NCBI GenBank assembly: GCA_017459445.1
Contig: JAFUDJ010000016.1
Coordinates: 1 to 54,041 of the forward strand
From: Prevotella sp.
Lineage (GTDB): Bacteria; Bacteroidota; Bacteroidia; Bacteroidales; Bacteroidaceae
Length of the DNA: 54,041 bases
Direction of reading: 5' to 3'
The position numbers and the translations under genes are program-made. The notes under the pieces were generated by a model, which saw only the letters and a program-made list of their open reading frames with translations, was not told the DNA's origin and made no database searches. Below, one piece after another: positions 1-54,041 of the stretch (positions are counted from its first letter, which is position 1; each line of letters opens with the position of its first letter).

Positions 1-106
1 AGGATGTGGAAGAAGAATTATAAACTTTCGTATAAAGGAAAACATTTAGCCTTGGGGTTAAATAATTTCCTATAAGGGAAAGTTGCAAATTATTCCTCCA
101 CATCTT
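1..106. repeat. Imperfect inverted repeat at window edge
   Basis: Positions 1-51 match the reverse complement of 56-106 without gaps at about 38 of 51 positions, for example AACTTTC near 23 against GAAAGTT near 77. Bases 52-55 form the loop. The arms may continue left of the window. No gene is visible in it. It could be a terminator-like hairpin of an upstream gene or a small palindromic repeat element. Confidence 0.5.
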
Positions 107-381
107 CCACACCTTACCACGGGTCAGAAAGGTAAGTTGCCTTCAGCAAACTGTATATCAGTGGCATTTTGACTGTCCTGGAGACGACAACTGCCTTGGC
201 ATCAGATAACAGCTCTGCCCGCATAGGATGGATTTTCGAGGATGAGACGCCGGCAGGCATCAGTGCTACGCTAATGGATAGCCTCTTTCTTGACGGCATG
301 CCCGGCATGACGAATAAGTTAAAAAGCACTACTAAAAATCGTTTTGTTGGCATAACAGTCGTTGGTTTGAATAAGTTTTTG
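107..381. other. Intergenic stretch without recognised gene
   Basis: The short open frames here (78 codons plus, 101 codons minus) overlap each other and the promoter of the next gene, and neither gives a protein family I recognise. A decayed gene fragment is possible but cannot be shown. I see no RNA gene. Confidence 0.4.
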
Positions 382-389
382 TACCTTTG
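382..389 (+). promoter_or_regulatory. Bacteroidota -7 box upstream of kinase operon
   Basis: TACCTTTG matches the Bacteroidota -7 consensus TAnnTTTG. It lies 53 nt before the kinase ATG. No well-spaced -33 TTTG is visible; TTGG at 362 is the nearest candidate. Confidence 0.6.
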
Positions 390-442
390 TAGCCGCATAT
401 TATAGCAAGTATACAGCAAGTTACATCAATATTCACGATATT

Positions 443-1591
443 ATGACTGACTATCAATATCATATTTTTGCACCGTACCGGGTGTGTCCCCTCGGTGCAC
501 ACGTTGACCACCAGCACGGTCTGGTGACGGGTTTTGCCATCAACAAGGGCGTCGACTTGTGGTTTAACGTCCGTGACGACGACCAGGTAAGGCTGTCGTC
601 GCGCACGTTTGAAGGCGATGTGAGCTTTGAGATTTCCAAGCCTTCGCAGGTCCGTGAGCATCACTGGGGCGACTATGCCCGTGGCGCCAAGTATGCACTG
701 CGCAAGCGCTTCGAGCTGTCGAAGGGTATCGACGGCGTCATCCAGGGCTCGCTGCCCGTGGGCGGCTTGTCGTCGTCGGCAGCCGTACTGATAGCCTACG
801 TGATGGCCTTTGCCAAGGCCAACGGTATTACGCTGCAGCCGTTCGAGGTGGTGCAGATAGCCTCTGAGGCCGAGCGCGAGTATATCGGGCTGAACAATGG
901 TCTGTTGGACCAGGCCTGTATCGCCTTGGGCAAGAAGGACGGCCTGCTGTTCCTTGACTGCGACTCCAACGACTGGCGCATCATCAAACGCAACCCCGAC
1001 ATGCCCGACTTCGAACTTGGCATCTTCTTCTCAGGGCTGACCCGCTCGCTGGTAAACTCGGATTATAACCTGCGTGTCTATGAGTGCAAGACGGCAGCGT
1101 GGAACATGCTGGCTTATACCGACCAGCCGCTGAAGACGTTCGACAAGACTTTCCTGCGCGACATCCCCAAGGCCACTTTCGACAAGACGAAGATAGCCAT
1201 GCCAGCCCGCTTTGCCCGTCGTGCCGAGCATTTCTATACGGAATACCGGCGTGTGCGCCAGGGCGTGACGGCCTGGGAGACCGGCAATATGAAGCTGTTC
1301 GGCAAGCTCAGCTTCGACAGTTGCGAGTCGAGCATACACAACTACGAGTGTGGCTCGCCGGAGCTCATAGCCATCTACGACATCATGCGCCAGCTGCCGG
1401 GTGTCTGGGGCGGTCGCTTCTCCGGTGCCGGCTTCAAGGGTGCCTGCATCGCATTGGTCGACCCGGCCTACAAGGAAGAGATAGAAAGGGTGCTGACCGA
1501 AAAGTACTTAGAGCAGTTCCCCGAGTACGAGAAGACCTTCCAAGTGTTCTGGGTACGTCCTGATGACGGCGCCCGCTTCTTGGAGAAATAA
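443..1591 (+). CDS. GHMP sugar kinase, probable galacturonokinase
   Basis: A 382-residue GHMP kinase, a family that phosphorylates the anomeric C1 of sugars with ATP. The N-terminus (PYRVCPLGAHVDHQ, near residue 12) and the blocks LNNGLLDQ, YNLRVYEC, NYECGSPELIAIY and GGRFSGAGFKGAC resemble plant galacturonokinase, as I remember that protein, more than bacterial galactokinase. The ATP loop LPVGGLSSSAAV begins at residue 104. Expected reaction: D-galacturonate + ATP to galacturonate-1-phosphate, in the cytoplasm. It is the first gene of an operon with a nucleotidyltransferase and a UDP-glucuronate 4-epimerase, which fits a route from free galacturonate to UDP-uronic acids. The substrate is inferred from similarity and neighbours; another sugar acid is possible. 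Confidence 0.8.
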   Translation: MTDYQYHIFAPYRVCPLGAHVDHQHGLVTGFAINKGVDLWFNVRDDDQVRLSSRTFEGDVSFEISKPSQVREHHWGDYARGAKYALRKRFELSKGIDGVIQGSLPVGGLSSSAAVLIAYVMAFAKANGITLQPFEVVQIASEAEREYIGLNNGLLDQACIALGKKDGLLFLDCDSNDWRIIKRNPDMPDFELGIFFSGLTRSLVNSDYNLRVYECKTAAWNMLAYTDQPLKTFDKTFLRDIPKATFDKTKIAMPARFARRAEHFYTEYRRVRQGVTAWETGNMKLFGKLSFDSCESSIHNYECGSPELIAIYDIMRQLPGVWGGRFSGAGFKGACIALVDPAYKEEIERVLTEKYLEQFPEYEKTFQVFWVRPDDGARFLEK

Positions 1592-1631
1592 GAAATAAAA
1601 ATTGTACAATAAAAAAATTATTCATTAGGCT

Positions 1632-2381
1632 TTGAAGAATATTGTTATTGCAGCAGGGTATGCCACCCGACTGGGGGAGTTGACTAAAAACTTTCCGAAA
1701 CCGCTGTTGAAAATAGGAGAGAATACGATTCTTGGGAGGATGTTGGACGACATCGACCAGATTCCTGAGATAGACGAGCACATCATTATTACGAACCACA
1801 AGTTTGCACCCATTTTCGAGGAGTGGGCTGAGGAACAGTTCTACGAGAAGCCGGTCACGATAGTTGACGATGGCACGGAGACCAACGAGACGCGGCTGGG
1901 GGCTGTCTGCGACCTGTTGTTTGCCATGGAGCAGCTGGCCATTGACGACGACATGCTCGTAGTGGCTGCCGATAACCTGTTGTTCTTCTCGTTCCGCGAA
2001 TTCGTTGACTTTGCCAAGGCAAAGGGCACCAGCTGCATCATGTGCCATGAGCAGCCGCAGATAGAGAAGCTGCAGCGAACGGGAGTCGTGGAGCTGGACG
2101 AGAACATGCGGGTGCTCGGCATGGAGGAGAAGCCGCAGCAGCCTAAGAGCCACTGGGCCGTCCCGCCTTTCTATATTTACAGAAAAGACGACTTGGACCT
2201 GGTGCGCCACTCCGTAGAAAACGGTTGCGGCAAGGATGCACCGGGCAACTTGGCCCACTATATGGTGGAGCATACCGTGATGCATGCCTGGCCCATGTCG
2301 GCCGGGCGCTTTGACATCGGCAGCTTGGACACGTATTATGAGGCTGTCGAGAAGTTTGGAAAACCGGCAACAGGAAATTGA
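1632..2381 (+). CDS. Sugar-1-phosphate nucleotidyltransferase
   Basis: A 249-residue protein of the NTP_transferase (Rossmann-like) family, which joins a sugar-1-phosphate to an NTP and releases pyrophosphate. The nucleotide-binding signature AAGYATRLGELT sits at residues 7-18, followed by FPKPLL, and a later GRFDIGSLDTYYEA is typical of the family end. The start is TTG: an in-frame TAG lies two codons upstream and the conserved motif begins at residue 7, so no other start fits. Lying between a galacturonokinase homologue and a UDP-glucuronate 4-epimerase, it probably turns galacturonate-1-phosphate into UDP- (or dTDP-) galacturonate. The nucleotide cannot be read from sequence. Confidence 0.8.
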   Translation: MKNIVIAAGYATRLGELTKNFPKPLLKIGENTILGRMLDDIDQIPEIDEHIIITNHKFAPIFEEWAEEQFYEKPVTIVDDGTETNETRLGAVCDLLFAMEQLAIDDDMLVVAADNLLFFSFREFVDFAKAKGTSCIMCHEQPQIEKLQRTGVVELDENMRVLGMEEKPQQPKSHWAVPPFYIYRKDDLDLVRHSVENGCGKDAPGNLAHYMVEHTVMHAWPMSAGRFDIGSLDTYYEAVEKFGKPATGN

Positions 2382-2404
2382 ACATTCAAAAAAAAAAGAA
2401 AGAT

Positions 2405-3469
2405 ATGCAGAAGATAGCGTTGAATCATAAAACGATTCTGGTGACGGGTGGTGCCGGATTTATCGGCAGCAACCTGGTAAAGAGGCTGCTGGTGGAAACT
2501 CAGGGTTGTACGATAGTCAGCATCGACAACATGAATGACTACTATGACGTCCGCCTCAAGGAGTTCCGACTGAAGGAACTGGACGCAGTGGCCAGTCAGT
2601 GCCAATCGTCGTATCATTTTATAAAAGGCGATATTGCCGACAAGGCCACCATTGACGGCCTCTTTGAAGAATACAAGCCCTCCGTAGTGGTCAACTTGGC
2701 AGCGCAGGCTGGTGTGCGCTATTCGATTACCAACCCCGACGCCTATATCCAGTCGAATCTGATAGGCTTCTACAACATCTTGGAAGCCTGCCGCCACAAC
2801 CCTGTGGAGCATCTGGTGTATGCCTCGTCATCGTCGGTCTATGGGTCTAACAAGAAAGTACCGTACTCTACGGACGACAAGGTCGACAACCCCGTTTCGC
2901 TGTATGCCGCTACGAAGAAGTCGAACGAGCTGATGGCCCATGCCTATTCCAAGCTCTACAACATCCCGTCGACAGGCTTGCGCTTCTTTACCGTATACGG
3001 ACCGGCCGGTCGTCCTGACATGGCTTACTTTGGATTCACCAACAAGTTGCGCGAGGGGAAGACCATCGAAATCTTCAACTTTGGCAACTGCAAGCGTGAC
3101 TTCACTTACGTGGACGACATCGTGGAGGGCGTCGTGCGCATCATGCAGGGGGCTCCGGAGAAGAAACAGGGCGACGACGGGCTGCCTCTGCCGCCTTATG
3201 CGGTGTATAATATCGGCAATAACTCGCCAGAGAACCTGCTGACGTTTGTCGACATCCTGCAACAGGAGCTGATTCGTGCCCGTGTGCTGCCCGAAGACTA
3301 TGACTTCGAGGCACATAAGAAGCTGGTGCCCATGCAGCCCGGCGATGTGCCGGTGACCTTTGCCGACACCTCTGCCCTAGAGCGCGACTACGGCTACAAG
3401 CCCGGCACGTCGCTGCGCGATGGTCTGCGGGCCTTTGCCGAATGGTACTATGAGTTCTATATCAAGTAA
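2405..3469 (+). CDS. UDP-glucuronate 4-epimerase family protein
   Basis: A 354-residue extended short-chain dehydrogenase. The NAD motif TGGAGFIGSN is near residue 14, the catalytic YxxxK is YAATKK, and SIDNMNDYYDVRLKEFRL plus RFFTVYGPAGRPDMA are hallmarks of the GAE/CapI/LpsL type that interconverts UDP-glucuronate and UDP-galacturonate. I chose ATG 2405 over an in-frame TTG at 2378, which would add nine residues, mostly lysine, read from a run of ten A. That purine run lies just before ATG 2405 and can serve as its binding region. It completes the kinase-transferase-epimerase trio, and its product UDP-glucuronate is a precursor for capsule or LPS. Confidence 0.85.
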   Translation: MQKIALNHKTILVTGGAGFIGSNLVKRLLVETQGCTIVSIDNMNDYYDVRLKEFRLKELDAVASQCQSSYHFIKGDIADKATIDGLFEEYKPSVVVNLAAQAGVRYSITNPDAYIQSNLIGFYNILEACRHNPVEHLVYASSSSVYGSNKKVPYSTDDKVDNPVSLYAATKKSNELMAHAYSKLYNIPSTGLRFFTVYGPAGRPDMAYFGFTNKLREGKTIEIFNFGNCKRDFTYVDDIVEGVVRIMQGAPEKKQGDDGLPLPPYAVYNIGNNSPENLLTFVDILQQELIRARVLPEDYDFEAHKKLVPMQPGDVPVTFADTSALERDYGYKPGTSLRDGLRAFAEWYYEFYIK

Positions 3470-3512
3470 GAAATAAAAAATCAGAAATAGAAATTAGTAA
3501 TTAGGGACGACC

Positions 3513-4415
3513 ATGAAGCAGGTTAGGTTTTTTGTGTTGACACTGGTGGCAGCCCTGTTGGTAGGCTGCGGCACCACCAAGACCGTTCCCGTTACGGGGC
3601 GTAAGCAGTCGCTGATGGTTAGCGACGGCGAGATGCTGAGTCTGTCGACACAGCAGTATCAGGAATATATGAAGACTGCCAAGCCTTCCACCAATGCCAC
3701 CCAAACGGCTATGGTGAAGCGTGTAGGGCAGAAGTTGGCAACAGCCGTGGAGAACTATATGCGGGCAAACGGCTTGGCTGAGGATATACAGAACTACAAA
3801 TGGACGTTTAACCTGGTGCAGGACCAAAGCGTGAATGCCTGGTGTATGCCCGGTGGCCTGATAGTTGTGTACGAAGGCTTGCTGCCCGTCACGCAGGATG
3901 AGGCCTCGCTGGCCATCGTGTTAGGTCACGAGATAGCCCATGCCGTGGCTCGTCACTCGGCAGAACAGCTGAGTACGCAGTATAAACAGCAGTATGGGTT
4001 GCAGATTGGCTCGGCGGTGGCAGGCGCCTTGGGGGCTGGCAGTACCGCAGTGTCCATCGGACAGGCCGTCCTGTCGCAAGGGTTGAGCTTGGCAAACCTG
4101 AAATATTCACGCAACCATGAGAGCGAGGCCGACCACATGGGGCTGATATTTGCCGCCATGGCCGGCTACGACCCGCAGGTAGCTGTCAGTTTCTGGCAGC
4201 GTATGGCTGCCGCCAGCTCTAACAAGACGTCAGAGTTCTTCAGCAGCCACCCCTCCGATGAGACCCGTATCCGGCAGATACAGGGCTGGATGCCCGAGGC
4301 TCTGCAGTATTATAGCGGCAGGCAGGGTAGTGGAAAGGCCGCCACAACGACCAAGGCTTCTGCCAGCGGTACGACTGCAACACCGGTGAAGACGATACAC
4401 ATTAAATCAAAATAG
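3513..4415 (+). CDS. M48 family metalloprotease, lipoprotein
   Basis: A 300-residue secreted zinc protease. The signal peptide ends in the lipobox LVGC (near residue 20), so the mature protein is probably lipid-anchored in the envelope. Zinc motif HEIAH is at residues 139-143, with the third ligand in NHESEADHMG, the usual M48 arrangement of the BepA/LoiP type. These proteases clear misassembled outer membrane proteins. The C-terminal 25 or so residues are Thr/Ala/Lys-rich and probably disordered. It lies 43 nt after the epimerase and 3 nt before the C1 peptidase, with which it is surely co-transcribed. Confidence 0.88.
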   Translation: MKQVRFFVLTLVAALLVGCGTTKTVPVTGRKQSLMVSDGEMLSLSTQQYQEYMKTAKPSTNATQTAMVKRVGQKLATAVENYMRANGLAEDIQNYKWTFNLVQDQSVNAWCMPGGLIVVYEGLLPVTQDEASLAIVLGHEIAHAVARHSAEQLSTQYKQQYGLQIGSAVAGALGAGSTAVSIGQAVLSQGLSLANLKYSRNHESEADHMGLIFAAMAGYDPQVAVSFWQRMAAASSNKTSEFFSSHPSDETRIRQIQGWMPEALQYYSGRQGSGKAATTTKASASGTTATPVKTIHIKSK

Positions 4416-4418
4416 GTC

Positions 4419-5816
4419 ATGAAAAGGATATTGTTATCAGGCATATTGCTGGCAGCCCTGACGGTTTCGGCGCAAACCAAGGACGGCGGAATCACTGTCG
4501 GTATGCTGCAACAGATAGAACGGCAGAACGCTCCGACGGCATCCGACCGTGCGCTGCGGAATGCACTGGCAGCAAATGCTATTGACAACTTGGCAAAGAA
4601 TCAGTTGAAGGCAGGAACCATTGACACCTACTTCAGTGTAGAAACCAAGAAGCAGAGCATTACCGACCAGAAGCAGAGTGGGCGTTGCTGGATGTTCAGC
4701 GGCCTGAACGTGCTGCGCTCCAACTTTGCCAAGCGTACCGATTCGCTCACCGTCTCGCTGTCGCACGACTACCTCTTCTTCTGGGACCAGTTGGAAAAGG
4801 CCAACCTGATGCTTCAGGGAGTCATTGACACAGGCAAGAAGCCCATTGACGACCAGCGCGTACAGTTCTTCTTCCACTATCCGCTGAACGACGGCGGCAC
4901 CTTCTGCGGTGTAGCCGACCTGGCAGAGAAATACGGACTGGTGCCTTCAGAAGTACAGCCCGAGACCTATTCGGCTGACAATACGTCGAGGATGTCGGCT
5001 ATCATCAAGTCCAAACTGCGCGAACAGGGAATAGAACTGCGGCACATGGTGGCCGAAGGCAAGAAAGCCAAAGACATAGAGAAGCGCAAGACCGAGATGC
5101 TTGGCGAGATATACCACATGCTCGTCATCACGCTGGGCGAGCCTGTCAGGGAATTCACCTATGCATTCAAGGACAAGAACGGCAAGGCCGTCACGCCAGC
5201 CAGGAAATATACTCCTAAGGACTTTTACCAGGAGATAGTCGGCGGACCGCTGAACGGCACCTTCATCATGGTGATGAACGACCCGCGCCGTGAGTACTAC
5301 AAGACTTATGAGGTGGAGTACGACCGCCATACCTACGACGGCCATAACTGGAAATACCTGAATCTGCCCATGGAGGAAATCGAGGCTTTGGCCATTGCCT
5401 CGCTGAAGGACGGCCGCAAACTCTATTCAAGCTATGATGTCGGCAAGCAGCTGGACCGTAAGCGTGGCTATTGCGACTTGGACAACTTCGACTATGCTTC
5501 GCTCTTCAACACCACGTTCGGTATGGACAAGGCCGACCGCATTGCCACGTTCGACAGCGGTTCTACGCATGCCATGACACTGACGGCTGTCGACCTGGAT
5601 GCCGATGGAAAGCCCTTGAAGTGGAAGGTGGAGAACTCATGGGGCAGCGACTGGGGGCAGCAGGGGTGTCTGATTATGACTGCCGAATGGTTCCGGGAAT
5701 ATATGTTCAGGCTGGTCGTTGACAAGCAATATGTCTCCGCCAAACTGCTCAGTGACTTCGAGCAGAAGCCTCTTATGGTGATGCCTGAGGACCCGCTGTT
5801 CCAAATGGATGAGTAG
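4419..5816 (+). CDS. C1B papain-fold peptidase, aminopeptidase C-like
   Basis: A 465-residue member of the bleomycin hydrolase / aminopeptidase C family. The catalytic triad is visible: Cys90 in QSGRCWMFSG, His384 in GSTHAMTL and Asn406 in VENSWGSDWG. Unlike the cytoplasmic PepC proteins, it begins with a signal peptide (MKRILLSGILLAALTVSAQ), so it acts in the periplasm or outside the cell, probably trimming peptides. It is translationally close to the M48 protease (3-nt gap), making a two-protease unit. No terminator is visible after it before the TonB receptor promoter. Confidence 0.88.
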   Translation: MKRILLSGILLAALTVSAQTKDGGITVGMLQQIERQNAPTASDRALRNALAANAIDNLAKNQLKAGTIDTYFSVETKKQSITDQKQSGRCWMFSGLNVLRSNFAKRTDSLTVSLSHDYLFFWDQLEKANLMLQGVIDTGKKPIDDQRVQFFFHYPLNDGGTFCGVADLAEKYGLVPSEVQPETYSADNTSRMSAIIKSKLREQGIELRHMVAEGKKAKDIEKRKTEMLGEIYHMLVITLGEPVREFTYAFKDKNGKAVTPARKYTPKDFYQEIVGGPLNGTFIMVMNDPRREYYKTYEVEYDRHTYDGHNWKYLNLPMEEIEALAIASLKDGRKLYSSYDVGKQLDRKRGYCDLDNFDYASLFNTTFGMDKADRIATFDSGSTHAMTLTAVDLDADGKPLKWKVENSWGSDWGQQGCLIMTAEWFREYMFRLVVDKQYVSAKLLSDFEQKPLMVMPEDPLFQMDE

Positions 5817-5842
5817 TGTAGGGGCCTCCCTATAAATATGGA

Positions 5843-5873
5843 TTGCAAGTGTAAGGGTATTTGGTTACCTTTG
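5843..5873 (+). promoter_or_regulatory. Promoter of TonB-dependent receptor
   Basis: TTGC at 5843-5846, 19 nt, then TACCTTTG at 5866-5873. The box lies inside the longest open frame (which begins at 5838), and this argues that the true start is ATG 5898. Confidence 0.75.
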
Positions 5874-5897
5874 CACTTGATTTTTTTGTATGGAAAC

Positions 5898-8195
5898 ATG
5901 AAGAGCAGACTTTTTATTTTAGGATTATTGCTTCCCGCATGCCAATGGCTGCAGGCTGCAGAGGTGAACGACAGTTCGCGTGTGGTGGACCTCGACGAAG
6001 TCATCGTCGTAGCACAACCCAAGGAGGGCTTCCTGCTGCGCCAGCAACCCATGAGCAGCAGCGCACTGGGTAGCGCCGACCTGCAGCAGCTGCATATCCA
6101 GAGCATGGGGCAGCTGTCAGGCTATGTGCCGTCGTTCGCCATGCCTGAGTATGGTAGTCGTCTGACGTCCTCTATATATATAAGAGGTATAGGCGCGCGC
6201 GTGAATAACTCAGCAGTGGGCATCTACTACGACCACATCCCTCTGATGTCGAAGTCGGCCTTCAACAGCCACTTCTACATGCTTGACCGCGTTGACGTGT
6301 TGCGTGGTCCGCAAGGTACGCTCTATGGAGCCAATACCGAAGGCGGCATCGTGCGCATGTACTCCAAGAACCCCATGCACTACCAAGGCACCGACATCCG
6401 TGTGGGGGTGGGTACGGCTTTCCACCGCAAGGCCGAGGTGGCCCACTACCACCGTCCCAGCGACCGGCTGGCCTTTATGGTGGCCGGATTCTACAACGGG
6501 CAGGACGGCTTCTTCCGCAATGTGAACTTGGACGAGCGCAACGACCGCATGGACGAGGCCGGCGCCAAGCTGCGACTGGTGTATCAGCCTAACCACCGGC
6601 TGACCTTCGACGTGACCAGCGACTATCAGTACACGATACAAAATGGCTTCCCTTACGGGCTCTACCATGTTGACGACGATGCTACCGACGACCCGTCGAC
6701 CACCTATATGAACAGCTATCGCCGCCAGATGGTGAACACGGGACTGCACATAGCCTACGACATGGGCTCGCTGCTGCTGACGTCGACCACCAGTCACCAG
6801 TATCTGTGGGACCGCATGAACATGGACCAGGACTATGTTGCCACCGACTATATGCGACTGATGCAACAGCAGAAGATGAATGCCGTGACGCAGGAACTGG
6901 TGCTGCGCTCCAAGACTGCCGGCCGCTGGCAACACACCACGGGCGTCTTCGGCAGCTACGAGTGGCTGCACACCCTCGGACCCGTCTACTTCGGCGATGC
7001 CATGGGGGCGTTCATCATGACCCAATGGGGCATGCCTGCTGCCCAGCACAGCTTTATGAAGTTCCAAGACTACCACGTTCCCGGTGACTTCCACACGCCA
7101 CAGCTGAACGTTGGCATCTATCATGAGTCGAATATCCTGCTCACCGACCGCTTCAAGGTGACGTTAGGACTGCGCTACGACTATAGTCGCGTCAAGATTG
7201 ACTACGACACGCAGGCTCGTTTCCGCCTGGATGTCAACATGGGACAGATGCGTGCCAACCACGCCTTCCTGTCGGCATTCAACGACTCGCAGACGAATAC
7301 GTACAACCAGGTGTTGCCCAAAGTGGGGTTGACTTATACCTTCGACGGTGAGGGCAGCAATGTCTATGCCGTGGTCGGCAAGGGTTTTCGTGCTGGTGGC
7401 TACAATCTGCAGATGTTCTCTGACATCTTCCAGACAGAGGCCAAGGGACTGGGCCATGCCTTGCGTTCCATGATGACCGCCGACTATGTGGCGGAGCATA
7501 CCCCTGAACAGGTGGAGGCCGTGAACAACACCATCTCGTACAAGCCCGAGGAGTCGTGGAACTTTGAGGCTGGTACGCACCTGAACCTCTTCGGCAGCCG
7601 GCTACGTGCTGACGTGTCGTTGTTCTACACTATGATACGCAACCAGCAACTTTCTGTCATGGCCGGTAACTACGGCTTCGGTCGCGCCATGGTCAATGCC
7701 GGCAAGAGCTATAGCTGTGGTGCTGAGCTGGCACTGAGGGGCTCGGCTGTTGACAACCACCTGACGTGGGCTGCCACCTACAGCTTCACCCATGCCTGCT
7801 TCAAGGAGTATGACGATTTGGACGAAGAGGGTCATGCCGTGAGCTACAAGGACAACCACGTCCCCTTCATACCCAGCCATAAGTTCAGCATCAACAGCGA
7901 CTATCGTGTCGACTTGGGGCACGACGGTTTCCGCGCCATTACCTTTGGTGCCAATGTGACCGGACAGGGCAAGACCTACTGGGAAGCTGACAACGTGCTG
8001 AGCCAGAAGTTCTACGCCTTGCTGGGCGCTCACGTGGCACTTGACATGGGAGCTGTAGAACTGGACGTGTGGGGACGTAACCTGACTAACACGAATTATA
8101 ATACATTCCTGGTGTACAGTAAGATGACTGGCCAAAACTTTGCACAGCGGGGAAATCCTGTACAGGTAGGGTTTGATTTGAATATTCATTTTTAA
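5898..8195 (+). CDS. TonB-dependent outer membrane receptor
   Basis: A 765-residue receptor. The signal peptide MKSRLFILGLLLPACQWLQA is followed by a TonB-box-like VVDLDEVIVVAQ, a plug with SSIYIRGIG and DRVDVLRGPQGTLYGANTEGG, and a beta-barrel ending in the aromatic residue of DLNIHF. It imports a large ligand (siderophore, cofactor or oligosaccharide) using TonB energy. It lacks the N-terminal carboxypeptidase-like domain of SusC proteins and has no SusD neighbour, so it looks like a classic non-SusC receptor. Ligand unknown. A longer reading from 5838 is rejected because the promoter overlaps it. Confidence 0.88.
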   Translation: MKSRLFILGLLLPACQWLQAAEVNDSSRVVDLDEVIVVAQPKEGFLLRQQPMSSSALGSADLQQLHIQSMGQLSGYVPSFAMPEYGSRLTSSIYIRGIGARVNNSAVGIYYDHIPLMSKSAFNSHFYMLDRVDVLRGPQGTLYGANTEGGIVRMYSKNPMHYQGTDIRVGVGTAFHRKAEVAHYHRPSDRLAFMVAGFYNGQDGFFRNVNLDERNDRMDEAGAKLRLVYQPNHRLTFDVTSDYQYTIQNGFPYGLYHVDDDATDDPSTTYMNSYRRQMVNTGLHIAYDMGSLLLTSTTSHQYLWDRMNMDQDYVATDYMRLMQQQKMNAVTQELVLRSKTAGRWQHTTGVFGSYEWLHTLGPVYFGDAMGAFIMTQWGMPAAQHSFMKFQDYHVPGDFHTPQLNVGIYHESNILLTDRFKVTLGLRYDYSRVKIDYDTQARFRLDVNMGQMRANHAFLSAFNDSQTNTYNQVLPKVGLTYTFDGEGSNVYAVVGKGFRAGGYNLQMFSDIFQTEAKGLGHALRSMMTADYVAEHTPEQVEAVNNTISYKPEESWNFEAGTHLNLFGSRLRADVSLFYTMIRNQQLSVMAGNYGFGRAMVNAGKSYSCGAELALRGSAVDNHLTWAATYSFTHACFKEYDDLDEEGHAVSYKDNHVPFIPSHKFSINSDYRVDLGHDGFRAITFGANVTGQGKTYWEADNVLSQKFYALLGAHVALDMGAVELDVWGRNLTNTNYNTFLVYSKMTGQNFAQRGNPVQVGFDLNIHF

Positions 8196-8207
8196 TCAAA
8201 AGCATAC

Positions 8208-8240
8208 AATTCTGTTAAAATCGTTAAAATTAACGGAATT
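8208..8240. promoter_or_regulatory. Inverted repeat before rprX promoters
   Basis: AATTCTGTTAA (8208-8218) and TTAACGGAATT (8230-8240) pair over 11 positions with one G-U. GTTAAAAT occurs twice inside (8214 and 8223). It sits just before the first -7 box. It may be an operator of the two-component system or a weak terminator for the receptor gene. Confidence 0.4.
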
Positions 8241-8243
8241 AAT

Positions 8244-8286
8244 TAACTTTGTGACTTCTTCATATCCGGGAAAGTTATTATCTTTG
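8244..8286 (+). promoter_or_regulatory. Tandem -7 boxes upstream of rprX
   Basis: TAACTTTG at 8244-8251 and TATCTTTG at 8279-8286. The second ends 8 nt before the ATG, so a transcript from it would be almost leaderless. No consensus -33 box at the right spacing is seen for either. Confidence 0.55.
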
Positions 8287-8294
8287 CCCGTGAT

Positions 8295-9848
8295 ATGAAG
8301 AAGTCAACGATTTGGACCATAGCCGTCATCATGGGGTTTTCCTTTCTGGGATTGCTCTTTCTTCAGTTCTCCTATGTTGAGGAGATGGTGAAAATGAAGA
8401 AGGAACAGTTCGACGAGAGTGTCAACCGAGCGCTCTATCAGGCGTCGCGCAATCTGGAGATGAACGAGACATTGCGCTATCTGGAAAAAGACGTCAACGA
8501 GACGGAACGCCATGCCTTTTCGCAGGATTCCGTGTTCACCGACGGCCTGGGGTCCATCAAGCAGAGCCACCAGTTTGCCGTGGCTGCCGACGATGGCACC
8601 GTCTATTCCTCGTTCCAGCTGAAGACTTTCGAGATGAAACCGGCCTCCGTTCCCAAGGCCATGATACTCCATAAGGACAAGAATTCGCTGGTCGATGCCG
8701 CCAAGACAATGCAGGAAATCGTGCGCCAGCGCTACGTTTACCAGAAGGCTCTGCTGGACGAGGTGGTCTACAACATCCTCTATACGGCCAGTGACAAGCC
8801 GCTGAAGGAGCGTGTCAACTTCCGCATGCTTGACCGCGACATCCGTGTGGAGCTTATCAACAACGGTATCAATATTCCCTATCACTTCACCGTGTCCACC
8901 ACCGATGGCCGCGAGGTGTACCGCTGTCCTGAATACGAGGAGAAAGGCAAGGAATACACCTACCAGCAGGTGCTCTTCCGCAACGACCCGCAGTCGAAGA
9001 TGGGCATTGTCAAGATACATTTCCCCGAAATGAACAGCTACATTTTCTCGTCGGTGCGCTTTATGATTCCAAGTATTATCTTCACCGTCGTCTTGCTCAT
9101 CACGTTCCTCTTCACCATCGTGGTAGTCTTCCGTCAGAAGCGCTATTCAGAGATTAAGAACGACTTCATCAACAATATGACCCATGAGTTGAAGACGCCC
9201 ATAGCCAGCATATCCCTGGCTGCCCAGATGATGAACGACGACAGCATCACCAAGTCGGAGCAGATGACCAAACATCTCAGCGGTGTCATTACCGACGAGT
9301 CGAAACGCCTGCGCTTCTTGGTGGAGAAGGTGTTGCAGATGTCGATGTTTGACAAGAAGAGCGTCGTCTTCAAGAAGAAGGAGCTGGACCTCAACGAAAT
9401 GGTAGAGAACATCGCTCAGTCGTTCAACCTGCGCGTGGAGCATACCGGCGGCAAGATATATACTCAGATAGAAGCTGTCGACTCAGCCATCTACGTTGAC
9501 GAAGTGCATTTCCAGAATGCTATTACCAACCTGATGGACAATGCCGTGAAGTACCGTAAGCCCGAGGAGCCTCTTGACATCTATATCCACACGTGGAACG
9601 ACCATGAGAAGCTTTACCTTAGCATCCGCGACACGGGGCAGGGTATCAAGAAAGAAAACCTGAAGAAAATCTTCGATAAGTTCTACCGTGTCCACACCGG
9701 CAACAAGCACGATGTCAAGGGATTTGGACTCGGACTGGCCTACGTCAAGAAAGTTGTCGACCTGCATCAGGGCGACATCAAGGCTGAGAGTGAGCTGGGA
9801 AAAGGCACCAAGTTCACCATCTCCCTGGCTGTTATGAAGGAAACTTAA
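8295..9848 (+). CDS. rprX: Sensor histidine kinase, RprX-like
   Basis: A 517-residue membrane sensor kinase. Transmembrane helix near residues 7-25, a periplasmic sensor region to about 250, a second helix (MIPSIIFTVVLLITFLFTIVVV), then the dimerisation domain with phospho-accepting His297 in NNMTHELKTP. The ATPase domain has N box NLMDNAVKY, DTGQGI and GFGLGLAYV. The kinase-then-regulator order, the length and the N-terminus fit RprX of Bacteroides fragilis as I recall it. The regulator follows after 26 nt. The signal sensed is not evident from sequence. Confidence 0.88.
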   Translation: MKKSTIWTIAVIMGFSFLGLLFLQFSYVEEMVKMKKEQFDESVNRALYQASRNLEMNETLRYLEKDVNETERHAFSQDSVFTDGLGSIKQSHQFAVAADDGTVYSSFQLKTFEMKPASVPKAMILHKDKNSLVDAAKTMQEIVRQRYVYQKALLDEVVYNILYTASDKPLKERVNFRMLDRDIRVELINNGINIPYHFTVSTTDGREVYRCPEYEEKGKEYTYQQVLFRNDPQSKMGIVKIHFPEMNSYIFSSVRFMIPSIIFTVVLLITFLFTIVVVFRQKRYSEIKNDFINNMTHELKTPIASISLAAQMMNDDSITKSEQMTKHLSGVITDESKRLRFLVEKVLQMSMFDKKSVVFKKKELDLNEMVENIAQSFNLRVEHTGGKIYTQIEAVDSAIYVDEVHFQNAITNLMDNAVKYRKPEEPLDIYIHTWNDHEKLYLSIRDTGQGIKKENLKKIFDKFYRVHTGNKHDVKGFGLGLAYVKKVVDLHQGDIKAESELGKGTKFTISLAVMKET

Positions 9849-9874
9849 TATTAACTCAATAAAACATAATCATT

Positions 9875-10573
9875 ATGGACGAAAAGCTTAAAATTCTTCT
9901 TTGCGAAGACGACGAGAACCTCGGAATGCTGTTACGCGAGTATCTGGCAGCCAAAGGCTACATGGCAGAACTCTGCCCTGATGGCGAGGCAGGCTACAAA
10001 GCCTTCCTGAAGACCAAGTTCGACATCTGCGTGCTCGACGTGATGATGCCTAAGAAGGACGGCTTCACGCTGGCACAGGAAATCCGTCAGGCCAATGCCG
10101 AAATCCCTATCATCTTCCTCACGGCCAAGACGTTGAAGGAGGATATCCTGGAAGGTTTCAAGATTGGTGCCGACGACTATATCACCAAGCCCTTCTCCAT
10201 GGAGGAACTCGTATTCCGTGTAGAAGCCATTCTGCGCCGTGTACGTGGCAAGAAGAACAAGGAGAGTTCTGTATATCGTATCGGCGACTTCACCTTCGAC
10301 ACCCAGAAGCAGCTGCTGTCTATCGGTGAGAAGCAGACCAAGCTGACTACCAAGGAAAACGAGTTGCTGGCTCTGCTCTGCTCGCACGCCAACGAAATCC
10401 TGCAGCGCGACTTCGCCCTCAAGACCATCTGGATTGACGACAACTACTTCAATGCCCGCTCCATGGATGTCTACATCACCAAGTTGCGCAAGCACCTCAA
10501 GGACGACCCGCAGATAGAGATTATCAACATTCACGGCAAGGGCTACAAACTCATCACGCCTGATGAGGAGTAG
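9875..10573 (+). CDS. rprY: OmpR-family response regulator, RprY-like
   Basis: A 232-residue two-domain regulator. The receiver has acidic pocket CEDDE near residue 10, phospho-acceptor Asp55 in CVLDVMMPKKDG, and the switch and lysine in FLTAKT and ADDYITKPF. The C-terminal winged helix (about residues 130-230) ends with RSMDVYITKLRKHLKDDP and HGKGYKLI, typical of OmpR/PhoB proteins. It is the partner of the kinase just upstream. It probably binds DNA upstream of rprX or of envelope stress genes; targets are not deducible here. Confidence 0.9.
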   Translation: MDEKLKILLCEDDENLGMLLREYLAAKGYMAELCPDGEAGYKAFLKTKFDICVLDVMMPKKDGFTLAQEIRQANAEIPIIFLTAKTLKEDILEGFKIGADDYITKPFSMEELVFRVEAILRRVRGKKNKESSVYRIGDFTFDTQKQLLSIGEKQTKLTTKENELLALLCSHANEILQRDFALKTIWIDDNYFNARSMDVYITKLRKHLKDDPQIEIINIHGKGYKLITPDEE

Positions 10574-10624
10574 GGGCGTTGTTGGCATCGGGAATGGTTA
10601 ATTAGCTATAAATTTGCAATTATA

Positions 10625-10656
10625 TTTGGCTGTAAGCTTTCAATTTGTTACCTTTG
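10625..10656 (+). promoter_or_regulatory. Promoter of ilvC
   Basis: TTTG at 10625-10628, 20 nt, then TACCTTTG at 10649-10656, a full Bacteroidota promoter. The ATG follows about 44 nt later. No leader peptide or attenuator is obvious in the gap. Confidence 0.75.
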
Positions 10657-10700
10657 CAGGCAAAAATTGAATAGACAAACAACTTTAACAAAGATTGATT

Positions 10701-11750
10701 ATGGCAGAAATGAATTTTGGTGGCGTCATCGAGACAGTGGTCACCAGCAAGGAGTTCTCACTTGAGAAGGCACGCGAAGTATTGAAGGACGAGGTTATTG
10801 CCGTCATCGGCTATGGCATTCAGGGCCCCGGACAGGCTTGCAACCTGCGCGACAACGGCTTCAATGTCATTGTCGGACAGCGTCAGGGCAAGACTTATGA
10901 GAAGGCAGTCGCTGACGGCTGGGTGCCGGGCAAGACGCTCTTCTCCATCGAAGAGGCTGCTGAGAAGGGTACTATCCTGTGCATGCTTCTGAGCGATGCA
11001 GGTCAGATACAGGTGTGGCCCACCATTAAGCAATATCTGAAACCTGGCAAGACGCTGTACTACAGCCACGGATTCGCCATCAACTGGAGCGACCGCACGG
11101 GCGTTATTCCGCCGAAGGATGTCGACGTCATCATGGTAGCTCCCAAGGGTAGCGGTACCTCGCTGCGCACTATGTTCTGCGAGGGTCGCGGACTCAACTG
11201 CTCTTATGCCGTTTACCAGGACGCTTCGGGTCGGGCCAAGGACAAGACACTGGCCTTTGGTATCGGCATCGGTGCAGGCTATCTGTTTGAGACGACCTTC
11301 CAGCGCGAGGCTACCAGCGACCTCACCGGTGAGCGCGGTTCACTGATGGGCGCCATTCAGGGACTGCTGCTGGCTCAATACGAGGTGCTGCGCGAGAACG
11401 GTCACACGCCCTCCGAGGCCTTCAACGAGACGGTGGAAGAGCTGACACAGAGCCTTGGCCCGCTCTTCGGTGCCAAGGGTATGGACTGGATGTATGCCAA
11501 CTGCTCCACCACCGCACAGCGCGGTGCACTGGACTGGGCTCCCCGTTTCCACGATGCCGTCAAGCCCGTCATGGAGTGGCTGTACTACTCGGTGAAGACA
11601 GGTAATGAGGCACAAATCTCCATTGACGCCAACTCCAAGCCTGACTATCGTGCCGGTCTGGAGAAGGAACTGGAGGCTATGCGCAACCAGGAGATGTGGC
11701 GTGCCGGCGAGACCGTCCGCAAGCTGCGTCCCGAATATCAGGAGGATTAA
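10701..11750 (+). CDS. ilvC: Ketol-acid reductoisomerase
   Basis: A 349-residue enzyme of valine, leucine and isoleucine synthesis. It isomerises and reduces 2-acetolactate or 2-aceto-2-hydroxybutyrate with NADPH and magnesium. The Rossmann motif is AVIGYGIQGPGQA near residue 33, followed by the catalytic core (SHGFAINW, MVAPKGSG, TSDLTGERGSLMGAIQG). Start is ATG 10701; a TTG two codons earlier is ignored. It stands alone: the other ilv genes are not adjacent, and the next gene is an unrelated channel 31 nt downstream. Confidence 0.95.
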   Translation: MAEMNFGGVIETVVTSKEFSLEKAREVLKDEVIAVIGYGIQGPGQACNLRDNGFNVIVGQRQGKTYEKAVADGWVPGKTLFSIEEAAEKGTILCMLLSDAGQIQVWPTIKQYLKPGKTLYYSHGFAINWSDRTGVIPPKDVDVIMVAPKGSGTSLRTMFCEGRGLNCSYAVYQDASGRAKDKTLAFGIGIGAGYLFETTFQREATSDLTGERGSLMGAIQGLLLAQYEVLRENGHTPSEAFNETVEELTQSLGPLFGAKGMDWMYANCSTTAQRGALDWAPRFHDAVKPVMEWLYYSVKTGNEAQISIDANSKPDYRAGLEKELEAMRNQEMWRAGETVRKLRPEYQED

Positions 11751-11781
11751 GTACTGCTTTCCTTCGGCGCTTTCCACGACG

Positions 11782-13482
11782 ATGAAACGATATGTAACGG
11801 TACTGACCCTGATACTGTGCCATGTATTCTGCATGGCACAGTCCCCGGCCGACTCCCTGCTGCTACAGCGCGACTCGCTGCTGCGCGAGCTTCAGGCCAT
11901 GAAGCTCAAGGAAGTTGTGATGAAAAACGCATTGGCAGAGAGCGGACGTTCGGCCCGTGAGGACTCTGTGCGTCGTGCCGAACAGAAGCGTTACATCAAT
12001 TCTCTACGTCATAAGACACCGGGTGTCCCGCTGGTTATCAGCGGCGACACCCTGTTGTTTATCTATGCCAGCTTGGGCGGTGAGGATGCGCCTCATCGTG
12101 CAGCGTTGGCCGAACGCCGTATCATTCAGATTGGTAAAAGCCTGCAATTTACGACAGACTCGGTTCATGTCTTTGTCAGCGAATATACCGATGACATCAT
12201 GTGCGGCGAGATGGTGCTGCTCAGAGTCAGCGACCTTGACGGTCTGTGGAACGGCATGTCGCGCAGCGAACTGGCCGAACAGCAGCGGGCCGTCATTGCT
12301 GCCGCCATTGACCGGCTGCACACTACCTATGGACTGAAGGCCAAGCTCACGGGGCTGGCGTGGGCGGTGTTGCTCATCGTTGTGCAGATAGTCTTCTTCA
12401 TGCTTACTGCACGGCTTATCCGGTTTCTTCGCCGTCGTGTCGCAGAAGGTTTCGACAACCGGCTGAAACCGGGGGTTGTCAAGGGCTACACGCTGCTAAC
12501 GGTGCATCAGGTAAAGCGCATCCTGTTGCTCCTGACTCGCATCTTGCAGATATTGCTCGTCGTTCTCCAGCTCTTTGTCTCGTTGCCGCTGCTGTTCAGC
12601 ATATTCCCTGAAACCGAGAAGTTTACGTGGAACATGTTGAGCTATGTGTGGAGCCCGCTACGCGACATGGCAGTTTCGCTCGTCCACGTCTTCCCCAACT
12701 TGGTGAAAATTGCCGTCGTGGTCTATGTCGTGCGCTGGCTGCTGAAAGGCATACGCCATATCGCAGACGACGTGGCGGCCGGACGGCTGAAGATAGATAA
12801 GTTCTATCAGGACTGGGCCATGCCGACCTATCAGATAGTCCGTATCTTTGTCATCGCCTTCACGCTGGTTGTCATCTGGCCGTGGCTGCCCGGTTCCGAG
12901 TCTGGCATCTTCAAGGGCGTCAGCATCTTTGTTGCGGCTCTCTTCTCGTTAGGCTCTACGACCACCATTGGCAACCTCATTTCCGGCATCATTATCACCT
13001 ACATGCGGCCTTTCCAGGTCGGCGACTATGTACGAATTGGCGAGCGCGAAGGTGAGGTGATAGAGAAGAATGCCTTCATTACCCGCCTGAAGGACATCAA
13101 AGGCAACCTCGTTACCGTCCCCAACAACTCCATCCTGTCGCAGCAGACGGTGAACTATACGGCTGCACTGCGCCACGGACAAGGCTCCGTCGTGCACTCC
13201 GAGTTTACTTTCACCTATAAGGTTCCCCGTCAGACTATAGAGGCCTACCTGCTGGAAGGTGCCGACCGCTGCGCGCTGCTGCTGAAGACACCCAAGCCCT
13301 TCGTCCTTGTCACGGCCTTGGAAGACTTCTATACCCGCTACGAAATCAACGGCTACACGCAGGCCACCGACCGCCTTTTTGAAGTCTATTCCGAGCTCCA
13401 CAAGCACATCATCGACGTCTTCCGCGAACACGACCTCGACCCCACCTCTTCGCACTTTGTCAAGGTGGCCGAGAACAAGTAG
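11782..13482 (+). CDS. MscS-family mechanosensitive channel
   Basis: A 566-residue protein: signal peptide (to about residue 20), a periplasmic region rich in charged helices (SLLLQRDSLLRELQAMKLK), several transmembrane helices from about residue 200, the pore helix with SLGSTTTIGNLISGIIITY, and the MscS beta domain (PFQVGDYVRIGEREGEV, VPNNSILSQQTVNY). Such channels open under membrane tension and release solutes after osmotic downshock. The start MKRYVTVLTLILC was chosen because upstream codons lie inside ilvC in another frame. It probably shares the ilvC transcript. Confidence 0.88.
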   Translation: MKRYVTVLTLILCHVFCMAQSPADSLLLQRDSLLRELQAMKLKEVVMKNALAESGRSAREDSVRRAEQKRYINSLRHKTPGVPLVISGDTLLFIYASLGGEDAPHRAALAERRIIQIGKSLQFTTDSVHVFVSEYTDDIMCGEMVLLRVSDLDGLWNGMSRSELAEQQRAVIAAAIDRLHTTYGLKAKLTGLAWAVLLIVVQIVFFMLTARLIRFLRRRVAEGFDNRLKPGVVKGYTLLTVHQVKRILLLLTRILQILLVVLQLFVSLPLLFSIFPETEKFTWNMLSYVWSPLRDMAVSLVHVFPNLVKIAVVVYVVRWLLKGIRHIADDVAAGRLKIDKFYQDWAMPTYQIVRIFVIAFTLVVIWPWLPGSESGIFKGVSIFVAALFSLGSTTTIGNLISGIIITYMRPFQVGDYVRIGEREGEVIEKNAFITRLKDIKGNLVTVPNNSILSQQTVNYTAALRHGQGSVVHSEFTFTYKVPRQTIEAYLLEGADRCALLLKTPKPFVLVTALEDFYTRYEINGYTQATDRLFEVYSELHKHIIDVFREHDLDPTSSHFVKVAENK

Positions 13483-13550
13483 GCGCTTCTGCAACGTCGG
13501 CTTTAACGCAGATTAACACAGGTCGATGCCATTACTTGGCGTTTTTTTGC

Positions 13551-13558
13551 TACCTTTG
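13551..13558 (+). promoter_or_regulatory. -7 box upstream of fucose-isomerase-like gene
   Basis: TACCTTTG ends 8 nt before the ATG at 13567, giving a nearly leaderless transcript. No -33 TTTG at 19-20 nt is seen. Confidence 0.6.
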
Positions 13559-13566
13559 CGGGTGTT

Positions 13567-14778
13567 ATGAATATTACTATCTATACACTTACTTCTGAAC
13601 TTCACGACGAACAAGCCGTGAGCGCGGTAACGCGGGAGTTTCTGAGTAGCCTGCAAATAGCATACGACTTCAAGGGTGGCGACTATACAGACTATGGCCG
13701 CCATGCACTCGACCTGATATATGTGCGGACAGGTGGCACTGAAGGCATCTTCAGACGCCTGTTGCCGGAACTGCAGGCAAAGTCGGAGCGGCCTTTCTAT
13801 CTGCTGACTTCTGGCAAGAGCAATTCGTTGGCTGCGTCAATGGAGATATTGTCGTATCTGCGCCAGAATGGCTTGCAGGGCGAGATAATTCATGGAAATG
13901 CAGCGTATATCTCTAAGCGAATCATGCTGCTGGCCAAGGCTGGAGAGGTCTTGGAGCGGCTGGAGGGCTGCAGGCTGGGCATTATCGGCCAGCCTTCTGA
14001 CTGGCTTATTTCGAGCGTGGCCGACAGAGAGCGTGTGAAGAGTCTGCTGGGTATCGACCTGATGGATATTCCCATGCAGGAACTGCTGGACGGCATAGCC
14101 GAGACGCCCCTGAAAGAGACCGAGGAACAGGCTCCGACTGAGGCTATCAAGGAAGCACTGCCGGGGGCTTTCCGGATATATGATGCACTGAAAGGCATCG
14201 TCGACCACCAGCAGTTACAAGGCTTTACCCTTCGCTGTTTCGACCTGCTGACGGCAGTCAGGAATACGGGTTGCATGGCGTTGGCGCGGTTCAATGCCGA
14301 CGGTATTATAGCAAGCTGCGAGGGCGACGTCCCTGCCATGCTTTCCATGATGATAGCACAGGCGGCTGTTGGCGTCACCGGTTTTCAGGCCAACCCTGCA
14401 AGTATCGACCCGGAGACGGGCGAAATGCTGTTTGCCCACTGCACCATACCTTTTAATATGGTAGAGCGTTACGAGTTGGACACCCACTTCGAGTCGGGCA
14501 TTGGCGTTGGCATTCGTGGCTATATGAAGGAGGGTCCCGTCACGATATTCAAGGTGTCGGGCGACCTCTCACGCCACTTTATCGCGGAGGGCGAGCTGGT
14601 AGTAAGCCAAGCTAAGCCCGACCTTTGCCGGACGCAGCAGGTCATACGGCTCAATGATGCCGCCAAGACCTCGTACTTCCTGACAGAACCCATTGGCAAC
14701 CATCACATCATATTGCCAGGACACCACCGTGAACTCCTGGAAGAGATTTGTAAGACATGGCTCAGACGGCAGCAGTGA
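13567..14778 (+). CDS. L-fucose/L-arabinose isomerase-like protein
   Basis: A 403-residue protein with the layout of the fucose/arabinose isomerase superfamily. The N-terminal half is Rossmann-like (YVRTGGTEG, YLLTSGKSNSLAASMEIL, LGIIGQPSDWLISS). The C-terminal half has CEGDVPAMLSMMI, FQANPASID and FAHCTIPFNM, resembling the metal-binding and substrate regions of FucI (a Glu/Asp/His set). It is shorter than FucI (about 590) and AraA (about 500), so it may isomerise another sugar or act in a related reaction. No transporter or kinase is adjacent. Its end overlaps holA by 22 nt, suggesting translational coupling. Function inferred only from fold. Confidence 0.6.
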   Translation: MNITIYTLTSELHDEQAVSAVTREFLSSLQIAYDFKGGDYTDYGRHALDLIYVRTGGTEGIFRRLLPELQAKSERPFYLLTSGKSNSLAASMEILSYLRQNGLQGEIIHGNAAYISKRIMLLAKAGEVLERLEGCRLGIIGQPSDWLISSVADRERVKSLLGIDLMDIPMQELLDGIAETPLKETEEQAPTEAIKEALPGAFRIYDALKGIVDHQQLQGFTLRCFDLLTAVRNTGCMALARFNADGIIASCEGDVPAMLSMMIAQAAVGVTGFQANPASIDPETGEMLFAHCTIPFNMVERYELDTHFESGIGVGIRGYMKEGPVTIFKVSGDLSRHFIAEGELVVSQAKPDLCRTQQVIRLNDAAKTSYFLTEPIGNHHIILPGHHRELLEEICKTWLRRQQ

Positions 14779-15785
14779 CATACGACAGCATCATGAAGGA
14801 GCTCAAGGAGCGCCAGTTCAAGCCTGTCTATTACCTGATGGGCGACGAGCCCTATTACATTGATAAAATCAGCGAATGGATAGCCGAAAACGTGCTACAG
14901 CCCGAGGAAAGAGACTTCAATCAGACTGTCTTGTTCGGTTCTGACGTCAATGCGTCGCAGATAGTCGACGCAGCCAAGCGCTATCCCATGATGTCCGAAT
15001 ATCAGGTGCTGATAGTTAAAGAGGCGCAGAACATCAAGCATACGGAGCCGTTGGAGAAGTATTTCAAGCAGCCCATGCGGAGCACCATTCTCGTGATGTG
15101 CCACAAAAACGGCAAAATAGACGGTCGGAAACTGGGCTACACCAAGGCCATCAAGGCTGCAGGGGTGCTTTTTGAGAGTCAGAAGCTGAAAGAATGGAAT
15201 TTGGCGCCCTTCATCGAGAAATACTTAAGAGACCGCCAGACAAGCATTGACCCCAAGTCAACGCAGATGATTGCTGACTCCATCGGCGCAGACTTGAGTC
15301 GATTGACCAGCGAACTGGACAAGGTGTTGCTGAGTTTGCCGGAACAGGATAGGAGAGTGACGCCGCAAGTCGTGGAGGAACAGATAGGGGTGAGCAAGGA
15401 CTTCAATGCCTTTGAGCTGCGCGACGCCATTGTTAACCGTAACATTTTCAAGGCAAATCAGATTGTGAAATATTTTGACGAAAATCCAAAGGCAGGAAGC
15501 ATCTATTCTTTTCTCCCGATGATTTTTAATTATTTCCAAAATTTAATGCTCTCGTATTATTGTCCACAAAAAGGCAATCAGGATGCTATCGCACAATGGC
15601 TCGATTTGAAATCTTCATGGGGTGTCCGTGATTATCTGACGGGTATGAGAAATTACACAGGAATGAAAGTGATGCAGATAATTTCCAAAATACGCGAAAT
15701 TGATGCCAAAAGCAAGGGTCTGGACAACCCCAATACGCCCCCTGGGGAGCTGATGAAGGAGTTAATTTTCTTTATATTTCATTGA
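14757..15785 (+). CDS. holA: DNA polymerase III delta subunit
   Basis: A 342-residue clamp-loader subunit that opens the beta sliding clamp during replication. Family signatures are YYLMGDEPYYIDKI near residue 25, the stretch around YQVLIVKEAQNI, and the C-terminal collar (FELRDAIVNRNIFKANQIV, PPGELMKELIFFIFH). It overlaps the preceding gene by 22 nt, which fixes the start at ATG 14757. Base composition drops in the last 350 nt, continuing into the AT-rich spacer; the reading frame stays intact. A strong hairpin terminator follows the stop directly. Confidence 0.88.
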   Translation: MAQTAAVTYDSIMKELKERQFKPVYYLMGDEPYYIDKISEWIAENVLQPEERDFNQTVLFGSDVNASQIVDAAKRYPMMSEYQVLIVKEAQNIKHTEPLEKYFKQPMRSTILVMCHKNGKIDGRKLGYTKAIKAAGVLFESQKLKEWNLAPFIEKYLRDRQTSIDPKSTQMIADSIGADLSRLTSELDKVLLSLPEQDRRVTPQVVEEQIGVSKDFNAFELRDAIVNRNIFKANQIVKYFDENPKAGSIYSFLPMIFNYFQNLMLSYYCPQKGNQDAIAQWLDLKSSWGVRDYLTGMRNYTGMKVMQIISKIREIDAKSKGLDNPNTPPGELMKELIFFIFH

Positions 15786-15814
15786 AAAAACGGCTTTTTT
15801 GAAGCCGTTTTTTT
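15785..15814 (+). terminator. Terminator after holA
   Basis: A 12-bp stem (15785-15796 with 15802-15813) made of an A-run, CGGCTT, a 5-nt loop, AAGCCG and a T-run. Because of its A and T flanks it can work on both strands. Confidence 0.85.
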
Positions 15815-16476
15815 CTATAATCAAATTTTTCCCGAACATAAAATTTTGGCCCTAATTCCCTTTGCCCAAAGGCTTTTTGGGCAAAAAACGGGCCTCATAT
15901 TTCTCGTATTTTCAACTTTTTGTCCGACGGTCCAGAATTCCTCAAAAATGAAAAAATTGAGCCTTTGACAAGACGGAGAATTTAGGTTTAAGCAATTTTA
16001 AGGTTTTAAGTTGTTAATTTGGAATACCAAACCAATTTAAAAACACAAACATAAATTAAAATGTAAACGTAAATTTAGGTATTTACAAAACTAAAACGTA
16101 ACATATACTTTATATTTATAAATCCAAATTCAAGGATTTTGATTTCTGAATCAATAAGGATTCACCTTTGTTTTTGTTGCTTTAAACACCTAAAACCCAA
16201 GTATTTGGGCGTATTTCTTCTTTCTAATTGCATCAGATGCCCCAATTTCGGAAACCAAACCTGCATATTAAAAGCCGTAATAGGTGACACGTCCTAATTA
16301 CTCCTTTTATAATCAGTTACTTAGGCTGATTCCCTTTTAAACGCCTTTGTAAGGATTTTATTCTGTAAATTTACATTTATGTTTTTGAAAGCACTGGATT
16401 AACGTTTCAAAATCACAAATTTAAACTTTTGAATTCAAAAGTCAAACTTTGGCAATTAAAATTCTCTTTAGATTTC
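15815..16476. other. AT-rich 660-bp intergenic spacer
   Basis: No open frame or known RNA is visible. Composition is far more AT-rich than the flanks. It contains a perfect 10-bp hairpin (TTTGCCCAAA 15861-15870 with TTTGGGCAAA 15876-15885) and an 18-bp perfect palindrome, ACTTTTGAATTCAAAAGT, at 16425-16442, about 60 bp before the promoter of the XRE gene. It may be acquired DNA or a decayed element. Confidence 0.5.
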
Positions 16477-16512
16477 TTGCGTAGTTCAAAAAAATGCTTT
16501 ACCTTTGTAAAG
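16477..16512 (+). promoter_or_regulatory. Promoter and operator of XRE gene
   Basis: TTGC at 16477-16480, 19 nt, TACCTTTG at 16500-16507. The -7 box is embedded in an inverted repeat, CTTTAC (16497-16502) and GTAAAG (16507-16512) with 4 nt between, a natural place for an autoregulatory repressor to bind. Confidence 0.6.
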
Positions 16513-16551
16513 TCTAACAAAAATGGCCTTTTTGGCCCTATTTTCGTGCTT

Positions 16552-17052
16552 ATGGAAACAAAAGACCGCATTCGGATGCTCATGGAAGACCAGCACATGA
16601 CGCAGCAGGTGTTCGCTGATTTCATCCAACAGTCGCCAGCCACGCTGAGCAGTATTTTCAACGGACGCACCCGTCCTACCCTCAATATCGTCGAAGCTAT
16701 CAAAGCGAAAATTCCTGACATCTCTGTCGAGTGGCTTCTCTTTGGTACTGGCGATATGCATATCTCCCACCCCCAGGAGGCAGCTTCGACTCATGCAGAA
16801 GGTGGTATGGCTTCTCAAGAGCAAATGTTAAATTTTGAAAATTCTCCTTCTCCTGAAAATTTCAGTACCGTACCGGCGCGTCCAATGCCCACTTCTGTGT
16901 CCGCTCATCAACAGAGTGTACGAAATACACACTTGGATTTGTTCCATGAAGGTATCAAAAATATTGACAAAGAGCCTCGCCATGTCACCGAAATTCGGGT
17001 CTATTATGATGACCAGACTTATGAGACGTTTGTGCCTGCCAAGTCGAAATGA
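16552..17052 (+). CDS. XRE-family helix-turn-helix regulator
   Basis: A 166-residue protein. The N-terminal HTH (residues 5-65) has DRIRMLMEDQHMTQQVFADF, SPATLSSIFNGRTRPTLNIVEAI and VEWLLFGTGDM, the Cro/C1 fold with the GTGDM ending common in Bacteroidota. Residues 70-120 are low-complexity linker, and the last 45 form a small basic/acidic domain (VTEIRVYYDDQTYETFVP). The start is ATG 16552: upstream codons of the longer frame run through the promoter. It stands alone and may repress itself through the repeat over its -7 box. The targets are unknown. Confidence 0.8.
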   Translation: METKDRIRMLMEDQHMTQQVFADFIQQSPATLSSIFNGRTRPTLNIVEAIKAKIPDISVEWLLFGTGDMHISHPQEAASTHAEGGMASQEQMLNFENSPSPENFSTVPARPMPTSVSAHQQSVRNTHLDLFHEGIKNIDKEPRHVTEIRVYYDDQTYETFVPAKSK

Positions 17053-17140
17053 ATACCCTATGGCGGCTTAGTATATTATAAATAGGTGTGGCTCCAGCGA
17101 TGCCATAAGCCGTTCTTTGCCGCCAGTATGGTCTTTATGT

Positions 17141-17274
17141 GCTCGTTTGTAGCCTGTTTATGGCTCGTTTGTAGCCTGTTTATGGCTCGTTTGTAGCCTG
17201 TTTATGGCTCGTTTATAGCCTGTTTATGTGCTCGTTTGTAGCCTGTTTATGGCTCGTTTATAGCCTGTTTATGT
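17141..17274 (+). repeat. 22-bp tandem repeat array A
   Basis: Six direct copies start at 17141, 17163, 17185, 17207, 17230 and 17252. The core is GCTCGTTTGTAGCC, then TGTTTATG. Copies 4 and 6 have G to A at position 9 and one extra T. It lies between the XRE stop and its terminator, so it is transcribed as 3' UTR. It has no open frame. Confidence 0.9.
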
Positions 17275-17283
17275 GCAAAAAGT

Positions 17284-17315
17284 AGCCACTCACATCCCGT
17301 GAGTGGCTTCTTTTT
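17284..17315. terminator. Bidirectional terminator, XRE / rhamnogalacturonan lyase
   Basis: AGCCACTCAC (17284-17293) pairs with GTGAGTGGCT (17299-17308) around ATCCC. TCTTTTT follows on the plus strand, and TACTTTTT on the minus strand. It serves the convergent ends of both genes. Confidence 0.85.
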
Positions 17316-17357
17316 GAGGCTTAAAAATGCTGCTATAAAGCCGTTATTGCAGAATAT

Positions 17358-20306
17358 TTACCGGATAACCTTGCGGAAAGTACCGTCCGACTGGCGTACG
17401 ATGTAAAGGCCGTTCTGCCGTGCATCGGTGCGCATGCCGTCAATGCGGTAGTATTCTGTGGGCTGTTTGGTGTCCGTTTTCAGGGCAGTCACGGCAGAGA
17501 TGTCGTCGCCGATGACCAGACAGAGTTTGTTGCCGATGAGCATGAGTTGGTACTTCTCCACGCCGTCAAGGCCCTCAATGCGGATGTCGCTGAGGTTGCC
17601 CCTGATGGTGCCGATAGTGCCTATGTAGTAGATGCCTTCGGGAATGGGCGTCTGCTGCACCTTGAACTCGATGACAGGCGTGAGGTATTGTGGCCCATGC
17701 TGCCAGTCTTTCGTGTTGATGACCAGCTGCTGGGCGTTCACCTGGTCGGCAGTCTGAGTGCTGCAGTCCAGGTCAATGACCAGCCGTGCGCCGAAGTTCA
17801 TGGTCAGCACCGTGGTGGTTATGCTGCCGATGTGCGACTCTCCGCCGGGCAGCAGCCGTGCGTCGTAGTCCATCGTGATGTCACTGCCGAAGATGCCGCC
17901 GTCAGAATCGAGCACTGCAAAGCGGTTAAGCCATAGCGGGCTGTGCTCCAGCGTGCCGTCGAATTTCAAGGTTCCGGCCCATACCTGGGTCTCGCCGCTA
18001 TAGGTATGTACGCCGGCCGGCAGTTCCAGAATGCCGTTTCCTTGCTTCACGAGCAGCATTTCTCCGCTCAGCCGTCCGCCTGTCAAGGTGTGTTTATAGA
18101 CTGTCGTCGTGATGTTTCCGTTGCTGTCATGTCCCTGCACCCATGCCGGAGTGTTGACCGTCAGGATGGCGGGAGCCGCTCCGTCGGCCACGTTGACCGT
18201 CATGTCGCCCTGCGTAGCCAGCAGCAGGTGCTGCCTGTCGTACTCGGTGCCGATGGTGCTTCCGTCGGCCAACTCCACTCTGTCGCGGTTGGTCAGCGTT
18301 GGGGGAGCCTCGGTGATGCCCTCCATCTCCCCGAGGAAATAGCTCAGGTGTGGCGGCTGGTTGTAGGCCATCATCTGCCACACCATGGCCTGCCGGTACT
18401 GGTGGTCGTGCCATAGGGTAGGCAGCGAGTGTTCGGTGAACATGCCCGATGTGTAGACACGGATGTCGGTGCCATGGCGCACGATGATTTCCTCGCGCCA
18501 GTCGCCGATGACGTCGCCCTGGAAACAGGGGTTGTTCTTCGAGTCATTGTTCATGTTGCAGCCCGACGACGTGAACAGGCGCCCCGTCCCGGGCTTCTCA
18601 ATCTTGGCCTCGCGGGCCGTACCGGGACTGTTCAGAATCTCCGAGCAGAGGTCGCCGTCCCAGTAGATTCGGAAGTTCAGGTCGCCCCAGTTGATGAAGC
18701 TGTCGCCGCCGTATTCGTCAATCAGCTGGTCGCTGACGGTGTTAATCATGCCGCTCTGCATGGAACGTCCCACGCATCCCGGGTATTCGTTGGAGAAGTT
18801 CGCCATCAGACAGCGTCCGTCGTCCTCCGTTCCGTCGTGCTTGTAGTATATCTCGCTGGTGGTGGCATTACGGTAGTTGCAGCCGTATTTGCCCCGGCTC
18901 TCCTCTAAGCAGCCGAAAAATTCCAGCCCGCGTCGGTAGGGGTCGAAATCGCTGACGTGCTGCGAGTCGCCATGGCCATAGCCCGTCGTCGAGAGCCCCT
19001 TGCCGTTGTCGTCGATGACCATCGAGCCGTAGACGATTTCGTCGCGGCCGTCCTCGTCGACGTCGGCTACGATGAAGTTATGGTAGCCGTTGCCGTACCA
19101 CGGGCTGCTTGGAATGTTGCAGTTCCAGCGCCAGCGCTCGCTCCACTGGTGGCTGCTGCGGTCCAGGTCCATGGCCATCATCTTGTGGCGGGTGTAGATG
19201 CCCCGGCCTAAGAAGAGGCTGGCCTTGCGGCCGTCAAGGAACGGTGCTCCCATGAAGTATTTCGACGAGCGGTGCCCGTAGTCGTCGCCCCACGCCGTCT
19301 TCAGGTTTGTCTCGCCCGTCTCCAGTCGTTTCAGTGGATAGTCCGTCAGCTGGTACAGCGCTCCCGTCTCGCCATTCATATAAATAAGGTATTCTGCTCC
19401 GGTGTGCGTATAGGCCATGCTGCCCGTCGGAGAGCCCTTTTCGTTCGTGGTGTACCAGGTGTCGCGGGTGTTCTTGGTCATATCGCCAATGGTGTAGAGT
19501 TGCGTCTTGCCGTCCGGTCCGTAGACAATCATGTTGTCGGCACCGCGCATCACCACCTCGGCCCGTCCGTCTTCGTCCCAGTCGTAGGCAATGATATTGG
19601 TCTCGGTCATCATGTGACTCACCATGTTGGGACCGCAGTCAATGCGCCACAGCATGGTGGCTGCTCCCGTCTGCCAGTCGACATCGTAGGCGTCGAACAC
19701 GACAAACTCCTTCGATGTCTTCGGATAGATGATGAAGCGGTCGTTCCCTTTGGCGTCGTCCAGGCCGCTGTCGTAGCCTTTGGCATCCACGGTATTCAGC
19801 CGTTTGATGATGATTTCCAGCTCGCCGTCGCCGTCCACGTCGGCCAGCTCGGCGTCGTTGGGCTCATAGTGGCTGGTCACCTCGTTGCCGTCGCGGTCGT
19901 AGACGGGTGCCAGTGCTATGTCGAGATAGCCCGTCGCGCAGCGGTTGTTGCCCAGCTTATACACATACTGCGACCATGCCGACACGGCAGCCGAGCGCTC
20001 CTGTTCCACGCCCCGCACCACAGGTGCCACCTGATACTGCGAGGTGGGCAGCCCGTTGCTGTTGTCGGCATAGCAGGTCGTCGTCAGGTTCTTGGCTATC
20101 AGCGTGCCGTCCTTGTAGAGGTTGTACGTCACGAACCAGTATTCCTCGCCCAGCCGCCGCCACGTCACCATGTTCGTGGTGCTGCCGGTGGTGGCGCCGG
20201 TCTGCACCACCACGATGCCCCGGCCCAGCTTGTCGGTGAACCGCTGCGCCGTTGCCGTCAGGCTGGTGGTTGCCAGCGCCATGATTGCTATCCACAGTTT
20301 CTTCAT
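17358..20306 (-). CDS. Family PL11 rhamnogalacturonan lyase
   Basis: A 982-residue secreted pectinase. The signal peptide MKKLWIAIMALATTSLTATAQ starts at 20306; longer readings run into typA. The N-terminal fibronectin-like part (GRGIVVVQT, YNLYKDGTLI) and the beta-propeller with metal-binding DVDGDGELEI, DWDEDGRAEV and DVDEDGRDEI loops match PL11 enzymes (YesW/YesX type), which cleave the rhamnose-galacturonate backbone of rhamnogalacturonan I by beta-elimination. The last 330 or so residues are a beta-rich extension ending in YYRIDGMRTDARQNGLYIV, like a type 9 secretion sorting tail. It lies only 5 nt after typA. Its product could feed galacturonate to the kinase operon at 0.4 kb. Confidence 0.85.
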   Translation of the reverse strand: MKKLWIAIMALATTSLTATAQRFTDKLGRGIVVVQTGATTGSTTNMVTWRRLGEEYWFVTYNLYKDGTLIAKNLTTTCYADNSNGLPTSQYQVAPVVRGVEQERSAAVSAWSQYVYKLGNNRCATGYLDIALAPVYDRDGNEVTSHYEPNDAELADVDGDGELEIIIKRLNTVDAKGYDSGLDDAKGNDRFIIYPKTSKEFVVFDAYDVDWQTGAATMLWRIDCGPNMVSHMMTETNIIAYDWDEDGRAEVVMRGADNMIVYGPDGKTQLYTIGDMTKNTRDTWYTTNEKGSPTGSMAYTHTGAEYLIYMNGETGALYQLTDYPLKRLETGETNLKTAWGDDYGHRSSKYFMGAPFLDGRKASLFLGRGIYTRHKMMAMDLDRSSHQWSERWRWNCNIPSSPWYGNGYHNFIVADVDEDGRDEIVYGSMVIDDNGKGLSTTGYGHGDSQHVSDFDPYRRGLEFFGCLEESRGKYGCNYRNATTSEIYYKHDGTEDDGRCLMANFSNEYPGCVGRSMQSGMINTVSDQLIDEYGGDSFINWGDLNFRIYWDGDLCSEILNSPGTAREAKIEKPGTGRLFTSSGCNMNNDSKNNPCFQGDVIGDWREEIIVRHGTDIRVYTSGMFTEHSLPTLWHDHQYRQAMVWQMMAYNQPPHLSYFLGEMEGITEAPPTLTNRDRVELADGSTIGTEYDRQHLLLATQGDMTVNVADGAAPAILTVNTPAWVQGHDSNGNITTTVYKHTLTGGRLSGEMLLVKQGNGILELPAGVHTYSGETQVWAGTLKFDGTLEHSPLWLNRFAVLDSDGGIFGSDITMDYDARLLPGGESHIGSITTTVLTMNFGARLVIDLDCSTQTADQVNAQQLVINTKDWQHGPQYLTPVIEFKVQQTPIPEGIYYIGTIGTIRGNLSDIRIEGLDGVEKYQLMLIGNKLCLVIGDDISAVTALKTDTKQPTEYYRIDGMRTDARQNGLYIVRQSDGTFRKVIR

Positions 20307-20311
20307 ATCCT

Positions 20312-22189
20312 TTATTTCTTGTTTTCCTTCTTCCGTTGGTCGTGGTCCAGGATAATCTTGCGCATGCGCATCGACTTCGGCGTCACCTCGACCAGTTCGT
20401 CCTCCTTGATATACTCCAGGCACTCCTCCAGCGACATGACCACCTTTGGAATGATGCGCGCCTTGTCGTCGGTTCCCGAGGCTCGCACGTTGGTCAGCTG
20501 CTTCGCCTTGCAGACGTTGACCACCAGGTCGTTGTCGTGCACGTGCTCGCCGACCACCTGACCCATGTAGACATCCTCGCCCGGGTCGATGAAGAACTTG
20601 CCACGGTCCTGCAGCTTGTCGATGGCGTAGGCAAAGGCGTTGCCCGTCTCCAGGGCTATCATTGAGCCGTTCACGCGGCGCTCAATGTCGCCCTTGTATG
20701 GCTGGTATTCCTTGAATCGGTGGGCCATGATGGCTTCGCCCTGCGATGCCGTCAGCACGTTGGTGCGCAGGCCGATGATGCCGCGCGAGGGGATGTCGAA
20801 CTCGATGTTCGTGCGCTCGCCCTGGCTCTCCATGCTGGTCATCTCGCCCTTGCGGCGCGTCACCATGTCAATCATCTTCGATGCAAACTCTTCCGGCACG
20901 TTGATGGTCAGCTCCTCAATAGGCTCACACTTAATCAATGGAGAATTGACAATTGATAATTGAGAATTGCCTGGCGCAGCAGCATTGTCCATTATCAATT
21001 GTCCATTTTCCATTCTTCCGTAGCGGAAGATAACCTGCGGCTGTCCCACCTGCAGCTCGTAGCCCTCGCGGCGCATGGTCTCGATGAGCACCGAGAGGTG
21101 CAGCACGCCACGGCCTGAGACTACCCACTTGTCGGTCGAATCCTCGAACGGCTCCACGCGCAGCGCCAGGTTCTTCTCCAGCTCTTTCTCCAGCCGGTCG
21201 TTGATGTGGCGCGACGTGACGTATTTTCCCTCCTTGCCGAAGAACGGCGAGTCGTTGATGGTGAAGAGCATCGACATGGTCGGCTCGTCGATGGCAATGG
21301 GCGGCAGTGGCTCCGGGTTCTCGATGTCGCAGATGGTGTCGCCAATCTCAAACTTCTCCAGGCCGATGACGGCGCAGATGTCGCCGCAGTCCACCTGTTC
21401 TATTCTGCTGTGCCCCATGCCGTCGAAGGTGTGCAGCTCCTTAATCTTGGTCTTCTCCATCGAGCCGTCGCGGTGTGCAATGGTCACCTGCTGGCCGTCC
21501 TTCAGCTGTCCACGGTGCACGCGGCCCACGGCGATGCGGCCCGTATAGCTCGAGTAGTCCAGACTGGTGATGAGCATCTGCGGCGTGCCCTCAATCTGCC
21601 TGGGGGCGGGGATGACCTCGATAATCTTGTCCAACAGGTAGGTGATGTCCTGCGTCGGCTTGTTGTAGTCCTCGCCCATCCAGCCGTTCTTGGCCGAGCC
21701 GTACACCACGGGGAAGTCCAGCTGGTCCTCGGTGGCATTGAGCGAGAACATCAGGTCGAACACCATCTCGTACACCTCCTCGGGCCTGCAGTTGGGCTTG
21801 TCCACCTTGTTCACCACCACGATGGGCTTCAGGCCGATTTGGAGCGCCTTCTGCAACACGAAGCGCGTCTGCGGCATCGGGCCCTCGAAGGCGTCCACCA
21901 GCAGCAGACAGCCGTCGGCCATGTTGAGCACGCGCTCCACCTCGCCGCCGAAGTCGGAGTGTCCCGGCGTGTCGATGATATTGATTTTCGTCCCTTTCCA
22001 GTTGATACTCACATTCTTTGACAGAATGGTGATGCCGCGCTCGCGCTCCAAGTCGTTGGCGTCCAATACCTGGCTCGACAGGTTCTGTCCCTCGCGGAAC
22101 AGGTTACCGGCCAGCATCATCTTGTCCACGAGCGTCGTCTTGCCGTGGTCTACGTGTGCGATAATCGCAATGTTCCTGATATCCTGCAT
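20312..22189 (-). CDS. typA: Ribosome-associated GTPase TypA/BipA
   Basis: A 625-residue translational GTPase that binds ribosomes and helps 50S assembly under stress. G motifs: AHVDHGKTTL (residues 10-19), the T-containing RGITI, DTPGHSDFGGEV and NKVDKP. Domains II, III and the TypA-specific C-terminal domain (TNVLTASQGEAIMAHRF, VVGEHVHDNDLVVNV) follow. Bacteroidota homologues are usually near 600 residues. Here about 26 extra residues (about 392-418, from ENGQLIMDN to NSQLSIVNSPLI) interrupt the normally short segment before CEPIEELTI, encoded by a palindromic insertion. The frame is kept. Confidence 0.93.
   Translation of the reverse strand: MQDIRNIAIIAHVDHGKTTLVDKMMLAGNLFREGQNLSSQVLDANDLERERGITILSKNVSINWKGTKINIIDTPGHSDFGGEVERVLNMADGCLLLVDAFEGPMPQTRFVLQKALQIGLKPIVVVNKVDKPNCRPEEVYEMVFDLMFSLNATEDQLDFPVVYGSAKNGWMGEDYNKPTQDITYLLDKIIEVIPAPRQIEGTPQMLITSLDYSSYTGRIAVGRVHRGQLKDGQQVTIAHRDGSMEKTKIKELHTFDGMGHSRIEQVDCGDICAVIGLEKFEIGDTICDIENPEPLPPIAIDEPTMSMLFTINDSPFFGKEGKYVTSRHINDRLEKELEKNLALRVEPFEDSTDKWVVSGRGVLHLSVLIETMRREGYELQVGQPQVIFRYGRMENGQLIMDNAAAPGNSQLSIVNSPLIKCEPIEELTINVPEEFASKMIDMVTRRKGEMTSMESQGERTNIEFDIPSRGIIGLRTNVLTASQGEAIMAHRFKEYQPYKGDIERRVNGSMIALETGNAFAYAIDKLQDRGKFFIDPGEDVYMGQVVGEHVHDNDLVVNVCKAKQLTNVRASGTDDKARIIPKVVMSLEECLEYIKEDELVEVTPKSMRMRKIILDHDQRKKENKK
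20937..21014. mobile_element. 78-bp palindromic insertion inside typA
   Basis: Left arm 20937-20960 matches the reverse complement of right arm 20991-21014 at 22 of 24 positions, around a 30-nt centre. The element is exactly 26 codons, matching the excess length of TypA. It is built from ATTGATAATTG/CAATTCTC-type simple motifs that are usually intergenic in Bacteroidota. It has no coding capacity of its own; type is inferred. Confidence 0.6.
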
Positions 22190-22214
22190 AACTAAAATTA
22201 CGTAATTACGGCTG

Positions 22215-22222
22215 CAAAGGTA
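22215..22222 (-). promoter_or_regulatory. -7 box of typA
   Basis: CAAAGGTA on the plus strand reads TACCTTTG on the minus strand, 25 nt before the typA ATG. No clear -33 box. Confidence 0.6.
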
Positions 22223-22273
22223 CGAATTTCCCGCGAAATATCACCACATAGCGCGCGGTTTTATCACACCCCG

Positions 22274-22432
22274 CGACTACTTTTATGTCAAACGGCGCAG
22301 ACTTTTATGGCATTTCGTGCGGACTTTTATGGCATTTCGTGCGGACTTTTATGTCAAAAGTTGCGGACTTTCGGGATAAAAGTCCGGGCTGTTTGACATA
22401 AAAGTCCGTTCCATTTGGCATAAAAGTCCGCA
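22274..22432. repeat. 22-bp dyad-symmetric repeat array B
   Basis: Core GACTTTTATG starts at 22300, 22322 and 22344, with a degenerate fourth at 22366. The inverted core ends at 22384, 22406 and 22428. All steps are 22 bp and both halves are symmetric about position 22375. A further imperfect copy precedes (ACTTTTATG near 22279). It lies between the divergent promoters of typA and rpsO. Confidence 0.9.
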
Positions 22433-22491
22433 CGCCTTGGGCGCCGTCCGGCCCGAAAGCGACAGGGATGCAGGAAAAAAACGTGCAAAAA

Positions 22492-22523
22492 TTTGGCCGT
22501 TTGTGCAAATCTTCGTACCTTTG
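22492..22523 (+). promoter_or_regulatory. Promoter of rpsO
   Basis: TTTG at 22492-22495, 20 nt, TACCTTTG at 22516-22523. Transcription would start about 110 nt before the rpsO ATG, leaving a long leader. Confidence 0.75.
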
Positions 22524-22529
22524 CAGCCG

Positions 22530-22637
22530 CTATTCGGAAAATCCGGAGCATTCGACGATGCGCAACGGCTGTGATTAAAGGCCGGGAGCGTCAGAAGGAT
22601 GTTATGGCAAACAAGTTATTTAATCATTTCAAAAACC
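22530..22637 (+). promoter_or_regulatory. Leader of rpsO, possible S15 autoregulatory site
   Basis: About 108 nt of untranslated leader with small stems (GCAT with ATGC around 22548; CGGC with GCCG around 22567-22583). S15 represses its own mRNA through structured leaders in several phyla; whether this one does so is inference. Confidence 0.3.
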
Positions 22638-22907
22638 ATGTATTTAGACCAAGCAAAAAAGGTTGAGATTTTCACCCAGTACGGCCAGAACGCCCAGGAC
22701 ACCGGCAGCGTTGAGAGCCAGGTAGCCCTGTTCACCTATCGCATTCAGCACCTGACGGAGCACCTGAAGAAGAACCACAAGGACTTCGGCACCGCCCGCG
22801 CCCTGACCAAGATGGTAGGCCGCCGCCGCAAGCTGCTGAAGTATCTCTACAACAAGGACATCAACCGCTACCGTGCACTGATTAAGGCTCTCGGCCTGCG
22901 TAAGTAA
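22638..22907 (+). CDS. rpsO: 30S ribosomal protein S15
   Basis: An 89-residue protein of normal length. It binds 16S rRNA helices 20-22 early in 30S assembly. Conserved features: TGSVESQVALFTYRI, LTEHLKKNHKD and MVGRRRKLLKYLYNKD. Start is ATG 22638; a longer frame from 22599 adds an unconserved 13 residues. The gene is alone between a 110-nt leader and a strong terminator. Confidence 0.95.
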   Translation: MYLDQAKKVEIFTQYGQNAQDTGSVESQVALFTYRIQHLTEHLKKNHKDFGTARALTKMVGRRRKLLKYLYNKDINRYRALIKALGLRK

Positions 22908-22932
22908 GCATAGCGGAAAAGTCAGGAAAAAG

Positions 22933-22965
22933 AAACTCCGATGGGCGCGTCCCACCGGAGTTTTT
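22933..22965 (+). terminator. Terminator after rpsO
   Basis: AAACTCCG (22933-22940) pairs with CGGAGTTT (22956-22963), extended by TGGG with CCCA around a 5-nt loop, then a T-run. The A-rich 5' side makes it possible on both strands, so it may also stop the convergent galactosidase transcript. Confidence 0.85.
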
Positions 22966-22966
22966 C

Positions 22967-25955
<2,989 letters not shown>

Positions 25956-25969
25956 TTATTGACTGCACG

Positions 25970-26001
25970 TTTGGTTAGCCCGTTTTTTTTGCGTACTTTT
26001 G
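25970..26001 (+). promoter_or_regulatory. Promoter of rmuC
   Basis: TTTG 25970-25973, 20 nt, TACTTTTG 25994-26001. The ATG begins only 5 nt later, so the mRNA is expected to be leaderless or nearly so. Confidence 0.75.
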
Positions 26002-26006
26002 CAGTC

Positions 26007-27278
26007 ATGATGATAGCATTATATATAATAATAGGTGTAGCCGTCGGTGCGGCTGTGCTCTATCTGGTGATGAACCGCCGCGTGGGCAGCCTGCGAATCG
26101 AGCTGGCCAGGAAGGATACGGAGATGCAGATGCTGTCGCAACAGCGGCAGGAGGAGATGCGGCGCAGCGAGGAGCGCTTCGCCCAGCAGCTGGCAACGAC
26201 GCAGGAACAGCTGCGGGTGATGAGCATGAAGCTGATGGACGACCAGGCGCGGCGGCTGAAGGAGGAGAACCGCGAGAGCATGGGCACCATCACGCAGCCG
26301 CTGCGCGATGCCATCAGCGAGATGCGCCGCGCCATCAACGAGAACACGAAGGACCACACGGCGCAGTCGGCCTCGCTGCGCGAGCAGCTGCGCATACTGG
26401 TGGAGAGCAACGAGAAAATAGGGCAGAAGGCGGAGGGACTGGCCAACGTGCTGCGCCGCGACAACAAGGTGAGCGGCAACATGGGCGAGATTATCCTGGG
26501 CGACCTGCTCAGCTCGCAGGGACTGACCGAGGGCATACACTACGAGGTGCAGGCCCGGCTGCGCGACGAGACGGGGCGCCCGCTGAAAAACGACGAGACG
26601 GGGCGCGAGATGCAGCCCGACGTCATCCTGCACTATCCGCAGGGACAGGACGTGGTCATCGACTCGAAAGTGTCGCTCGTGGCCTACGAGCGCTACGTCA
26701 ATGCCGCGTCGGCCGAGGACAAGGAGCGCGCCCTGCAGGAGCATATACGGTCGGTGCGTGCCCACGTCAGCGAGCTGGCGCGCAAGGACTACTCCAAATA
26801 CATCAAGGCCCCGCGCGAGGCCGTCGACTTCGTCATCATGTTCGTGCCCTTCGAGTCGTCCCTGCAGCTGGCGCTGGTCAACGACCCGTCGCTGTGGCGG
26901 GAGGCCTTCGAGCGCAAGGTGTTCATCACGGGCGAGCAGAACCTGCTGGGCATTCTGCACATGATACACATAGCATGGGTGCAGAACCAGCAGGCCGAGA
27001 ACCAGGAGCGCGTATTCGGCGTGGCCGAGCAACTGCTCGACCGGCTGGGCGACTTCATCCAGCGATACCAGAAGGTGGGCGACCAACTGGAGCAGGCCCG
27101 CCGCGCATTCGACTTCTCTGCGAACAAGCTGAACGAGGGGCGTCAGAGCGTAGTACAGAAAGCCAACGAGCTGAAACAGCTGGGGGCAAAGGAGAATCCG
27201 AACCGCCGGATACCGAAGGCAACGGAGACGAAGGCGATGGACAGCACGCAAAACGAGCCGAATGATATACTTGAATGA
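26007..27278 (+). CDS. rmuC: RmuC-family DNA recombination protein
   Basis: A 423-residue protein. N-terminal membrane helix (MMIALYIIIGVAVGAAVLYLV), a long coiled coil (about residues 25-140), then the PD-(D/E)XK-like RmuC nuclease domain (GNMGEIILGDLLSSQGL, DVVIDSKVSLVAYERYV, KAPREAVDFVIMFVPFESS). RmuC limits inversions at short inverted repeats in E. coli, which is of interest given the many palindromes in this window. Start 26007 (or 26010) follows the promoter directly; the longer frame from 25923 crosses it. It overlaps the next gene by 17 nt. Confidence 0.88.
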   Translation: MMIALYIIIGVAVGAAVLYLVMNRRVGSLRIELARKDTEMQMLSQQRQEEMRRSEERFAQQLATTQEQLRVMSMKLMDDQARRLKEENRESMGTITQPLRDAISEMRRAINENTKDHTAQSASLREQLRILVESNEKIGQKAEGLANVLRRDNKVSGNMGEIILGDLLSSQGLTEGIHYEVQARLRDETGRPLKNDETGREMQPDVILHYPQGQDVVIDSKVSLVAYERYVNAASAEDKERALQEHIRSVRAHVSELARKDYSKYIKAPREAVDFVIMFVPFESSLQLALVNDPSLWREAFERKVFITGEQNLLGILHMIHIAWVQNQQAENQERVFGVAEQLLDRLGDFIQRYQKVGDQLEQARRAFDFSANKLNEGRQSVVQKANELKQLGAKENPNRRIPKATETKAMDSTQNEPNDILE

Positions 27279-27819
27279 CGACATAGCGGGCTTCGACCTC
27301 GCGGCAGCACTGCCCTTGCTCAGCGAGCAACGGCGCGAGCAATGCCTGAAATTCCGGCATGAACAAGGGCGGAAGACGTGCGCCATGGCCTATCTCCTGC
27401 TGTGCGAGGCGCTGCGCAAGGAGTACGGGATTGACTGCCGGCCCGTGTTCGGCTATGGCGAACATGGCAAGCCCGTGCTGGTCGGGCTGCCGCATATACA
27501 CTTCAACCTCAGCCACTGCCGCGAGGCGGTAGCCTGCGTGGTGAGCGACAGACCGGTAGGCATCGACGTGGAAAGCGTACGCGAGTACAGGGAATCGCTG
27601 GTGAGCTACACGATGAACGACGCCGAGCGCGCGGACATCAGCCGACATCCGCGACCGGAAATAGCCTTCACGCGCCTGTGGACGATGAAGGAGGCCGTGC
27701 TGAAACGGACGGGCGAGGGCATAGGCGGACGGAGCATGAAGGAGGTGTTGACGGGCAGCGAACAGCTGGAAACGGTAGTGAACGAAGCGAAAAACTACGT
27801 GTATTCTGTGGCTTATTGA
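27262..27819 (+). CDS. 4'-phosphopantetheinyl transferase
   Basis: A 185-residue Sfp/AcpT-superfamily enzyme that moves the phosphopantetheine arm of CoA onto a carrier-protein serine. Magnesium and CoA motifs are GIDVES (near residue 95) and WTMKEAVLKRTGEG (near residue 139); HFNLSHC precedes. It overlaps rmuC by 17 nt and so is translationally coupled. No PKS or NRPS is in view, so its partner may be the fatty acid ACP or a dedicated carrier protein. Confidence 0.85.
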   Translation: MIYLNDDIAGFDLAAALPLLSEQRREQCLKFRHEQGRKTCAMAYLLLCEALRKEYGIDCRPVFGYGEHGKPVLVGLPHIHFNLSHCREAVACVVSDRPVGIDVESVREYRESLVSYTMNDAERADISRHPRPEIAFTRLWTMKEAVLKRTGEGIGGRSMKEVLTGSEQLETVVNEAKNYVYSVAY

Positions 27820-27830
27820 AATTTATTTCT

Positions 27831-27838
27831 TATCTTTG
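27831..27838 (+). promoter_or_regulatory. -7 box of zinc peptidase gene
   Basis: TATCTTTG, 35 nt before ATG 27874. An AGGAG lies just before the start (about 27868). Confidence 0.6.
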
Positions 27839-27873
27839 CACCAAAAATAATACTAACTTAAAAACATAGGAGT

Positions 27874-28764
27874 ATGAATTTAGACGGACGACGCGAAAGC
27901 TCAAACGTAGAAGACCGCCGGGGAATGAGTGGCGGCAAGAAAGCCGGACTGGCTGGTATCGGCGGTATTATCATCGCAATGGCTATTGCCTACTTCACGG
28001 GCGGAAACCCCTTGGAGGCCGGCATGCAGGCTTTCCAGGAGAACGGCGGACTGGGGTCGCTGGCTGGTACGAACACGGAAGTGAACGAGGGACAGCGCGA
28101 GTTCACCGAGGAGGAACAGGAGCTGGCACGATTCTCGACGCAGATTCTGGCTGGCACCGAGGATGTGTGGAAGGAGATTTTTGAAGAGAACGACATGGAG
28201 TACGAGCTGCCTACCATGGTGCTCTACACCGACGGCACCCAGACGGCCTGCGGACAGGGCTCGGCAGCCATGGGACCATTCTACTGTTCCGGCGACCAGA
28301 AGCTGTACATCGACCTGGCTTTCTTCACCACCATGAAGCGGCAGCTGGGGGCTGACGGCGACTTTGCCTACGCATACGTCATCGCCCACGAGGTGGGACA
28401 CCACGTGGAGTACCTGACGGGTATCCTGCAGGATGCCCACGAGAAGATGGCCAAGGTGTCGCAGACCGAGGCTAACAAGCTCAGCGTGCGGCTGGAACTG
28501 CTAGCCGACTTCTACGCCGGCGTGTGGGCGCACCACGACAACAAGCGCTTCGGCTCGCTGGAAGACGGCGACATAGAGGAGGCTATCAAGTGCGCAGAGG
28601 TCATCGGCGACGACTATCTGCAGAAGAAAGCACGGGGCTATGCCGTGCCCGAGTCGTTCAACCACGGCACGTCGAAGCAGCGCATGAAGTGGTTCAAACG
28701 CGGTCTGGAGACCGGCGACGTATCGCAAGGCACTACCTTCCAGTGCTCCGATGCCGAGCTGTAG
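27874..28764 (+). CDS. YpfJ-type putative neutral zinc metallopeptidase
   Basis: A 296-residue protein. N-terminal DGRRESSNVEDRRGM is the standard beginning of this family. One transmembrane helix follows (AGLAGIGGIIIAMAIAYF, about residues 29-47), then the peptidase domain with zinc motif HEVGHH (His172, Glu173, His176) and ELLADFYAGVWAHH, giving the third ligand and the family signature. The domain probably faces the periplasm. The substrate is unknown. It has its own promoter and terminator. Confidence 0.88.
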   Translation: MNLDGRRESSNVEDRRGMSGGKKAGLAGIGGIIIAMAIAYFTGGNPLEAGMQAFQENGGLGSLAGTNTEVNEGQREFTEEEQELARFSTQILAGTEDVWKEIFEENDMEYELPTMVLYTDGTQTACGQGSAAMGPFYCSGDQKLYIDLAFFTTMKRQLGADGDFAYAYVIAHEVGHHVEYLTGILQDAHEKMAKVSQTEANKLSVRLELLADFYAGVWAHHDNKRFGSLEDGDIEEAIKCAEVIGDDYLQKKARGYAVPESFNHGTSKQRMKWFKRGLETGDVSQGTTFQCSDAEL

Positions 28765-28789
28765 ACGGACAGACGATTTTGACAAAAAA

Positions 28790-28828
28790 ATCTCCCCCTA
28801 CTTTCGCAAGCAGGGGGAGATACGTTTT
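28790..28828 (+). terminator. Terminator after zinc peptidase gene
   Basis: ATCTCCCCCT (28790-28799) pairs with AGGGGGAGAT (28812-28821), followed by ACGTTTTTA. Upstream A7 lets it act on the minus strand too. Confidence 0.85.
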
Positions 28829-28912
28829 TATTGATTAACTAAATTATAAACATTCGGGCCTGCGCACCTCGCGGTGCCGTGTTTCTTACGCCCTGAATTG
28901 TATTCCGCAAGC

Positions 28913-29034
28913 ACCATGCTTATCTCTCGTAAATACCATGTTTATCTCTCATAAATACCATGTTTACGCTTCATAAGTATTATGTTTGTTCTTCGTAGGT
29001 ATCATGGTTACGTCTTGCAAGTATGATGCTTGAA
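28913..29034. repeat. 22-bp degenerate tandem array C
   Basis: Five copies plus a partial one start at 28913, 28935, 28957, 28979, 29001 and 29023, an exact 22-bp period. Each begins with a form of ACCATGTTTA and ends with a form of CATAAAT. Copies drift gradually from left to right. It lies between the convergent ends of the peptidase and the small peptide gene. Confidence 0.85.
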
Positions 29035-29093
29035 CCGTGCAAAGGGATTGTTTACAGCCTCCAAACGATGCGAATGGAGGCTGCAAACTCCGC

Positions 29094-29255
29094 TTAGTCT
29101 TCGTCGCTGTCGTTCTCGAAGAATCCTTGACGACCTAACAACCTGTCGACGCTCTTCACTTCTTTGGTACTGTCTACATTGAGGGAAGTGGTTTGGAGCA
29201 GTATCTTTTCTATGCGGATAACATTCGTAGCGGGTGAATTATATGTCTTTTTCAT
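29094..29255 (-). CDS. Small 53-residue acidic-tailed peptide
   Basis: Reads MKKTYNSPATNVIRIEKILL, a basic N-terminal half, then a charged tail ending FFENDSDED. A consensus AGGAGG at 29264-29269 (minus), 8 nt before the ATG, supports translation; such strong sites are rare in this phylum. It lies 18 nt after the Ig-like surface protein gene and is probably co-transcribed. It looks like the short MKK-Y-xP-x-V peptides that are common and uncharacterised in Prevotella and Bacteroides; that comparison is from memory. No function is assigned. Confidence 0.7.
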   Translation of the reverse strand: MKKTYNSPATNVIRIEKILLQTTSLNVDSTKEVKSVDRLLGRQGFFENDSDED

Positions 29256-29273
29256 ATCTAAGTCCTCCTTTTT

Positions 29274-31379
29274 TTATTTAACAATGAATTTCTTGCCATT
29301 CACGATGTACAGACCTTTTGTGGGCTGAGCTACGCGCTGGCCGTTGAGATTGTAGTACTCGTTGTTGCTGATAGCTTCACGTTTGTTGGCTGTGATGCCT
29401 GTGCTCTCGCCAAAGCTGAATGCTAAGAACTGACGGGCACCAGCGGCAGGAGCAGGCAGATAGACACGACCGGCACCGATGTAGCCACCCGTCCACTTGT
29501 AGAAGCCTACATTGTCACCGTCCTTGGCCAATACGTAGACACCATTTCCTGTAGTGGCATTGCTGATTCTCAGCAGGTTGTCGGTCGGGGCAGTAACGGC
29601 ATCAGAGGAAATGGTAAGCGTATAGGTGTCAGCATCGCTCTCCAGCAGGTAGGGAGTGTCCTTGGCAATTTCTGTAACTTCAGTCAGTTTCACCGATGCA
29701 CTACTGCTCTCTGTGACGGTATAAGCCTTTAAACCGCTGGGCAGTGAGGCAACGTCATGGGCTGATACCAATGTACGCCAGCCTGTTGAACCAACCTCAA
29801 TGTCGAAGGATGTAGCTTGGTTGCGGCGGAAAATATAGGGGGTATTACCCGTATTTGATGAATAGCATGAGAATATAGGACTTCCATTGTTGGGGTTGTA
29901 ACGCATTGTGTTATTTGAATTGGAACCTTGAAATTTTATGGTTGCTGCGCCACTGGCATTAATGGAAATCGTTGCGTTTGCATTTTTGTCTGATACTTCT
30001 TCTGTTTTCATATAATTTTTGGAACTTGAAGCTGCATACAGATAGCCTGTTCCTACATTAAAATACCATCCATTAGTTGCATTTCCTTCCAAGGTAATAA
30101 CCTGGACAGCATTGCCAAGATTTGCTATGGAATTACTACTAATGGTTACAGAAGTGGCAGCTCTGTTATTAGTATTCTGTGTTGTCGACAGGGCATATGC
30201 TGTTCCATCGGTAGCACTGCTGACCAGAATAATCTCATCACCTTCTGCCAGTGTTGAGGCATCGGTTACTAACGTGTAGCCACCACCAACACTTTGCCCC
30301 TCAGGAGTTACAGTAGGATTGGCAGTAACCGTGATGACGAAACTCTCAGATGCAGCGGCATAGGTGTCGCTTTGTGCAACATTGACGGTAATGATTGCCG
30401 TGCCTTCTGTCAAGGCATTGAGCTTTCCTTCTGCAACGGAGACCACGGCTGGGGTTCCTGATGTTATCGTTACGTCACCATCGGAGTCAGTCAGGTATAT
30501 TTCATCGTCAATGGTTATGGACTCTCCAGTATTCATATTGAGGTTGTCAGATACCAGAAGCGTTGGAGTCTTGCGGATGACATTGATAGTAAAAGTAGCC
30601 TGTCCGGCCTGATAGGTCGTATTTTCTTCTGACGTAGCCGTGATAACGGCTGTTCCTAAGCCACCGACAAATGTAATCGTACCATTGGTTGGGTGAACGG
30701 TAGCAACTGACGAGTTGTCGGAGGAGTAAGAAACATCCAGTTCGTTGGGATTACTGAAAGTAGGAGCGGTGAAGGCATCACCCAACTTCAAGGTTACGGA
30801 TGTGGGGGCGTAGGCTAAACCAGCTTCCTCCCTGTCGTCTTCTTCTACAAGCTTGTAAACGTTGATGGCGTGAGGATAAGTAGTACCATTGAGGTTTGAT
30901 GTTGCATATGCTTTATATGCATGAGAAGTGGAATTAGTGTATCCAAGAAAACGATTATCTCCTTTTGTGTTTTGAATTATAACCGTTTCGTCAGTTTGAA
31001 ATGTGAAAGACCAAACTCCTGCGTCTGTGGATGAAGGCTTAAAGCTAACAGATGTTGATGAATTTGCAAGATAATAATTACTACTGAGACTAACATTCTT
31101 CATATAATAATTGGTAGAACTCCCTTGGACAATTAATTGCCATACATAGGTCTCAGAACCTGTCAATCCTGTAGTCTTGTAAGAATTCGTTGTCTGAAGA
31201 GCACTTGAGCTAACAGTGTTATTCATTACGTAGCCATCTTGCTCAAACACATACAGACCGCCATCCTCTACCGAAGTGACCTTGGTCAGTTTATAGGTCG
31301 TATCTGCCCACACACTTCCGCTTCCTGCTACGAGGGCGCATAGCAGGAGCAATGATTTAACTAAGAAAAGTTTTTTCAT
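29274..31379 (-). CDS. Secreted Ig-like (BIG2) repeat surface protein
   Basis: A 701-residue protein with a signal peptide (to about residue 25, SVWA). It has a lectin-like beta region with YVWQLIVQGSSTNYYM, two bacterial Ig-like domains (about residues 190-270, SYSSDNSSVATVHPTNGTI; 270-350, TPAVVSVAEGKLNALTEGTA), another beta domain, and a C-terminal tail EYYNLNGQRVAQPTKGLYIV that resembles type 9 secretion sorting signals in Prevotella. Low-charge, Ser/Thr/Asn-rich composition fits an extracellular protein. Substrate and role unknown. A long structured leader precedes it and a 53-residue peptide gene follows. Confidence 0.8.
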   Translation of the reverse strand: MKKLFLVKSLLLLCALVAGSGSVWADTTYKLTKVTSVEDGGLYVFEQDGYVMNNTVSSSALQTTNSYKTTGLTGSETYVWQLIVQGSSTNYYMKNVSLSSNYYLANSSTSVSFKPSSTDAGVWSFTFQTDETVIIQNTKGDNRFLGYTNSTSHAYKAYATSNLNGTTYPHAINVYKLVEEDDREEAGLAYAPTSVTLKLGDAFTAPTFSNPNELDVSYSSDNSSVATVHPTNGTITFVGGLGTAVITATSEENTTYQAGQATFTINVIRKTPTLLVSDNLNMNTGESITIDDEIYLTDSDGDVTITSGTPAVVSVAEGKLNALTEGTAIITVNVAQSDTYAAASESFVITVTANPTVTPEGQSVGGGYTLVTDASTLAEGDEIILVSSATDGTAYALSTTQNTNNRAATSVTISSNSIANLGNAVQVITLEGNATNGWYFNVGTGYLYAASSSKNYMKTEEVSDKNANATISINASGAATIKFQGSNSNNTMRYNPNNGSPIFSCYSSNTGNTPYIFRRNQATSFDIEVGSTGWRTLVSAHDVASLPSGLKAYTVTESSSASVKLTEVTEIAKDTPYLLESDADTYTLTISSDAVTAPTDNLLRISNATTGNGVYVLAKDGDNVGFYKWTGGYIGAGRVYLPAPAAGARQFLAFSFGESTGITANKREAISNNEYYNLNGQRVAQPTKGLYIVNGKKFIVK

Positions 31380-31478
31380 GCTGTTAAAATTTAGTTAGTA
31401 TATTAAAAAATCTTCCTATCGTTATAGGGGGCGTACTAACCTATTATATAAAAAAGGTGTGCGCAGACCCTCCATACT

Positions 31479-31628
31479 CCCTGACAGGTCTAGCACAACC
31501 TTATAACTCGTATGATGGAACCTACGCACAGAGGCGCATGCTCCAATGAGTTATATATGCTCTTACTTCCTTTCTGAGGTGCTAGTTCGTCAGGGAATTG
31601 AGCTTTCTCCGCAGGTCCTTCCTGCGGA
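31479..31628 (-). ncRNA. Structured leader RNA of surface protein gene
   Basis: On the minus-strand transcript, nested helices pair 31479-31485 with 31589-31595 (7 bp), 31490-31496 with 31579-31585 (7 bp), 31502-31509 with 31548-31555 (8 bp) and a terminal stem 31524-31529 with 31534-31539. Both G-U pairs in the terminal stem are allowed only on the minus strand. A separate 8-bp hairpin (31608-31615 with 31621-31628) lies 5' of it. It could be a riboswitch-like or stability element. Confidence 0.55.
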
Positions 31629-31637
31629 TGTTGGCTG

Positions 31638-31674
31638 CAAAGGTAGGAATAATTTGGCTAATGGCCAAATTATT
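31638..31674 (-). promoter_or_regulatory. Promoter with overlapping operator, surface protein
   Basis: Minus-strand -7 TACCTTTG at 31638-31645 and -33 TTTG at 31666-31669, 20 nt apart. A perfect 11-bp inverted repeat, AATAATTTGGC (31648-31658) and GCCAAATTATT (31664-31674), covers the -33 box and much of the spacer. Confidence 0.7.
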
Positions 31675-31783
31675 CAAATAAAAATTGTGGCTGTGCTTCT
31701 CTCAAGACAACTCAAGACAACTTACAAAACAGTCCTATTCATGTAGTAAAATGCAGTGAAAATCTATAGCCTTTCTATGTCAT

Positions 31784-32908
31784 TTACTGGACTTCTGATG
31801 CTATTTGCTTTACGGTTATGGCATCAACACCCAGCAAGTCGGCAATATCTTCTGCGGCCATCTGCTGCTTCAGGAGGGTAGTTACCGTTTTTCGCATCAT
31901 CCTCTCTGACCGTTCCTCAGCCTGCGCACGCTCTTCCTCAGCCTGCGCACGCTGTTCCTCAGCCTGCGCACGCTGTTCCTCTGCCTGTGCACGCTGTTCC
32001 TCTGCCTGTGCACGCTGTTCCTCAGCCTGTGCACGCTGTTCCTCAGCCTGCGCACGCTGTTCCTCAGCCTGCGCACGCTGTTCCTCGGCCTGCGCACGCT
32101 GTTCCTCGGCCTCCTTGATGGCTACTTTCGACTCCGCCAACTGCCGGTCTTTCTCCATGATTTCCGTCTCGCGGCTCTTCAACACTGAGAAAAACTCGTC
32201 CTCTACGTCCATTTCGCGGCGCACGTCCTTGTCGCACGAGGCTTCCATGAGCTTGCGAAGGATGGGTTCCATGTCGGCATCATCGCCATAGACCGACGGG
32301 TCGATGTCTATGTCCTGTTGGTTCTTCTCAGAGAGCACGCGCGACTGGTCAAAGATGCTCAGCACCTTGTCCAGACGGTTGTTTATCCTGCCGTGCAGGC
32401 GTGGTATCTGCACGACGATGCTGTTATGGGTGAGGCTCTCCACGAAAGGGTCGTTGATGCCGCCCTCCACCACGTTACGGTCGTAGTCGTACACCTGATG
32501 GTCTACATACACCACTGGGGCATCAATGCTCCCCACCGTGTGTCCCAGCAGGTAGACGGCCACCATGGGCAGGGCATGTGAGCTACGCCCGGCACCCTCC
32601 ATGTTCTCCTTGTTGTCGTACTGGGCACCGAGGTATTGACGGAAGCGCAACAGCTCGGAGTCCACCTGTGACTTCTGTATCTCTATGAGGATGGTTTGCC
32701 GCTTGCCATTCTCGTCGCGGATGGTGGCACCGAAGTCAATGCGGAAGATGGAGAGGGTTTCGCGACTCTTATTGGAATACTCGTTGCGCCGCATGTGCAC
32801 CTCCACCACTTCCTTCTTCAGCAGGGCGGAGAGAATGGTGCGGGCTATGCGCTCGTCCTCCATGAGGTACTTGAACACGACGTCGTAGATGGGATTGGCT
32901 ACTATCAT
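31784..32908 (-). CDS. Rpn/PD-(D/E)XK nuclease family protein
   Basis: A 374-residue protein of the family often annotated as PD-(D/E)XK transposase or Rpn recombination-promoting nuclease. It begins NPIYDVVFKYLMEDERIA, and the nuclease core is FRIDFGATI then ILIEIQKSQ (Asp and Glu-x-Gln). After residue 245 comes a long helix with nine heptads AEEQRAQ (one AEEERAQ), followed by a short C-terminal segment (MAAEDIADLLGVDAITVKQI) that looks like a small DNA-binding helix pair. Such genes are highly multicopy in Bacteroidota. No terminal inverted repeats or target duplications are visible here. Confidence 0.8.
   Translation of the reverse strand: MIVANPIYDVVFKYLMEDERIARTILSALLKKEVVEVHMRRNEYSNKSRETLSIFRIDFGATIRDENGKRQTILIEIQKSQVDSELLRFRQYLGAQYDNKENMEGAGRSSHALPMVAVYLLGHTVGSIDAPVVYVDHQVYDYDRNVVEGGINDPFVESLTHNSIVVQIPRLHGRINNRLDKVLSIFDQSRVLSEKNQQDIDIDPSVYGDDADMEPILRKLMEASCDKDVRREMDVEDEFFSVLKSRETEIMEKDRQLAESKVAIKEAEEQRAQAEEQRAQAEEQRAQAEEQRAQAEEQRAQAEEQRAQAEEQRAQAEEQRAQAEEERAQAEERSERMMRKTVTTLLKQQMAAEDIADLLGVDAITVKQIASEVQ
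31915..32115 (-). repeat. 21-bp in-frame repeats encoding AEEQRAQ heptads
   Basis: Nine near-identical 21-bp units, differing mainly at third positions (GCCTGCGCACG or GCCTGTGCACG on the plus strand). Copy number can change by slippage without breaking the frame, lengthening or shortening a coiled coil. Confidence 0.9.
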
Positions 32909-32939
32909 GGCTGTTGGGGGTTATCTTTCTATTTTGCAG

Positions 32940-32947
32940 CAAAAGTA
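32940..32947 (-). promoter_or_regulatory. -7 box of Rpn-family gene
   Basis: Plus-strand CAAAAGTA, minus-strand TACTTTTG, 31 nt before the ATG. No good -33 box. Confidence 0.55.
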
Positions 32948-33065
32948 CAAAGAAAATATCATATTCCGCTATAAACCCGTCGTTTTTTACTTTTCTTTTG
33001 CAGTCAGACATGTAACAAGAGTTTTCCATCCCCTGATTTTATGGGCATATCGTTATCGTACAGCC

Positions 33066-35489
33066 TTAGAAGGGGTAGCCGATGGCGAAGTTCAGGGTGT
33101 GGCTGTTCTTGAAATTAGGCATGTTGTAGAAGCCCGACTTGCCGGTATCATAAGGAACGTGGAGGCCAATGCCCCAGTCGAGGCGCAGAATGAGGAAGTC
33201 GAGGTCGTAGCGTATGCCGATACCGGTGCCGACGGCCATTTCGCGCAGGAAGTTCTTGATGTGGAAACTGCCCGGCGTGTAGGCCCCTGCCGCATCGTCG
33301 TCGTCGGTCCATACGTTGCCGGCGTCGAGGAATATGGCACCGTGGAGGTTGCCGAACAGCTGCCGGCGGTACTCCAGGTTGCCCACGAACTTGATGTTAC
33401 CGTTGCGCGCCATGTAGTCGAGGGCCTTGTTGCCGAAGCTCTCCACGTTGCCGGGACCTATGCCTCTCACGGCGAAGGCGCGTATGCTGTTGGCACCGCC
33501 GACGTAGAACAGCTCGCTATTGGGCAGCCAGTCGCTGTTGCCGTATACCCAGATGTAGCCCGCATTGACGTGTGCCACGAGTCGCGATGCCTGTCCCAGG
33601 CGCCAGGTCTTGGTGAAGTCCGTCTCCAGTTTGAGGAATTGCGAGTAGGGATTCTTGAAGAGCTTCTTGTTTTTCTCGTCCCATTTCTTGCCGGACATCA
33701 AGTATCCCAGCGACACGGCGTTGCCAGCCTCGCTGAATGTCGTCTCCCAGCGGATGGGATTCAGCTTGGCGGACGGGCTGCTGTAGGTATAGGTATAGCG
33801 CATCTCGGGGATGAAGTAGTCCTGCATGGTGACGGCGAGGTAGGGGTTGACCATGACCAGCTCGTTGAAGGCTGTCGTATGGCTGTTCATGAATTGGTAC
33901 TTCACCGTTAGTGGCGAGAACTCGTGGCGGCTCTGTTGCGAGGTCTGCCAGCGGTATGTCCATTCGCCCGCCACGACGTGCATCTTGTAGTAGCTTGGTC
34001 GGTAGATGATATCGGTCGACAGCTTGGCCAGCGTGCTGGGTGTCGAGTAGAAGCGCCGGCGGCGTATGATGCGCCCTTGCTTGTCGCGGCGTATGCGGTT
34101 TCCGCCGAAGAAGGGGGCGATGATGCGCGGGAACTCCACGGAGGCGTCGGCGCCGTACTCATAGTTATTCATCGTCGACCCCTTGCTCGTCGCCCACTCG
34201 TAGGAGCCGTGTATGTTGACATCGATTTTCTCGCCTCCCCGGAAAGCGTTGCGGCGGGTGAGTCCCATCTTCAGCTCAGGGCCCATGCGCCCGATGGTTC
34301 GGGCGTTGAAGTTGGTCTCTACGTAGAAGTCCCACGGCTTGTCGAAGACGCAGTTCAGCGTGAGGTCGAGGGTGTCGACGGGAGAACTGTCGGCCATGGC
34401 GCCGGATGCTGCAAGGCTGTTGGCTACAGAATCGTTGACGACGGTGCGCGGCGTGAAGGTGAAATCGGCCATTGAGAACAGGCCCATGGCGTTGATTTTG
34501 CTGGCCGACTCCACGTAGTTGTCATAGCTGTACAGCTGGCGTGGCCGCAGCTTCAGGTCGGCCATGAGCACACGCGGCCTGATGGGCGGCTTCTTTCCTG
34601 CGAAGCGTATGGTGAAGAAGCGTCCCCGGAAGGAGTCGGTGGGCTGCTCCATGAATGTCTTCCTCATGTTGATGTTGATGCGCCCGATGGCCCATTTGCG
34701 GGTGGCGGCAGGCGGAATGCCGTTTGCCAGCTGGAAGCGCAGCTGCACGCGGCCGTCTACGGCTACGGTGTCGGCCAGATACGAGGCATAGCCCGGCTGG
34801 TAGTAATAGTAGCCGTTGTTGCGCAGCAGTGTGCTGATGCGGTTGCGCTCCGCCTCTAAGTTCGACACCACGAAGGCATCGCCCTTGCGGATGTAGGTGT
34901 CGTCGGCTGTCGAACGTATCAGGCTGTCGGCCTCGGCAGGAAAGCCGAACCAGCCTACGGAGTCGAGCGTATAGAGGCGTCCCGGCTGTACGTCGTATGC
35001 TATCTTGGCCGTCTTGGGGTTCTTCTGCGTGATGGTCTCATAGCCTACGCGGCCGTTGAAGTAGCCGTGGTTGCGCAGCACCGACCGTGCCACTGAGGCG
35101 CGCAGTTCAGGGTTCACCCACGACATCAGCACCGGCTGCTTGCCCAGCGACTTGGTCATCCAGCGGGCAAAGGCCGACTCCTTGTTGGCGTATTTGTTCC
35201 AGATGGCCACGCGGATAGAGAAAGGCATGCGGTAGTAGCTGCTGCCGAAGATGGCACCGTTAGGTGCTGTGGCCAGGGCGGCTTCCACCTCTTCCTTGGT
35301 CGTGGCGTAGTTCTTCTGGGCGATGTCGGCCGGTGTGATGGAGTCGCCGGCAGCTGTCGGCTGCTGGTAGGTTATCGCCTTCAGCCCGGTGAAGAGCTGG
35401 TCGCCCTCGGGGATGTTCTTCGTCATGGAACAGGCGGTGAGCAGGAGGGCCGTGGTTGCTAAGAGGATATTTCTTTTGATGGGAGTCAT
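33066..35489 (-). CDS. tamL: TamA/BamA-like lipoprotein, TamL
   Basis: An 807-residue Omp85-family outer membrane protein. It starts MTPIKRNILLATTALLLTAC with a lipobox cysteine at residue 20, as in Bacteroidota TamL, whereas classic TamA and BamA are not lipoproteins. POTRA-like repeats (about residues 30-400; GYFNGRVGYETI, YTLDSVGWFG) precede a 16-strand-type barrel (ending NFAIGYPF) with VGGANSIRAFAVRGIGPG as the conserved inner loop motif. With TamB it probably moves lipids or assists outer membrane protein insertion. tamB ends 13 nt upstream, so the pair is co-transcribed. Longer frames toward 35804 overlap tamB. Confidence 0.85.
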   Translation of the reverse strand: MTPIKRNILLATTALLLTACSMTKNIPEGDQLFTGLKAITYQQPTAAGDSITPADIAQKNYATTKEEVEAALATAPNGAIFGSSYYRMPFSIRVAIWNKYANKESAFARWMTKSLGKQPVLMSWVNPELRASVARSVLRNHGYFNGRVGYETITQKNPKTAKIAYDVQPGRLYTLDSVGWFGFPAEADSLIRSTADDTYIRKGDAFVVSNLEAERNRISTLLRNNGYYYYQPGYASYLADTVAVDGRVQLRFQLANGIPPAATRKWAIGRININMRKTFMEQPTDSFRGRFFTIRFAGKKPPIRPRVLMADLKLRPRQLYSYDNYVESASKINAMGLFSMADFTFTPRTVVNDSVANSLAASGAMADSSPVDTLDLTLNCVFDKPWDFYVETNFNARTIGRMGPELKMGLTRRNAFRGGEKIDVNIHGSYEWATSKGSTMNNYEYGADASVEFPRIIAPFFGGNRIRRDKQGRIIRRRRFYSTPSTLAKLSTDIIYRPSYYKMHVVAGEWTYRWQTSQQSRHEFSPLTVKYQFMNSHTTAFNELVMVNPYLAVTMQDYFIPEMRYTYTYSSPSAKLNPIRWETTFSEAGNAVSLGYLMSGKKWDEKNKKLFKNPYSQFLKLETDFTKTWRLGQASRLVAHVNAGYIWVYGNSDWLPNSELFYVGGANSIRAFAVRGIGPGNVESFGNKALDYMARNGNIKFVGNLEYRRQLFGNLHGAIFLDAGNVWTDDDDAAGAYTPGSFHIKNFLREMAVGTGIGIRYDLDFLILRLDWGIGLHVPYDTGKSGFYNMPNFKNSHTLNFAIGYPF

Positions 35490-35502
35490 GGGGCTAAAAG
35501 GA

Positions 35503-38500
35503 CTAATGGGAAAGCTTTTCCGGATTGGCCGGCTTAACGGGGCTTTCCGGCTTGGTGGGGTTTGTTGACTGCGTCGGGCGCATAGGCGTCCTGGCTGGTT
35601 CCTTGAAGCGGAAGATGTCGGTGAATTTCTGCAGGCGTCGGCGCCAGATGAAGCCGGCACCGTATTTCTGCGTGTAGCCGTCCAGCCAGTCGTAGGAATT
35701 GTTCTGATAGAACAGGTTGACATACTTGTTGGCCGTGTCGTCCAAGCGGTATTCCAGCGACACGTTGTCGAAGAACGAGTTGTTGCGCTGTTGCAGCTCG
35801 GCACCTGTCGACACCTTTCCGCCCACGGCTATCTTCAGGCGGTTGTTCATGAAGCGCTTGGCAAACTTGAACGAGTAGTCGGTGTGCGACTCGCCCGAGG
35901 CGTCGGTAGTGTTGTCCATGCCGAACGACAGGTCCAGCGAGCGCAGGGCATTGCCCGTGAGGTTGCTGATTTCAGAGTTGAGGAACGAGCTGAGTGCAGA
36001 GTTCATGGAGAATGCACTGGTGTTGCCGTCCGACAGGTACATGCCCGTGGTGAGCATGGTGACGGCCAGCTTTCCGCGCTGTTCCACGCTCATGGCCTGT
36101 AGCTCGCTGTGCAGCAGCATGTCCTCGGGGGCGTCTAAGGTGAACTCCAGTCCCATGTTGTTGAGCGTCTTGGTTATCATCACGCCGCAGTCGAACTCCA
36201 CCGAGCGCCCGACTCCGCCGTCGCTGTTCACGGTGGCCCGTGTGCGCTCCGTGGCAATGATGTTCAGCGTCGGGTTCATGGGCTCGCCGGTAAACTCGAT
36301 GTACGAGCCGTCCTGTATGGTAAACGTCTTCAGCGGTATGATGGGCAGCGAGTATTTCATCTCGCCGTTGCTCAGCGTGTAGCGTCCCGTCAGCCGCAGG
36401 TTGTCGGCCGGGGTGTATTGCATGCGCAGCGTTCCGCCGCCTAACAGGTCGATATAGTTGGAGTGGTCGGTGTTGAGGTATGCCATGATGTGTGCGCCCT
36501 GCGACACGTCCACCGTCATGTCCATCTTCAGACCCGTCAGGGCCGGGCGCTCGACGACCACCTTCACGGTGTCGCTGAAGTCGGTGAATTTCACCAGTTC
36601 GTCCAGTTGGTTGTCCGTTGTCAGCGGCGAGTCGCGCAGCACGTAGCTCATGTCCGTGGAGCCCAAGACGTTGAGGCGTCCGCGCATGGCCAGGTTGTCG
36701 AGCGTTCCGCTCAGCATGGCGAACACGTCGACGAACGCTTTGCCGTAGGCTATGCTCTTCGTCGTCTCCTTGGCCCCGATGACCTGGTAGTTCTTGGCCC
36801 TCAGCCGCATGTTCACCGCAATGGCTTCCGTGTTGCTGAAGTTGGCGTTTCCCGACACCGTCAGCGGGCTGTCGTTATGCTGTGAGAAGATAGTGAAGTT
36901 GTCGAACAGTATGTTGCTGTCCACGATGCGCACGGGGTCGTTGTTCATGCGCAGCGCAATGCCGTAGGGAATGCTGACCAGATAGGTCGAGTCGAGCAGG
37001 ATTTCGCCGTCCACATGCGGTCGCGACAGCGGGCCTTTGATGCTCAGCTCACCGTCGCCGTAGCCTTCAAGTCCGACGACCTGATCGGGCACGAAGCCGT
37101 TGGCCAGCGACAGCGGCCAGTGTTGCAGGTTCAGCTTGGCGTCGAGTGAGCCTTCCCCTATATTATAATAGGTACCCGCGAGGAGCCCTATCTCCACCTC
37201 GTCCTTCATAATCCGCGCCTCCACGGCGTGCGCCGAGTCGCCTTTTTGCAGGTAGACCATTTCGGTGCTGACGTTGCCGATGGGGCTTCGCTCGTAGGTC
37301 ATGTTGCGCACCGCCATGTCGCTAACCACCGACAGGCGGCCGCCGGCATCCTGTACCACGTGGTAGTCGCCGTTCATAATGCCTGTGATGCGCGGCACGT
37401 AGGGCAGCACTGAGGTTATTTCGTCGAGGTTGAACTGGTGCAGGCTGACGGTGATGTCCTGCTGTGCCGTCGGGTCGCTGTCCTCGGAGTACACCTTGAT
37501 GCCTGTGCCGTCGTCGGCTCTCAGGTCTATCTTGGCCTCCACCTTGTTGTTGGCGCCGAAGAGCAGGTAGTTGTCCTTGTTCAGCCGGAACTCCTTGTAG
37601 CCCAGCGTGGGGCGCTCGGGAATGAGGTGCATGCTGAGTCCGCTGTCCACCATCTCGGCCTGTGCCCCGATGCGGGCGCCCAGCTTGTTGTCCGAGTCGA
37701 AGTAACGGACGCCGAAGGTGGCTCCGCGCTCTTGCACGATGCCGTCGAAGAGGGCGTTGAAGACAAACTGCGGATTCTTCTTGTTGTTGGCTATCTGTCC
37801 GCCGAACGACAGGTGCTCCCTGCGCTGGCTGAGCCGGAAGTTGATGGTGTCGAGCCGTACGTCGCTGACCGTCAGCGCGTGCACGTGCCCGTTGCCGTTC
37901 AGTCCGATGTCGGGCGACGACGTGATGTCCATCAGCAACTCCTTGAACTGGATGCCCTTGCTGGTCTTCAGCAGGGCGGCCACGGGGTTGTCCTCCTTGC
38001 TTTCCACGTGCAGCTTCATGACGGGCAGCAGGCGCCTGAGGGCCGGCTGGTCGATGATGCGCTGGCTGAACTGCGCCCCGGCGGAGTCGGCCAGCATGGT
38101 ACACTGCCGCATAAGCCGCTCGTAGTCGCCGCTGGCATCGAGCTTGACGATGAAGTCGCCGCTCTGGATGCGGGCATACGTCGTGTCTGCCCGTGCCCGC
38201 AATAGCAGTCCAACGTCGCCGGGCCGGTACGTCTTGCTGGAGTCGCGGATGGTCAGGTCGTTGAACAGGCCGCTGGCATAGTGCGCCAGCTTCATGTCCG
38301 ACGACACGTCAACGTGTCCGCAGAAAGCCAGGCTCAGCGGTATGTCCGTCAGCTGCATGCGGTAGAGGTCTACCTGGTTGATGTCGGCGGTCAGCGTGGC
38401 GTCTATCTGTTGGCGGCTCATCAGGGCGTCGATGCCCACGATGCCGTCCAGCAGGGCGTTGCGGCTGTTTACCTGAGCCTGTGCGCGCCCGTTGCGGATA

Positions 38501-40161
38501 TTGGCTTGCAGCGTCGTGTTGTCGATGTTCCAGTGGCCGTAGCCTATATGGTCGATGTCGGCGTTTGCCTGTAGGGTTGTGCGTGGCGACAGGAAGTCGG
38601 TGCCCTGTCCTTCGGCCGTCACTTTGGCCGTCAGGGTGTAGAGTGAGTCGCGGGGCATGAAGTGGTGCAGGTTCAGACTGTTGATGTCCACCTGTGCCTT
38701 GTAGCGCATGGCGTCGGCATTGAACGAGCCTTTCGCCTTCACCGTGCCGCCGCCTTCGTAAGCCGTCACGTCGGCGGAGTAGCTGCTGCCGTCGGCTTTC
38801 AGGCGCCCGTTGGCCCTGATGCCGGCGGGAATGCGGTAGTTGCGCTGCACGTCGCGTGGCAGCAGGGCGGTCACGAAGCCCAGCTGTTGCGTCTCGGCCT
38901 TGAACTGCACGTCGGCCAGCAGGCGCTTCGGGTCGTCCAGATTGACGGCGAAGCCGGTGGCAGTGGCGTGGAAGGCCGTGGGCAGCGACACGTCAAGGTC
39001 CGTGAAGTCCATGTGGTGCAGGTTGCCGGCCATGGTGCCCTTGACCGCCAGCGGGTAGTACGGCCAGCGGTCCTTGAAGGCTTGCGGCATGTCGCTGAGG
39101 AATCGCATGATGTCGGCCTTGCCCAGCTGTGCGTCCAGCTGCATGCGCATCTTGCCCGGGTCTATCGGCTCGGTCAGCGACAGCGGCAGGTCCAGCTCGA
39201 TGCTGATGGCTGACTCCGGTGTCTTCAGCTGGAAGTGCGGCAGCCGGATACTGCCGTTCTCCATGATGACCGGTCCCGAGAAGTGCGTAATCTGCAGCCC
39301 GCTCTTTTCCCTCATGGCCATGTTGTGAACTGTCAGCCGCAGGGTGGGGTCGTGGTAGTAGATGCTGTCGATGCTGATGTTGACGTTCGTCAGGTTCAGG
39401 TGGTTGTAGTCCAGCCCTTCTATGCGCGGCTGGTAGTTCTGGTTGTAGCTCACGGCGCCGTTCGTCCAGCCTACGTTGGCCACGGTGTAGGTCTGTGTGT
39501 CCAAATCTATCAGTGCCTCGCGGGCTGCCAGGTCGCCGAAGTGCATGGCGACGCTCATGCTGTCGCCGGGCATGTGCAGCGTGACGTCGGAGCGCACGAT
39601 GTTGGCTTGGTCGATGTGTATCTTCCAATGGTTCTCGCTCTTTGTGGTGTCTTCCGGCACGGAGTCGTTCAGGGCCACGTCCACCACGGCATCCTCTATC
39701 CTTGCACCGTTCACCTCCACGGTCTCGCGGTCCAGGTCGATGCCCTTGCTGGCCACCGACAGGCGGCTGAAGCGCCCCTTTACGCGGGCGGCATCGACGA
39801 ATCCGTTGGTGTTCAGCGCCGTGTTGCTCATCACCAGTTCCTCGATGACGACACGCTTCTGCAGCAGCGGCATCAGCTGTACGTCGACCACCAGCCGCTC
39901 CATGTCGGCAATGGTGTCCCTGCCGTCGCCCGTTTCCCGTGGTGCAATCACCTTGAAGTCGTCAATGGCCAGGTCGAGCGGGAACGACAAGTCGACGTGG
40001 CCGACGCTGATGTCCATGCCGGTCTTCTCGGAAGCGATGTCGGCCACCTTGTCTACTGCCCAGTTCTGGATGGGCGGCAGATAGAGCAACACGGTCAGGA
40101 TGACGAACAAAAGGACGGGGCTGAGCAGCAGTCCCAGTATCCACCACAGGGTTTTCTTCAT
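35503..40161 (-). CDS. tamB: TamB/DUF490 inter-membrane bridge protein
   Basis: A 1552-residue AsmA-like protein. One N-terminal anchor helix (LWWILGLLLSPVLLFVILTV), then DISVGHVDLSFPLDLAIDDF and a very long repetitive beta-taco body spanning the periplasm. The C-terminal DUF490 signature lies in the last 400 residues (YTLSNGEMKYSLPIIPLKTF, MNPTLNIIATERTRA). TamB proteins are thought to carry phospholipids between membranes and to cooperate with TamA. The last 35 residues are Pro/Thr-rich, ending PVKPANPEKLSH, and are probably disordered. It lies between the RluA-type synthase (7 nt) and tamL (13 nt). Confidence 0.92.
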   Translation of the reverse strand: MKKTLWWILGLLLSPVLLFVILTVLLYLPPIQNWAVDKVADIASEKTGMDISVGHVDLSFPLDLAIDDFKVIAPRETGDGRDTIADMERLVVDVQLMPLLQKRVVIEELVMSNTALNTNGFVDAARVKGRFSRLSVASKGIDLDRETVEVNGARIEDAVVDVALNDSVPEDTTKSENHWKIHIDQANIVRSDVTLHMPGDSMSVAMHFGDLAAREALIDLDTQTYTVANVGWTNGAVSYNQNYQPRIEGLDYNHLNLTNVNISIDSIYYHDPTLRLTVHNMAMREKSGLQITHFSGPVIMENGSIRLPHFQLKTPESAISIELDLPLSLTEPIDPGKMRMQLDAQLGKADIMRFLSDMPQAFKDRWPYYPLAVKGTMAGNLHHMDFTDLDVSLPTAFHATATGFAVNLDDPKRLLADVQFKAETQQLGFVTALLPRDVQRNYRIPAGIRANGRLKADGSSYSADVTAYEGGGTVKAKGSFNADAMRYKAQVDINSLNLHHFMPRDSLYTLTAKVTAEGQGTDFLSPRTTLQANADIDHIGYGHWNIDNTTLQANIRNGRAQAQVNSRNALLDGIVGIDALMSRQQIDATLTADINQVDLYRMQLTDIPLSLAFCGHVDVSSDMKLAHYASGLFNDLTIRDSSKTYRPGDVGLLLRARADTTYARIQSGDFIVKLDASGDYERLMRQCTMLADSAGAQFSQRIIDQPALRRLLPVMKLHVESKEDNPVAALLKTSKGIQFKELLMDITSSPDIGLNGNGHVHALTVSDVRLDTINFRLSQRREHLSFGGQIANNKKNPQFVFNALFDGIVQERGATFGVRYFDSDNKLGARIGAQAEMVDSGLSMHLIPERPTLGYKEFRLNKDNYLLFGANNKVEAKIDLRADDGTGIKVYSEDSDPTAQQDITVSLHQFNLDEITSVLPYVPRITGIMNGDYHVVQDAGGRLSVVSDMAVRNMTYERSPIGNVSTEMVYLQKGDSAHAVEARIMKDEVEIGLLAGTYYNIGEGSLDAKLNLQHWPLSLANGFVPDQVVGLEGYGDGELSIKGPLSRPHVDGEILLDSTYLVSIPYGIALRMNNDPVRIVDSNILFDNFTIFSQHNDSPLTVSGNANFSNTEAIAVNMRLRAKNYQVIGAKETTKSIAYGKAFVDVFAMLSGTLDNLAMRGRLNVLGSTDMSYVLRDSPLTTDNQLDELVKFTDFSDTVKVVVERPALTGLKMDMTVDVSQGAHIMAYLNTDHSNYIDLLGGGTLRMQYTPADNLRLTGRYTLSNGEMKYSLPIIPLKTFTIQDGSYIEFTGEPMNPTLNIIATERTRATVNSDGGVGRSVEFDCGVMITKTLNNMGLEFTLDAPEDMLLHSELQAMSVEQRGKLAVTMLTTGMYLSDGNTSAFSMNSALSSFLNSEISNLTGNALRSLDLSFGMDNTTDASGESHTDYSFKFAKRFMNNRLKIAVGGKVSTGAELQQRNNSFFDNVSLEYRLDDTANKYVNLFYQNNSYDWLDGYTQKYGAGFIWRRRLQKFTDIFRFKEPARTPMRPTQSTNPTKPESPVKPANPEKLSH

Positions 40162-40168
40162 AGGCTTG

Positions 40169-40846
40169 TCAGTCGTTTGTTAAGCTTTTCCACAGGTTGT
40201 CGTCAGGGATGGGGGCCTCCACGCAGACGGGTTGCTTGGATACGGGATGCAGGAATTCCACGCGCCGTGCCAGCAGTGATATGCTGCCGTCGGGGTTGGA
40301 GCGTCGCGCCCCGTATTTCAGGTCGCCCTTGATGGGGCATCCGATGGCCGCCAGCTGGCAGCGTATCTGGTGGTGGCGGCCCGTCATCAGCTGCACTTCC
40401 ACGAGCTGGTAGCGCTCCCCTTGTGCCTTGCGACGGTAGCGCAGCACGGCTTTCTTGGCTCCCGGCACCTCACGGTTGTAGGCGTATGCCTTGTTCTGCT
40501 GCTCGTTGCGTGTCAGCCAGTGGGTCAGCGTCGCGGGTTCTTCGCCCAGTGCCGGCGGGGTGGGGACGATGGCCCAGTAGGTCTTATGCACGTCGCCGTT
40601 GCGGAACATGTCGTTCAGCCGTGTCAGCGCCTTCGAGGTGCGCGCGAAGACCACCACGCCGCTGACGGGGCGGTCCAGCCGGTGTACGACACCGAGGAAC
40701 ACGGCGCCGGGCTTGGCGTATTTCTCCTTGATATACGCTTTCACCAAATCAGAAAGGGGGACATCGCCAGTCTTGTCACCCTGTACGATTTCCCCGCTCC
40801 TTTTGTTGACGATTATGATATGGTTATCCTCGTAGAGAACGTCCAT
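40169..40846 (-). CDS. RluA-family pseudouridine synthase
   Basis: A 225-residue stand-alone catalytic domain. The catalytic aspartate is in VVHRLDRPVSGVVVFA, and RHHQIRCQLAAIGCPIKGDLKYG is the family's RNA-binding signature. It isomerises specific uridines in rRNA or tRNA, but with no S4 domain the target cannot be named. ATG 40846 (MDVLYEDNHIIIVNK) is the better start; a TTG three codons earlier also reads. It is joined by 7 nt to tamB. Confidence 0.88.
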   Translation of the reverse strand: MDVLYEDNHIIIVNKRSGEIVQGDKTGDVPLSDLVKAYIKEKYAKPGAVFLGVVHRLDRPVSGVVVFARTSKALTRLNDMFRNGDVHKTYWAIVPTPPALGEEPATLTHWLTRNEQQNKAYAYNREVPGAKKAVLRYRRKAQGERYQLVEVQLMTGRHHQIRCQLAAIGCPIKGDLKYGARRSNPDGSISLLARRVEFLHPVSKQPVCVEAPIPDDNLWKSLTND

Positions 40847-40897
40847 AATTCTCAACTCTCAATACTCAATTCTCAGTTTCCGTCTCTCAGTTCCCAT
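40847..40897. repeat. CTCAATTCTCA simple repeat between fabG and rluA-type gene
   Basis: AATTCTCAACTCTCAATACT and further degenerate copies of CTCAATTCTCA fill the 51-bp gap. The motif resembles the sequence inserted in typA, which contains CAATTCTCAATTATC on the minus strand. Confidence 0.6.
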
Positions 40898-41635
40898 TTA
40901 CATGTTCATGCCGCCGTCCACCTGAATGACCTGGCCGCTGACGTAGCTCGACAGGTCGCTGGCCAGGAACGTGGCCACGTTGGCGATGTCGTCCACCTGG
41001 CCGCCACGGCGCAGGGGTATCTTCTTCTTCCACTCCTCGCGCACCTCGTTGGGCAGCTGGGCGGTCATGGCCGTCTCAATGAATCCCGGTGCAATGGCAT
41101 TGGCGCGGATGCCCTTCGGGCCCATCTCCTGGGCGATGCTCTTGACCAGGGCTATCAAGCCGGCCTTCGAGGCGGCATAGTTGGCCTGTCCGGCATTGCC
41201 GTGCACGCCGACCACCGATGCCATGTTGATAATCGAGCCGCCGCGCTGGCGCATCATGACGGGCACACAGGCGTGGATGAAGTTGAAAGCCGACTTCAAG
41301 TTGACGGCTATCACGGCGTCCCACTGCTGCTCAGTCATGCGCAGCATGAGGCCGTCCTTCGTGATGCCGGCATTGTTCACCAGGATGTCGATGCTGCCGA
41401 ACTCTTCCTTCACGGCCTTAACCACTTCTTCCGTCTGTGCAAAGTCGGCGGCGTTCGATGCGTAGCTCTTCGCCTTCACGCCTTTTGCAGCAATCTCCCA
41501 CTCGGTTTCGCTGTTCACCTCCAAGTCGGTGAATGCAATGTTGGCGCCTTCTTCGGCAAACTTCAGTGCGATAGCTTTTCCTATACCGCGTGCAGCGCCC
41601 GTTATCAGCGCTGTCTTACCTTCCAATAATCCCAT
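40898..41635 (-). CDS. fabG: 3-oxoacyl-ACP reductase
   Basis: A 245-residue short-chain dehydrogenase that reduces 3-oxoacyl-ACP with NADPH in fatty acid elongation. NADP motif TGAARGIG (residues 12-19), NNAGITKDGLMLRM, catalytic Ser in NMASVVGVHGN, YAASK, and the C-terminal GQVIQVDGGMNM are all present and typical of true FabG. It lies 64 nt after a TetR gene and upstream of the synthase-tamB-tamL genes, linking membrane lipid synthesis with envelope assembly. Confidence 0.92.
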   Translation of the reverse strand: MGLLEGKTALITGAARGIGKAIALKFAEEGANIAFTDLEVNSETEWEIAAKGVKAKSYASNAADFAQTEEVVKAVKEEFGSIDILVNNAGITKDGLMLRMTEQQWDAVIAVNLKSAFNFIHACVPVMMRQRGGSIINMASVVGVHGNAGQANYAASKAGLIALVKSIAQEMGPKGIRANAIAPGFIETAMTAQLPNEVREEWKKKIPLRRGGQVDDIANVATFLASDLSSYVSGQVIQVDGGMNM

Positions 41636-41699
41636 AATGTATAAATATGTATATAATTAAATTGGTTAAATGCTTGCTCTCCGGTGCACCCGCCACGGC

Positions 41700-42290
41700 T
41701 CAGCTGCGCCGCTTGCCCAGTGCGCTGTACACTATCTTCGCCACCTGCGGCTTCGTGGCCTCGGCGGTCATGCCGTGTGCTATGCGCCCGTAGATGTAGG
41801 GCACCTCAAGGCCCTTGATGCAGTAGTGCGTGATGTCGGCCACCAAATCCACGTTGTCGATGTCGAACTCGCCGTCCTCCTTGCCCTCGCGGAACACCTT
41901 GCGGAACAGCTCGATTTCGGCGTCGTCGAAGTGTTTGCGCACTTTCTCCACCATCCAGATGTTGCGGAAGAACTCGGCGCGCAGGTTGCCGTTGCGCACC
42001 ACCGTCTCGCGTATCATGCTCAGGTGCATGTATATCAGCTCGATAATCTTTTCCTGAGGAGGTATCTTCTTGGCGGCCACCTCGTCCAACTGGTCGGACA
42101 GACGCTCCAGCTCGCTTTCGATGACGGCATAGTAGATGTCCTCCTTCGACTTGAAATAGGTGTAGAGCGTGCGGCGCCCCTTGCCGGAAGCCTGGGCAAT
42201 GTCGTTCATCGTCGTGCTCTCCAAACCGTATTTGGCAAACAATTGGCGCGCCACGTCGACCAGCTTCTGTCGTGTCTTTGATATTGACAT
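41700..42290 (-). CDS. TetR-family transcriptional regulator
   Basis: A 196-residue regulator. The N-terminal HTH (about residues 5-50) reads TRQKLVDVARQLFAKYGLES, TMNDIAQASGKGRRTLYTYF, KSKEDIYYAV. The all-helical C-terminal part would bind a ligand, perhaps an acyl-CoA given the fabG neighbour (inference). Start ATG 42290 is chosen; the long frame from 42395 runs through the -7 box. It is first in the probable tetR-fabG-rluA-tamB-tamL transcript. Confidence 0.85.
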   Translation of the reverse strand: MSISKTRQKLVDVARQLFAKYGLESTTMNDIAQASGKGRRTLYTYFKSKEDIYYAVIESELERLSDQLDEVAAKKIPPQEKIIELIYMHLSMIRETVVRNGNLRAEFFRNIWMVEKVRKHFDDAEIELFRKVFREGKEDGEFDIDNVDLVADITHYCIKGLEVPYIYGRIAHGMTAEATKPQVAKIVYSALGKRRS

Positions 42291-42340
42291 AATGGAAATC
42301 CTCCCGAAATTGAATTCCTGCACAATGCAGATTATGTGTG

Positions 42341-42348
42341 CAAATTTA
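42341..42348 (-). promoter_or_regulatory. -7 box of tetR-fabG operon
   Basis: Plus-strand CAAATTTA, minus-strand TAAATTTG, fits TAnnTTTG and lies 50 nt before the ATG. Less certain than the others because the area is AT-rich. Confidence 0.45.
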
Positions 42349-42428
42349 GGAAATACTTTTGAAAAAGCCAAACTTTTCTGTCTGAAAAGTGTCAAAATGC
42401 CTTTTTTTTATGTTTTTTGTGCAAAATA

Positions 42429-42460
42429 TTTGGCTGTTTCAAAAATAAAGCGTACCTTTG
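42429..42460 (+). promoter_or_regulatory. Promoter of initiator tRNA
   Basis: TTTG 42429-42432, 20 nt, TACCTTTG 42453-42460, 21 nt before the mature tRNA 5' end. Confidence 0.75.
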
Positions 42461-42481
42461 CACCCGCTTAACAAAAAACAT

Positions 42482-42554
42482 CGCGGAGTGGAGCAGTTGG
42501 TAGCTCGCCAGGCTCATAACCTGGAGGTCGCATGTTCGAGTCCTGCCTCCGCAA
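42482..42554 (+). tRNA. Initiator tRNA-Met (anticodon CAU)
   Basis: Cloverleaf of 73 nt without encoded CCA: acceptor CGCGGAG with CTCCGCA, D stem GAGC/GCTC, anticodon stem CCAGG/CCTGG with loop CTCATAA, T loop TTCGAGT. The C1-A72 mismatch is the hallmark of initiator tRNA. The lower anticodon stem is A-U, G-C, G-C instead of three G-C pairs. The T stem GCATG/CCTGC contains one U-C mismatch (42513+20, that is 42533 with 42543), which is unusual. Confidence 0.9.
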
Positions 42555-42561
42555 CTCAATG

Positions 42562-42595
42562 AAGGCGCCCAAACCATCGGTTTGGGCGCCTTTAA
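42562..42595. terminator. Terminator between tRNA and ddh
   Basis: Perfect 14-bp stem, AAGGCGCCCAAACC (42562-42575) with GGTTTGGGCGCCTT (42579-42592), loop ATC. T-runs are short on both sides. It can serve the tRNA (plus) and ddh (minus). Confidence 0.8.
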
Positions 42596-42611
42596 CGTTT
42601 CCTGTATTTCC

Positions 42612-43511
42612 CTATACCAAGTGTTCAATCAGGTCGGCGCGGTCGCCGGGCAGCATGTCGATGACGGGAATCTCGACCATCGTGTAGCAGGCGGGCTGCA
42701 GGCGCATGGAGGCGCGCGCCACGTTGACCAGCACCTGTCCTGTCAGTGCCGGGTTGTTAATCTGCATGTTGAACTCCAGGCGCTGGTTCTGCGTCTGTCC
42801 GCTGACGCCCTTTCGGACGAGGTTCACGCCGTGGCCCATGTCGCGCACGTCGTCGACCGATTCCACCTGGAACACATGCGTCTCGTCGGAGGCGAAGTAG
42901 GGGTCGGCCTTGATGTCCTTGGCGACCTGCTCCAGCGTGTAGCCGTCCTCCAGTTCGACGTACACCATGCGGCGGTGTATGCCTTCGCCCAGGGGGATGG
43001 TCATCGACAGGGCGTTCTTGACGCCGGCCTTCGAGCGCACGCATACCGAATGGCCCATCGACATGCCGGGTCCGAAGTTGGTGTAGCTCAATCCCTTCGG
43101 TGCCAGGCTCTGCATCAGTGTGCGCACGATGCTGTCGCTGCCCGGGTCCCATCCGGCGGCGATGACGCTGACGGTGCCCGTCTGCTTGTTAATGGCCATC
43201 AGCCGCTCGCGGTAGCCACGGATGTTGGTGTGGATGTCGAACGAGTCGACGGTGTTGATGCCCAGGGGCAGTATCTGTTTGGCGTATTCCTCGCACGAGC
43301 GGGTGGGGGTGGCGAGTATGGCGACGTCCACGCTGCTGAGCTCCTTGATGTCCTTCACTACCTCGTAGGGGGCCAGCTCGGCGGGTTTGTCGGCTGCTCC
43401 GTTCCTGCGTACGATGCCGGCAATCTCGAAGTCGGGTGCGGCTTCCAGTGCCTGGACGGTGTACTTTCCGATGTTGCCGTAGCCTACTACGGCGGCTCTG
43501 ATTTTCTTCAT
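42612..43511 (-). CDS. ddh: meso-Diaminopimelate D-dehydrogenase
   Basis: A 299-residue NADP-dependent enzyme that converts tetrahydrodipicolinate to meso-diaminopimelate in one step, for lysine and peptidoglycan. NADP motif AAVVGYGNIGKYTVQALE (residues 5-22), and substrate-binding blocks VSVIAAGWDPGSDSIVRTL and FGPGMSMGHSV match Ddh. This is the short route that replaces the acylated DapD/DapE branch in some Bacteroidota. Start is ATG 43511 (MKKIRAAVVGYG); the frame from 43595 would include the promoter. Single gene. Confidence 0.92.
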   Translation of the reverse strand: MKKIRAAVVGYGNIGKYTVQALEAAPDFEIAGIVRRNGAADKPAELAPYEVVKDIKELSSVDVAILATPTRSCEEYAKQILPLGINTVDSFDIHTNIRGYRERLMAINKQTGTVSVIAAGWDPGSDSIVRTLMQSLAPKGLSYTNFGPGMSMGHSVCVRSKAGVKNALSMTIPLGEGIHRRMVYVELEDGYTLEQVAKDIKADPYFASDETHVFQVESVDDVRDMGHGVNLVRKGVSGQTQNQRLEFNMQINNPALTGQVLVNVARASMRLQPACYTMVEIPVIDMLPGDRADLIEHLV

Positions 43512-43561
43512 TCCTTCTTTCCGTTTAGAGTTTATGTGCTTTATTTCTTTTATTTTGGCTG

Positions 43562-43569
43562 CAAAAGTA
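43562..43569 (-). promoter_or_regulatory. -7 box of ddh
   Basis: Plus-strand CAAAAGTA, minus-strand TACTTTTG, 50 nt before the ATG. A TTTG is 23 nt upstream (43593-43596), slightly too far. Confidence 0.55.
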
Positions 43570-43681
43570 CACTTTTTCTTTGAAATATCCGACAAAATGC
43601 TATCTTTTTTTCATGATTTATGTCAAAATAACACTGCCGTGCCGTCGTTTGAACGGGAGGTTGATGGCATATAGAATTCAG

Positions 43682-43813
43682 TTTCTCCGGTAAACGAACT
43701 TGATTTCTCCGCTAAACTTACTTCATTTCTCCGGTAAACCTTCTACTTTTAGCGGAGAAACGCAACACGTTTAGCGGAGAAATGAAATACGTTTACCGGA
43801 GAAACCGAAAACG
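43682..43813. repeat. 22-bp dyad-symmetric repeat array D
   Basis: Three forward cores TTTCTCCGSTAAAC start at 43682, 43704 and 43726. Three inverted cores (TTTA or GTTTA, then SCGGAGAAA) start at 43747, 43769 and 43791. Each core is 14 bp followed by 8 variable bp. All three pairs are symmetric about 43743. It lies between the divergent genes ddh and ruvA. Confidence 0.92.
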
Positions 43814-43952
43814 AAGTGACAGCATTGCCCCGTCCGTTGTACGGCAAAGCGACTCCGATGTGACTTGAAATTAATCAGGTGGCACACAATAAAATGCTAC
43901 AAGGAGCGTTTATTGTTTTGTATATATACACATTTTTAGAGAAAAAAGAAGG

Positions 43953-44579
43953 ATGATAGAATACATCAAGGGTGAGCTGACCGAGCTTTCCCCTGCGCTG
44001 GCTACCATTGAAGCGGCAGGAGTAGGCTATGGACTGAACATTTCGCTGACGACGTACAGCGCCTTGCAGGGCAGCCAACACCCGGCAACAGACAGCCCCC
44101 GCCTCGTCAAGCTGTATGTCTACGAGGCTATCAGGGAAGACGCTCACGTGCTTTACGGCTTCGTGTCGAAGAAGGAGCGTGAGATGTTCGAGCTGCTGAT
44201 AACGGTCAGCGGCGTGGGCACCAATACGGCTCGGATGATGCTTTCGTCGATGAGCGTCAGCGAGTTGTGCGGCGCCATCAGCCGTGGCGACGAGCGGCTC
44301 ATCAAGGGCATCAAGGGCATAGGCAAGATGACGGCCCAGCGCATCATCGTCGACCTGCGCGACAAGATAATAGCCCTGGGCATTGCCGACGAGATACCTG
44401 CCGGCGGCAGCCTGTCGGCCCCCGTCAACAATGCCGTCAAGGACGAGGCCGTGTCGGCCCTGACCATGCTGGGCTTCTCGCCTGCGCCGACGCAGAAGGT
44501 GGTCGTAGCCATCCTGCAAGAGCAGCCCGACCTGCCCGTCGAGCAGGTGGTGAAGCTGGCGCTGAAGCAGATAAAGTAA
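43953..44579 (+). CDS. ruvA: Holliday junction helicase subunit RuvA
   Basis: A 208-residue junction-binding protein that with RuvB drives branch migration. Domain I is an OB fold ([38 protein letters not shown]). Domain II has two helix-hairpin-helix motifs ([37 protein letters not shown]). Domain III (about residues 158-208, [13 protein letters not shown]) contacts RuvB. It lies 21 nt upstream of sprA, a gene order I recall as conserved in Bacteroidota. Confidence 0.94.
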
Positions 44580-44600
44580 GAGACAAGATATATAATAATT

Positions 44601-47600
44601 ATGTACGGGAACAATATATATAAGAAGTGGAAGCAGCGTGTTTCGGTGAGGAGCATGCTCTATCCCGTATTGTTCCTGTTCGTCACCGTATCCCTGTTTG
44701 CCACTCCGCCGCAGGACGACAACCGCCGCCGGCCCAACCGCCTGCAGGCAGCCGGGCCGCGCACCGGCGGCAACCAGACGCTGCCGACGCCGCTGCGCAA
44801 TGCCGCCGCCGGCAAGAGTCAGGCCGACGATAAGAACCAGGGCGCCAAGGGCAAGGGCACGACTGTGACCACCCCCGTTCCGCCCGCACTGGAGATAGAG
44901 GACGAGACGATACCCGACTCGCTGCTGCACCCCCGCTGGAAGATACAGCGCACGACGCCCATCGAGACTGCCGACCTCGACTCGTCGGCCGTCGACCTGC
45001 GCTTCCCCGAGAATGTCAAGCAGCAGGTGGAATACAACGACTCGACGGGCATGTACCTCATCGGCTCGAAGGTGGGCGACACCTACCTCAATGCGCCGGT
45101 GCTGATGACCCCCGACGAGTACCGACGCTGGTCGGAGCGCCGCGAGCTGCACCGCTTCTTCCGCGACAAGGACGCGCAGAACGTGGCCGCCAAGGGCAAG
45201 GAGAAGTTCGACTTTGCCGACATGCACTTCAGTCTGGGGCCTGCCGAGAAAATATTCGGCCCGGGCGGCGTGCGCATCAAGACGCAGGGTACTGCCGAAC
45301 TCAAGCTCGGCGCCACGTTCAAGAACATCGAGAACCCCTCGCTGCCTGAGCGCAACCGCAAGACGAAGGCCATCGACTTCGATGAGAAAATCAACCTGAA
45401 CGTCACCGGTAAGGTGGGCGACAAGGTGAACATGTCGCTGAACTACAACACCGATGCCACCTTCGACTTCGACACCAAGAACCTGAAGCTGCGCTATGAG
45501 GGCAAGGAGGACGAGATAGTCAAGCTCGTCGAGGCCGGCAACATCACCTTCCCGTCGAACAACTCGCTGGTGCGGGGCGCCTCCAGCCTCTTCGGCGTGC
45601 GCACTGACCTGCAGTTCGGCAAGCTGAAGCTGCAGGCCGTCGTGTCGCAGAAGAACTCCACCTCCAAGAGCGTAGCGTCGAAGGGCGGCACCCAGCTCAC
45701 CCCCTTTGAGCTCAATGTGGCCGACTATGAGGAGAACCGCCACTTCTTCCTCTCCCGCTTCTTCCGCGAGCGCTACGACGAAGCCATGCAGCAGTTGCCC
45801 AACGTGACGACGGGTGTGGAAATCAGCCGCATCGAGGTATGGATAACCAACAAGTCGGGAACGACATCCAATACGCGCAACATCGTGGCCTTCTCCGAGC
45901 TGGGCGAGAGCCGCGCTGCGAAGTGGGGCGGTGGCGGCGTGTTCTCCGCAGCCCCCGACAACGGCGACAATACCGAATACAGCCTGCTGACCACGCAGTA
46001 TGCCGAGGCCCGCAACATCGACCAGGTGTCGACCGTGCTGACAACGCCGTTCGAGGGCGGCACCGACTATGAGAAACTGGCGTCGGCACGCCTGCTGACA
46101 ACGTCGGAATATACGCTCAACAGTGCACTGGGATACATATCGCTGAAGACCACTTTGCAGACCGACCAGGTGCTGGCCGTGGCCTATGAATACACCTACG
46201 GCGGCCGGACCTACCGCGTGGGCGAGTTCGCCTCCGACCATACCAACGCCACCGAGGCACTGTTCGTCAAGGCGCTGAAGAACACGTCGAACAATCCAAG
46301 CCAGCCCAACTGGTCGCTGATGATGAAGAACGTGTACTACCTGGCCACCAACGTCGAGAAGCAGAAGTTCCGTCTGGACGTCAAGTTCCAGAGCGACACG
46401 ACGGGCGTCTACCTGAGCTACATCCCCGAGCCGACCACGAAGGACGTCATCCTGCTGCGGGCACTGGGCTGCGACCGTCTGGACAACAACAACAAGATTC
46501 ACCCCAACGGCTACTTCGACTTCATAGAAGGCTACACCGTGTCGAACGGCCGCATCTTCTTCCCGTCGGCTGAACCCTTCGGCGAGACGCTGCGCTATTT
46601 CCTCACGACGCACGGCGTCTCCGACGAAAAGGCCAGCCAGTATGCCTTCACCGAGCTGTACGACACGACGCGCACGGCGGCCAAGCAGATGACCGACAAG
46701 AACAAGTTCCTGCTGACGGGCCAGTTCAAGGGCACGTCGGCCAACGTCATCTCCCTCGGAGCCTACAACGTGCCGCAGGGCTCCGTGGTGGTAACGGCGG
46801 GCGGCGTGACGCTGTCCGAGGGCACCGACTACAGCGTCGACTACTCAGCCGGCGAGGTGACCATCCTCAACCAGAGCATCATCGACGCCGGTACGAGCGT
46901 CAACGTGTCGCTGGAGTCGAACACCGACTACGGCATGCAGCGCAAGCGCATGTTCGGCTTCAACTGGGAATACGACTTCTCGAAGAACTTCCAGATAGGC
47001 GGTACGCTGCAACACCTGTCGGAGCAGGCGCTGACCTCGAAGGTCAACATGGGCAGCGAGCCGCTGAAGAACACGCTGTGGGGCGTCAACGTGAACTGGA
47101 AGACGGAGAGCCAGTGGCTCACACGCATGCTCGACAAGCTGCCGCTGCTGCACTGTACGCAGCCGTCGCAGATTACCTTCACCGGCGAGTTCGCACAGCT
47201 CATAGCCGGAACGGCCAGCGGAACGCAGGACAACGCCTCGTACATCGACGACTTCGAGAACGCCAAGAACGGCATCGACGTGTCGGAGCCCAAGTCGTGG
47301 GTGCTCTCCAGCGTGCCCTCCATGTTCCCCGAGCACGACGACCGCACGGGCGTCACCAGCGGCTACAACCGCGCCCTGCTGTCGTGGTACAACATCGACC
47401 CGCTGTTCAACAACCGCTCCAGCAGCCTGACGCCTGCCCACATCAAGAGCGACCTGGAGCAGCTTTCCAACCACTACATGCGCGCCGTGTACGTCAGCGA
47501 GCTGTACCCCAACCGCGACCAGTCGACCTACAGCGGCGCCACCAACACACTGCCCATCCTCAACCTGGCCTACTATCCCGAGGAGCGCGGCCCGTACAAC

Positions 47601-50600
47601 CTCAGCACCAACGTCAATGCGAACGGTACGCTGCCCAACCCGCAGCAGCACTGGGGCGGCATGATGCGCAAGCTGGACACCAACGACTTCGAGACGGCCA
47701 ACGTCGAGTACATCGAGTTCTGGCTCCTCGACCCCTTCATCTATACCTCGCAGCAGCAAGACGCCTCCGAATACGGCGGCGACCTGTACATCAACCTCGG
47801 CGAGGTGAGCGAGGACATCCTGCGCGACGGCAAGAAATTCTACGAGAGCGGCATGCCCGTGGACGGCACCTCGTCGTTCACCGAGACGGCATGGGGGCGC
47901 ATTCCCGTACAGTCGACGCAGACCTACGCCTTTGCCACGACCAGCGGCTCGCGCGCCAGACAGGACGTCGGACTGAACGGCCTGAACGACGACGAGGAGC
48001 GCACGTGGCCGGCCTACCAGCAGTTCCTGAACGATGTCAGCGCCGTCGTCACCAACGACAGCGTGCGCCAGGCATGGAGCGCCGACCCCGCCAACGACGA
48101 CTACCACTACTACCGGGGACGCGACCTGGACGACCGCCGCGTGAACATACTGGACCGATACAAGCGCATCAACATGCCGCAGGGCAACTCGCCCGACAGC
48201 GACCAGCAGACCGAGGGCTACGACACGTCGTACAAGACCTACCCCGACGTCGAGGACATCAACCAGGACTACACGCTCAACGAATATGAGCGCTACTATG
48301 AATACAAGGTGAGCATCCGCCCGGAGGACATGCAGCTGGGCTACAACTTCATCACCGACGTCCGCGAGGCGCCCGTCATGCTGCGCAACGGCAAGCAGGA
48401 GAAGGTGAAGTGGTACCAGTTCCGCATACCGCTGACGCAGTACACGCGCCGCGAGGGAAGCATCAACGACTTCACCAGCATCCGCTTCATGCGCATGTTC
48501 CTCACCGAGTTCAAGAAACCCATCTTCCTGCGCTTCGGCTCGCTCGACCTCGTGCGCGGCGAATGGCGCGTCTACGACCAGCCGCTGACCACGGGCAGCA
48601 ACAGCGGACAGCTGGAGGTGAGCGCCGTCAACATCGAGGAAAACAACGACAAGCGCCCCGTCAACTACGTGCTGCCGCCGGGCATCAGCCGAGTCACCGA
48701 CCCCTCGCAGCCCCAGCTGACCGAAGCCAACGAGCAGGCGCTGAGCATGGTGGTGAAGAACCTGTCGCCAGGAGAGTCGAAGGCCGTCTACCGCACGACG
48801 ACGCTCGACCTGCGACTGTACAAGCATCTGCAGATGTTCGTGCACGCCAACCACCTCATCGACAACGCCACCTCGCTGCAGGACGACCAGCTGGCCGTCT
48901 TCGTACGCGTGGGCAGCGACTACAAGAACAACTACTATGAGTACGTGATACCGCTGAAGCTGACGCCTGAGCGTAACAACTATAACAAGTATAACGTGGA
49001 CGACTGCCGCGCCGTCTGGCCGCAGGACAACATGCTCGACATCGACCTCTCGGTGTTCACACGCATCAAGAAGGCCCGCAACAAGGCACGCGCCACGGGG
49101 ACGGGCAGCTTCACGACGCTCTTCACCGACTACGACCCCGACCACATGAACAATCAGGTGAGCATCATGGGTAACCCGTCGCTCGGAGAGGTGAAGACGA
49201 TGATGATTGGTGTGCGCAACCTGTCGGGCTCGCTGAAGTCGGGTGAGATATGGGTGAACGAGCTGCGACTGCAGGATGTCGTCAACAAGGGCGGATGGGC
49301 GGCCTCAGGCGCGCTGAACATGCAGCTCAGCGACGTGGCAACGGTCAACGTCACGGGAAAGATAATCACCGAGGGATTCGGCGGACTGGAGGACGGTGTG
49401 GCCGCCCGTACCAACGAGAACTACCGCACCTACTCCGTCACGACGAACGTCGAGCTGGGCAAGTTCTTCCCCGACAAGCTGAAGGTGTCGGCACCGCTGT
49501 ACTACTCACTCACCAAGGAGGAGACGCGCCCGAAGTATAACCCGTTGGACACGGACATGGAACTGGACGACGCCCTCGACGCCACCATCGACCAGCATGA
49601 GCGCGACTCCATCGAGAGCATCGCCGTCACCAAGACCACGACGACCAACTTCTCGCTCAGCAACGTGCGCTTCGGCATCAAGACCAAGCGCCACCCCATG
49701 CCTTACGACCCCGCCAACTTCTCGTTCTCATACAGTCACCGCCACACGCAGAAGTCGGGCGAGACAACCGTATACGAGCGCGACGACGAGTGGCGCGGCG
49801 CACTGAGCTACACCTATACGCCGGTGTACAAGGCGTGGGAGCCGTTCAAAAAGTCGAAGAGCAAGTCGAAATGGATGGCACTGCCCAAGGCGTTTGCCCT
49901 GAACTGGCTGCCGCAGAACATCACTTTCAATACCGACATGGTGCGCAACTACTACGAACTGCAGGAGCGCGACATGGACGACCTGGGCGGTTCGCAGCTG
50001 CCGGCGACCTTCAACTCGCAGTTCCTCTGGAACCGTAACTTCTCCATCCGATGGGACCTGACCAAGAACCTGCACATGAATTTCCAGTCGGGGACACAGG
50101 CCGAAATCGAGGAGCCATACAGCGACAAGCCTATCAACAAGGACCTCTACCCGGAACGCTATACGGCATGGAAGGACTCGGTGTGGCAGAGCATCAAGCA
50201 CTTCGGACGCCCGCTGGACTACCGGCAGACCTTTACCGCGTCGTACCAGCTGCCGCTGAACAAGCTGCCCATCTTCGACTGGGTGAACTCCGACGCCTCC
50301 TACACCGCTACCTACAGCTGGGTGCGCGGCACGGAGCGGGAAGACGGCACGTCCATGGGTAACACCATATCGAACAACCGCCAGATTAACATCAACGGCA
50401 CCTTCAACATGGAGACACTGTATAACCACGTGCCCTTCCTGAAGGCTGTCAACGACCGCTTCAAGAAGGCCATCCCCAAGACTCCGAAGAACGCCAACAA
50501 GAAAACCGTGAAGACGACGAAGGAGGCCAAGGACGGCGACGACGGACAGGACGGCAAGAACGGCAAGGGCAAGGTGGACAAGAAGGCGGCGAAGGACGAG

Positions 50601-52253
50601 AAGAACCTGCCGAAGAATAAGAACACGTTCCAGAAGGAGGTGGTGCTGCTGCCCGATACGTCCATCGTCATCACCCATAACAAGAAGTCGAAGCGGCTCA
50701 TCGTCACCGCCAAGACGAAGGATGGGCGCACGTATCCGGTGAAATACAAGGTGGTGGACCAGAACAAGATTGCCATCCGGCAGGGGAAGGTGCGCCGCAG
50801 CATAGCCGACAGCATCGTGAAGCCCGACAGCATCAAACTGCTCGTCACCGTCAAGCCGCCCCTGGAAAACCAGTGGTGGTACAAGCCGGCACAGAGTGCG
50901 GCACGCCTGCTCATGATGGTCCGCTCCATCAATGTCAGCTATCGCGACCAGTACTCCATGTCGCTGCCCGGATTCATGCCGAACATCGGCGACGCCTTCG
51001 GACAGCGCACAGGCGGCGTGATGGCGCCGGGACTGGGCTTCGCCTTCGGATTCACGGGCGACAGCTTCCTGAACAAGGCGCACGACAACGGGTGGCTGTT
51101 CGGTGAGGAAAATGCCTCGCCGGCATCGACCAACAGCACGCGCGACCTGCAGCTGAAGGCTACCGTAGAACCGCTGCGCGACCTGAAGATTGACCTGAAC
51201 GCATCGCGCACGGAGAGCCGTTCGCGCCGCATACAGTATCAGTTCAGCGGCATGCCGTCGACGCAGACGGGAACATTCTCCATGACGACCATCTCCATAT
51301 CCTCGTCGCTCGAGAAAATCGGCGACGCCAACAGCGGATACCCCTCGAAGGTCTTCAACCGCTTCTGCGACGCCCTGCCACGCTTCCAGCAGATGGTGGC
51401 GGCACACTACGGCACGGAGGTGGACATGTACAGCGCATCGGTCATGATACCGGCATTCCTCGACACCTATACAGGCAGCGGGCGCGGCTCGCTCGACCTC
51501 ATCCCGGCGCTGACCAAGCTGCTGCCTAACTGGACCATCCGCTACTCGGGACTGTCGAAACTGAAGTGGTTCAACGAGCATTTCAAGTCAGTAAACCTCA
51601 ACCACTCCTACAAGTCGGTGTTCGCCGTGGGCAGCTATACCAGCAGCAGCGAGACGGCATCCATGCTGGGATGGCACGTGCCTACCGTCAGCATCAACGA
51701 GTCGTTTGCCCCGCTGATTGGCGTCGACGTCACCTTCCTCAACAACCTGACGATGAAGGCGGAATACCGCCGCACACGGGTGCTGACGCTCTCCATGACC
51801 AGCGTGCAGATTAACGAAAACCGCTCCAACGACCTCGTGCTCGGATTCGGCTATAAGGTGAGCGACTTCCGCCTCTTCGGCGGCAACGCCTCGCGGAAAA
51901 TCAAAAAGGCGCAGCGCGGCGGAAAGGCCAACGACAATGATAACAACAAGAACAAGGCGAGCAGCAACAAGAGCCGCAGCGCCGGCGTGAACCACGACCT
52001 GAACCTGCGACTCGATGTGTCGCTGCGCGACCAGGCGGCCATCACCCGCGACATTGCCACGCGCTCGTCGGCAGCATCCAGCGGCAACTCTGCCCTGAAG
52101 ATTTCCTTCATGGCCGACTATACCCTGTCGCGACTGCTGACGCTGTCGGCCTATTACGACCGCCAGACCAACACCCCGCTGCTTTCATCCAGCAGCTATC
52201 CCACCACGACCCACGACTTCGGCCTCTCGCTGAAGTTCTCGCTCACGCGTTAG
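44601..52253 (+). CDS. sprA: Type 9 secretion outer membrane translocon SprA
   Basis: A 2550-residue protein of the SprA/Sov family, the giant 36-strand barrel through which type 9 cargo crosses the outer membrane. A signal peptide lies near residues 15-35 (MLYPVLFLFVTVSLFA). SprA signatures include FGPGGVRIKTQGTAELKLG, FDEKINLNVTGKVGDKVNM, GYISLKTTLQTDQVLAV and NASYIDDFENAKNGIDVSEP. The end LSLKFSLTR is a barrel terminus. Two Lys/Asp/Asn-rich low-complexity insertions (about residues 1965-2015 and 2430-2455) look like surface loops. Very GC-rich, in contrast to what follows. It implies a working type 9 system elsewhere in the genome. Confidence 0.95.
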   Translation: MYGNNIYKKWKQRVSVRSMLYPVLFLFVTVSLFATPPQDDNRRRPNRLQAAGPRTGGNQTLPTPLRNAAAGKSQADDKNQGAKGKGTTVTTPVPPALEIEDETIPDSLLHPRWKIQRTTPIETADLDSSAVDLRFPENVKQQVEYNDSTGMYLIGSKVGDTYLNAPVLMTPDEYRRWSERRELHRFFRDKDAQNVAAKGKEKFDFADMHFSLGPAEKIFGPGGVRIKTQGTAELKLGATFKNIENPSLPERNRKTKAIDFDEKINLNVTGKVGDKVNMSLNYNTDATFDFDTKNLKLRYEGKEDEIVKLVEAGNITFPSNNSLVRGASSLFGVRTDLQFGKLKLQAVVSQKNSTSKSVASKGGTQLTPFELNVADYEENRHFFLSRFFRERYDEAMQQLPNVTTGVEISRIEVWITNKSGTTSNTRNIVAFSELGESRAAKWGGGGVFSAAPDNGDNTEYSLLTTQYAEARNIDQVSTVLTTPFEGGTDYEKLASARLLTTSEYTLNSALGYISLKTTLQTDQVLAVAYEYTYGGRTYRVGEFASDHTNATEALFVKALKNTSNNPSQPNWSLMMKNVYYLATNVEKQKFRLDVKFQSDTTGVYLSYIPEPTTKDVILLRALGCDRLDNNNKIHPNGYFDFIEGYTVSNGRIFFPSAEPFGETLRYFLTTHGVSDEKASQYAFTELYDTTRTAAKQMTDKNKFLLTGQFKGTSANVISLGAYNVPQGSVVVTAGGVTLSEGTDYSVDYSAGEVTILNQSIIDAGTSVNVSLESNTDYGMQRKRMFGFNWEYDFSKNFQIGGTLQHLSEQALTSKVNMGSEPLKNTLWGVNVNWKTESQWLTRMLDKLPLLHCTQPSQITFTGEFAQLIAGTASGTQDNASYIDDFENAKNGIDVSEPKSWVLSSVPSMFPEHDDRTGVTSGYNRALLSWYNIDPLFNNRSSSLTPAHIKSDLEQLSNHYMRAVYVSELYPNRDQSTYSGATNTLPILNLAYYPEERGPYNLSTNVNANGTLPNPQQHWGGMMRKLDTNDFETANVEYIEFWLLDPFIYTSQQQDASEYGGDLYINLGEVSEDILRDGKKFYESGMPVDGTSSFTETAWGRIPVQSTQTYAFATTSGSRARQDVGLNGLNDDEERTWPAYQQFLNDVSAVVTNDSVRQAWSADPANDDYHYYRGRDLDDRRVNILDRYKRINMPQGNSPDSDQQTEGYDTSYKTYPDVEDINQDYTLNEYERYYEYKVSIRPEDMQLGYNFITDVREAPVMLRNGKQEKVKWYQFRIPLTQYTRREGSINDFTSIRFMRMFLTEFKKPIFLRFGSLDLVRGEWRVYDQPLTTGSNSGQLEVSAVNIEENNDKRPVNYVLPPGISRVTDPSQPQLTEANEQALSMVVKNLSPGESKAVYRTTTLDLRLYKHLQMFVHANHLIDNATSLQDDQLAVFVRVGSDYKNNYYEYVIPLKLTPERNNYNKYNVDDCRAVWPQDNMLDIDLSVFTRIKKARNKARATGTGSFTTLFTDYDPDHMNNQVSIMGNPSLGEVKTMMIGVRNLSGSLKSGEIWVNELRLQDVVNKGGWAASGALNMQLSDVATVNVTGKIITEGFGGLEDGVAARTNENYRTYSVTTNVELGKFFPDKLKVSAPLYYSLTKEETRPKYNPLDTDMELDDALDATIDQHERDSIESIAVTKTTTTNFSLSNVRFGIKTKRHPMPYDPANFSFSYSHRHTQKSGETTVYERDDEWRGALSYTYTPVYKAWEPFKKSKSKSKWMALPKAFALNWLPQNITFNTDMVRNYYELQERDMDDLGGSQLPATFNSQFLWNRNFSIRWDLTKNLHMNFQSGTQAEIEEPYSDKPINKDLYPERYTAWKDSVWQSIKHFGRPLDYRQTFTASYQLPLNKLPIFDWVNSDASYTATYSWVRGTEREDGTSMGNTISNNRQININGTFNMETLYNHVPFLKAVNDRFKKAIPKTPKNANKKTVKTTKEAKDGDDGQDGKNGKGKVDKKAAKDEKNLPKNKNTFQKEVVLLPDTSIVITHNKKSKRLIVTAKTKDGRTYPVKYKVVDQNKIAIRQGKVRRSIADSIVKPDSIKLLVTVKPPLENQWWYKPAQSAARLLMMVRSINVSYRDQYSMSLPGFMPNIGDAFGQRTGGVMAPGLGFAFGFTGDSFLNKAHDNGWLFGEENASPASTNSTRDLQLKATVEPLRDLKIDLNASRTESRSRRIQYQFSGMPSTQTGTFSMTTISISSSLEKIGDANSGYPSKVFNRFCDALPRFQQMVAAHYGTEVDMYSASVMIPAFLDTYTGSGRGSLDLIPALTKLLPNWTIRYSGLSKLKWFNEHFKSVNLNHSYKSVFAVGSYTSSSETASMLGWHVPTVSINESFAPLIGVDVTFLNNLTMKAEYRRTRVLTLSMTSVQINENRSNDLVLGFGYKVSDFRLFGGNASRKIKKAQRGGKANDNDNNKNKASSNKSRSAGVNHDLNLRLDVSLRDQAAITRDIATRSSAASSGNSALKISFMADYTLSRLLTLSAYYDRQTNTPLLSSSSYPTTTHDFGLSLKFSLTR

Positions 52254-52293
52254 TTCTTATTCCCCTCCGAAATCGTTAAACAGGAAAATATTG

Positions 52294-52322
52294 GCCGAAT
52301 CGCTTTGCGGTTCGGCTTTTTT
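52294..52322 (+). terminator. Terminator after sprA
   Basis: Stem of 10 bp with one G-U, GCCGAATCGC (52294-52303) and GCGGTTCGGC (52307-52316), loop TTT, then six T. The loop and next base also read TTTG, the -33 box of the following promoter. Confidence 0.88.
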
Positions 52323-52334
52323 GTTGTATATTTG
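52304..52334 (+). promoter_or_regulatory. Promoter of MNT/HEPN pair
   Basis: TTTG 52304-52307, 19 nt, TATATTTG 52327-52334. The -33 box lies in the terminator loop. The first ATG is 10 nt after the -7 box. Confidence 0.75.
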
Positions 52335-52344
52335 CAGAAGTAAA

Positions 52345-52647
52345 ATGAACGCTATGAGAACAAGAAAGGAAATTCTTGAGACATTGAAAGCCTTTAAGGA
52401 GGAAGCTAATTCTAAGTATGGTGTTACCACACTTGGACTGTTTGGTTCCTTTGCTCGTAATCAACAACGAGATGATAGTGATGTAGATGTATGCTTTGAT
52501 GGTATATCACCTACTCTTATGACCATTGCAAAAATGGAAATAGAATTGGAAAAGCGTATAGGTTCTCCGGTACAGTTAACGCTGTTGCATAGTGGACTCC
52601 CCAAATCTTTTTTGAACAACATTAACAAGGATGTTATCTATGTCTAA
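52345..52647 (+). CDS. mntA: MntA-type minimal nucleotidyltransferase antitoxin
   Basis: A 100-residue protein (or 97 from ATG 52354). Minimal nucleotidyltransferase with GSFARNQQRDDSDVDV, the G-S-x-D-x-D catalytic signature, and a short helical end. In type VII toxin-antitoxin systems MntA adds AMP to the HEPN toxin near its active site and silences it. It overlaps the toxin gene by 8 nt. Composition is far more AT-rich than sprA, a sign of transfer. The longer frame from 52291 runs through the promoter. Confidence 0.85.
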   Translation: MNAMRTRKEILETLKAFKEEANSKYGVTTLGLFGSFARNQQRDDSDVDVCFDGISPTLMTIAKMEIELEKRIGSPVQLTLLHSGLPKSFLNNINKDVIYV

Positions 52648-53011
52648 CCAGGAAATATTTGATACTCTTGAAGTGGTACTAAGAGCAGCAGAATCCGCTA
52701 AGGCAAGAGCCGAAAGGATAGTCCATAAGAGCCAGTTAAATGGTAACTTTGAAGATGAAGCGTTGTTCGATGCTATATGCATGAACTTTGTGGTTATCGG
52801 GGAAAAACTAAAAACTCTTGATAATAAAACGCAAGGTCAGTATCTAAAAAATTATTCTGATATTCCGTGGTCTGAGGTTATTCGTATGAGAGATATTGTC
52901 GCTCATCACTACACTGGTATTAAAAACGAAGTGATTTTTGACACAGTAAAAAGGGATATTCCAGACCTAATAGCAATATTGAAAACGATGTTGGATGACC
53001 TGAAAAGGTAA
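52640..53011 (+). CDS. hepT: HepT-type HEPN (DUF86) ribonuclease toxin
   Basis: A 123-residue all-helical HEPN protein. The ribonuclease motif RDIVAHHY (R-x4-H-x-Y) lies near residue 87; the tyrosine is the usual target of AMPylation by MntA. HepT toxins cut RNA such as tRNA when free. ATG 52640 (MSNQEIFDTLEVVL) overlaps mntA; an ATG at 52631 is possible. The antitoxin-then-toxin order and overlap match type VII pairs. AT-rich. Confidence 0.87.
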   Translation: MSNQEIFDTLEVVLRAAESAKARAERIVHKSQLNGNFEDEALFDAICMNFVVIGEKLKTLDNKTQGQYLKNYSDIPWSEVIRMRDIVAHHYTGIKNEVIFDTVKRDIPDLIAILKTMLDDLKR

Positions 53012-53038
53012 ACCGAGAGAATTTGTTCTAAAATCGTG

Positions 53039-53110
53039 CTCCGAAATCGTTTACATTGAAAATATTAGCTGAATCGTTTTGCGGTTCGGCTTTTTTGTTG
53101 TACTTTTGCA
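53039..53110 (+). repeat. 72-bp terminator-promoter module, copy 2
   Basis: The second copy follows hepT. In the stem, GCTGAATCGT (53068-53077) pairs with GCGGTTCGGC (53081-53090); its two changes from copy 1 turn Watson-Crick pairs into G-U pairs, so the hairpin is kept. A T6 run follows. TTTG 53078-53081 and TACTTTTG 53101-53108 keep the 19-nt promoter spacing. Confidence 0.88.
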
Positions 53111-53457
53111 ACGCCGTATGGTGTATACTGTGCGGCAGACATTGTGGACAAAAGCTGCGATTAAGTGAGTGCAAAGGAAGCGTGCTTCCATTTTGCCGAA
53201 CGAAAGCAGCTTCGCCAATAATGGCAATGAAGCGTTGTGCTTCGCTCTTGTTAGCTGAAACCTGAGAAATTTCAAATATAGACAAGACGGAGATGACAAC
53301 GGTTCACGCAGTTAGCGTGGACTGATTGTATCTATATCTTTCTATATTCGGTTTTCTCAGGACCGCAGCTAAGGGATGTGGAGAACATCGGTTCCACGCT
53401 TCTAACATATATAATAATGTTCGCGCGAGGGACGGCGGGGACGCGGTGTTATGCCTC
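53111..53457 (+). promoter_or_regulatory. Hairpin-rich 350-nt leader before DUF2971 gene
   Basis: It lies between the module's promoter and ATG 53458. Main structure: 53261-53269 pairs with 53353-53361 (9 bp), 53275-53281 with 53342-53348 (7 bp), and an inner stem GTTCACGC (53302-53309) with GCGTGGAC (53315-53322), whose T-G pair fits a plus-strand RNA. Another hairpin is at 53171-53196 (palindrome GGAAGCGTGCTTCC). The short frames here have no recognisable product. Confidence 0.45.
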
Positions 53458-53973
53458 ATGAAAGAAAAATTGGCAAAAGAACTACCAGATGACACAAGAC
53501 TCTACAGAATAATGCCCTTGGAGCGTCTTCTGCAGATGTTGGATAGCAAGGAGAATACTCTTGTTAAGCCAAAGCTTTGGGATGACCCCTACGAAAAAAA
53601 CATATCCAACCTTTGGAAAGATGGTACCTTGTATTTACCAAACAATTATTGCTGTGGAATTAAGATGCCAATAAGTAAAGGGTGGTATGGGCAGTGTTGG
53701 ACACTGAACGAAGAAAGTGATGCACTCTGGAGAACATACACAAAGGGAATGCAACACCGGAGCGTAAAAATATCTACTACCGTAAAGCAATTAAGAGAAA
53801 GCTATAGTCAGACAAATGACGGAACGACATTCGAACTTATGCCAGTAGAATATTTGCCCAGCCCTGCTGATGACTATGTAGCCTTTGTAGAAAAGAAAAA
53901 GGCCCAAGGGGGATTGTCCGTGGCGGACGGATGCCGCTGCCTAACCAAAGAACTTGATATGATAGCGTGCTAA
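53458..53973 (+). CDS. DUF2971 family protein, possibly shortened
   Basis: A 171-residue protein from ATG 53458. The start of the domain reads RLYRIMPLERLLQMLDSKEN, then LVKPKLWDDPYEKN and WYGQCWTLNEESDALWRTY, the pattern of DUF2971 (a family of unknown function often seen in accessory DNA). As I recall, family members often have 230-300 residues, so the end (GGLSVADGCRCLTKELDMIAC) may be a truncation. The upstream frame to 53326 crosses the structured leader and is not believed. It is AT-rich like the toxin-antitoxin pair. Confidence 0.6.
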   Translation: MKEKLAKELPDDTRLYRIMPLERLLQMLDSKENTLVKPKLWDDPYEKNISNLWKDGTLYLPNNYCCGIKMPISKGWYGQCWTLNEESDALWRTYTKGMQHRSVKISTTVKQLRESYSQTNDGTTFELMPVEYLPSPADDYVAFVEKKKAQGGLSVADGCRCLTKELDMIAC

Positions 53974-53989
53974 AACTATTTTTTTTGCT

Positions 53990-53997
53990 TACCTTTG
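53990..53997 (+). promoter_or_regulatory. -7 box of gene at window end
   Basis: TACCTTTG, only 5 nt before ATG 54003; nearly leaderless. No -33 TTTG at normal spacing. Confidence 0.5.
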
Positions 53998-54002
53998 CGG
54001 TC

Positions 54003-54041
54003 ATGGAACAAGAAAAGATAGACTTCTACAAAGGTTTAGCG
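54003..54041 (+). CDS. Partial gene, first 13 codons
   Basis: MEQEKIDFYKGLA and then the window ends. The -7 box just upstream supports the start. Too short to identify. Confidence 0.45.
   Translation, partial: MEQEKIDFYKGLA

Follow-up and report, generated by a model that had tools for sequence, protein, structure and literature searches.

The window is a stretch of 54,041 nucleotides of Prevotella sp. DNA. The element described here, array D, lies in it between ddh and ruvA. The former encodes diaminopimelate dehydrogenase (PF16654) and occupies 42612..43511 on the minus strand, with its ATG at 43511 placed by eye; ruvA is found at 43953..44579 on the plus strand by Pfam scan. The gap that holds array D is 441 bp when measured from this ATG and 433 bp by projected starts. 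Downstream of ruvA is a very long SprA-type gene (44601-52253), which encodes 2550 aa and matches SprA_N in the Pfam scan. Elsewhere in the window (31912-32112), about 9.6 units of 21 bp are found within an ORF on the minus strand (31784-32908); units of this length inside an ORF are in frame, and the product would be a repeat protein with 7-residue units.

Array D consists of 14-bp cores, TTTCTCCGSTAAAC, in 22-bp units; 8-bp spacers separate the cores, and the centre measures 7 bp. A sequence-only reading of the window had described three forward and three inverted cores, and a direct core search finds all six. The forward cores are f1 (TTTCTCCGGTAAAC, 43682..43695), f2 (TTTCTCCGCTAAAC, 43704..43717) and f3 (TTTCTCCGGTAAAC, 43726..43739); the inverted cores are r1 (43747..43760), r2 (43769..43782) and r3 (43791..43804). 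All three nested pairs share the centre at 43743, as claimed, which is the midpoint of the 7-bp segment 43740..43746. One of the inverted cores, r1, has one mismatch (TTTTAGCGGAGAAA). Four of the five steps are 22 bp, but the central step is 21 bp. The spacers do vary, as had been stated, but are degenerate rather than random. The array had been drawn to 43813; its actual extent is 123 bp, at 43682-43804. As a whole, the earlier observation is therefore partly confirmed.

The window contains three further arrays with the 22-bp period, as previously reported. Array B (22259..22430) has TTTTATGKCA cores, forward then inverted, and belongs to a second dispersed family. Arrays A (17134..17276) and C (28906..29042) both consist of direct 22-bp units; those of A include TTTATGGC and TAGCCT, and those of C are degenerate. 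The four arrays had been called unrelated in sequence. This is only partly right: TTTATGKCA, the core of array B, also flanks array D in phase, so the arrays of the window are not all unrelated, and array A contains TTTATGGC. In the flank frame of array D, the left outer 22-bp unit (43660..43681, plus strand) has the B-like site TTGATGGCA and the third left outer unit (43616..43637, plus strand) has ATTTATGTCA. The second has no recognisable B-like site; the right outer unit (43805..43826, minus strand) has a partial one, TGACAGCAT.

The parent genome (G000) is incomplete (1,974,015 bases, 54.95% complete). A search allowing at most one mismatch finds 59 D cores in it, and a sixtieth core carries two mismatches. 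The cores form ten arrays, every one with three forward and three inverted cores at steps of 22, 22, 21, 22 and 22 bp; in this 55% complete genome, all 59 cores found sit in such 3+3 arrays. Eleven of the 14 core positions are constant in 60 of 60 cores. The variable positions are one with C (37) or G (23), one with a single change, and the last, which is C in 53; only 8 of 840 cells are off consensus. The spacers diverge between copies, yet their purine/pyrimidine pattern is kept.

The TTTATGKCA-like sites are found in both flanks of the D cores, in the same 22-bp frame and oriented as the nearer half. When the 154 bp to either side of each of the ten D arrays are searched with at most two mismatches, 38 of 47 matches fall on one phase (2.1 expected); without the array C35b the count is 32 of 40. 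Six matches have the opposite orientation. The peak is at phase 1, which corresponds to TTTTATGKCA in the frame of D; phase 0 has only 2 of 47, which is not significant. Phased B-like units are all that the 154-bp flanks of the ten arrays have in common. Around B sites, 15 loci contain 13 clusters with at least three B cores each, and 12 of these have both orientations. Four of the 13 are exactly three forward cores followed by three inverted ones; the rest range from 0+3 to 4+3 and 3+4. A span of 35 bp is found for the innermost inverted pair of every one of the ten D arrays and of six of 12 B arrays; in the remaining B arrays this span is 57 bp (one unit more) in three and 36 bp in three. 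The in-phase outer sites and equal innermost spans indicate that D and B, which have different cores, share one frame.

Two other kinds of short array were observed in the parent genome. Firstly, the arrays at L082 (11501-11583) and L091 (9451-9533) are made of the palindromic unit GTAACCATGGNGGTTAC, and a B-like GATAAAAGTC comes after every such unit. Secondly, near-identical short arrays of AAAAACAAGTTGTTTTT occur at L074 (1415-1471), L077 (11217-11273), L078 (6115-6171) and L081 (309-367); these four are probably part of another dispersed element.

The dyad symmetry of array D raises the question of pairing: as RNA or cruciform, its halves could form a long bulged hairpin (a terminator, REP-like element or small RNA). 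Hairpin function is unlikely because the nested arms show no covariation. Among nested pairs, agreement at the C/G position is 15 of 30 (null 16.4). For the spacers it is 53 of 160 comparisons when nested versus 70 when swapped; same-slot spacer figures are computed without C35b. Rfam gives no family over array D at the gathering threshold, the sole match in the window being a tRNA (42482-42554). A paired structure is accordingly given very little credence, and the absence of covariation suggests that the sites act as duplex DNA.

Arrays of this period are common in the genus. Stretches of seven genus genomes, totalling 1,474,041 bases (157,445 outside long ORFs), were searched by fixed-lag matching; the stretches of the parent genome include contigs already known to hold D or B arrays, while those of the other genomes were picked blind to arrays, though near a RuvA contig for several. 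The search gives 176 intergenic arrays, of which 93 have a period of 15-40 bp. In this pooled sample 22 is the commonest period (51 of 93, with 8 for period 21 and 3 for period 23); the proposal of a general class of intergenic 22-bp arrays is thus upheld across the genus, with a density near one per 29 kb (51 in 1.474 Mb). The sequence-only reading would have been undone had 22 been no more frequent than other periods, and in the pooled sample this is not the case. When all intergenic runs of at least 80 bp are dinucleotide-shuffled once, no array with a period of 12-40 bp results. Together with the ten identical 3+3 layouts in the parent genome and the lack of two-core matches in 149 congeners, this puts the observation beyond chance. 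Period 22 leads in G000, G055, G035 and G016 and ties in G024 (two arrays). In G045 it is behind period 9 (4 versus 5) and level with period 14, and in the single stretch of G040 neither of two arrays has it. In other genera, two of 13 arrays have period 22 (400 kb from seven genomes, six of them from other families, compared without matched base composition); one of these two is in a genome of the same family.

Core sequences differ between genomes. They include AACGTTT in G024, TGACGCAAATTAC in G016, AGTAAATCAAATTGA in G035, and TTATGCGTAAATTC and CAATAACTATTG in G055; TTTTATGTCA is another congener type. An inverted copy is found near 17 of the 51 sampled arrays (6 of 51 in a reversed control), 8 have palindromic units and 26 are direct only; dyad symmetry is thus common in the class, but not general. 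REP-like palindromes, GCCCTGAAAGGGC and CCCAGGGC...GCCCTGGG, were also seen at L072 and L132 (G042 and G045), beside 22-bp arrays or alone.

Could such arrays arise by ordinary tandem duplication through replication slippage? The direct-only arrays are compatible with this, and some outer units and array A resemble recent whole-unit duplications. Slippage does not, however, make inverted halves, nor does it give a constant 3+3 count at ten separate sites or keep cores conserved while spacers diverge, and a sharp peak at 22 beside so few arrays at 21 and 23 is not expected from it. Slippage of arbitrary sequence at orthologous sites had been named as the outcome that would undo the sequence-only reading; the constant 3+3 number, conserved cores and inverted halves show that it does not apply to D. 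As a general account slippage has a very small probability; we consider it refuted as the origin of D and B, though it may apply to direct-only arrays.

A link with divergent promoters had been suggested and is not borne out. By gene context based on long ORFs, 8 of the sampled 22-bp arrays are in divergent, 25 in tandem and 17 in convergent gaps, with one unresolved; divergent gaps, whose share of the sampled intergenic bases is about 24%, are not preferred. The convergent share (17 of 50 placed arrays, against about 23% of intergenic bases) would suit a hairpin or terminator. The suggestion of a protein-binding element fares better, since the anatomy of the arrays fits a row of protein-binding sites. 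The earlier interpretation is thus partly supported as a whole, and the 22-bp arrays suggest a widespread kind of protein-binding DNA element.

Orthologous gaps were compared between the parent genome and its relatives. Among 29 congeneric ruvA loci, the ddh-ruvA gap can be measured in 17 congeners. In 15 it is shorter (177-301 bp) and aligns next to both genes; the two long gaps (525 and 826 bp) contain 22-bp arrays of quite different sequence. The gap at ksgA is 942 bp in the parent genome; of 17 relatives with ksgA nine were measured, with six gaps of 80-176 bp and three of 372-616 bp. G035, which is outside these nine, has 22-bp arrays of another core before ksgA. At the trigger-factor locus, the gene neighbouring the D array could not be located at any locus of 20 relatives, which precludes an orthology comparison there. 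The nearest of five relatives compared has 68% of ddh third positions in common with the parent genome. Judged from these gaps, array positions are lineage-specific and not conserved between species, and arrays were gained in this lineage at two of them, ddh-ruvA and ksgA. At another place in the genus, contig C42 of G034 contains two extra fragments (51382-51483 and 74862-74963) whose match to RuvA is limited to its last 34 residues; both fragments have an internal stop.

Signs of copying are present in both families. The D arrays C35a and C35b are alike over about 327 bp, which covers the array and its outer units, then diverge; their flanking genes are different. Two B copies have 12 differences in 188 positions, and their likeness stops about 9 and 11 bp past the outermost cores; the match is little more than the array itself. 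The outermost cores are mutually inverted and, in the B copy, close to its ends. By eye, no terminal repeat was recognised beyond the array for D or B, no target-site duplication was recognised by eye at C35a/C35b or at the B pair, and no exact empty site was resolved. Between D copies, spacer likeness ranges from 0.36 to 0.82. Only the best two pairs (0.82 and 0.74) exceed a column-shuffle null and most likeness is within it, the null being scored in one orientation and real pairs at the better of two. These two are the clearly related pairs in the D family. The D spacers, only 36-82% alike, tell against recent copying, in which an element should carry its spacers along.

The genes beside the D arrays encode a TonB receptor/OmpA, aldolase/aquaporin, trigger factor, a MutY-type protein, a gyrase A-type protein, KsgA, CysS/enolase, MraZ and DAP dehydrogenase/RuvA; Pfam matches among proteins neighbouring arrays also include SprA and the Bacteroidetes FtsL_2 family, which fit a Bacteroidota genome and make Prevotella plausible. 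These genes have no related function, and no single regulon is apparent. Three of the gaps lie between divergent genes, and four or more between tandem ones. No replication initiator was found by Pfam among 26 neighbouring proteins, seven of which have no match.

These neighbours bear on a second reading of the conserved cores, in which a host nucleoid-organising or global regulatory protein uses the arrays in place and selection at each locus keeps the cores. Binding would nucleate at the six central cores and spread outward along the weaker in-phase sites. Near-perfect cores with diverged spacers, the constant 3+3 number and the graded in-phase outer sites are all as such a protein would have them. 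So is the position that is C or G: a site position with C or G but never A or T fits minor-groove contact. A host protein does not account for neighbouring genes without a common function, for positions that are not conserved in relatives, for cores that change from species to species, or for 22-bp arrays showing no preference for divergent gaps. We regard it as possible, though on the unlikely side. For the constraint on the cores as such, a putative host protein acting in place would explain the data as well as a putative mobilising protein.

The D family appears confined to its own lineage. A pattern of two D cores has no match in 149 congeners, and none in genomes of 84,980 species (from which near relatives may have been left out) or in viral contigs; blastn gives no match in plasmids and phages (with the same proviso for near relatives of the window's genome). 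A single D core is matched in 10 of 398 genus genomes, its own included. Eight of the nine others have one isolated match each, and no array surrounds it in the six of these genomes that were inspected (all but G028 and G366). The ninth, G316, has eight exact matches, which form one end of a 164-166-bp module (TTTCTCCGCTAA...TTAGCGGAGTAA). There are nine copies of this module (L145-L152); the D core is exact in eight and has a mismatch in one. The module adjoins 22-bp units of AGCCTAGTTT, another core than D. The D core at its left end may reflect shared specificity, or chance.

Elements in congeners provide a precedent for mobility. Elements 568-602 bp long occur in G007 (L243-L246) and G031 (L263 and L265). 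They are bounded by terminal inverted repeats, ACTGACATCCGACATAG, and carry TTTATGTCAGT every 11 bp in inverted subterminal rows; this is the B motif at half its spacing. A search of the parent genome (55% complete) for the G007 terminal repeat gives no match. A dispersed family in G055 (L095, L098, L101, L102, L257 and L258) is 75-84% alike over about 300 bp; its several types of 22-bp unit always come in the same order, and its left end varies. It was also observed that two G007 contigs start inside a ACTGACATCCGACATAG-ended element.

The explanation we lean towards, leaving aside how the element moves, is that array D is a copy of a dispersed, lineage-specific, MITE-like intergenic element composed of oriented 22-bp protein-binding sites. 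It is favoured by the fixed 3+3 geometry in ten places, near-invariant cores, mirror-oriented in-phase outer sites and related copies. That there are protein-binding sites within a dispersed element is likely. One protein unit would bind per 22 bp, or two helical turns, on a single face of the DNA, and two blocks of protein would meet head to head at the dyad. The six central cores would be strong sites and the outer TTTATGKCA sites weaker ones. The rows of TTTATGTCAGT in the G007 and G031 elements incline us to a mobilising protein as the binder; this is plausible, at somewhat less than an even chance. The mobiliser might be a transposase-type end-binding protein acting in trans, which is less certain; the 55% complete parent genome yielded neither an autonomous partner nor a mobilising gene. 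If a mobilising protein binds the cores, the array would be a MITE-like element that is little more than two inverted rows of sites. Spacers would then drift and cores persist, since a copy would continue to move only if its sites were good. A still more tentative extension, which we consider rather improbable, is that the genus-wide 22-bp lattice reflects one protein family with fast-changing specificity, each species having its own cores in a fixed 3+3, 35-bp-pair geometry and rows that spread between genes.

Arrays with a 22-bp period are frequent in a genus that is abundant in guts. If they bind one protein family, this would be a new mobilising system, or a new chromosome-organising or regulatory protein. 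The D-type core is a ready bait for finding the putative binding protein.

No description of the 22-bp array class in this genus was found among the open-access papers listed, but several known systems share features with array D. The ends of Tn7 and phage Mu have rows of about three 22-bp sites for their transposases (TnsB and MuA, respectively), with the two ends mutually inverted. Array D likewise has three 22-bp sites per half and inverted halves; in contrast, its rows are 7 bp apart and enclose no cargo, and the 55% complete genome yielded no transposase gene. Iterons of plasmid origins, such as that of R6K, are phased 22-bp protein-binding repeats. Array D resembles them as a row of phased, putatively protein-binding 22-bp repeats; unlike them, it is found at many chromosomal places, has inverted halves and has no replication gene among 26 neighbours. 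REP and BIME sequences are dispersed, intergenic, species-specific palindromes that form hairpins. D is also dispersed, intergenic, species-specific and symmetrical, but its nested arms lack compensatory change.

MITEs are short, non-coding, dispersed and intergenic, with symmetrical ends, according to the part of a review used here (PMC10969869). Array D is similarly short (123 bp for the core part), non-coding, intergenic and symmetrical, and is dispersed in ten copies; the copies are about 327 bp long in the D pair and 188 bp in the B pair. It differs in that the whole element is the array; neither a target duplication nor a terminal repeat outside the cores was recognised.

The nearest described element found for array D is BrickBuilt of Porphyromonas gingivalis, as far as the portion of PMC4596501 consulted describes it. 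BrickBuilt is a MITE/minisatellite with 19 dispersed intergenic copies of 23-nt direct repeats (AGAYCATARTATCCTCTCRTRTG), from 1 to 22.8 repeats per copy; many copies have a leader, a tail and terminal inverted repeats, and non-autonomous mobility has been proposed (PMC4596501). On this description the two differ in unit length (22 bp in D) and in sequence, and D has a constant 3+3 inverted layout in place of direct repeats only, with no leader or tail recognised in its 154-bp flanks. Both are nevertheless dispersed and intergenic, have tens of copies or fewer and near-equal repeat lengths, and occur in the same bacterial order (PMC4596501). One BrickBuilt copy adjoins sprA (PMC4596501, Table 1); near array D, an SprA-type gene follows ruvA.
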